Of a stretch of DNA of 33,853 bases, positions 1-33,853 are shown piece by piece (positions within the stretch are counted from its first letter, which is position 1; each line of letters starts with the position of its first letter). The position numbers and the translations under genes are program-made. The stretch covers positions 1 to 33,853 of the forward strand of contig JAILIV010000044.1 in assembly GCA_024695105.1 (NCBI GenBank). Direction: 5' to 3'. The notes beneath the pieces were generated by a model. That model was given only the letters and a program-made list of their open reading frames with translations. It had not been told where the DNA came from and did no database searches. Source of the DNA: Bacilli bacterium (GTDB lineage: Bacteria; Bacillota_I; Bacilli_A; RFN20; CAG-826).

Positions 1-139
1 AAACAATTGCGTACTTTTTATTAGTTGTTAAAAGCACCTCTTGAAGACATTTTGAAAGAGATGATTTGCCACTGCTAGAGGGTCCATTCAATAGAATTAT
101 TTGTGCACCTGCTTTTTCCATGCCTTCTATAACCGCCAT
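1..139 (-). CDS. CPT-like P-loop kinase, 3' end cut by window edge
   Basis: This frame is open from an ATG at 139 down to the window edge, giving 46 residues of a longer protein. Residues 14-26 read a hydrophobic strand followed by NGPSSSGKS, a Walker A loop (G19, G24, K25, S26), and then an amphipathic helix. The form IILLNGPSSSGKSSL is typical of the chloramphenicol 3-O-phosphotransferase (CPT) family, which phosphorylates small hydroxylated substrates; many members are not resistance enzymes and their substrate is unknown. There is no good ribosome binding site before 139, and a second ATG in frame at 121 is possible. It lies 47 bases downstream of rlmD on the same strand. The stretch is visibly more AT-rich than the rest of the window, which suggests transfer or a boundary. 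The family call rests on the N-terminus only. Confidence 0.6.
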   Translation of the reverse strand, partial: MAVIEGMEKAGAQIILLNGPSSSGKSSLSKCLQEVLLTTNKKYAIV

Positions 140-186
140 TATTTTAGATAAAAAGCGGCCATTTCCTAAAAAGTTCGATACCGTAC

Positions 187-1581
187 TTACTTTTTTAGCT
201 CACGAAGCGTCAACATGGCAACGGTCTCGACGTGCATCGTGTGAGGGAACATATCTACGGGTTGGAGCGATTCCAAACGATATTTCTTATTCAAATAGGC
301 ACAATCTCTGGCAAGGGTAGAAGGATCGCATGACACGTAAACAATGCGCAATGGATTTAACTTGCAGATGGCGTCTAAGCACCGCTGGTCCGACCCTTTC
401 CGTGGAGGATCTAAGAAAACTACATCCACGTGTTGCTTCTTTTCCGCCATGCGTACCATAAATGAACTCGCGTCGTCACAATAAAACGAAACATTGTTCA
501 CGCCATTAGCCTTCGCACTTCTTCGTGCATCCGCGACCGCTTCCGGGACAATCTCTACCGCGATGACGTCCTTGCAGTGCTTCGAAGCAACCATGCCAAT
601 CGTTCCAATGCCAGAGTAGGCGTCGAACACGGTCTCTTCTCCCGTAAGCTTCGCGGCCTCAATAGCTTTCTGATAAAGGACTTCGGTCATGACGGGGTTC
701 ACTTGGTAGAACGATTTGGAGGAAATGCGGAAGCAAATGCCGCAGAGCAGGTCTTCGATATAGCCAGGCCCATAAAGCGTGCGCTCAAAGGAGCCAAGGA
801 TCACATTTGTCTTCCGTGAATTCACGTTCTGGATGACCGTCGTGATTTCCGGGCATTCGCGAACGAGAGCCTTCACGAAATTACTACGCGAAGGGAAGGC
901 GTCTTTATAAGTAACAAGAGCCACCATGACCTCTGGTTTATGCTTAGAGGTACGGATAAGGACGTGGCGCAAGAAACCTCGACCTTCGTCCTCCATATAC
1001 GGTTCGATATGGAAACTCTTCCCCAAACGCTTAATCGCATCGAGGATTTTCTTCGCCCGCTGGTCCTCAATGAAGCAAGTATCCACGGGGACGATGACGT
1101 GGGTCCCTTCTTTGTAGAACCCACAATAGAGATTCCCGCGGTTATCTTTGCCAAACGGCATTTGGATCTTGTTGCGGTAGAAATAAGGGTCTTCCATGCC
1201 TAAGCAAGGCAAAGGTTCCACATCCATCTTCGCGATTTTTCGGAATTGCTCCTGGACCTTCTTACGCTTGTACTCTAGCTGGGCGGGGTAACTCAATTGC
1301 TGAAAGGCGCAGCCACCGCATGCGGAACAGATTTTGCATCGGGGCTGAACACGGTCTTTGGAGACGGTTTCTAGACGTACCGTCTTTGCGAACTTCGCCC
1401 CTGCCCGAGCATAGGAAAACTCAAACTCGCCTTCTTCTCCCGGGAAGACTCCGGCGACGAAATAGACGTCTTTCCCGTCTTTGACGACGCCTTTGCCTTC
1501 ATGGGAAATATCTACGCATTTTCCATGAAAAACCCGATCGTTCGTATTGGATTTGCTTGGTTTTTTGGAATTTGCGGACAT
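187..1581 (-). CDS. rlmD: 23S rRNA (uracil-C5)-methyltransferase, RlmD/RlmCD type
   Basis: This cytoplasmic enzyme methylates uracil at C5 in 23S rRNA using S-adenosylmethionine. The 464 residues fit the family. An N-terminal TRAM RNA-binding domain covers roughly 16-70. A cysteine set for a [4Fe-4S] cluster is complete: C82, C88, C91 and C169. The SAM-binding strand-loop is FDAYSGIGTIG at 319-329, followed by the acidic EIVPEA. DPPRKG at 391-396 is the substrate loop, the nucleophile is C418 in VSCDPSTLARD, and the general base is E452 in HVETV. In Bacillus a single protein (RlmCD) modifies both U747 and U1939, and sequence alone cannot separate RlmC, RlmD and RlmCD activity. It follows metG by 16 bases on the same strand, so it is probably cotranscribed. 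No clear Shine-Dalgarno precedes the ATG, which suggests coupling or weak initiation. Confidence 0.93.
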   Translation of the reverse strand: MSANSKKPSKSNTNDRVFHGKCVDISHEGKGVVKDGKDVYFVAGVFPGEEGEFEFSYARAGAKFAKTVRLETVSKDRVQPRCKICSACGGCAFQQLSYPAQLEYKRKKVQEQFRKIAKMDVEPLPCLGMEDPYFYRNKIQMPFGKDNRGNLYCGFYKEGTHVIVPVDTCFIEDQRAKKILDAIKRLGKSFHIEPYMEDEGRGFLRHVLIRTSKHKPEVMVALVTYKDAFPSRSNFVKALVRECPEITTVIQNVNSRKTNVILGSFERTLYGPGYIEDLLCGICFRISSKSFYQVNPVMTEVLYQKAIEAAKLTGEETVFDAYSGIGTIGMVASKHCKDVIAVEIVPEAVADARRSAKANGVNNVSFYCDDASSFMVRMAEKKQHVDVVFLDPPRKGSDQRCLDAICKLNPLRIVYVSCDPSTLARDCAYLNKKYRLESLQPVDMFPHTMHVETVAMLTLRELKK

Positions 1582-1597
1582 TTTGAATTGCAGAGAT

Positions 1598-3199
1598 TTA
1601 CGCAGCGACGGTCTCTTTCGGACCCGTCATCATCTTGATGATTTCTTCGATTTCCTTCTCGGCGTCTAGACGCTGGAAAAGCACGTCACCCTTGTGGATT
1701 TCATTGCCCTTTAAGCAGCCAAAGGAATCAATTTCCTCATACGAAGGATTCGTCACTCCAAGGACGGAGAACGCCTCATCGGCTTTGTGAATAAGAATCG
1801 GAGAGAGCATCAAGGAGGCGGCGTAAATCACATGGGCCAAACGCGCCATGACGCCTTCTAACTCAGGCTTCTTCTCAGGATCTTTAGCCAAAGCCCAGGG
1901 AGCCTTCTCCTCAATGAATTTGTTCGCACGAGAAATCAATTCCATGACTTTCTCATACGCGGCGGTGACTTGGAGGTCATCGTTTAACGTCTCATAAGCG
2001 ACTTTGGTCGCACGGATTAAGGCGTCGATCTCCTCATCCAAGGCATCGCTGGCTTTGGTGTACTCGGGGATAATGCCACCGAAGTATTTGATGATCATCG
2101 ACGCGGTGCGGTTGAGCAGGTTGCCATAGTTGTTGACGAGGTCTTGGTTGACGCGCATTACGAACTGCTCTGGGGTGAACGTGCCGTTTTGGCCAAAGGG
2201 CACCTCGCTCACGAGGTAATAACGGACGGCGTCCACGCCATAGCGTTCAATTAATGGGTAAGCGGAAATGGCGTTGCCTTTGGATTTGCTCATCTTGCCG
2301 TCTTTCATCATTAAAAGGCCGTGAACAAACACACGATTCGGCTTCCGCAAGCCAAGGGAGCCAAGGAACATCGGCCAGTAGATCGTGTGGAAACGGTTGA
2401 TGTCCGCGCCGATGACATGGACGATCTCACTTTCCTCGTCCATCCAGAATTTCTGGAAGTTGGAGTCGTCTTCTTGGAGATAACCCAAGGCCGTGATGTA
2501 GTTGGTCAACGCATCCAGCCACACGTAGATCACGTGCTTCGGATTCTCAACGACTTGAATGCCCCAAGAGAAGCTGGTGCGGGAAACGCACAAGTCCAAT
2601 AAGCCAGGCTTGATAAACGTATTCACCATCTCGTTCTTTCTGGATTCGGGAGTAATGAAAAGCGGGTTGGAATCGTAATAAGCCAAAAGTTCGTCCGTAT
2701 ATTTCTGGCAACGGTAAAAATAGGCTTCCTCGTCCTTTTGTTCCACGGGACGGCCGCATTCGGGGCAAAGGTGGTTTTCTCCCACTTGGGTCTCGGTCCA
2801 GTAAGATTCCTCGTGAACGCAGTACCAACCCGAATAGGTGGAAAGATAGATGTCGTCCTTCTCCAACATCTTCGAGAAAATCTTCTGAACGGTCTTCTCG
2901 TGGCGAGGCTGGGTCGTGCGAATGAAATCGTCGTTGGAGATGCCCATCGCTTCCCAAAGGGAAAAGAACCGGGTCGCGACCTCGTCCACGAATTGCTGTG
3001 GGGTCACTCCTTTGGCTTGCGCGTTCTTTTGGATCTTCTCGCCATGTTCATCCAAACCGGTGAGGAAGAAGGTTTCAAAGCCACGCATCCTCTTGCCACG
3101 GGCGATGACGTCGCAAAGCGTCGTGCAGTAGGCGTGTCCTAGATGCGGGGACGCGGAAGGGTAATAGATTGGGGTGGTAATGTAGAACTTCTTGCTCAT
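1598..3199 (-). CDS. metG: methionyl-tRNA synthetase
   Basis: Class I aminoacyl-tRNA synthetase that charges tRNA-Met. The catalytic signatures are both present: HLGH at 19-22 (HIGH motif) and KMSKS at 302-306. The connective insert carries four cysteines (C127, C145, C148, C164), C145-x2-C148 being a zinc knuckle. LDEHGEK at 49-55 and the WLDALTNYI strand near 227-235 are also typical. At 533 residues it ends after the anticodon-binding helical domain and lacks the C-terminal EMAP/OB-fold tRNA-binding domain of the roughly 650-residue forms; nothing in the neighbouring sequence encodes that domain separately. The ATG has a good GGAG site seven bases upstream. It has its own extended -10 promoter in the 81-base gap behind the ligase-like gene, and rlmD follows 16 bases after the stop. 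Confidence 0.97.
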   Translation of the reverse strand: MSKKFYITTPIYYPSASPHLGHAYCTTLCDVIARGKRMRGFETFFLTGLDEHGEKIQKNAQAKGVTPQQFVDEVATRFFSLWEAMGISNDDFIRTTQPRHEKTVQKIFSKMLEKDDIYLSTYSGWYCVHEESYWTETQVGENHLCPECGRPVEQKDEEAYFYRCQKYTDELLAYYDSNPLFITPESRKNEMVNTFIKPGLLDLCVSRTSFSWGIQVVENPKHVIYVWLDALTNYITALGYLQEDDSNFQKFWMDEESEIVHVIGADINRFHTIYWPMFLGSLGLRKPNRVFVHGLLMMKDGKMSKSKGNAISAYPLIERYGVDAVRYYLVSEVPFGQNGTFTPEQFVMRVNQDLVNNYGNLLNRTASMIIKYFGGIIPEYTKASDALDEEIDALIRATKVAYETLNDDLQVTAAYEKVMELISRANKFIEEKAPWALAKDPEKKPELEGVMARLAHVIYAASLMLSPILIHKADEAFSVLGVTNPSYEEIDSFGCLKGNEIHKGDVLFQRLDAEKEIEEIIKMMTGPKETVAA

Positions 3200-3218
3200 G
3201 GTGTTTCTCCTATCTCCT

Positions 3219-3256
3219 TTGCCTTAAGGCAAGGGCCGAGCCGGCATATTGTAGCA
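3219..3256 (-). promoter_or_regulatory. metG promoter and leader palindrome
   Basis: On the minus strand TGCTACAAT (3248-3256) is an extended -10 element, with only a weak -35 17 bases upstream. It predicts a start near 3241 and a leader of about 42 bases. The leader carries the perfect 14-base palindrome TTGCCTTAAGGCAA (3219-3232) directly before the Shine-Dalgarno region. It has no loop, so it fits a dimeric protein site better than an RNA hairpin. The gap is too short for a T-box or SAM riboswitch. Confidence 0.5.
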
Positions 3257-3280
3257 CTCCCCCGCGCGGATAACAGGGGA

Positions 3281-5194
3281 TTACAAAAACCTCGGTGTGG
3301 GGTCATTCTCCTCCCGCGCCCTCCTAAAAGCGTCATTTTGGGCGCAAAAGGTCTCGCCCAAATACAAAAACCAGGAATCGGCATATCCTCGATGCGCCTT
3401 GAAAGCATAGGCCCCCGCGATTAAGGGGGCATAGCCCAAAAGCAAAGCGGCGGTCCATCCGTAACGCTCCGAACCAACGGCGGAAGAAACGGAGAACAAC
3501 AAAGCGCAGGAAACAATGCCAGCCAACGCAATCGGTAGCGCCGCTTCCTTTCCTTTTAGCAGGCCCGTGACGCAAATAAGACATAGTTCCAACGCAAAGG
3601 CCAAGACCCCGAGGCCAGCGGAATAGGCCGAGAAAGAGGCAGGCGCGGCAAAAGCCAAAGCCAAAATCAATCCATCAAAAACACCTAACCCATTTGGACT
3701 ACGAATGTCGTCGTTAACCAAAAGGGCCTCACCCAATTCTCCTTTTTTGGCGCTAACTTCGTCATGGAGAACGGGCATGATCACCACAAGGAACAGCATG
3801 ATTCCATATACGTCGGTTTCCAATGGGTTCAAAAACTCTGCGGCGGAAACAAGGGCATAGGCCAAGCATACGAAAACGACGGGGACATAGCCTTTTTGTT
3901 TTCGGTAGAATAGCCCCTTTCCCACCAAGAAAAGGAACCAAGCAGCGGCGCAGCCATAGATCGCCAAGCGAAGAATGCCTCCGTGGCTAATCATCTCTAG
4001 CCATGCGTTATGGCAATGGAACCACCCATAGCCAGGTTTGGCATAAGAAATAACATAGTTCGGCAGATAATCCCCAAAGCCAAAGACATAGGCGCTCGGT
4101 TGATGGTTCAGCAGGAAGAAAAACTTCTCCCAGACGTCGGTGCGCCCCGTCATCGTCTCCGCGTTTTCGATCATAAGCTCGTAATAGGAACGAAGCGCGC
4201 TTAAGCCAGGGAGTTGGACGTTGGCGATGACCAACGCGGCCACCGCGCCTAACGCCGCGAGGAAAACAAGGCAGCATATGGCGGTCACGCGGTGCCTCTT
4301 CCAGCCACTGATGCAGGCATACCCAATGAACAAGACGTCGAAGATCACGATCGCGGTGATTTCCACCTTGGCGAAAGAAAAGAAAGACGTCGCCAAGAAC
4401 AGACCCATGGGGATAAACCACCATGCGGCTTTGGTACGCCCATACCCAATCCCGCAGGCAAACGTCCCAATCATCAAGGCCATGCCCCAGAAATGGCGCT
4501 CCCCGGGAAGTGAGACGCAAGCATGGTCCGGACGCTCATGCGCCCCACCCTGCAGATAATGCGCATAGATGTGCCACTCCGCGATATACGAATACACGCA
4601 TAGCACCAAAACGCCGATGACGATGCCCGTAAGGGTAAGAATCCACACGTGTTTCCCTTTGCCTAAATGGGGCAACACACCGATAAGGAAATAAAGGGTT
4701 TCCAAAGTAAGGAAATAGCAACAGGCATAACGTACCTTCTCCGCGCTAGAGAACACGAAAAGGTAATCCGTAGGTTGCCCTACAAAGTAACCCGCGCCGT
4801 TATATAGGGGGAATCCCGAAAGCGTCTCCGCGCTTAACCCCGTCACGCTGCCGGCAAAAAGAACGGTGCATAGAACCAACAAGATCCAATTGGGGCGCTT
4901 ATGGAAGGCGATGTGCCCCACCACGATCAAGACGAGCCCGAGCAACGCCTCCCCGATAAGGATTCCGAAAAACACGGAATCGCTTTCGAAGGGCGGGTTC
5001 TCCACATAACGGTATTGCGGCATGCGGTAGGCCACCGCGGCGAAGAAGAGAAAAACGGCCGAGAGAAGACCATAGAGGAAGTAACTGACACGCAGGGTTT
5101 TTCTCTGTTCCACGGGGCTATCATAACCGCCCTTTAAGGGCGAGTCACCATAAACCGCCCAAACGAGGCGAAACGGCTTGCCTTTTTGTTTCAA
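3281..5194 (-). CDS. O-antigen ligase/Wzy-like polytopic membrane protein
   Basis: A 637-residue integral membrane protein with about a dozen or more hydrophobic segments (for example 37-55, 75-95, 102-120, 185-203, 238-250, 262-274, 303-325, 410-425, 436-450, 463-475, 508-545, 555-570, 582-597). Residues 349-405 resemble the conserved region of the WaaL/Wzy_C family: GRTDVW at 350-355, then a large loop ending HCHNAWLE at 393-400, and GGILRL before the next membrane segment. In that family the loop holds the active site that transfers or polymerises undecaprenyl-linked glycans outside the membrane. In a Gram-positive it would more likely act on a capsule or wall polymer than on lipopolysaccharide; the substrate is unknown. 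The frame starts with TTG at 5194 behind an AAGGATAAGG stretch; a GTG at residue 28 is an alternative. It is divergent from degV, with only 48 bases between the starts. Confidence 0.72.
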   Translation of the reverse strand: MKQKGKPFRLVWAVYGDSPLKGGYDSPVEQRKTLRVSYFLYGLLSAVFLFFAAVAYRMPQYRYVENPPFESDSVFFGILIGEALLGLVLIVVGHIAFHKRPNWILLVLCTVLFAGSVTGLSAETLSGFPLYNGAGYFVGQPTDYLFVFSSAEKVRYACCYFLTLETLYFLIGVLPHLGKGKHVWILTLTGIVIGVLVLCVYSYIAEWHIYAHYLQGGAHERPDHACVSLPGERHFWGMALMIGTFACGIGYGRTKAAWWFIPMGLFLATSFFSFAKVEITAIVIFDVLFIGYACISGWKRHRVTAICCLVFLAALGAVAALVIANVQLPGLSALRSYYELMIENAETMTGRTDVWEKFFFLLNHQPSAYVFGFGDYLPNYVISYAKPGYGWFHCHNAWLEMISHGGILRLAIYGCAAAWFLFLVGKGLFYRKQKGYVPVVFVCLAYALVSAAEFLNPLETDVYGIMLFLVVIMPVLHDEVSAKKGELGEALLVNDDIRSPNGLGVFDGLILALAFAAPASFSAYSAGLGVLAFALELCLICVTGLLKGKEAALPIALAGIVSCALLFSVSSAVGSERYGWTAALLLGYAPLIAGAYAFKAHRGYADSWFLYLGETFCAQNDAFRRAREENDPTPRFL

Positions 5195-5242
5195 ACGACC
5201 TTATCCTTCCCTTGCTGTTTATTCCAGAGAAAGAGACAAACC

Positions 5243-6193
5243 ATGGGAAAAATAAAAATCATCTGCACCTCCACGGGCTGTTTGGATTACGCCCCCAAGC
5301 AATACGAGGACATTAAGAAAAACATTGGCATCATCCGCATCCACATGTTCTTTCAGGGAAAAGAGTACCTCGAAGGGATTGGATTCGAACCGGAAGAGTT
5401 CTATAAGGTGATGGAAAACGTCAAAGACGTGAAGGGCAACCTTCCCCACACCGCCATCCCCACCCACGAAGAAGTCTGCGCGGCCTTCGACCAAGCCATC
5501 GCGGAAGGCTATGACCAGATCATCGTCATCGCTTTGTCCGCTTATTTGGGAGGAACCTGGAATTACATCCGCCTCGTCGCCGAGGAATATAAGGGCAAGG
5601 CGGAAATCGTCGTCGTGGACGCCAAAGTCACCTGCTTCCAAGAAGGGGAACTTGCCATCTTCGCTCAGGAATTGGTCCAAAAAGGAGCGGACGTGCCCAC
5701 GATTTTGCAAGAAATCGAGTGGCGGAAGGCCCACCGCGAATTCCTTGGGGTCGACCAGCGTTTGGATTACCTTATCCTCAACGGGCGCCTTAAAGGCGGC
5801 AAGGCATTTATGGGCAAAGCCCTCAACATTTGCCCGGTCGTGCACTTCAACCACGATGGCGAACTTACCTCACTTTTCTCCGCCATCGGGGCCAATAACG
5901 CCTTAAAGAAAGCAGCGATGCAATTAAAGGCTTGGATCGGAGACCGCAAAGAAGAAGATTACGTGCTCTACCGCACCTATACCGGGGACGCCCTGCGTGA
6001 GAAGCAAAAGGCGTTGGAGCCCAAGTTTGGCATCCGTCCCAACCATCCAGACGTCATCATGAGCTGCGTCACCGGCATCAACGTCGGGCCCTGGATCGTA
6101 GGCTATGCCTATTCACCGATTCGAAGGGAAGATGAGCCACTTCCCGAGGTCCCCGACTATTACTATGATCAGACGGGGAAGGCCAAAGCATGA
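5243..6193 (+). CDS. DegV-family fatty-acid-binding protein
   Basis: DegV/FakB proteins bind one fatty acid and present it to the kinase FakA for phospholipid synthesis. The 316-residue product has the family layout: an N-terminal strand KIKIICTSTGCLDY, a ligand-contact segment ALSAYLGGTWNYI (usually S-x-x-LSGTY-x-S), then the variable C-terminal half with the LNGRLKGGKAF turn and the ending strand GPWIVGYAY. The contact motif differs from the consensus at several positions, so the ligand may differ from that of FakB. I start at 5243 (MGKIKIIC) rather than at an upstream ATG in frame at 5186, because the first 19 residues of the longer form are not DegV-like and would overlap the divergent gene. 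The next gene overlaps its stop by 4 bases. No fakA is in the window. Confidence 0.85.
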   Translation: MGKIKIICTSTGCLDYAPKQYEDIKKNIGIIRIHMFFQGKEYLEGIGFEPEEFYKVMENVKDVKGNLPHTAIPTHEEVCAAFDQAIAEGYDQIIVIALSAYLGGTWNYIRLVAEEYKGKAEIVVVDAKVTCFQEGELAIFAQELVQKGADVPTILQEIEWRKAHREFLGVDQRLDYLILNGRLKGGKAFMGKALNICPVVHFNHDGELTSLFSAIGANNALKKAAMQLKAWIGDRKEEDYVLYRTYTGDALREKQKALEPKFGIRPNHPDVIMSCVTGINVGPWIVGYAYSPIRREDEPLPEVPDYYYDQTGKAKA

Positions 6194-7311
6194 GCATCCG
6201 TATCGAAGAAGTCAAAACCAAGAAACAGAAGCGGCTTTTCATCGACATGCCCTACGTCGTTGGGGTGGGCGATAACCCTAATTTCGTCCCACCGCTATTT
6301 GGCGATGAAATGAAAATCCTTAACGGCAAGACCGACTACGCCAAAGATAGCGATTCCGTTTTCTATATCGCCTATAAGGGCAATAAGCCCGTCGGCAGAA
6401 TCTCGGGCATCGTCCAGAGCGCGTACAACAAGGCTCATAATGAGAAGACCGCGCGCTTTACCCGCTTCGACTGCATCGATGACCTAGAGGTCGCGAAAGC
6501 GCTATTCGAAGCCGCCGAATCCTGGGCCAGAGCCCAAGGGATGAATATAATCGTTGGCCCCTTGGACTATTCCGACATGGAACGCGAGGGATTGCTAATC
6601 GAGGGCTTTGACCAAATGTCGACCTTTGAGGAGCAATACCACCCCGAGTATTACAAAAAACTCGTCGAGGCGTGCGGCTATGAAAAAGACGTGGATTATC
6701 TGGAGTTCCGTTTATACCCACCGAAAGAAAGAAGCGACCGCATTCAGCGAATCGCCAATGTCGCCTTGCGCATGAACAAGCTCCACGAGGCTCCTCTTTT
6801 GCCCATCAAACAATACGCGAAGAAATACTACAAAGGTTTCTTTGGCCTCATGAACGTCTGCTACGCCCATCTTTATGGCACCGTGGAATTCGATGAGGAG
6901 TCCGCCCTTGCGACCCTAAATCAGTTCTCGTCCATCTTGGATTCCCGTTTCGTGCCAATCATCCTCGACCAAAACGACAACGTCGTCGCAGCCGCGATTG
7001 CTTTCCCTGGTCTGAACGAAGCCATCAAACCTTCAAAAGGAAGATTGACCCTGCCTGCGCTATTACGGATCCGCAAAGCGGTCAAGAACCCCAAAACCGC
7101 GGACCTTGGCCTTATCGCCGTGCACCCCGACTACCAAAAGAAAGGGGTCAACGCCGTCTTCTTAGCGAAGATGATGGGGTTCTTCGACATCGGCGTGAAA
7201 TGGTTAGAGACCAACCTCAACCTCGAAACCAACGAAGACGTCATGTCCCAGTGGAAAGCCTTTGACGCCGTAAACCACAAGCGTAGAAGGGTCTATAAGA
7301 AAGTTTTATAA
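6190..7311 (+). CDS. GNAT-fold protein, YghO-like
   Basis: A 373-residue protein of the large, poorly characterised GNAT-like family related to E. coli YghO. The C-terminal half carries a recognisable acyl-CoA-binding motif: ADLGLIAVHPDYQKKGVNAVF, in which Q-K-K-G-V-N forms the pyrophosphate loop. The N-terminal half has another acetyltransferase-like core (VFYIAYKGNKPVGRISG, then ARFTRFDCIDD). A double-GNAT arrangement is therefore likely, with the second domain the better candidate for catalysis. The start overlaps the degV stop (ATGA), so the two are translationally coupled, and GGGGAAGG precedes the ATG. A strong terminator 16 bases after the stop closes this two-gene unit. The substrate is unknown; pairing with a fatty-acid-binding protein may hint at acyl transfer, which is inference only. 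Confidence 0.75.
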   Translation: MSIRIEEVKTKKQKRLFIDMPYVVGVGDNPNFVPPLFGDEMKILNGKTDYAKDSDSVFYIAYKGNKPVGRISGIVQSAYNKAHNEKTARFTRFDCIDDLEVAKALFEAAESWARAQGMNIIVGPLDYSDMEREGLLIEGFDQMSTFEEQYHPEYYKKLVEACGYEKDVDYLEFRLYPPKERSDRIQRIANVALRMNKLHEAPLLPIKQYAKKYYKGFFGLMNVCYAHLYGTVEFDEESALATLNQFSSILDSRFVPIILDQNDNVVAAAIAFPGLNEAIKPSKGRLTLPALLRIRKAVKNPKTADLGLIAVHPDYQKKGVNAVFLAKMMGFFDIGVKWLETNLNLETNEDVMSQWKAFDAVNHKRRRVYKKVL

Positions 7312-7326
7312 GCACACGTCCATTCT

Positions 7327-7351
7327 AAAACGGGGTCCTCCCCGTTTTTTT
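7327..7351 (+). terminator. rho-independent terminator after the degV-GNAT unit
   Basis: CGGGG (7331-7335), loop TCCT, CCCCG (7340-7344), extended by AAAA on the left and followed by a seven-T run. The AAAA/TTTT flanks also let it work on the opposite strand. It separates the degV-GNAT unit from the Sel1-TIR-NACHT gene that starts 64 bases later. Confidence 0.9.
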
Positions 7352-7414
7352 CATACGAAACGCTTTGCGGGCCCACGCCCAAAGAGGGAGAATATTTTTC
7401 TAAGAGAAACCGCC

Positions 7415-10400
7415 ATGAACAAATCCGCCGACGCATTATTAGAACTTGCCGAAAAGGGCGATGCCCAAGCAATGCTTGAGCTTGGTGATTGCTTCGTTGA
7501 AGGCGAAGGCGTGGAACAATCCTTGGAAGACGCCGCGAACTGGTACCAAAAAGCAGCGGACAACGGTCTAAAGGAAGCGGAGGAAAAAGCCGCGAAGTGT
7601 TACCTCGCCTTGGCTCGGGAAGGCGATCCGCTCTATATGTTTAACATTGGCCTTTGCTACTGCAACGGCGAAGGCGTGGAACAATCCTACGAAAAGGGGG
7701 CGGAATGGTATAAAAAGGCGGCCGATTTAGGGAATGCCGGCGCCATGAACAACCTCGGTCTCCTTTATCGCCACGGGCAAGGCGTCAAAGCCTCTGCCAG
7801 ACAAGCGGCCATTTGGTTCAAAAAGGCGGCCGAAAACGATAACCCCAATGGTTTTACCAACCTAGGTCTTCTTTATGAAGAGGTTGGAGATTTGGAAGAA
7901 GCGTTTCGCCAGTATTCGCTTGGGGCGGAAGGCGGCGACGCGAATGCCATGTTCAAGGTCGGATACCTCTATTACCACGGCATCGGCGTAGAGCAGTCCT
8001 TTGAAAAGGCCTTTGAATGGTATTCCAAAGGCGCGGAGCTTGGTAATACCGCGGCCATGTGGGGCCTCGGTGTTTGCTATCAATATGGGAAATGCGTCGA
8101 ACAATCCGACGAGAAGGCGTTTAAATGGTACGAACAGTCCGCGGAGGGCGGAGATCCGGATGGTCAATGCAAAACGGGCATCTTTCTTACCAACGGCTGG
8201 GGCACCGAAGCCGACCCCGAGAAAGCTTTTGAATACTTCCAAAGCGCCGCGGAAGCTGACAACCCCGACGCCATGTGCCACGTTGGCGATTGCTATTACA
8301 ACGGAGAAGGCGTCGAGCAGTCCTACGAGGAGGCGGTTCGCTGGTACGAAAAAGCGGCGGAGGTCGGAAACGAAGACGGCGAATGGGGCCTTGGCCTTTG
8401 CTACGAAAGAGGAAAAGGCGTCGAGCAGTCCTACGAGGAGGCTTTCGCTCACTACTTGAAAGCGGCAGAACACGGTGATGAACGCGCCATGTTTAAAGTG
8501 GGTTATCTCTACCACGGTGGGAAAGGCGTCAAGGAATCTTTGGAAGAAGCCGCGAAATGGTATCGAAAAGGAGCCGAACTTGGTGATTCATCCGCCGCCT
8601 GGGGCCTCGGCGTTTGCTATGAATACGGCGATGGCGTCGAGCAGTCCGACGAGAAGGCGTTTGAGTGGTACGAGCGTGCCGCGGAAGGTGGCGATGCGGA
8701 TGCGATGGCGCGAATCGCTTACTTCTACCAAAAGGGCCGTGGCGTCGAGCAATCCGACGAACAAGCGTACTTGTGGTATCTAAATGCCGCGGAGGAAGGC
8801 CTAGAAGAGGCGATGTGCGACGTTGGGGAATGCTACGAAAACGGCCGCGGAGTTGAACAATCGTGGGAAAAGGCGGCCGAATGGTATGAAAAATCCGCGA
8901 ACGCAGGATCGGCATGGGGCCAATTGTTCCTTGGTTATTGCTATGAAGATGGGCAAGGCGTCCCGAAATCGGAAGAAAAGGCCTTAGAACTATATCGTCT
9001 CGCGGCAGAGCAAGGGAATGCCAACGCCATGGCACGCGTAGGTGAGTATTACGAACGAGGCGGAATCGTCGAGCAGTCCTACGAGAAAGCCGCGGAATGG
9101 TATCGAAAAGCCGCGGGGAAAGGCAACGCCCGCGCCATGCTTTCGCTCGCCGCGCTTTACGATGGTGGCCAAGGCGTGGAGCAATCCGACGAAAAGGCGT
9201 TTGAATGGTGTCAAAAATCCGCCGAAGCCGGCAACGAGGACGCCATGAGCGTCCTTGGCTCTTATTACTATGAAGGCCACGGCGGCGTCGAAAAGTCTTA
9301 TAAGAAATCCGCCGAATGGTATGGCAAGGCCGAAGAGAACGGCAGTGACTACGCTTATTACGGCTTGGGCACCTTGTACGCCAAAGGTCTCGGCGTCCCG
9401 AGAAACCCGCAACTCGCCCTTGAATATTTCGAAAAAGCCATTGAGGCAGGCATCACCGAAGCCGAGGAGGGTCGCAATGAACTCCTCGCTGCCTTAGAAC
9501 AAGAGCGTGGCCAAACCAAGGCCGATACCTTTGAGATGGCCAAAGACACCGATGTCTTCGTGTCTTGGTACCACGAGGACGCCACGTTCAAAGACGCGTT
9601 GGTCAACCGCCTCGAAGAAGAAGGTCTGCGCGTCTACGACAGCGACCGCAAAGCGAAAGGCCCTTTGGATGAGACCATCAAAAACGCGATTAATAGCGCG
9701 GAATGCTTCGTGATCATCCTTACGGAAGAGGCCATCCGCAAATCCAACTACATGGCCAATGAGATCGAGTGGATCTTCCAACGCATCAAAGAGGAAAACC
9801 TCAGCACGAAGATGATCAAAATCTACACGGGCTCCACCGCCAGTGCTTTGGAAAAAGCCATCAAGGAACGCGGAGACGACCGTGGCTTTGGGCTGCTTTC
9901 TAACCTTTCCAAAGACTTTGGTCACGACCTATCTTCCTCCGTTGAAAACACCGTCCGCTTCGCAAAAGAATGCATCCGTGACTTCGCTTTGCTTAATTAC
10001 CGCAGGAATCTGGGTCGCCGTTACGTAGTGTTCCCGATGGCGTTAAGCGACATCATCACCAAAAACGCGGGCAGCGAAGTCAACGGCACGCTTCCGTTCG
10101 CGACCGGTTACCTAAACCGCGAAATCGTGGATACGAGGGACCCAAGCAAAGCATATGGTCCAGAAGACGTATTGCGTTCAAAAGCGTTCTTTATCCATGG
10201 GGACGGTGGGTCTGGAAAGAGCCTGTACCTGAAAAACTTGGTTCGCCTTTATTCGGGGGATGGGGATTTGTTCTTCTTATTGCCTTGCAGCGAAATCAAG
10301 AAGGAGCTGGACCAGCAAAACGGAGGGACGAATTTCCTCAATGCCCTGGAACGCATCTGCTTCCGCCACGACCCGAAGTGCCTGCGCTTGATGAATTCCT

Positions 10401-11590
10401 CCTTACACAATGTTTTCTTCGACAATCTAGATCTTCCCATTCATATCATCTTTGATGCGCTAGACGAGGCGGGCAACGCGGAAGAAAAGAAAAAGATTCT
10501 TGAAGCCGCCTTCGACGCTTTGCCGAATGAGAAGACAATCCATTATCTTTTCACCAGCCGAAGCCAAGATGACGAGACGCTCATCGCCAACATCCTCGGA
10601 GACGCCCCCATATCCGCGACCGTATCCCCCGTAAGCGATGCGCAGATCATGGAATTGTTCGACGCTTTCTATGCGCGTAATTTCAGCGGACAAAAGGGAA
10701 CCAGGGCTCCAAGCGTACCCAACGACCCCGAGAAACCCCGACCAACCAATGCGGAACCCACCCTCCAAAGCTCCGAACGGAGGTCTTTGGTCAACCGTGA
10801 CGCATTTGAAGAACATCTCGCCTTGCTCCCGGAAGACATCAAGAGAAACCCCCTGCTCGTCTCCAACCTCATTTACATCTATTTCGCAACGCGTGAACTT
10901 CGGACGGAACGCGCCTACGTTTTGGAACGTTCAACCGAAATCCTCGTCGACTATTTGGAAAACGAGCGCGGCACCATCACCGCGTTGGCCAAACCGTTAC
11001 GCGAAATGGGGATTAAACTGGGTAGTCTCCTTGCGTTCATCGCGTGGTTCACCAGCGTTAACGAGGCCGCGACCCTCGAAAGCACGGTCGAACTCTTCTT
11101 GGGCGAAAAGGCCAACGAAGAAGCCACAAAGACTGTTTGCCATGGCCTCCGCGGACGCCGTCTCATCCGTGGGGATGACTTCAGCCACAACATCTATCGT
11201 GCCTATTTTGCCGCGCGTTACATCTATGACAATGTCCTAGAACGGACCGCGAACAAATTCTTCGAAATAGAACTGCGCTTCAAGCCATCGGGCAAAGAAG
11301 ACCTTAAGGAATACGTCCATCGGTTCCTACGCCGAGAAGACGGATTATGGCCCGAGATCGCCCTCGACTTCGTGTGCAAACTCGACTACGAGCTAAACGA
11401 CCTCCTAAGCGGCCAGCCTTTGAAAGAAGACTCTACCAGCGGGAATGCGTTTGCGTTCGTCTTGGACGCGCTTCTACAGCCCGAAGGCATCGGCGGCGCG
11501 GCCTATGCCAAACTTGAAGAGGCCGTCCAACAGCCAGGATTACTGCATTATGCAAACTTTATCCGCAAGTATTTAAGACGAAACAAATAA
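7415..11590 (+). CDS. Sel1-repeat/TIR/NACHT NTPase fusion, putative NLR-like immune protein
   Basis: A 1391-residue cytoplasmic protein without signal peptide or membrane segments. Residues 20-684 are 18 Sel1-like repeats, mostly 36 residues, plus one degenerate short repeat at 55-75; most carry GVEQS in the inter-helix loop. Residues 711-820 form a TIR domain: strand A TDVFVSW, a BB-loop region near 742-750 (SDRKAKGP), and S777-x-Y779-x3-E783, where E783 matches the NADase glutamate. Residues 870-1391 are a STAND/NACHT module: Walker A GDGGSGKS (929-936), Walker B IIFDALDE (1011-1018) with the DxxDE form, sensor LFTSR (1045-1049), a Pro-rich insert at about 1089-1125, and the NACHT winged-helix signature FSHNIYRAYFAA (1256-1267). 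Bacterial TIR proteins deplete NAD+ or make signal nucleotides, and bacterial NACHT proteins defend against phage. The order is unusual: repeats are normally C-terminal. The Shine-Dalgarno is weak (AAGAG). It is monocistronic, between two terminators. Function is inferred. Confidence 0.85.
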   Translation: MNKSADALLELAEKGDAQAMLELGDCFVEGEGVEQSLEDAANWYQKAADNGLKEAEEKAAKCYLALAREGDPLYMFNIGLCYCNGEGVEQSYEKGAEWYKKAADLGNAGAMNNLGLLYRHGQGVKASARQAAIWFKKAAENDNPNGFTNLGLLYEEVGDLEEAFRQYSLGAEGGDANAMFKVGYLYYHGIGVEQSFEKAFEWYSKGAELGNTAAMWGLGVCYQYGKCVEQSDEKAFKWYEQSAEGGDPDGQCKTGIFLTNGWGTEADPEKAFEYFQSAAEADNPDAMCHVGDCYYNGEGVEQSYEEAVRWYEKAAEVGNEDGEWGLGLCYERGKGVEQSYEEAFAHYLKAAEHGDERAMFKVGYLYHGGKGVKESLEEAAKWYRKGAELGDSSAAWGLGVCYEYGDGVEQSDEKAFEWYERAAEGGDADAMARIAYFYQKGRGVEQSDEQAYLWYLNAAEEGLEEAMCDVGECYENGRGVEQSWEKAAEWYEKSANAGSAWGQLFLGYCYEDGQGVPKSEEKALELYRLAAEQGNANAMARVGEYYERGGIVEQSYEKAAEWYRKAAGKGNARAMLSLAALYDGGQGVEQSDEKAFEWCQKSAEAGNEDAMSVLGSYYYEGHGGVEKSYKKSAEWYGKAEENGSDYAYYGLGTLYAKGLGVPRNPQLALEYFEKAIEAGITEAEEGRNELLAALEQERGQTKADTFEMAKDTDVFVSWYHEDATFKDALVNRLEEEGLRVYDSDRKAKGPLDETIKNAINSAECFVIILTEEAIRKSNYMANEIEWIFQRIKEENLSTKMIKIYTGSTASALEKAIKERGDDRGFGLLSNLSKDFGHDLSSSVENTVRFAKECIRDFALLNYRRNLGRRYVVFPMALSDIITKNAGSEVNGTLPFATGYLNREIVDTRDPSKAYGPEDVLRSKAFFIHGDGGSGKSLYLKNLVRLYSGDGDLFFLLPCSEIKKELDQQNGGTNFLNALERICFRHDPKCLRLMNSSLHNVFFDNLDLPIHIIFDALDEAGNAEEKKKILEAAFDALPNEKTIHYLFTSRSQDDETLIANILGDAPISATVSPVSDAQIMELFDAFYARNFSGQKGTRAPSVPNDPEKPRPTNAEPTLQSSERRSLVNRDAFEEHLALLPEDIKRNPLLVSNLIYIYFATRELRTERAYVLERSTEILVDYLENERGTITALAKPLREMGIKLGSLLAFIAWFTSVNEAATLESTVELFLGEKANEEATKTVCHGLRGRRLIRGDDFSHNIYRAYFAARYIYDNVLERTANKFFEIELRFKPSGKEDLKEYVHRFLRREDGLWPEIALDFVCKLDYELNDLLSGQPLKEDSTSGNAFAFVLDALLQPEGIGGAAYAKLEEAVQQPGLLHYANFIRKYLRRNK

Positions 11591-11609
11591 CGCAAAAAAC
11601 GAAGAAAAA

Positions 11610-11628
11610 GCCCCGCGATTTGCGGGGC
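11610..11628 (-). terminator. terminator of rpmE, shared with the convergent Sel1-TIR-NACHT gene
   Basis: A perfect 7-base stem, GCCCCGC / GCGGGGC, with a 5-base loop. On the minus strand TTTTTC follows it, so it is a proper rho-independent terminator for rpmE. On the plus strand only a weak T-rich tail (CTATCTTTC) follows; the 1391-residue gene ends 19 bases before it and probably uses the same hairpin. Confidence 0.9.
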
Positions 11629-11645
11629 CTATCTTTCGTTTGCGC

Positions 11646-11858
11646 TTATTTCCCTTGGGATTTGGCGAGCTTCTTGTTGAAGCGGTCGATGCGACCGTCG
11701 TTGGCAACGAAGCGCTGTTTGCCCGTGTAGAAGGGGTGGCAGTTCGAGCAGGTGTCGACCTTGATTTCCTTAAGGGTCGAACCGGTTTCGAAGGTGGATC
11801 CGCAGGTGGTGCAGGTCACGACGCACTTCTGGTACTTAGGGTGGATGCCGTCTTTCAT
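11646..11858 (-). CDS. rpmE: 50S ribosomal protein L31, zinc-binding type
   Basis: A 70-residue protein of the large ribosomal subunit, full length for type A L31. The start MKDGIHPKY and the segment [11 protein letters not shown] are diagnostic. It keeps the zinc-binding cysteines of the C+ form (cysteine pairs in CTTC and CSNC), so it is the form used under zinc sufficiency; a C- paralogue could exist elsewhere. AAAGGAGATAG lies just upstream of the ATG. It has a near-consensus promoter and a strong terminator, so it is a single-gene unit. It is convergent with the Sel1-TIR-NACHT gene. Confidence 0.98.
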
Positions 11859-11912
11859 TTTCTCTATCTCCTTTCGCCGTAAGACTCAAGCGGCCTTACA
11901 GAGAGCGCGATA

Positions 11913-11941
11913 ATGATAGGCAACGCCCCCGAGGATTTCAA
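11913..11941 (-). promoter_or_regulatory. rpmE promoter
   Basis: On the minus strand TTGAAA (11936-11941), a 17-base spacer, and TATCAT (11913-11918). The predicted start is near 11906, giving a leader of about 48 bases. The leader can fold GTAAG against CTTAC, or alternatively GCCG against CGGC, just before the AAAGGAG site; these are two competing small hairpins whose role is unknown. Confidence 0.65.
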
Positions 11942-11965
11942 TAAATATTTCTAAAAGAAACGCCC

Positions 11966-12565
11966 TTAATCGTGGACGAGCTCAATCTCGTCCCCGGGTT
12001 TCACAAGCATCGCCCCTTGATAGGAGACGCGCATATCCTGCTTCATGTCGAAAAGCATGCCGGGTTTCATATGGTACGGAATCAGGTGTTTGGGCTTAAT
12101 GATATTGGCGACCCTGGTGGCTTCCTCGGGCCCCATGTTGAAAACTCCGTCGATCGGAAGTAACGCGTAATCGATGCCTTTTTGGTTGAGTCGATCCATG
12201 AAGGGCATGTAATCGGTGTCTCCCGCCACATAGATTTTCACGCCATCCACTTCGATGATAAACCCGACGCATTCTTGGGGATCGTGGTTTTTGTTTCCCG
12301 CGGGCACGGCGGTCACTTTGAAGCCGAAATAATCGAAGGTGCGGTAAATGCCATCACAAAAGGCGTCCTTGCTATGGACGACGATCGTGCGCGGTCCCAT
12401 ATTCACCAAATGAATCGCGTTATGGTCGTAGTGTTCATGCGTCACCAAAACCAAATCCGCCCGAGGTTCGTATCCCTCGCCCGCGTAAGGGTCGACGTAA
12501 ACGACCTTCCCTTCGGAGGAAGTGATGCGCAAGGAAGCGTGTCCCTGATATAAAAGCTTTGCCAT
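11966..12565 (-). CDS. metallo-beta-lactamase-fold hydrolase, UlaG/UPF0173-like
   Basis: A 199-residue cytoplasmic metal-dependent hydrolase of the beta-lactamase superfamily. It starts with the typical strand LLYQGHASLRI and has the dinuclear metal motif THEHYDH, with H43, H45, D47 and H48 as ligands. AGDTDY further on supplies the bridging aspartate, and LIPYHM the C-terminal histidine. The short, compact form resembles UPF0173 proteins and UlaG (L-ascorbate-6-phosphate lactonase), but none of the other ula genes is nearby, so the substrate is unknown. The ATG has no good Shine-Dalgarno. An extended -10, TGCTAAAGT (12575-12583), would start transcription only about 3 bases before the ATG, raising the possibility of a leaderless message. 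It is divergent from tldD. Confidence 0.85.
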   Translation of the reverse strand: MAKLLYQGHASLRITSSEGKVVYVDPYAGEGYEPRADLVLVTHEHYDHNAIHLVNMGPRTIVVHSKDAFCDGIYRTFDYFGFKVTAVPAGNKNHDPQECVGFIIEVDGVKIYVAGDTDYMPFMDRLNQKGIDYALLPIDGVFNMGPEEATRVANIIKPKHLIPYHMKPGMLFDMKQDMRVSYQGAMLVKPGDEIELVHD

Positions 12566-12617
12566 AACGCTTCGACTTTAGCACAACGGCATTTCTCTTG
12601 GTATGGGCGGAAAAACG

Positions 12618-12666
12618 TTGACACCCTCGAACGCGCGCGCAAAATCTTTTATGTCGCGTCGACATA
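12618..12666 (+). promoter_or_regulatory. tldD upstream region: -35-like box and inverted repeat
   Basis: A perfect TTGACA at 12618-12623 lies 65 bases before tldD, but the hexamers 17-19 bases downstream (AAAATC to AATCTT) match the -10 poorly. Downstream sits the inverted repeat TATGTCG-CGT-CGACATA (12650-12666) with 7-base arms, just before the AGAAAGGA ribosome binding site. Its spacing fits a dimeric operator. It could act on either of the divergent genes. Confidence 0.4.
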
Positions 12667-12687
12667 TGGCGCAGAAAGGAATGAAAC

Positions 12688-14094
12688 ATGATTAGCAAAT
12701 CGTTGGCCATTAAGGTACTAAACGCCGCCTTAGCCACCGGTGGCGATTATGCGGAGATCTACCTCGAAGAAACCACCCCCGAAGTCTATTCGTTGGAAAA
12801 CGGGCGGGTAGAATCCTCCAGTTCGCCCCAAAGCTATGGCTGCGGCCTCCGTATCCTCAACGGACTTCGCTCCGTGTACGGACACACCTCCGACCTATCC
12901 GCGAAAAGCTTGCTAAGCCTCGCTGGCAAACTCGCCGCCTCCTATTCTGAGGAACGCAAGATCACCGTGGAAAAGGTCACCCACGTCAAAACCAAAAAGA
13001 ACATCAAGATCGAGGACCACGTCGCCGACGTCCCCGTCGAGGAGAAGATCGCCTACCTCAAGGAAATCTCCTCCATCATCCAAGGAGTCGACCCACGTAT
13101 CGTCCGCGTCCAAACCGGACTCTCCTCCAGCGTCCGTAAAATCGAAATCTACAACGCCGAAGGCAGCGAAGCGAAACACTTCGAAAACGTAGAAGAGCGC
13201 ACCCGTGTGTTCATGATCGCCATCGCTGCGGGACAAGAAGGCATCGAAACCTCCTTCGAAGGTCCTGGCGCCTCCGCCGGATGGAGCTACTTCACCAAGA
13301 CCTTGGATTACAAGAAGCGGGCAAAGGAGGCGGGCGAAAAAGCCGTCATGATGCTCACCGCAAAAGAATGCCCCTCAGGAAAATTCACCGTTGTCATTGC
13401 CAATGGCTGGGGCGGCGTACTCTTCCACGAAGCCTGCGGGCACCCCTTAGAGGCTTCTTCCACCAGCAAAGGACTCTCCGTCTTCTCCGATTCCATTGGC
13501 AAGCCCATCGCCTCCCCCTGCGTCTCCGCTTGGGACGATGGCACGATCCCCAACGAATGGGGCAGTGACAACATCGACTCTGAAGGCGTCCCCACGCACA
13601 AAAACGAATTGATCCGCGACGGCATCTGCGTCGGGTTTATGGTGGACCGCTTTAACGGCAGACGCCTTGGAATGGAACCTAACGGCACCTCTAGGCGTCA
13701 GTCCTACAAATTCTGCCCGACTTCCCGCATGTCCAACACCTACATCGCCGCGGGCAAAGACGACCCCGAACAAATCATCAAGGACACCCCGCTTGGCATT
13801 TACGTCGCCAACTTCGGCGGTGGCTCGGTGGATCCCACTACGGGCGAATTCAACTTCTCGGCCTCCGAGGCCTACATCATCCGCGACGGCAAGATCTGCG
13901 AGCCCGTGAAGGGATGCACGTTGATCGGCACCGGCCAAGAAGTCCTCATGCAAATCGATCGCGTCGGCAACGACTTGGCGCTTGGCCAAGGCAACTGCGG
14001 CGCCGAATCGGGTTCGGTCCCCGTCAACGTAGGCCAGCCCACCATCCGCCTGAAGTCCATCACCGTCGGCGGAAGAGGAGGTATCTTGGAATGA
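12688..14094 (+). CDS. tldD: metalloprotease TldD
   Basis: TldD is the zinc-bearing subunit of the TldD/TldE heterodimer, which cuts unfolded short peptides and in some bacteria matures modified peptides such as microcin B17 or degrades CcdA. The 468-residue length is normal. The active-site motif HEACGH (H247, E248, H252) is intact within GGVLFHEACGHPLEA, and the C-terminal part has the cysteine-containing GCTLIGTGQEVL segment that supplies the third ligand in this family. The start is preceded by AGAAAGGA. The stop overlaps the tldE start (ATGA), so the pair is translationally coupled. No peptide-modification gene cluster is seen nearby, so a housekeeping role is more likely here. Confidence 0.95.
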   Translation: MISKSLAIKVLNAALATGGDYAEIYLEETTPEVYSLENGRVESSSSPQSYGCGLRILNGLRSVYGHTSDLSAKSLLSLAGKLAASYSEERKITVEKVTHVKTKKNIKIEDHVADVPVEEKIAYLKEISSIIQGVDPRIVRVQTGLSSSVRKIEIYNAEGSEAKHFENVEERTRVFMIAIAAGQEGIETSFEGPGASAGWSYFTKTLDYKKRAKEAGEKAVMMLTAKECPSGKFTVVIANGWGGVLFHEACGHPLEASSTSKGLSVFSDSIGKPIASPCVSAWDDGTIPNEWGSDNIDSEGVPTHKNELIRDGICVGFMVDRFNGRRLGMEPNGTSRRQSYKFCPTSRMSNTYIAAGKDDPEQIIKDTPLGIYVANFGGGSVDPTTGEFNFSASEAYIIRDGKICEPVKGCTLIGTGQEVLMQIDRVGNDLALGQGNCGAESGSVPVNVGQPTIRLKSITVGGRGGILE

Positions 14095-15410
14095 ACTTCG
14101 ACAAATTCTTCGCCCTCGCCGCCTCCAAAGGCATCAGCGAATCCCAAATCAAAGTGAGCAAGTCCAGCTCGATGGCCATCAAATTGTTCCGCCACGAGAT
14201 CGAGAACTTCTCCGTCAGTGACTCCCAAAACGTCATCGCCGCGGGCATCGTTAACGGAAAGTTCGGGTCCTCCCTCACCGAAAAACTCGACAAGGACACC
14301 TTCGAGTTCCTCGTCGACCGCATCCTACGCAGCGCTTCCCTCAACGAGAAGCAAGAAGAGGCCGATATCTTCAAAGGGTCGGAAAAATACCACAAGCGGA
14401 ACGTCTATAATCCCGCATTGGAAGACGCCCCGGCCGAAGAAAAACTGGCCATCATCAAGGCCGTCGAAGACAAGGCTTACGCCGCGGATTCCCGCGTGGC
14501 GGAAGTCGAGGTCAGCTATTCGGAACATTCTTCCGAGAGCTGCTTCTATAACTCCTTTGGCCTGAAGCTGAAGCAAAAGAGCAACTACTTCTACGTCGCA
14601 CTTTCCGTCGTGCTCCGCGATGGCGACCAAACCAAGACCAACTGGGCTATCTTCTTGGACCAAGACCTAGGAAAACTTGACCAGGACGCCTTGGTGAAAG
14701 AGGCAGTCGAAGGCGCGGCAAAGAAGTTCGGCGCCGATTCCATCGCCTCCAAAAAGTACCCCACGGTCATCAACCGCGAGGTCATGGCCAACCTCATCGA
14801 CTACTTCCTCTCCTCCGCCGTGGCGGATGAAGTGCAACGTCACTCCTCCATGTTGGAAGGGAAGTTGGGGCAAAAGATTGCTTCCAGCAAGCTCACGATT
14901 GAAGAAAAGCCTCTGACCAAAAACGTCTTCTTCTCCTATTTCGATGGGGAAGGCGTCGCGACCCAAAACAAGGTCGTCGTGAAAAACGGCGTGCTCAAAA
15001 CCTACTTCTATAACCGCGAAACGGCGAAGAAGGATGGCGTGGAGTCCACCGGTAACGGCACCTGGGGTGGCGGTAGGGTCGGCACCGGGTTTGGCAACAT
15101 CTTCGTCAAGCCAGGCAAGCAGTCCTTCGACGAATTGATCTCTGGCATCAAAGATGGCGTCTACATCACCGACGTAGCGGGCCTTGGCACCGGCATGAAC
15201 GCGGTCTCTGGCGACTTCTCCTGCCAGGCGGAAGGCTTCCACATCGTTGATGGCAAGCTCGCCGAACCCCTGACGCTCATCACGCTGTCGGGCAACCTCT
15301 TGAAGATGCTTAAGGATCTCAAAGGATTCGCCAACGACGTCAAGATGACGCTAGATTCCATCTCCATCGCCTCGGCTTACATCAAGTCGATGAATATCGG
15401 CGGTAAATAA
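14091..15410 (+). CDS. pmbA: TldE/PmbA, non-catalytic partner of TldD
   Basis: Starting from the ATG that overlaps the tldD stop, the product has 439 residues, the usual length for TldE. AGAGGAGG precedes this ATG at good spacing, so I do not use the longer open frame beginning at 13914, whose first 59 residues are an out-of-frame reading of the tldD end. As expected for TldE, the HEXXXH zinc motif is absent; the C-terminal beta-sheet with GNGTWGGGRVGTGFGN and YITDVAGLGTGMNAVSGDFS is the conserved peptide-groove region. It builds the closed heterodimer with TldD. A terminator follows 11 bases after the stop. Confidence 0.93.
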   Translation: MNFDKFFALAASKGISESQIKVSKSSSMAIKLFRHEIENFSVSDSQNVIAAGIVNGKFGSSLTEKLDKDTFEFLVDRILRSASLNEKQEEADIFKGSEKYHKRNVYNPALEDAPAEEKLAIIKAVEDKAYAADSRVAEVEVSYSEHSSESCFYNSFGLKLKQKSNYFYVALSVVLRDGDQTKTNWAIFLDQDLGKLDQDALVKEAVEGAAKKFGADSIASKKYPTVINREVMANLIDYFLSSAVADEVQRHSSMLEGKLGQKIASSKLTIEEKPLTKNVFFSYFDGEGVATQNKVVVKNGVLKTYFYNRETAKKDGVESTGNGTWGGGRVGTGFGNIFVKPGKQSFDELISGIKDGVYITDVAGLGTGMNAVSGDFSCQAEGFHIVDGKLAEPLTLITLSGNLLKMLKDLKGFANDVKMTLDSISIASAYIKSMNIGGK

Positions 15411-15420
15411 AAACCCAAGC

Positions 15421-15451
15421 AAAACGAGGTTATCCAAATAGCCTCGTTTTT
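15421..15451 (+). terminator. terminator of tldD-tldE
   Basis: AAAACGAGG (15421-15429) pairs with CCTCGTTTT (15442-15450) across a 12-base loop and continues into a T-rich tail (TTTTTCTTTTG). Confidence 0.85.
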
Positions 15452-15490
15452 CTTTTGTTATGCCCGTTTTGCGGGGTTGCCATTTAAACT

Positions 15491-15529
15491 GCGAAGAAAA
15501 ATGGGGCTTTTTCGAAACCCCATTTTCGC
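15491..15529 (-). terminator. terminator of the minus-strand psuG operon
   Basis: On the minus strand AAAATGGGG pairs with CCCCATTTT across an 11-base loop, with GCG / CGC at the outside and TTTTTCTTC as the tail. It lies 8 bases after the stop of the M50-like gene and closes the long operon that begins at 24715. Together with the tldE terminator it forms a back-to-back insulator between convergent units. Confidence 0.85.
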
Positions 15530-15536
15530 AATTGGC

Positions 15537-16697
15537 TTATTCCTTAGGCTGTTCTTTTTCTTCCCAAGGAAGCAAGTAGACTTCCCAGTTCGGATGAGCG
15601 GCACGGACAAGGTCAACGTCGAGTTGGAGCAAGGATTTCTCCGCTTCCTTGAAGCTCGGGTCGCAGTTCTTAATGGCCTTCTCCGCCTTGTCGATCGCGT
15701 AGTTGGTTTCCGAATCGCTGCCCTCGATAAAGGCGGCGATCAGCAGGTAGGCGCGCAAGGCAGACAACGAACCCATGTTGGCGATGTACTTTTTCTCATC
15801 GTCGGTAAGCTCTTCGTAATACTTGTTGCCTTTCTCGCGGTCATCCTCTTCGAGCAACGTCGTGAGTTTTAACGTCATCGCGTGGGCGACGGTGTCAGAG
15901 GAAGGGCCGGTCTCCGCGGCGAGGATGGCTTCTAGAATCGGCAAGGCCTCCTTAGGATTCCCTTCCACCAAACGGCGGTACGCAGTCAAAAGATTTAGTC
16001 CGGCGGTGAAGTCGGTGATGTCTTCGTAAATCGGGGTCTCGGGAATGGGTTTGCCCTCGAAAGCGGCCGCTTGGGCGAGAAGAAGGTTGTTATAGGCCTC
16101 TTTGTTCGCGGGCTTGGTGAGCAAGACGAGCAAGTAGCCGTCCGTCGTCGAATCGATATGGGCGGGGAATAGATCGTAAAGGTAAATCATACCCGCCACG
16201 GTCAGGATGGTCGAAAGGAAGATGCGCACCCAAGAGATGGAGGGGTTATTGGCTTCCTGCCCTTGGAAAAGGACGATCAACACCATGCAAAGAATGAATT
16301 CCGCGAACAGGAAGAGAATCGGGAACATGATGTAGGCGGAAAGGCTACTTTCCTTCGCGTCCTTCGGCGCGACCTTGGTCTCGCCAGAAAGCCCATCAAA
16401 GCCGGAGAAGCGCGGTTTGAGTTTGCCTTCGACCTTGACGAAGCCCATGCCAAGAACCACCCACTTCAGGATTTCGTATTTCCCTAAGCGCGCGCCCAAA
16501 TAATGGCCAAGTTCCAAGAACAAAGCGTTCAAAAGCACACCGGCGACCAAGCCAAGGAGCATGATGACGATCGGTTGTAACGGCAGCGAGGCGGAATGGG
16601 TATCGATAATGGGTTTGATGACCAAAAATCCCACCAGCAAAGCGATGGCGATCATCGCGACGTAGACGAGGAATGTTGCAAAATCGTTTCGTTTCAT
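15537..16697 (-). CDS. M50-like membrane protein with a degenerate HEXXH motif
   Basis: The start used is the ATG at 16697 (AGGAGGGCAATT before it), giving 386 residues; the longer frame to 16772 runs into the upstream gene. Membrane segments are at about 7-30, 42-62, 121-145 and 157-176. Residues 57-71 (NALFLELGHYLGARL) line up with the site-2-protease motif HELGHxxxAR, but the first histidine is L61, so only E62 and H65 remain. The second M50 motif, usually NxxPxxxxDG, appears as YDLFPAHIDSTTDGYLL at about 173-190 and keeps the DG. The C-terminal 200 residues are soluble and helical, TPR-like. This argues for a non-proteolytic relative, perhaps a scaffold or regulator. It is the last gene of the operon, 10 bases after the dehydrogenase, and its ribosome binding site overlaps that gene's stop. 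Confidence 0.65.
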   Translation of the reverse strand: MKRNDFATFLVYVAMIAIALLVGFLVIKPIIDTHSASLPLQPIVIMLLGLVAGVLLNALFLELGHYLGARLGKYEILKWVVLGMGFVKVEGKLKPRFSGFDGLSGETKVAPKDAKESSLSAYIMFPILFLFAEFILCMVLIVLFQGQEANNPSISWVRIFLSTILTVAGMIYLYDLFPAHIDSTTDGYLLVLLTKPANKEAYNNLLLAQAAAFEGKPIPETPIYEDITDFTAGLNLLTAYRRLVEGNPKEALPILEAILAAETGPSSDTVAHAMTLKLTTLLEEDDREKGNKYYEELTDDEKKYIANMGSLSALRAYLLIAAFIEGSDSETNYAIDKAEKAIKNCDPSFKEAEKSLLQLDVDLVRAAHPNWEVYLLPWEEKEQPKE

Positions 16698-16707
16698 AAT
16701 TGCCCTC

Positions 16708-17877
16708 CTAGAGTAAGCTTCGGAAGATCGCTTCCACGTCTTCCGCTCCCAATGATTGGTGGCAACAGCCAATCATACGTGTGTTGTTGCCCGTGACCAG
16801 AGATACGAGGGAGGGTATGTCTTTTTCGCCAAGTCCCACCTCGGCGAACGTCGTCGGCATTCCGATGGAGGAGAAGAACTCCTTCATCGACGCGACACCT
16901 ATTATAGACGCCTTTTCGTCATCGCGCTCGTCCACGTTGAATAGAACGCGCGCGAACTTAGCGAATTTCGCCACGTCCCGGGTTCGGACATAGGCCGCCC
17001 AGGCGTTGAAAACAAGCGCCACGCCGGCCCCATGGACGATATCGGGTTTATACCCAGACAGTGCGTGTTCCATGGGGTGAACTACGAACCCAAACGTTTT
17101 GCCGATGCCCGTTAGGCCATTATGGCTCAACGAAGAATTCAGCATCAACGCGGCGCGGGCTTGGTAGTCCATCGGATCCTTCAAAGCGCGTTTGACGGCC
17201 CACATCGTGTTCTTCACTAGGGCCAAAGCCCAATCATCGGCGAGTTGTTCCTCATCGGATGGGTCAAAATAACGTTCCAGCGAATGCATCATGATGTCAC
17301 TGGCCCCCGCGGCGGTTTGGTACGGGGATACGCCATAGGTCAATTCTGGGTTCTCGATCGCGAATAAAGGCCGATTCAAATCGGAGTTGAATCCCGACTT
17401 AACCCCGGTCTCGTCATCTTGCAAAACCGCGGAAGTCGATAGCTCGCTTCCGGCCGAAGCGTGGGTCAAAATCACGCCCACGGGTAACGCCTTTTTCAAA
17501 ATGGCGCGCTTGGTGTTGAAGTCAAATGGGTCACCTTCGTAATAGAATCCGGCGGCGATGAGCTTGGCGGTGTCGATGGGCGAACCCCCACCGATGGCAA
17601 GGATGAGGTCAACGCCTAAGGCCCGGGCCTTCTCCACGCCTTCCCGCGCTTTAGACACCAACGGGTTCGGGCGCACCCCACCAAAACGGAACGAACCGAT
17701 CCCGTTTTCCGCGAGTTTGGATTCCACCATTGGCAACAAATCCTTCTCGATGCGGGGAGAACCATAGACGATCAAAACGCGGTGAAACCCATACCCGGCG
17801 ACAATGCAGCCGATAAGGGTTTCCTTTCCTTTGCCGAAGTAGATTTTGGTCGGACTGACAAAGTCGAAATCGATCAT
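16708..17877 (-). CDS. iron-containing alcohol dehydrogenase, YqhD/BDH type
   Basis: A cytoplasmic NAD(P)H-dependent group III alcohol dehydrogenase of 389 residues that reduces short-chain aldehydes. The cofactor loop GGGSPIDTAK is at 96-105. The metal ligands fall almost exactly where E. coli YqhD has them: D194, H198, H267 and H282. The second strand around residues 35-40 (VLIVYGS) is typical of the family; YqhD-like enzymes prefer NADPH and detoxify aldehydes, while close relatives make butanol. The start overlaps the TetR gene by 4 bases and has an AAGGAGGAG site. A TetR regulator directly upstream suggests induction by an aldehyde or alcohol. Confidence 0.9.
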   Translation of the reverse strand: MIDFDFVSPTKIYFGKGKETLIGCIVAGYGFHRVLIVYGSPRIEKDLLPMVESKLAENGIGSFRFGGVRPNPLVSKAREGVEKARALGVDLILAIGGGSPIDTAKLIAAGFYYEGDPFDFNTKRAILKKALPVGVILTHASAGSELSTSAVLQDDETGVKSGFNSDLNRPLFAIENPELTYGVSPYQTAAGASDIMMHSLERYFDPSDEEQLADDWALALVKNTMWAVKRALKDPMDYQARAALMLNSSLSHNGLTGIGKTFGFVVHPMEHALSGYKPDIVHGAGVALVFNAWAAYVRTRDVAKFAKFARVLFNVDERDDEKASIIGVASMKEFFSSIGMPTTFAEVGLGEKDIPSLVSLVTGNNTRMIGCCHQSLGAEDVEAIFRSLL

Positions 17878-18434
17878 TTGCTCTCCTCCTTCTTGCTCAT
17901 GACGACCAGTGCGGGGAGGATTTCTTCCAGCAGGCTGTTAAAGAACTTGTTCATGCGGTTCACGAATCGCTCCGCGGTCAATTTGGGATCTTTGAAGCAA
18001 TACCCGAATTCGTCCGCGACAATGTGGGCAAAACGACGCGCCACGGTGCGGATTCCTTCTTTTTTCAGATCGAACGTTTTGGGCGAAGCGGACCAAATAT
18101 TGAACAACGTGGCGTTTAATTTCCCGAAAATGAAGTCATCGGTCAAATCACGAGCCGCAGAGTTATACGTGGCGCGCAAGAAGAAGAAATTCTCCTTCAC
18201 GTAAGCGAGGTAGACCTTTAACGCACCCTTGGCGTCTTTGGCTTTGTCCGCGGCGGAAAGATCCTCATTCAACAAAATCGCGGCGATTAAATCGTAGACG
18301 TCTTGGTAATGGTAATAAAACGTCTGGCGGTGGCACCCGATTTTATTGCATAAAACGGTGACGTTGATGTCCTCAAGGGGCATCGTGCGCATCATGTCCT
18401 TCAATGCGTATTTGAATTTGGCTTCGGTGATCAT
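17874..18434 (-). CDS. TetR/AcrR-family transcriptional regulator
   Basis: A 186-residue repressor-type protein. The N-terminal helix-turn-helix spans about 8-50, with the recognition part VTVLCNKIGCHRQTFYYHY matching the TetR DNA-binding signature; the variable C-terminal helices bind the effector. The short linker and YYHYQDVYDLI resemble DhaS-like TetR proteins. GGAAGGAG precedes the ATG. It overlaps psuG upstream and the dehydrogenase downstream by 4 bases each, so it sits inside the operon it may control. No palindrome in the operon was tied to it; the best candidate site is upstream of 24715. Confidence 0.88.
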   Translation of the reverse strand: MITEAKFKYALKDMMRTMPLEDINVTVLCNKIGCHRQTFYYHYQDVYDLIAAILLNEDLSAADKAKDAKGALKVYLAYVKENFFFLRATYNSAARDLTDDFIFGKLNATLFNIWSASPKTFDLKKEGIRTVARRFAHIVADEFGYCFKDPKLTAERFVNRMNKFFNSLLEEILPALVVMSKKEESK

Positions 18435-19339
18435 CGCTTTTCTCCTTCCGCCAAGGCGCAGGCGATCTTCGCGCCCAGAACGGCGTTATTGCACACCAAC
18501 GCGATGTTGGACTCCAACGAGCGGCCACCGGTAAGCTCGACGACGCGGCGGAGCAAGAACGGGGTGGACTCTTTGCCTTTGATCCCCTGCTCCTCGGATT
18601 CGCGAACCGCTTGATCGACGATCGAGTCGATGTATTCGTGGGGCAAGGCCATCTCCTCGGGAATGGGATTGGAAATAAGCACACCGCCTTTTAAGCCAAG
18701 CCTTTGCTTCGCCAGAAGGATCTCCGCGGCTTCTTCTGGGGTTTGGAACGCGTAATCGACGGGGGCGTCGGTGGCCAAACTGTAGAAATTAGCGAAATGG
18801 GGCGCCTTGTTGGACAAAACGGTCACGCCTTCCGTCTCAAGGTATTCCATGGTCTTGGGGATATCCAAAATCGCTTTCGCGCCCGAGCATACGACGGCCA
18901 CATCCACTTCGCCGAGTTCTTTAAGGTCTCTGGAGATGTCAAACGTCTTTTCCGCGCCGCGGTGAACTCCGCCAATGCCGCCGGTGACGAAGATTTTAAT
19001 ACCCGCCATTTTGGCGACGAGCATCGTCGCAGACACCGTGGTCGCGCCATAAAGTTTCTTTGCCACAACGATAGGAAGGTCCCGTTTGCTGACTTTAGCG
19101 ATGCCTTTCTTCTTCCCAAAATCCTCGATTTGGTCGGGGGTCATGCCAACGATGATCTCGCCGTCGATGATACCGATCGTCGCGGGAATCGCACCGTTAT
19201 CGCGGACGGTTTTCTCCACCTTCAACGCTGTTTCGACGTTTTTGGGATAAGGCATGCCGTGGCTGATGATGGTCGACTCCAAAGCGACGACCGCCTTGCC
19301 CTCCTGCAACGCCTTTTGCACTTCGTTATTGATGATCAT
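18431..19339 (-). CDS. psuG: pseudouridine-5'-phosphate glycosidase
   Basis: PsuG splits pseudouridine 5'-phosphate into uracil and ribose 5-phosphate, breaking the C-C glycosidic bond during salvage of modified RNA nucleosides. The 302-residue length is typical. Diagnostic segments are ALESTIISHGMPYP near the N-terminus, GTTVSATM-like YGATTVSATMLVAK, FVTGGIGGVHRGAE, VVCSGAKAILDIP and NPIPEEMALP. I start at the ATG at 19339 because a perfect AAGGAGG lies before it; the longer frame adds 15 residues that are not family-like. It overlaps the P-type ATPase gene upstream by 14 bases. The usual partner, the kinase PsuK, is absent from the window, so the substrate would have to be made by a kinase elsewhere. 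Confidence 0.94.
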   Translation of the reverse strand: MIINNEVQKALQEGKAVVALESTIISHGMPYPKNVETALKVEKTVRDNGAIPATIGIIDGEIIVGMTPDQIEDFGKKKGIAKVSKRDLPIVVAKKLYGATTVSATMLVAKMAGIKIFVTGGIGGVHRGAEKTFDISRDLKELGEVDVAVVCSGAKAILDIPKTMEYLETEGVTVLSNKAPHFANFYSLATDAPVDYAFQTPEEAAEILLAKQRLGLKGGVLISNPIPEEMALPHEYIDSIVDQAVRESEEQGIKGKESTPFLLRRVVELTGGRSLESNIALVCNNAVLGAKIACALAEGEKR

Positions 19340-21797
19340 GTTCGGACCTCCTTCTTTTTGGCCGGATTCGTATGAAATAGACAAGGATGTAATAAACGCC
19401 GATGGCCAGGGAAAGCACCACCAGCATCACGAGAGGGTAAGACCATGCGAAGCCACCCCACATGAATTGGAGCAAGACGCCTCTTCCTTCAGGCGTTCGC
19501 ACGAAGAAATCGATGCCAAAAATCAATAAGCCAAGGGCAAAGCAAGACCCAAATACCGCGGCCCGGTACTTGTTCATCGGTTGGCATACACGGAATAACG
19601 TCCAATAGCTAAAAGCCGAGAACGTGATGATGCAAAGCGAAACGGTGTCGATATAGGTTTCATGGGCGTTATAGGAAATCGCCCGCGGCAATATCGCGTA
19701 CACCAAAAACGGAACGGCCACGCAGATGACCTCGGCAACACCACTAGGCACCGCTTTCGTAACGATGTTTTTAAGCAACGACCCTTCCAGACGATCGGAA
19801 TTGGGTTGCAAAGCCAAGAAGAAGCTGGGGATGCCGACGGCAAAGATTTCCCATACAAGCATGTGGGAGGTGGAGAAAGGATACTTGGGCCCGCCGCAAA
19901 GGACCGAAATAAAGAAAGCGGTCGAGACGGTCATCGCGAAGATGGTCTTGCAAAGGAATAGCGAGCAAGAGCGTTGCAGGTTATTGATGACGCGGCGGCC
20001 TTGCGCGACGACGTCTGGGAGGGAGGAGAAATCCGATTTGGTGCAAATGAGATGGGCGGCGTTTTTCGCAGCGGAAGCGCCACTGGCCATCGCGATGGAA
20101 CAATCCGCGGCCTTTAGGGCGAGGATGTCGTTGACGCCGTCTCCGGTCATCGCGACCTTATGGCCTTGCTCACGCATCGCCAAAACGATCTTCCGTTTTT
20201 GCTCGGGTAAGACGCGCCCAAAGACGCGGCAGGAAGAAACAAGGCCCGGGATCTCCTCGTCCTTCACCCCGGACATATCCACGAAACGTTCCGCCATGGG
20301 GACGCCACACCGCTTGGCGATTTCGGAAACCGTGATCGGGTTGTCCCCGGAAATGACATAGATGTCCACGCCATTGTCCATGAACCACTTGATGTTGGAT
20401 TTGGCGTCTTCTTTGATATGGTCGGAAAGAACCAAAACGCCGCAGATTTCGTAATTCTTCGGCAAAACCCCGTTTTCTATGCAGTTTTTGGAATAACCCA
20501 AAACCAGGCATCGGTAGCCTTTTTTCTCATAACTTTGGAGCAAAAGGGTGATTTCGTCTTCCTTTTTCGAAGGCACATAACCATACGCCCCCACGACATA
20601 CGACCCGCCTTCGCGCAGGCTTACGGCGGACAGTTTGCGTTCCGAATCAAACGGAATGACCCCGTTGGTAGGAACCTTATTCCGTCCACCGAAACGCTCG
20701 CGCAAAGCCTTCGCGGTCGCGTTGTTGTCTTGGGTTGCGTCTAGAATCGCGGAGACCCCAAACCCGATTTCCAACATACTATGCCCGTGCATCGGGACGA
20801 TTTCTTCCACGGACATATTCCCATCGGTTAGCGTCCCCGTCTTATCGAAGCAGACGATGTCCACGCGAGCTAGCATCTCCAAGGAATAAAGCTCTTGGAC
20901 GAGCATGTCTTTCTTCGCCAAATGGATCACGCCCGTGGTCAAGGCCACGGAGGTAAGCAAGAACATCCCGGTAGGCAACATGGCGACCATCGCCCCGGAG
21001 AGCCCTTCGATGAACTCGGTTCCGTTTGGGCCCATCGGGATAAAGTCCCCCCATTGGATCGTCCCCGTCCCAAAGCCCACCAAAACATAGGCTATGCCGT
21101 AGGCGGTGGCCACGATGGCGCACGTCACGGTGATGTCCCAAATCGTTTGGGCGATTTCCGATTTGGGGCGAGCAAAGGCAGACGCGGTTTTCTGGAGTTT
21201 CTCCGCGTAGGAGTTCTCCCCCACTTGAGTCGCCTCCGCGACGCACGATCCGGAACGGACATAAGAGCCCGATAGCAGGGTGTCCCCGGGTTTCTTCTGA
21301 GCCGCCAAGGATTCCCCGGTCAGCAAAGACTCGTCACAGGCGCAATGTCCCTTGCGCAGTATCGCGTCCGCAGGAATCTGATCGCCTGCCTTCAGAATCA
21401 AGACGTCGTTCAAGACGATTTCCTCGCGGCGCACTTCTATCTCTTGCCCATCGCGGAGCACGAGGCAACGGCCCTCGGAAAGCACCTTAAGGTGTTCGAT
21501 AAGAATGCGCGCGTGGAAGTCCTGGTAAATGCCGATGGCGATGTTCGCCCCATACACAAAGGCAAAAATGAAGTGGGTAAAGGAAAGCCTTCCCCAAATC
21601 ATGACGACCGTGACCACCAAAAGGATCAAGTTAAAAGGGTTGCAGAAATTGTCGAAGAGGATTTTCCACGTGGGTTTACTCACCCGCTTCTTCGTGCGGT
21701 TGACCTGCTTTTGCTTTATGCGAAAAGCGACCTCTTCCGAGGAAAGGCCCCGCTCCGGGTCCACCACGATATCTATCGGAGTCCTCTCTTGGTCCAT
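19326..21797 (-). CDS. P-type cation-transporting ATPase, CtpE-like
   Basis: An 823-residue membrane pump. The actuator motif TGES is at 160-163, the phosphorylation site DKTGT at 318-322 (D318) and the hinge TGDGVND at 551-557. About ten membrane helices are visible: two pairs before the phosphorylation domain (52-68, 73-91, 222-241, 265-290) and six after 610. The C-terminal VGIPSFFLALQPN is typical of the CtpE group, implicated in Ca2+ transport in mycobacteria. The M4 helix, where Ca2+ pumps usually have a PEG motif, reads MLPTGM (P275, T276, G277), so the usual acidic ligand is missing and the ion is uncertain. The start is 2 bases after the ABC transporter stop, and the end overlaps psuG. 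No heavy-metal-binding N-terminal domain is present. Confidence 0.88.
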   Translation of the reverse strand: MDQERTPIDIVVDPERGLSSEEVAFRIKQKQVNRTKKRVSKPTWKILFDNFCNPFNLILLVVTVVMIWGRLSFTHFIFAFVYGANIAIGIYQDFHARILIEHLKVLSEGRCLVLRDGQEIEVRREEIVLNDVLILKAGDQIPADAILRKGHCACDESLLTGESLAAQKKPGDTLLSGSYVRSGSCVAEATQVGENSYAEKLQKTASAFARPKSEIAQTIWDITVTCAIVATAYGIAYVLVGFGTGTIQWGDFIPMGPNGTEFIEGLSGAMVAMLPTGMFLLTSVALTTGVIHLAKKDMLVQELYSLEMLARVDIVCFDKTGTLTDGNMSVEEIVPMHGHSMLEIGFGVSAILDATQDNNATAKALRERFGGRNKVPTNGVIPFDSERKLSAVSLREGGSYVVGAYGYVPSKKEDEITLLLQSYEKKGYRCLVLGYSKNCIENGVLPKNYEICGVLVLSDHIKEDAKSNIKWFMDNGVDIYVISGDNPITVSEIAKRCGVPMAERFVDMSGVKDEEIPGLVSSCRVFGRVLPEQKRKIVLAMREQGHKVAMTGDGVNDILALKAADCSIAMASGASAAKNAAHLICTKSDFSSLPDVVAQGRRVINNLQRSCSLFLCKTIFAMTVSTAFFISVLCGGPKYPFSTSHMLVWEIFAVGIPSFFLALQPNSDRLEGSLLKNIVTKAVPSGVAEVICVAVPFLVYAILPRAISYNAHETYIDTVSLCIITFSAFSYWTLFRVCQPMNKYRAAVFGSCFALGLLIFGIDFFVRTPEGRGVLLQFMWGGFAWSYPLVMLVVLSLAIGVYYILVYFIRIRPKRRRSEHDHQ

Positions 21798-21799
21798 CC

Positions 21800-24715
21800 T
21801 TATTCCGTCCTAAGGCAAATCACGGGATCTTTCTGAGCGGCGATGCGCGCGGGGATAAAGCCGCTGACGAACGCCAACACAATCGAAATTCCAAATAGCA
21901 GCAAGCCGTGCCACGGGTTCAAGTGGGCGATGTTTGAAAGATTGCTCCCGGGGAACTGCGCGTTGAGGATTGCGTTAATGGGGAAGCAAGCAACTACGGT
22001 AAACCCGATGCCAATCACGCCGGCAAACGCGCCGATGATGACACATTCCGCCTCAAATAACCGCGACACGTCCCTCTTCCTTGCGCCACATGCGCGCAAC
22101 ACGCCAATCTCTTTGGTCCGTTCGATGACCGACACATAAGTGATGATCGCGGTCATGACCGAAGAGACGACCAAGGAAATGGAAGCGAACACGATCAATA
22201 CGGCGGAGATGACCTCGATCAAGGTTCCCAATCCTCCCATGAAGTCTTTCATGACGTCGCTATAGACGATTTCTTGCGAAGGGTTCTTCTCGTTCCAATC
22301 GTCCAACCATCGGTGGATCGTTTCCTTCGTCGTCAAAGACGTAGGGAAGATAAGGACGGAAGAAATGAGGGAGTAAGAATTCGCGTAGGCGATAAGGTCC
22401 ATGATATTCTCCTCTGCAGAGGAGTCGAACAAATCTGCCGTGTCGCCACTGAACATATTGACCAAGGCGTTTTCGATGTCCCCCAGCTCAAATTCGACAC
22501 CAAAGTTTCGGCACCAGCCAAGATATCCAGAAATACGCGTGAAGTAGCCTATGGATGTCGGAGAATAATACGCGGTAACCGAATACGCCCTAAGGCAGGA
22601 AGGTAATCCATTGGTCATCGCCTCCACGGCTTGGGCCATCGCGGTCTCGCTTTGCTCCCCCGACTCGGAAACAACCTTCACGATAGAGTTCAACACGCTT
22701 TGAAGTTTGTTCTTGCCGTCGTTATCAGGGTTGCCGTCGCGATGTAGGCACCAGTTCTTCTTTTGGATTTGGCCCAAAGCATAGGAAGGGGTGCCTGGGG
22801 CGATGTCGTCCACCATGAGTTTCGTAAGGGCGGGCGTATAAGCCAAAGAAGCGGGCATCAATTGGATATAGGAGGATTCGGTGGGACGCAAAATGCCGAC
22901 GATGTGCATATCGATGGCTTTGTATTTGGCGTCATTCGCATACACGTCCTGGATATTCGGAGATGGAAGGGAGCGGACTTGCTTGGTCGCCGTCTCGTCG
23001 GTGGTGACCGTGACTTTCAAGTCGGGATCCCCTAACTTCCCGGTGGTTTCGATTTTCACGTCGCCGTGGCAAGGAACCTCAAACGTATGAAGTTCGGGCA
23101 TGGTTTCCACATCGGATGCCTTTTCCGGCAATTGGTAGAAGGAAGAATTGGTGTAGCACTTGTAATGCACTTTCCCAGGATGCTCGGCGTCTTTATAAAG
23201 AATGTCGGAGAATGAGATGTTGCGCTCCGACGGAGATAACGTGGCATACGTCGCGTCGTCGGCGAAGAAGCCAAGTTTTCGCATCGTGGGGAAGTCAACG
23301 CGATTGTATTTGTCTAGCACCAGAGCCATTTCATTGGCCGCTTTCGGATATCGACCCTCGATGGTCGTATATAGAGACGAGATGGCCTCTTCCTCGCCAT
23401 AAAGTTCATGGATGATCGTCGTGGGCAAAGAGGTAATGGAAGAGATGGCCGAGCCAAGGGTCCCGGCGGAGGATTCTTGGTCGATTTTCTTGACGATGGT
23501 GTTTCCCTTGTCGTCTTGCCTTCCCGCGAGGAAATGGAAGTCTAAACCACTGCGGTTGTACATGATCGACATCGCCGAACCATAGGCGTAGCAGGTCGGG
23601 TCATCCGTAATGCGGTTGATGTAATCGAAGTACTCTTGGCTGAAATTGTTGTACACGGGGGTCGTGATCGCGTTGCTGGAATCGTAGACGCGCACGTTTT
23701 TATCCGTGGGGAACTCTTCGGGGAGGTCGCCGATCGTGGCGCTGATTTTATAGGATACGGGACTGATCGAAATAGGCACCGAAGAGGCAATGGAGACTTC
23801 CACGTTCCCAACGTATTCCGAGAAACCGTTACTGGTGGCCAAAACCAAGGCCACACCGATGATGCCAAAGGAACATGCGATCGCCGTTAAGGCGGTACGG
23901 CCTTTCTTCGTGCGGATGTTTCGGGCGGAAGAACCTAACGCGGTCCAAAAAGACATCGAGGTTTTCTTCCCTTTGGGATTAAGGTCGGCTTCTTGAGGTT
24001 CTGGGACAAGGGGGTCGCTATCGGATTCAATGCGGCCGTCTTTCATTTCGATGATGCGGTCCGCGTATTGGTCCGCCAACTCGCGGTTATGGGTGACCAT
24101 GATGACGCAGCGGTCCTTCCCTACCTCCCGGATCAAGTCCATGACCTGGACGGAAGTGGCCGAATCCAAAGCGCCGGTAGGCTCGTCAGCCAAGATGATA
24201 TCGGGGTCATTGACCAAAGCGCGGGCGATGGCGACGCGTTGCATCTGGCCACCGGAAAGTTGATTCGGCCTCTTTTTAAGAAGGTCACCTAAGCCGACGC
24301 GGTTTAAGACGTCGATCGCTTTGGCTTCGCGTTCCTTGCGGCCCAATCCCCCGAGCTGCAACGACATGACGACGTTTTGAAGCACGGAAAGATGTGGAAT
24401 GAGATTATAGGTTTGGAAGACGAAGCCAACGCGCTTGTTGCGGTAGTTGTCCCAATCCTTGTCCTTATAGTTTTTGGTGGAACGACCGTCGACGATCATG
24501 TCGCCTTCGGTATAGCGGTCTAGTCCTCCGATGATGTTCAAAAGGGTGGTTTTGCCCGATCCGGAGTGGCCCAAAATCGCGACGAACCCTTTGTCGGGGA
24601 AACAAAGGGAAAGGTCGCTGATCGCGGTAAACGGAACTTTGTCTACGTAATAGTCCTTTTTGATATGAACGAGTTCCAGGCAAACTCGTTTCTTCGGCTT
24701 GTCGTTGTTATCCAT
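21800..24715 (-). CDS. ABC transporter, fused ATPase and FtsX-type permease
   Basis: A 971-residue MacB-like fusion. Residues 1-235 are the nucleotide-binding domain: Walker A GHSGSGKT (49-56), signature LSGGQ (153-157), Walker B IILADE (173-178) and switch H209. The first membrane helix is at about 274-296, followed by a large extracytoplasmic region (about 300-840). Three C-terminal helices surround the FtsX hallmark ERTKEIGVLRACGARKRDVSRLF. This topology belongs to type VII ABC systems, which drive lipoprotein or peptide extraction or mechanotransmission and do not translocate substrate through the membrane. The extracytoplasmic domain is unusually large, over 500 residues, and I do not recognise its subfamily. 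AAAGGGG precedes the ATG. It is the first gene of the operon ending at 15537. Confidence 0.88.
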   Translation of the reverse strand: MDNNDKPKKRVCLELVHIKKDYYVDKVPFTAISDLSLCFPDKGFVAILGHSGSGKTTLLNIIGGLDRYTEGDMIVDGRSTKNYKDKDWDNYRNKRVGFVFQTYNLIPHLSVLQNVVMSLQLGGLGRKEREAKAIDVLNRVGLGDLLKKRPNQLSGGQMQRVAIARALVNDPDIILADEPTGALDSATSVQVMDLIREVGKDRCVIMVTHNRELADQYADRIIEMKDGRIESDSDPLVPEPQEADLNPKGKKTSMSFWTALGSSARNIRTKKGRTALTAIACSFGIIGVALVLATSNGFSEYVGNVEVSIASSVPISISPVSYKISATIGDLPEEFPTDKNVRVYDSSNAITTPVYNNFSQEYFDYINRITDDPTCYAYGSAMSIMYNRSGLDFHFLAGRQDDKGNTIVKKIDQESSAGTLGSAISSITSLPTTIIHELYGEEEAISSLYTTIEGRYPKAANEMALVLDKYNRVDFPTMRKLGFFADDATYATLSPSERNISFSDILYKDAEHPGKVHYKCYTNSSFYQLPEKASDVETMPELHTFEVPCHGDVKIETTGKLGDPDLKVTVTTDETATKQVRSLPSPNIQDVYANDAKYKAIDMHIVGILRPTESSYIQLMPASLAYTPALTKLMVDDIAPGTPSYALGQIQKKNWCLHRDGNPDNDGKNKLQSVLNSIVKVVSESGEQSETAMAQAVEAMTNGLPSCLRAYSVTAYYSPTSIGYFTRISGYLGWCRNFGVEFELGDIENALVNMFSGDTADLFDSSAEENIMDLIAYANSYSLISSVLIFPTSLTTKETIHRWLDDWNEKNPSQEIVYSDVMKDFMGGLGTLIEVISAVLIVFASISLVVSSVMTAIITYVSVIERTKEIGVLRACGARKRDVSRLFEAECVIIGAFAGVIGIGFTVVACFPINAILNAQFPGSNLSNIAHLNPWHGLLLFGISIVLAFVSGFIPARIAAQKDPVICLRTE

Positions 24716-24985
24716 GCGCGTTCCCCTTTCGTGCCCGCATACTATAGCACGTATAAAAAATGCGATAACGCCCGATTTTTTGTCAATTTTTTATACAGCG
24801 TAAAAACTCCGTAACACAGATATATTTCCTTAAAGGAAAAAATAAGGGGCCAAAACACCGAAAAAGCACGGGAAAACGTGGCGCTCTCCCAACCAGCAGG
24901 ACGCAGCAAACGGAAAGAAACGCACTCATTCGCGAAGCAAAAATCGATTATTAACCTGCGTATTTGCGTTCTTATTCGAATTTAA
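24716..24985. other. intergenic region between tadA and the ABC operon
   Basis: 270 bases without a supported gene, AT-rich compared with its neighbours. It holds the putative promoter of the ABC gene, a perfect TTGACA (minus strand, 24781-24786) with no convincing partner -10, and an inverted repeat TTTCCTT-A-AAGGAAA (24825-24839). A weak hairpin CACG/CGTG (24867-24880) followed by five Ts on the minus strand may end the tadA transcript. No tRNA or riboswitch fold was recognised. Confidence 0.5.
24741..24768 (-). promoter_or_regulatory. putative promoter of the ABC-psuG operon
   Basis: On the minus strand TATAGT (24741-24746) is a good -10. A weak -35, TTATCG, lies 16 bases upstream (24763-24768). 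The predicted start near 24734 leaves a leader of about 19 bases that contains AAAGGGG. Confidence 0.4.
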
Positions 24986-25456
24986 TCAGGGTTTTATGCG
25001 CTTTTTATCGCGTTGAAAAGCAAAGAAGTCTTTGATCGTTTTGGAACACTCTTCCTCAAGCACATACCCTACGACGTTTTGGATTCCGTTATCTTTATCG
25101 AAAGCGTGGAAGGCAGATACAACCGCCCCCTCTTCTTCGTCCCTTGCGCCAAAGACCAAGCAAGATAGTCGAGACTGCCGAATCGCACCGGCGCACATGA
25201 GGCAAGGCTCTAACGTCACATAGAGAGTGCACCCTTCCAAGGTCCACCTTCCCAACACGCGTTCGGCCTCTTTGATCGCGTTGATTTCCGCATGGCCCGA
25301 AATGTCGTTTTGGCCTTCTCGGGTATTATGGCCTTTCGCGATTACCTCGCCCTGGCAAACAATAACGGCCCCGACGGGGACTTCGCCCATGGAAAAGGCG
25401 ACCTGCGCTTCTTCTAGCGCGGCACGCATAAAGATTTCGTCGGCGTTGGTACCCAT
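24986..25456 (-). CDS. tadA: tRNA(adenine34) deaminase TadA
   Basis: This zinc enzyme converts A34 to inosine at the wobble position of tRNA-Arg(ACG). The 156 residues match the family. The zinc ligands and the proton-shuttling glutamate are H55 and E57 (HAE) and C85 and C88 (PCLMC), within two residues of their places in E. coli TadA. The N-terminal FMRAALEEAQVAF and the EVPVGAVIV strand are typical. It lies 19 bases after the SRP RNA on the same strand and may share its promoter. The C-terminal tail is basic (RDKKRIKP). Confidence 0.96.
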   Translation of the reverse strand: MGTNADEIFMRAALEEAQVAFSMGEVPVGAVIVCQGEVIAKGHNTREGQNDISGHAEINAIKEAERVLGRWTLEGCTLYVTLEPCLMCAGAIRQSRLSCLVFGARDEEEGAVVSAFHAFDKDNGIQNVVGYVLEEECSKTIKDFFAFQRDKKRIKP

Positions 25457-25474
25457 GGCCTTAGTATGAAGAAA

Positions 25475-25556
25475 ACCACCGCACAGGGGAAGATACGTTA
25501 AGGCTGCTACGTTCCCGTCCTGACCTGGTTCCCTACCCGCTCCTCGCGATGGCGGG
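25475..25556 (-). ncRNA. ffs: signal recognition particle RNA, small bacterial type
   Basis: The conserved SRP core is present on the minus strand: ACCAGGTCAGG, a closing stem ACG/CGT around the GGAA tetraloop, then the AGCAGCC strand. Compared with the common UCC-GGAA-GGA apex, the closing pairs are swapped to ACG/CGU, keeping the pairing. The ends pair (CCGCC near 25551-25555 with GGTGG near 25476-25480), giving an RNA of about 80 bases like 4.5S RNA without an Alu domain. Ends are approximate. It binds Ffh and guides membrane proteins to FtsY. Confidence 0.92.
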
Positions 25557-25559
25557 GTT

Positions 25560-25592
25560 ATTATACCCTTCTATTTTTGGGAGTGCACTCCC
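25560..25592 (-). promoter_or_regulatory. SRP RNA promoter with palindrome at the -35 position
   Basis: A perfect TATAAT lies at 25560-25565 (minus strand), with a predicted start near 25553. No TTGACA-like box is seen. The -35 position is covered instead by the perfect 14-base palindrome GGGAGTGCACTCCC (25579-25592). No T-run follows it on either strand, so it is not a terminator and may be a protein site. Confidence 0.6.
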
Positions 25593-25604
25593 GCCTTAAA
25601 ATGG

Positions 25605-27380
25605 CTACCCTTCCTGTTCCGCGTATTGAAGTTGATACAGCTTGTAATAGTATCCGCGTTTCTTAAGAAGCGCCTGATGGCTGCCCTGCTCAAGGACTTC
25701 GCCGCTTTGAAGCACGATGATGTTGTCCGCGTGCTGAATGGTCGAAAGACGGTGGGCGACCACAAGCATGGTGCCGATGGTTTTGATCTTCTCCAAAGAG
25801 TCTTGGATCAAAAGCTCGGTCTCCGTGTCGATGTTCGCGGTTGCCTCGTCCAAAATGAGGATTTGGGGACGATGCAAAATCGTGCGAGCGAAAGACAGCA
25901 GTTGTCGCTGGCCAGCGGAGAAGTTTTCGCCACGTTCAAGCACCTCTTCTTCCAGTTTGTTGGGCAACCGCTCGATGAACGGAGTGGCATTGACGTAATC
26001 AGTCGCGGCGCGGATCTCCTCGTCGGTGAATTCGTCGTCATGAAGCGTGAGGTTCGTGCGAATCGATCCCGAGAAGAGGAAAACGTCTTGGAGCATTTGC
26101 CCCACCGCTTTCCTTAAGGAATCGATCTTGATGGTCGCGATGTCGATGTCGTCGATAAGGATTTGGCCCTTTTGGATCGCATAATTGCGCACGATCAAAC
26201 TAAGGATGGTCGTCTTACCCGCGCCGGTCGCGCCGACGAAGGCCGTCGTGGTCTTCGGCTCCACCACAAAGGAGACGTCTTTCAAAATCCAGTGCTCCCC
26301 TTCGTAAGCGAACCAGACGTTCTTGAATTCGATTTTCCCTTCGAAATGGTCAATCTCAATCGCGTCAGGCGGATCCACGACTTCAGGTTGGACTTCCAGC
26401 AAACTATAGAGTCGCTGGGCGGCCGTCACCGCACGGGAAATCTGATTCAGTTGGTCCGCGATGTTTTGGATGGGGTTAAAGAAGCGGGAAAGATAAAGGT
26501 AGAACGCCACGATCTCCGCCCCACTCAAAGCAATGCTTAAACCCACCCAGAACGTAACGGCGATGGATCCGTAATAAAGAAGGTTCAAGAAAGGGCGATA
26601 CAAGGCAAACGCGAGGACAACCTGGTAATTCGCCCGGCGAATATTTTGATTTTTCTCGTCGAATTCGCTCGATTTGCGTCTTTCTTGGTTGAAAATCTGC
26701 GTAATTCGCATGCCGGAGAGATTCTCGGACAAGAAGGCGTTCAAGTCGGAAATGTACTGCCGTTCCTTGTGGAAAATCCTCCGCACGATCTTGCCAAAGA
26801 AGAAGGAAGTCACGCCGGCGACAAGGGCGAAGATGAGGAGATATAGCGAAAGGCGGATCGAGATGAACATCATGATCCCAAGCACGCCAAACACCGTCAG
26901 AAGGTTCGAAATCAAATGGACCAAAACGGAGGTGAACAAATCCGATACGGCGGCGGTATAGTTGCACGCCCTGGTAACCAAAGAGCCGGTGGCCATTTGG
27001 TTAAACTGGTTCAACGACATGTTTTCGATATGCTCGAAAACCTCCATGCGCAGACCATAAACGATGCGTTGGCCCGCTTTTTGAAGCGTCATCGACTGCA
27101 GGTAAAGCACCCCTTGCTCGGCAAGGCCAAGCGCGGCATACCCCGCGACGATCCCTACCACCATCGACAGCGTTTGGGAGTTGGTCTCTTCCTGAAGCAC
27201 GCGAACCAATTGGCTGGTAAGCATCGGCAAGGCGATACCCGCACCAACGTAGAGGGCGATCAAAAGCAAAGAGAAGATGATCGCCCACTTCTCCTTGGCG
27301 ACGTAAGGACGGCTGTGGCGAAGGATTTCGCCCAAGCTCATCTTGCGGTCACCGCTAAGACGCTCTTTTTCGTCATCCAT
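25605..27380 (-). CDS. ABC exporter half-transporter, catalytically competent subunit
   Basis: A 591-residue type IV ABC exporter subunit with six membrane helices (about residues 30-320) and a C-terminal ATPase. Walker A GATGAGKT is at 383-390, the signature is FSAGQ at 487-491, and Walker B LILDEAT has the catalytic glutamate E512; the H-loop AHRLST is intact. It closely resembles the TM288/BmrD-type partner of heterodimeric multidrug exporters. I use the ATG at 27380, with AAGGAGG eight bases before it, over a GTG three codons earlier. It overlaps the partner gene by 8 bases, so the two are coupled. The substrate is unknown. Confidence 0.92.
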   Translation of the reverse strand: MDDEKERLSGDRKMSLGEILRHSRPYVAKEKWAIIFSLLLIALYVGAGIALPMLTSQLVRVLQEETNSQTLSMVVGIVAGYAALGLAEQGVLYLQSMTLQKAGQRIVYGLRMEVFEHIENMSLNQFNQMATGSLVTRACNYTAAVSDLFTSVLVHLISNLLTVFGVLGIMMFISIRLSLYLLIFALVAGVTSFFFGKIVRRIFHKERQYISDLNAFLSENLSGMRITQIFNQERRKSSEFDEKNQNIRRANYQVVLAFALYRPFLNLLYYGSIAVTFWVGLSIALSGAEIVAFYLYLSRFFNPIQNIADQLNQISRAVTAAQRLYSLLEVQPEVVDPPDAIEIDHFEGKIEFKNVWFAYEGEHWILKDVSFVVEPKTTTAFVGATGAGKTTILSLIVRNYAIQKGQILIDDIDIATIKIDSLRKAVGQMLQDVFLFSGSIRTNLTLHDDEFTDEEIRAATDYVNATPFIERLPNKLEEEVLERGENFSAGQRQLLSFARTILHRPQILILDEATANIDTETELLIQDSLEKIKTIGTMLVVAHRLSTIQHADNIIVLQSGEVLEQGSHQALLKKRGYYYKLYQLQYAEQEG

Positions 27381-29169
27381 TCGCTCCACCTCCTTCCACT
27401 TCTCGTTCTAGCTGTTGCAAATACACCATCTTCGCGTAGGCGGGGCAGGTCTTCACCAAATCGTGATGCGGCCCAAAGGCGATCGCCCTTCCTTCTTCGA
27501 TGACGAGGATTTTGTCCATTTGGGAAACGGAGGAAACGCGGGAAGCGATAAGAAGGGTCGTCTTCCCTGCGCGTTGACGCTTGATGTTGCCCAAGATGAT
27601 CTCTTCCGTCTTCACGTCGACGGCGGAAACGCAATCGTCCAATACCAAAACCGGCGCGTCCTTATAGAAGGCACGTGCAATCGAAACGCGTTGCTTTTGG
27701 CCTCCGGACAACGTCACGCCACGCTCCCCCAAAACAGTGTCATACCCCCTGGGGAAGGATTCGATGTTCTCTTTGACGTCGGCAAAAGAAGAAGCCTCCT
27801 CCACCTTGCCGTGGTCTACCGCGCCAGAAGAGAAAGAAATGTTGTTCTCGATCGTGTCGCTGAAAAGGAAGTTGTCTTGGGGCGCATAGGCAATGACTTC
27901 GCGCAGCGAAGGAATGTCGCATTCCATGATGTCGTGACCATCGACGAATAGTTGTCCCTTCTCCACGTTATACAAGCGGAAAAGCGCGTTGACGAACGCG
28001 GTTTTGCCCGACCCCACCTTGCCGACGATTCCGATATGCTCCCCCGGGGCGATATGAATGGAAATGTTCGACAAAGCCGGTGTGGTGCCATCTGGATAGA
28101 CGAAGGTGAAGTCCCGGAATTCGATGTCGCCTTTGGCGTTCTCCAGTTTCACGCCATCCAAAGGGTTCACCACGTCAAAAGGTGTATCCAAGAACGCGCT
28201 GATGCGCTTTAACGAGCCTTTCGCGCGCGAGCGCATAGAAATAATGTTACCTAAGGCGAACATGGGCCAAATAATCAAGTCCACGTACCCCACGAATTGC
28301 ATGAGTTCGCCGGCGGTAAGCTTCACTTCCTGGCCGAAGATGATGGAGGGGGTTCCCGTCGCGGTGGCGTAGACCATCCAGCCACCGACGCCCAAAAGCA
28401 TGGTCATGGCCAAGATGATGACGGATTCGATGACCACGTCGAACAAAACGTTTAACCGGGCATAACGGACGTTCACGTCCTGGTTCTTTCGGGCGATTTT
28501 GGAAAACGCGGCAATCTCTTTGGTTTGCTTTACGAACGACTTAATGACGCGGATGCCCGTGAAGTTCTCTTGGGCGAAATCGTAAAGTCGATCATATTCG
28601 GCCTGACGTTGCTCCCAGCGTTTGGTGAATAGCCGATCCCCGAACAATCCCCAGACGGCGATCAATAGGATCGGAATCATCAACAAGATGGTCAGCCAAG
28701 GGTTCAACCGCACCATGGACACGATGCAGGAAGCGGAAAGGAACAACGCGTCGACGATCATGACGGTGCCCCACCCGAAGAAGTCGCTCACTTCCTCGAT
28801 GTCGCTGGTGAACCAGTTCATGATGTTGCCGACTTTGGTGATGTGGTAATAAGAGGAGGAAAGTTTCTCCGCCTTGTCGAACATCTCCTTGCGAAGTCCC
28901 GCGGCAATGCCGGTGGAAGCACGGAAGATGGAGATGCGCCACACGAATCGGCCCGCGAACATGATGCCTGCGCAAAGCATGACATAGCCCACGATCTCCC
29001 CTAATTGAGCCAAATCGGCGATCAGTTCGTTGTTTTCGTCGATGATGCGACCCAAAAAACGGGGGATGAACGTTTGGGCGACGTCCACCACGATCAGCAT
29101 CACTACCCCAATTAGGAATAGCGCCCAGTACTTCTTGTAATATTTCGCCAAATATTTCCCAAAGAGCAT
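27373..29169 (-). CDS. ABC exporter half-transporter, degenerate-site subunit
   Basis: The partner of the downstream half-transporter, 598 residues from the ATG at 29169. Walker A GKVGSGKT (383-390), LSGGQ (487-491) and Walker B (507-512) fall at exactly the same residue numbers as in the partner. Walker B reads VLVLDDC: the catalytic glutamate is D512, and the switch histidine is S543 (ASRVSS). This marks the degenerate ATP site of a heterodimeric exporter, as in TM287 of TM287/288. A TTG start at 29226 would add 19 residues but lies inside the hairpin structure; the ATG is family-like at MLFGKYLAKYYKKYW, though it has no good Shine-Dalgarno. It comes after serS, from which it is separated by a structured element. 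Confidence 0.88.
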   Translation of the reverse strand: MLFGKYLAKYYKKYWALFLIGVVMLIVVDVAQTFIPRFLGRIIDENNELIADLAQLGEIVGYVMLCAGIMFAGRFVWRISIFRASTGIAAGLRKEMFDKAEKLSSSYYHITKVGNIMNWFTSDIEEVSDFFGWGTVMIVDALFLSASCIVSMVRLNPWLTILLMIPILLIAVWGLFGDRLFTKRWEQRQAEYDRLYDFAQENFTGIRVIKSFVKQTKEIAAFSKIARKNQDVNVRYARLNVLFDVVIESVIILAMTMLLGVGGWMVYATATGTPSIIFGQEVKLTAGELMQFVGYVDLIIWPMFALGNIISMRSRAKGSLKRISAFLDTPFDVVNPLDGVKLENAKGDIEFRDFTFVYPDGTTPALSNISIHIAPGEHIGIVGKVGSGKTAFVNALFRLYNVEKGQLFVDGHDIMECDIPSLREVIAYAPQDNFLFSDTIENNISFSSGAVDHGKVEEASSFADVKENIESFPRGYDTVLGERGVTLSGGQKQRVSIARAFYKDAPVLVLDDCVSAVDVKTEEIILGNIKRQRAGKTTLLIASRVSSVSQMDKILVIEEGRAIAFGPHHDLVKTCPAYAKMVYLQQLEREVEGGGANG

Positions 29170-29202
29170 AGGTCGAGGAATATCATGCCCTAACGCAAGA
29201 AA

Positions 29203-29268
29203 AAGACAACGAGTTTGCTTACACAATAAGCAAAGACGCGCAACTTTCGTGCGCGCCTTCGTTGTCTT
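29203..29268 (-). terminator. three-way-junction terminator or leader between serS and the exporter genes
   Basis: On the minus strand a perfect 10-base outer stem, AAGACAACGA (29259-29268) with TCGTTGTCTT (29203-29212), encloses two hairpins: CGCGCA/TGCGCG (29237-29255, 7-base loop) and TTTGCTTA/TAAGCAAA (29214-29234, 5-base loop). The outer stem runs straight into TTTCTT. It begins 11 bases after the serS stop. It probably ends the gyrA-serS transcript and may also act as a leader for the exporter genes. Confidence 0.65.
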
Positions 29269-29279
29269 ACCGGGTTTTC

Positions 29280-30560
29280 TTATTTTTTGATGGGATGGAT
29301 GGCCTCAAGGCCGCCCATCCATTTCCGGAGCACTTCGGGGATGCGGATGGAGCCGTCCTCCATCTGGCACTGTTCCACCAAAGCCGGGAAGATGCGGGAA
29401 GTCGCTAGACCCGAGCCGTTCAAGGTATGGCAGAAATGCATTTTGCCATCCGCGTCTTTGTAACGGCACATGCCACGGCGTGCTTGGTAATCCCTGGCGT
29501 TGGAGACCGAAGAGACTTCCTTGTAGATGCCCATGGACGGGATGTATACCTCGATGTCGTAGGTGCGGGCCATCGAATGGGAGCAGTCCCCCGCCGCAAG
29601 CTTGTCGACTTGGTAGGTTAAGCCAAGGCCTTCGACGAGCTTTTGGGCTTTGTGGTACATCTCCTCAAACGCGGCATCCGACCCTTCTTCGGTGGTGTAT
29701 TGGACCATTTCGACTTTGTTGAATTGGTATCCACGGATCATGCCACGCTCCTCGGTGCGGTAGCTTCCAGCCTCCTTGCGGTAGCACGGGGTATAGGCGA
29801 AATACTTTCGGGGCAACTCGCTTAAGGGCAATACCTCGTTGCGGTGTAAGTTCACAAGCGCGGTCTCCGCGGTGGGAAGGATGAACTTCCGGGGTTCCAA
29901 ACCCTCCAACCAGAACACGTCCTCCTCGAACTTAGGGAATTGGCCCGCCGTGTAGCCGGAGTCGTAGTTCAGGATGTGGGGAGGCAAGATCATCTCATAG
30001 CCATCGTTAAGGTGGGATTCGATGAAATAGTTGAGCAACGCCCACTCCAACCGCGCGCCAAGGTTGGTGTAAACCCAGGTGCCGGTGCCGGAGATCTTCG
30101 CCGCGCGTTTGTAGTCGATGAGGCCGCACATTTCGCAAAGGGTCACATGGTCCCGGGGCGTGAAGTCAAACTTCCGCTCCTCGCCGAAATGGTAAATCGG
30201 GGTATTGTTCTCTTTCCCGCCGGCGAGCAAGTCCTCATCGGGCATATTCGGAAGCACTTCCACCAAAGCCTTCAAGTCGGCCTCGATTTGGGCAAGCTCT
30301 TTTTCCCCGGCGGCGTTTTCCGCGGCCAAGGCTTTGACTTTGGCGAAAATTAAGGACACGTCCTCACCGTTTTTCTTGGCCTCGGGGACGGATTTGGAGA
30401 GACGGTTTTGCTCCGCCTTGTTGGCTTCGACTTTCTGGAGCAGCTCCACGCGCTTCTTGGAAAGGTCGATGACCGGTTGGGGATCGAAATCCCAAAGTTT
30501 CTTGGCCAATGCGGCCTTCACGTATTCGGGCTTTTCGAGGATGAGTTTGATGTCGATCAT
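29280..30560 (-). CDS. serS: seryl-tRNA synthetase
   Basis: Class II synthetase that charges tRNA-Ser and tRNA-Sec. The 426-residue product has the N-terminal antiparallel coiled coil (about 30-105, rich in K/E/A) that grips the long variable arm of tRNA-Ser. The class II core follows, with motif 2 (CYRKEAGSYRTEERGMIRGYQF) and motif 3 (TLNGSGLATSR). AGGAGAAAACCT precedes the ATG, and the start overlaps the glycosyltransferase stop by 4 bases. No T-box leader is possible at this start, because the upstream gene runs into it; serine-responsive control, common in Bacillota, would have to act at the operon promoter. Confidence 0.98.
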   Translation of the reverse strand: MIDIKLILEKPEYVKAALAKKLWDFDPQPVIDLSKKRVELLQKVEANKAEQNRLSKSVPEAKKNGEDVSLIFAKVKALAAENAAGEKELAQIEADLKALVEVLPNMPDEDLLAGGKENNTPIYHFGEERKFDFTPRDHVTLCEMCGLIDYKRAAKISGTGTWVYTNLGARLEWALLNYFIESHLNDGYEMILPPHILNYDSGYTAGQFPKFEEDVFWLEGLEPRKFILPTAETALVNLHRNEVLPLSELPRKYFAYTPCYRKEAGSYRTEERGMIRGYQFNKVEMVQYTTEEGSDAAFEEMYHKAQKLVEGLGLTYQVDKLAAGDCSHSMARTYDIEVYIPSMGIYKEVSSVSNARDYQARRGMCRYKDADGKMHFCHTLNGSGLATSRIFPALVEQCQMEDGSIRIPEVLRKWMGGLEAIHPIKK

Positions 30561-31561
30561 AGGTTTTCTCCTGAAACGAGTTCTTCGTAATAGGCTTTCA
30601 GCTTCCTTCCATAGGAAACCAGGTTATGGGCTTTCGCGATCGCGTAGGCCGAATCAATTGTGCTCTCCGCCGTTCCGGAATTCAACGAACTGAGGTAAGC
30701 CCCCATTTCGTCGGGGTAAGAGAAGAAGTAGCACGACTCATTCTCCACCAGAATCGGGTTGGGCCGCGCCGAGTTGAAGGCGACGACCTGCGTCTGGGAG
30801 GCAAAGGCTTCCAAGATGGCGATGGAGTCGGGTCGGACGGAGTCGTTTGAAATGTAAGCGATGGAGTTCATCAGCGCGCTGCGATAGACGTCGTCTTGGA
30901 CGATGTCCTTGAAGTGCAGATTGCTGGGCCGAGACAGGCGATGCGCGCGTTTTGCAAGGTTTAGCGGATCGAACCGTCCCTTCGCGCCAAAGAAGTAAAA
31001 CTCGAGGCTTGGGCAGGATTCTGCGACCTTTTTCACCATTTTGACGGTGTTTTTGTCGGTGTAAGAACCCGTCGCGACGACGATTTTCACATCATTTGGA
31101 ACGCGGAAGTACCGGCGGAAGATTTTGGCTTCGGACGCGGTTTTGGAGAAGCGGTTCATACGTACCGCAGGTTCCAATACGCGGATCTGGGAAGTGACGC
31201 CCTCGTGCTCCGCGAACGTCTTCATGCGCTCATCGGGGACGAGTACTAAGTCGGCTTCGTTGAGAAACGTGCGCGCCACTTTGTTGATGTGGATGTTCTT
31301 GTCGCCCGTGAGTAAGGCGACGTTGGGGTCGTCTTCGGCGTAGAAGGCGGACACCACCGTGGCCACGTCCTTATCCTTTTGCTGCCGGAGCAGCATGAGG
31401 TCAGAGGGCGAGATGAAATGGGCGATGCCCACACCGTCTTGGGGCGCGTCGACCCACGAGAGGTCCACGATTTCGCATGCGCCCTTGAGGGTTTTCCTTA
31501 ATCGGGTGCCCTCAAAGGCGTCTGCGGCATTGCGCGGTTTGTAGTGGATGAAGACCTTCAT
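30557..31561 (-). CDS. GT-B fold glycosyltransferase-like protein
   Basis: A 334-residue soluble protein with the GT-B (GT4-like) layout. An N-terminal Rossmann half begins MKVFIHYKPRN, a linker follows, then a C-terminal half with VKIVVATGSYTDKNTVKMV, LEFYFFGAKGRFDP and DSVRPDSIAILEAFASQTQVVAFNSARPNPIL. The last segment resembles the E-x7-E nucleotide-sugar motif: the first acidic residue is D and the second is E in ILEAF. The acceptor is unknown; such proteins in Bacillota often build glycolipids or capsule. An alternative TTG start at 31567 adds two residues. Neither start has a well-placed Shine-Dalgarno; the gyrA stop lies 12 bases before the ATG, so translational coupling is likely. Confidence 0.7.
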   Translation of the reverse strand: MKVFIHYKPRNAADAFEGTRLRKTLKGACEIVDLSWVDAPQDGVGIAHFISPSDLMLLRQQKDKDVATVVSAFYAEDDPNVALLTGDKNIHINKVARTFLNEADLVLVPDERMKTFAEHEGVTSQIRVLEPAVRMNRFSKTASEAKIFRRYFRVPNDVKIVVATGSYTDKNTVKMVKKVAESCPSLEFYFFGAKGRFDPLNLAKRAHRLSRPSNLHFKDIVQDDVYRSALMNSIAYISNDSVRPDSIAILEAFASQTQVVAFNSARPNPILVENESCYFFSYPDEMGAYLSSLNSGTAESTIDSAYAIAKAHNLVSYGRKLKAYYEELVSGENL

Positions 31562-31573
31562 GGCCAAAGCGGA

Positions 31574-33853
31574 TTATTCTTCTCCGCCTTCTCCTTCGTC
31601 GCCACCATCGGTTTCGGGGGCGATATTGGTCTCGTCTAATAAGGTCTCGTCGTCAGGAAGCTCTTCGCCTTCGCCAGGCTCATACTCTTCCTCTTCGTCG
31701 GAGTGCGGGATGATGGCGATGGAGGCCACGCGGTTCTTGTCGTCGATGTTGATGATCTTGACGCCTTGCGTATTGCGCCCGGCGATCTTGATTTCGGAAA
31801 TGGGCGTGCGGATGACGATGCCCGAGGTGGTGACCACAAGCAGGTCTTCGTCGCCGCTGACGGCGCGGACACAGCAGAGTTTGCCGTTTTTCGGGGTGAG
31901 GTTCATGGTCGTGACGCCTTTGGAGCCCCTGTGGGTGACGCGGTATCCGTCATAGTGGCGGGTCGTGCCGTCTTCCATCTCCACGTCGGTATCCTCGGCA
32001 TAGGAGATCTTGCCGAAGCCACGGGTGGAAAGGACGAGTAGCTTGCTGCCCTCGAAGGAACCGGTGACGCCCACGATGGTGGAGCCATCCTTCAGATCCA
32101 TGCCAGTGACGCCGGCCGCGGTGCGGCCCATGGCGCGCACTTCGTCTTCCTTGAAGGAGCAAAGTTTGCCATTGCTGGAGCCCAAGGAGATGAGCGAATT
32201 GCCGTCGGTGCGCTTGACGTCGAAGAGGTCATCGCCCTCTTTTAGGCCGACGGCGATCTTGCCGTTACGATTGATGGAGGCGAATTCCTTGAGGGACGTG
32301 CGCTTAACAATGCCGTGCACGGAGGTGAAGAACAGGTAGTTGTCCTCGGGGTAATCGTCGCACGGGACGATGGCCACCACTCTCTCGTCTTTGTCGAGAT
32401 TGAGGAAGTTTTGGGCCGGGACGCCTTTGCCCACCCGGCCCGAATCGGGGATCTGATAGCCACGGAGGCGATAAACGCGGCCAAGGGTCGTGAAGAAGAG
32501 GATGTCGGTGTGGGTCTTGGTGTGCTTGATGAGTTTGGCGATGTCGCCGGCGGTCATCTTCATGCCAGTGAGGCCACGTCCGCCACGATGTTGCGTCGCG
32601 AAGGTGTCGTCGTCCATGCGCTTGATGTACCCGTTGCGGGTCAAGGCGATGATGATGTTCTTCTGCGGGATGAGGTCCTCGTTCTCGATGTCGGCGGCCT
32701 CGTCGGAGATCTCGGTGAGGCGGGAGTCGCCAAACTTCGCCTTGATCTCGGAAATCTCCTGGATCATGAGGTCCACGATGTTGTCCCTGGCGGAGAGGAG
32801 GCGGTTATATTCGGCGATGTTGGCCTCAAGTTCGGCCTTCTCGGCGAGGAGCTTGTTCTGCTCCATGCCCTGCAAACGGCGGAGCGTCATGGCCAAGATG
32901 GCATCGCACTGCTCTTCGGAAAGGCCGAAGGCGGCGTTCAAACGGCTCTTGGATTCCGCGTCGTCGTTGGAGTCGCGGATGATGTGGATGACCTCGTCGA
33001 TGTTGTCATGGGCGAGGATCAAACCTTCCACGATGTGCAGACGGCGGGTGTCTTCGTCCAAAAGGAACTGGGTTCTGCGGGTTAAGACGCGAACCTGGAA
33101 TTCGATGTAATCCTTAAGCAATGGGATGATGCCCAAGGTTTTCGGGGCGCCATCTTCAAGGCAAAGGTTGATGATGCCGAAGTTGGTTTGAAGGGCGGTA
33201 TGCTTCAAAAGGTTGTTCGCGACGACCTCGGGGATCACGTCCTTGCGGAGCTCGATGACCACGCGGATGCCCTCTTTGTTGGACTCGTCGCGGATGTCGG
33301 TGATGCCGTCGATGACTTTTTCACGCACCAGCTGGGCGATGTTTTCGATCATCGCGGCCTTGTTCACCTGATACGGGATCTCGGTGACGATGATGCGGGA
33401 TTTGCCATTGGCCATCTCCTCGACGTGATAACGGGAGCGGATGGTGATCGAGCCGGTGCCGGTCTCGTAGGCGTTAAGGATTCCCTGACGGCCCAAAATG
33501 ATGCCACCGGAGGGGAAGTCGGGGCCGTGGAGGTAATCGGTCATGATTTCCAACGGGGTGATGTCGGGGTTCTTCGCGACGGCGATGACGGCGTCGATGG
33601 CCTCCGACATGTTGTGCGGGGCCATGTTGGTGGCCATGCCGACCGCGATGCCTTGCGATCCGTTGACGATTAGGTTCGGGAAGCGGGAAGGCAAAACCTC
33701 GGGTTCTTGGAGGGTGCCGTCGTAGTTGGGCACGAAGTCGACGGTGTTCTTGTCGAGGTCGCGGACCATCTCGAGGGAGAGTTTGCTCATTCTGGCCTCG
33801 GTGTAACGCATGGCGGCGGCTTCGTCTCCGTCGATGGAGCCGAAGTTGCCGTG
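31574..33853 (-). CDS. gyrA: DNA gyrase subunit A, N-terminus cut by window edge
   Basis: GyrA carries the breakage-reunion tyrosine and the DNA-wrapping domain of gyrase, which introduces negative supercoils. The frame stays open to the right edge; 759 residues are visible, beginning HGNFGSIDGDEAAAMRYTE, in which the Tyr of RYTE is the catalytic residue (Y122 in E. coli). Roughly the first 105 residues, including the quinolone-resistance positions, are outside the window. The C-terminal beta-pinwheel has the GyrA box QHRGGRG (32573-32593), close to the QRRGGKG consensus, which separates it from ParC. The end is a very acidic tail (DEEEEYEPGEGEE and DGGDEGEGGEE), known to tune wrapping in some gyrases. 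It is followed 12 bases later by the glycosyltransferase gene. Confidence 0.97.
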   Translation of the reverse strand, partial: HGNFGSIDGDEAAAMRYTEARMSKLSLEMVRDLDKNTVDFVPNYDGTLQEPEVLPSRFPNLIVNGSQGIAVGMATNMAPHNMSEAIDAVIAVAKNPDITPLEIMTDYLHGPDFPSGGIILGRQGILNAYETGTGSITIRSRYHVEEMANGKSRIIVTEIPYQVNKAAMIENIAQLVREKVIDGITDIRDESNKEGIRVVIELRKDVIPEVVANNLLKHTALQTNFGIINLCLEDGAPKTLGIIPLLKDYIEFQVRVLTRRTQFLLDEDTRRLHIVEGLILAHDNIDEVIHIIRDSNDDAESKSRLNAAFGLSEEQCDAILAMTLRRLQGMEQNKLLAEKAELEANIAEYNRLLSARDNIVDLMIQEISEIKAKFGDSRLTEISDEAADIENEDLIPQKNIIIALTRNGYIKRMDDDTFATQHRGGRGLTGMKMTAGDIAKLIKHTKTHTDILFFTTLGRVYRLRGYQIPDSGRVGKGVPAQNFLNLDKDERVVAIVPCDDYPEDNYLFFTSVHGIVKRTSLKEFASINRNGKIAVGLKEGDDLFDVKRTDGNSLISLGSSNGKLCSFKEDEVRAMGRTAAGVTGMDLKDGSTIVGVTGSFEGSKLLVLSTRGFGKISYAEDTDVEMEDGTTRHYDGYRVTHRGSKGVTTMNLTPKNGKLCCVRAVSGDEDLLVVTTSGIVIRTPISEIKIAGRNTQGVKIINIDDKNRVASIAIIPHSDEEEEYEPGEGEELPDDETLLDETNIAPETDGGDEGEGGEE

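Follow-up and report, generated by a model that had tools for sequence, protein, structure and literature searches.

Does the protein encoded at positions 7,415 to 11,590 of a Bacilli contig (JAILIV010000044.1) carry its repeat solenoid ahead of its effector and switch domains, and if so, what might such a protein do? The window, the whole 33,853-nucleotide stretch of DNA that was analysed, contains the gene as a single open reading frame, and its main parts are as follows.

7415..11590, + strand: Sel1-TIR-NACHT gene, open reading frame with ATG start, encoding the window protein P0001 (1391 aa)
7457..9448, + strand: Sel1 solenoid, residues 15-678, 17 units of 36 aa and one shortened unit (~142-173)
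9551..9799, + strand: TIR domain core, residues 713-795, TIR_2, with a profile match to plant RPV1/RUN1 TIR structures
9980..11200, + strand: NACHT module (NBD-HD1-WHD), residues 856-1262, with a fold match to NLRP3/NLRC4/NOD2
11216..11587, + strand: C-terminal helical tail, residues 1268-1391, helices in the model and no Pfam family

Domain Order

A Pfam scan and a unit finder place a Sel1 array, a TIR domain, a NACHT module and a short tail along the chain in that order, and both NB-ARC and LRR families are absent from the Pfam listing of P0001 at E ≤ 0.1. The domain order is real. An earlier note on this DNA had assigned the Sel1, TIR and NACHT domains from the letters alone, and Pfam profiles, the NACHT fold match and the relatives described below all agree with it; its claim of an inverted order likewise holds, with Sel1 units at 15-678, TIR from 713 and NACHT last. 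The residues it singled out are correctly placed: E783, GDGGSGKS at 929-936 with K935, DALDE at 1014-1018 and FSHNIYRAYF from 1256. Checked against profile thresholds, the assignments stand for TIR_2 and NPHP3_N, which exceed their cut-offs, and fall short for the NACHT model itself. Upstream of the gene, a promoter scan of 7200-7450 gave none.

Relatives With the Same Order and With LRRs

The search across genomes that the note had proposed recovered four further proteins with the same three-domain order, bringing the set to five, with 25-41% identity to P0001 over TIR-NACHT.

P0002: JAILEX010000031.1, Bacilli, start lost at the contig end
P0003: CANQJK010000011.1, Clostridia
P0004: CADCGC010000027.1, recorded as Erysipelotrichaceae
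P0005: genome G881, from the order of P0003's genome

In all five, the Pfam hits include Sel1, a TIR family and either NACHT or a related P-loop family; in P0005 both TIR models lie slightly below their cut-offs. Chance is excluded as the source of the domain order because four other proteins keep it. The draft state of the P0001 genome (88 contigs) might suggest that assembly or gene calling joined a Sel1 gene to a TIR-NACHT gene, but this reading, whose probability is negligible, is refuted by the same-order relatives: the order recurs in one open frame in four other assemblies, and the tblastn-type rows are free of internal stops. The inverted order is a conserved family trait, newly found here. 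The suggestion that it was undescribed agrees with the literature searched, the available portions of which yielded no description of a Sel1-TIR-NACHT protein.

Full-length matches occur in 3 of 224 genomes of P0001's family and in 2 of 297 genomes of the Clostridia order, the starting genome included each time, and the spread is patchy, like that of accessory defence genes. A first scan of contigs with P0001 alone as the query confirmed none of 39 pattern matches; with an alignment as the query instead, three loci were found on genome contigs.

Six TIR-NACHT-LRR relatives (L021, L022, L030, L057, L058, L059) share with P0001 a related TIR-NACHT core, the same catalytic Glu column, and the same winged-helix region and the segment after it. 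They differ in having the normal, textbook order, with the TIR N-terminal and BspA-type LRRs (LRR_5) after the NACHT. In the tree, a branch (100/99) sets the Sel1-type proteins apart. It is conceivable, at somewhat less than even chances, that these proteins form a permuted class of immune receptor, in which the TIR-NACHT core works either when an LRR solenoid follows the switch or when a Sel1 solenoid precedes the effector, the solenoid being an exchangeable cassette. If so, ligand binding could couple to the effector side and not to the switch side. A conserved family that breaks the order, alongside relatives of normal order within the same genus, would provide a natural test of which features of NLR activation depend on the site of solenoid attachment, and Sel1-TIR-NACHT proteins could be overlooked or wrongly named by receptor searches built around a C-terminal sensor.

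The TIR Domain

9761..9763, + strand: Glu783 codon, predicted catalytic glutamate, invariant in 5/5 and aligned with the plant Glu

Pfam TIR_2 matches residues 714-795 of P0001 above its cut-off (E 1.2e-10), and a TIR profile of P0001 matches the RPV1 TIR with E 2.3e-4. In the profile match, E783 aligns with the SRWCLDE glutamate of RPV1/RUN1, the catalytic residue of those plant proteins. An alignment of the five Sel1-TIR-NACHT proteins shows E783 to be invariant, and in alignment A7 the corresponding column (E83) is Glu in 11 of 12 rows, all six LRR-type proteins included, the exception being the distant L037. The structure model of residues 701-1391 has a mean pLDDT of 59, with ~50 in the TIR part, a confidence too low to judge the fold of the catalytic pocket and a point counted against the receptor reading. 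A TIR domain with a catalytic-type Glu is supported by the profile matches and the alignments, and NADase activity is predicted.

The NACHT Module and the Tail

10199..10222, + strand: Walker A GDGGSGKS, residues 929-936, K935 invariant in 5/5
10454..10468, + strand: Walker B region DALDE, residues 1014-1018, D1014, D1017 and E1018 invariant in 5/5
11180..11215, + strand: winged-helix end motif FSHNIYRAYFAA, residues 1256-1267, F1265 and A1266 invariant in 5/5

By Pfam, NPHP3_N matches residues 922-1049 with 25.8 bits (cut-off 24.8), and NACHT matches 926-1082 with E 6.9e-4 and 19.9 bits, under its cut-off of 26.7. That cut-off is passed by one of the four same-order relatives (P0005, 31.9 bits) and by two of the five TIR-NACHT-LRR proteins scanned (L021, L059). 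Residues 856-1262 match the folds of NLRP3, NLRC4 and NOD2, the TIR part lying outside the matches listed, and the winged-helix end motif sits where this match ends. The NACHT call, weak by Pfam, stands because of the NLR fold match and because relatives carry that call. S1048, R1049, N1145 and P1146 are also invariant in all five Sel1-TIR-NACHT proteins.

On balance, P0001 is probably a single-protein NLR-like TIR-NACHT receptor with its repeat solenoid before the effector rather than after the switch. Favouring this are the order shared by five proteins, the invariant catalytic-type and switch residues, the NACHT and TIR matches, the tail alignment in A7, the grouping of the Sel1 type in the tree and the patchy spread. 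Pfam recognises no sensor domain C-terminal to the NACHT in the 124 residues that follow residue 1267, a length that matches the earlier estimate of about 120. A different division of labour is possible, if rather doubtful: in an equally immune TIR-NACHT protein, the Sel1 array would be a scaffold, anchor or autoinhibitory sleeve, and sensing would fall to the NACHT and tail or to a host protein bound by the solenoid. Precedents come from the accessible part of one report, in which clade 14 bNACHT proteins have short C-terminal domains only, yet defend, and bNACHT25 senses via the host chaperone DnaJ (PMC12169576). The retention of tail residues D1318, K1322, D1324 and E1326 in 5/5 Sel1-TIR-NACHT proteins also favours the scaffold role. 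Against it, the first part of the P0001 tail aligns in A7 with the segment leading into the LRRs of the LRR-type relatives, and the tail is therefore unlike an added sensor.

The Sel1 Array

Pfam Sel1 covers P0001 in 17 stretches (E 1.6e-157), and the unit finder returns 17 units, each 36 residues long, within 15-678; the earlier count of 18 repeats is recovered when the shortened unit at ~142-173, seen by eye, is added. The model of the P0003 array is a regular two-helix solenoid (block pLDDT 81-95). Arrays contain 17 units in P0001, 7 or more in P0002, 12 in P0003, 3-4 in P0004 and 10 in P0005. P0004 has a degenerate solenoid, in which Pfam finds 4 Sel1 stretches, as a scaffold role would allow, but the differing unit numbers are at least equally consistent with a binding surface that changes. 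Across the five arrays, the picture of tandem expansion is mixed: units have their best partner within their own protein in 11/17 cases in P0001, 6/7 in P0002, 8/12 in P0003, 0/3 in P0004 and 1/10 in P0005. In G881, a Sel1-only gene adjoins the receptor gene, the two being nearly identical in their promoter regions and over the initial ~95 bases of coding sequence, and it could be a source of new arrays for the receptor through recombination.

Positions 4, 7, 8, 11, 14, 15 and 17 of the Sel1 unit, on one face of the array, are the most variable. They were picked by entropy of four arrays, the tested arrays among them, so the choice favours the result. In P0003, pN/pS at these positions is 1.24 against 0.14 elsewhere for units 1-11, 1.30 against 0.24 for all 12 units, and 1.12 against 0.11 for units 4-11; among 1000 random 7-position sets, the ratio was reached by 1 and pN by 0. 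Positions picked from P0001 alone and applied to P0003 units 1-11 give 0.92-0.96 against 0.14-0.18. Corresponding values are 1.11 against 0.48 in P0001 (16/17 units), 1.04 against 0.31 in P0002 (6/7 units) and 0.84 against 0.21 in P0005 (first 7/10 units). Two Sel1-only control genes behave alike, with 1.03 against 0.18 in L056 (15/16 units) and 0.96 against 0.75 in P0001's own genome (14 units found). Face variability was dropped as a mark of a sensor: the controls (0.96, 1.03) show it as much as the fused arrays (0.84-1.24) do, and it is therefore not counted as evidence for sensing. That it is not restricted to fused arrays is in keeping with a scaffold. This sharing with Sel1-only controls and the NACHT score under the Pfam cut-off were both counted against the receptor reading.

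Proposed Working and Known Systems

Under the receptor reading, an ADP-bound NACHT module would hold the TIR apart at rest. The ligand bound by the Sel1 superhelix would most likely be a protein of a phage or other intruder, or else a host protein that the intruder has altered; on release the NACHT would take ATP and form a ring via NBD-HD1-WHD. Linked to the ring on one side and to the solenoid on the other, the TIR domains would be packed together and act as NADases through Glu783, and loss of NAD+, or a signal nucleotide derived from NAD+, would stop the cell. Sensing, NADase activity, oligomerisation and defence are what we infer for P0001.

Plant TIR-NB-LRR receptors carry NB-ARC and C-terminal LRRs. 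RPV1 and RUN1 resemble P0001 in a sequence-related TIR with an aligned Glu and in having switch and repeats in one chain, and plant receptors differ from it in their NB-ARC and C-terminal LRRs, as opposed to NACHT and N-terminal Sel1. Sel1-only proteins (C77 in P0001's own genome; L056:1993-3789) share its 36-residue unit in a frame without TIR or NACHT.

bNACHT proteins (bNACHT25, clades 6 and 14, for example) are likewise single proteins with a NACHT module as switch, and in clade 6 the effector lies within the same chain. P0001 has the NACHT with Walker A, Walker B and winged helix that marks bNACHT/NLR-like STAND proteins; it lacks their N-terminal effector, residues 15-678 being Sel1 and the TIR beginning at 713. 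The bNACHT layout, as given in the portion of the source available, is an N-terminal effector, a central NACHT and a C-terminal sensor (PMC12169576); relative to that layout, P0001 has an N-terminal solenoid, only a short helical tail after the NACHT, and a TIR effector. Avs5 (AVAST type 5), as partially documented, also combines an NAD+-degrading effector (predicted in P0001), a STAND switch and helical repeats, which in PaAvs5-1 include one Sel1 motif according to extracts of PMC12931631. Its Sir2 effector and C-terminal repeats with one Sel1 motif contrast, on the same partial record, with a TIR and a long N-terminal array, and P0001 has neither an N-terminal Sir2 nor a C-terminal repeat sensor.

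Genomic Neighbourhood

The neighbours of the P0001 gene scanned in the window resemble housekeeping genes (Pfam, NCBIfam), and PADLOC assigns no family to five of them. On P0001 itself, PADLOC gives weak TIR-type matches only, and NCBIfam matches the antiphage NACHT protein EruA at no better than chance level (E 0.083). The earlier idea of defence-island enrichment, checked at this locus only, did not hold, known defence genes not being found among the neighbours scanned; with housekeeping neighbours and no PADLOC family, the defence-island reading of the locus was rejected. In plasmids and phages, tblastn with the TIR-NACHT of P0001 and of P0003 found no relative, and 0 of 88 pattern matches in viral contigs were confirmed as relatives. 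Housekeeping neighbours, weak PADLOC matches and the lack of confirmed relatives in plasmids, phages and viral contigs were counted against the receptor reading.

The housekeeping setting and the missing mobile-element carriage (plasmids, phages, viral contigs) would suit a non-immune cytosolic signalling or stress regulator with the TIR as a protein-interaction module. Such a role is nevertheless improbable: Glu783 is kept across Sel1-type proteins (5/5) and six LRR-type relatives, as expected for an enzyme, and the spread is patchy. A comparison with an empty site was unsuccessful: only 4 of the 31 genomes examined in the genus, P0001's own included, have a match to the acetyltransferase gene next door, and in two of the other three (L063, L065) different genes, by eye, follow the acetyltransferase.

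Domain architecture of the Sel1-TIR-NACHT protein

The gene under study matches the window in base composition (53.6% G+C in the gene, 53.4% in the window), and its surroundings are as follows.

7415-11590, + strand: Sel1-TIR-NACHT open reading frame, 1391 residues
Upstream: DegV-like, acetyltransferase, Wzy-like, MetG and RlmD genes
Downstream: an ORF that we read as L31-like, a metallo-beta-lactamase-fold gene, TldD, PmbA
Farther from the gene: transporters, seryl-tRNA synthetase, gyrase/topoisomerase IV A subunit, SRP RNA

The tRNA search of the window was negative. The earlier note had described an inverted NLR in which a Sel1 solenoid precedes TIR and NACHT, and the motif positions that it gave are exact in the sequence. 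Pfam profiles bear out the solenoid (17 Sel1 stretches, E 1.6e-157) and the TIR (TIR_2 at residues 714-795, E 1.2e-10, above cut-off), but the NACHT model at residues 926-1082 (E 6.9e-4) falls below its cut-off; NPHP3_N, at 922-1049, lies barely above its own.

A profile built from four TIR-NACHT segments matched TIR structures in the PDB, namely a TLR15/TLR2 entry (E 3.8e-5), RPV1 (2.3e-4) and RUN1 (4.8e-4); with the window sequence alone, the PDB search returned just C. elegans TIR-1 (E 0.36). The profile alignments pair Glu783 with the glutamate of the SRWCLDE stretch in plant RPV1 and RUN1, which we take to be catalytic. This residue is invariant in all five Sel1-type proteins. Judged from conserved residues, the TIR is likely to be an NADase and the NACHT a switch.

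Relatives and distribution

In the window's order (279 genomes), six genomes matched at 1e-6: the window's own, one of the same genus (G021) and one of the same family (G228) with long TIR-NACHT matches, and three (G016, G108, G195) in which the TIR part alone matched. An alignment of the first three proteins retrieved a fourth from a Clostridia record, CANQJK010000011.1, and a search around that genome yielded a fifth, in G881. Sel1 units precede the TIR within one open frame in each of these relatives, with 7 Pfam stretches in P0002 (G021, record JAILEX010000031.1; cut at the contig start), 12 in P0003 (Clostridia record), 4 in P0004 (G228, record CADCGC010000027.1) and 10 in P0005 (G881). 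In P0002 and P0004, TIR_2 clears its cut-off. P0003 and P0005 fall short of it; with the second TIR model, PF01582, P0003 passes and P0005 narrowly misses. The Sel1-TIR-NACHT proteins thus form a family, of which the window protein is no freak member, and both the domain order and its conservation are nearly certain.

Genome-by-genome searches covered the window's family, order, and class and phylum samples, together with the Clostridia order and class sample. Within the window's family, 3 of 224 genomes hold a full-length match, as do 2 of 297 in the Clostridia order and 1 of 291 in the Clostridia class sample (G746 itself); the window's own genome accounts for the single match in its class (1/395) and phylum (1/392) samples. 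At the thresholds used, all matches in the family number 10/224: three of Sel1 type, two TIR-NACHT-LRR (G030, G025) and five restricted to the TIR part or slightly longer, comprising TIR-methyltransferases (G108, G016), a TIR with another NTPase (G147), and G195 and G115, counted here from match extent alone. The 10/297 in the Clostridia order comprise two of Sel1 type, three TIR-NACHT-LRR (G826, G914, G963) and five TIR-part matches classed from match extent (G861, G900, G920, G928, G1009). The samples of the window's class and phylum gave 5/395 and 2/392, both including the TIR-NACHT-LRR genome G524. Two wider contig scans, with one genome per species (84,980 species), relied on a few short peptide patterns.

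Among the TIR-only matches of related bacteria are separate TIR-methyltransferase proteins of 435-449 aa (L004:1459-2808, L016:1498-2805; TIR_2 E about 3e-17, Methyltransf_23/31), and several others have open frames of similar length.

Comparison with TIR-NACHT-LRR proteins

A related TIR-NACHT core also occurs in six proteins that begin with the TIR and have BspA-type LRRs following the NACHT; they were gathered by Sel1-type queries and hence are not a census. Two (L021, L022) are from the window's genus, one (L030) from the class Bacilli sample and three (L057, L058, L059) from the Clostridia order. Pfam covered five of the six, leaving out L022, whose TIR-NACHT part is nearly identical to that of L021. 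In a joint alignment, the Sel1 type stops ~60 residues past the segment that leads into the LRRs in the LRR type. In a tree of the TIR-NACHT part, a branch supported at 100/99 separates the five Sel1 proteins from the others; its support is 96/99 when the distant TIR-NTPase L037 is added. This tree lacks a sound root, and either order may be ancestral.

The TIR-NACHT-LRR_5 proteins of these Bacilli and Clostridia (1302-1975 aa; L021:1829-7411, L030:2260-6168, L057, L058, L059) are plant-like in domain order. The homolog at L022:1287-6753 (G025) is split over two adjacent frames of 1421 and 387 aa; its G030 counterpart is a single frame of 1860 aa.

Proposed role and Sel1-only genes

No description of the Sel1-TIR-NACHT architecture was found in the accessible portions of the open literature, including passages of PMC12931631 and PMC12169576. 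The name TIR-NACHT occurs in a paper on amphioxus. For another system, PMC7159879 lists Sel1 among peptidoglycan-associating domains. A sensor function for the solenoid, and an immune role, are plausible. Taken as a whole, the reading of a TIR-NACHT immune receptor with an N-terminal Sel1 solenoid sensor is one that we favor slightly.

The window's genome contains a second long Sel1 protein (C77, L075:3452-5443; 663 aa by the listed ORF), in the examined part of which no TIR or NACHT was seen. Immediately downstream of the Sel1-TIR-NACHT gene in G881, and oriented like it, is a Sel1-only gene (L056:1993-3925; 598 aa, 16 Sel1 stretches). The two genes agree almost letter for letter over ~125 bases upstream of the start, TTGACA-17-TATAAT among them, and over the first ~95 bases of coding sequence; promoter and solenoid start are copied in tandem.
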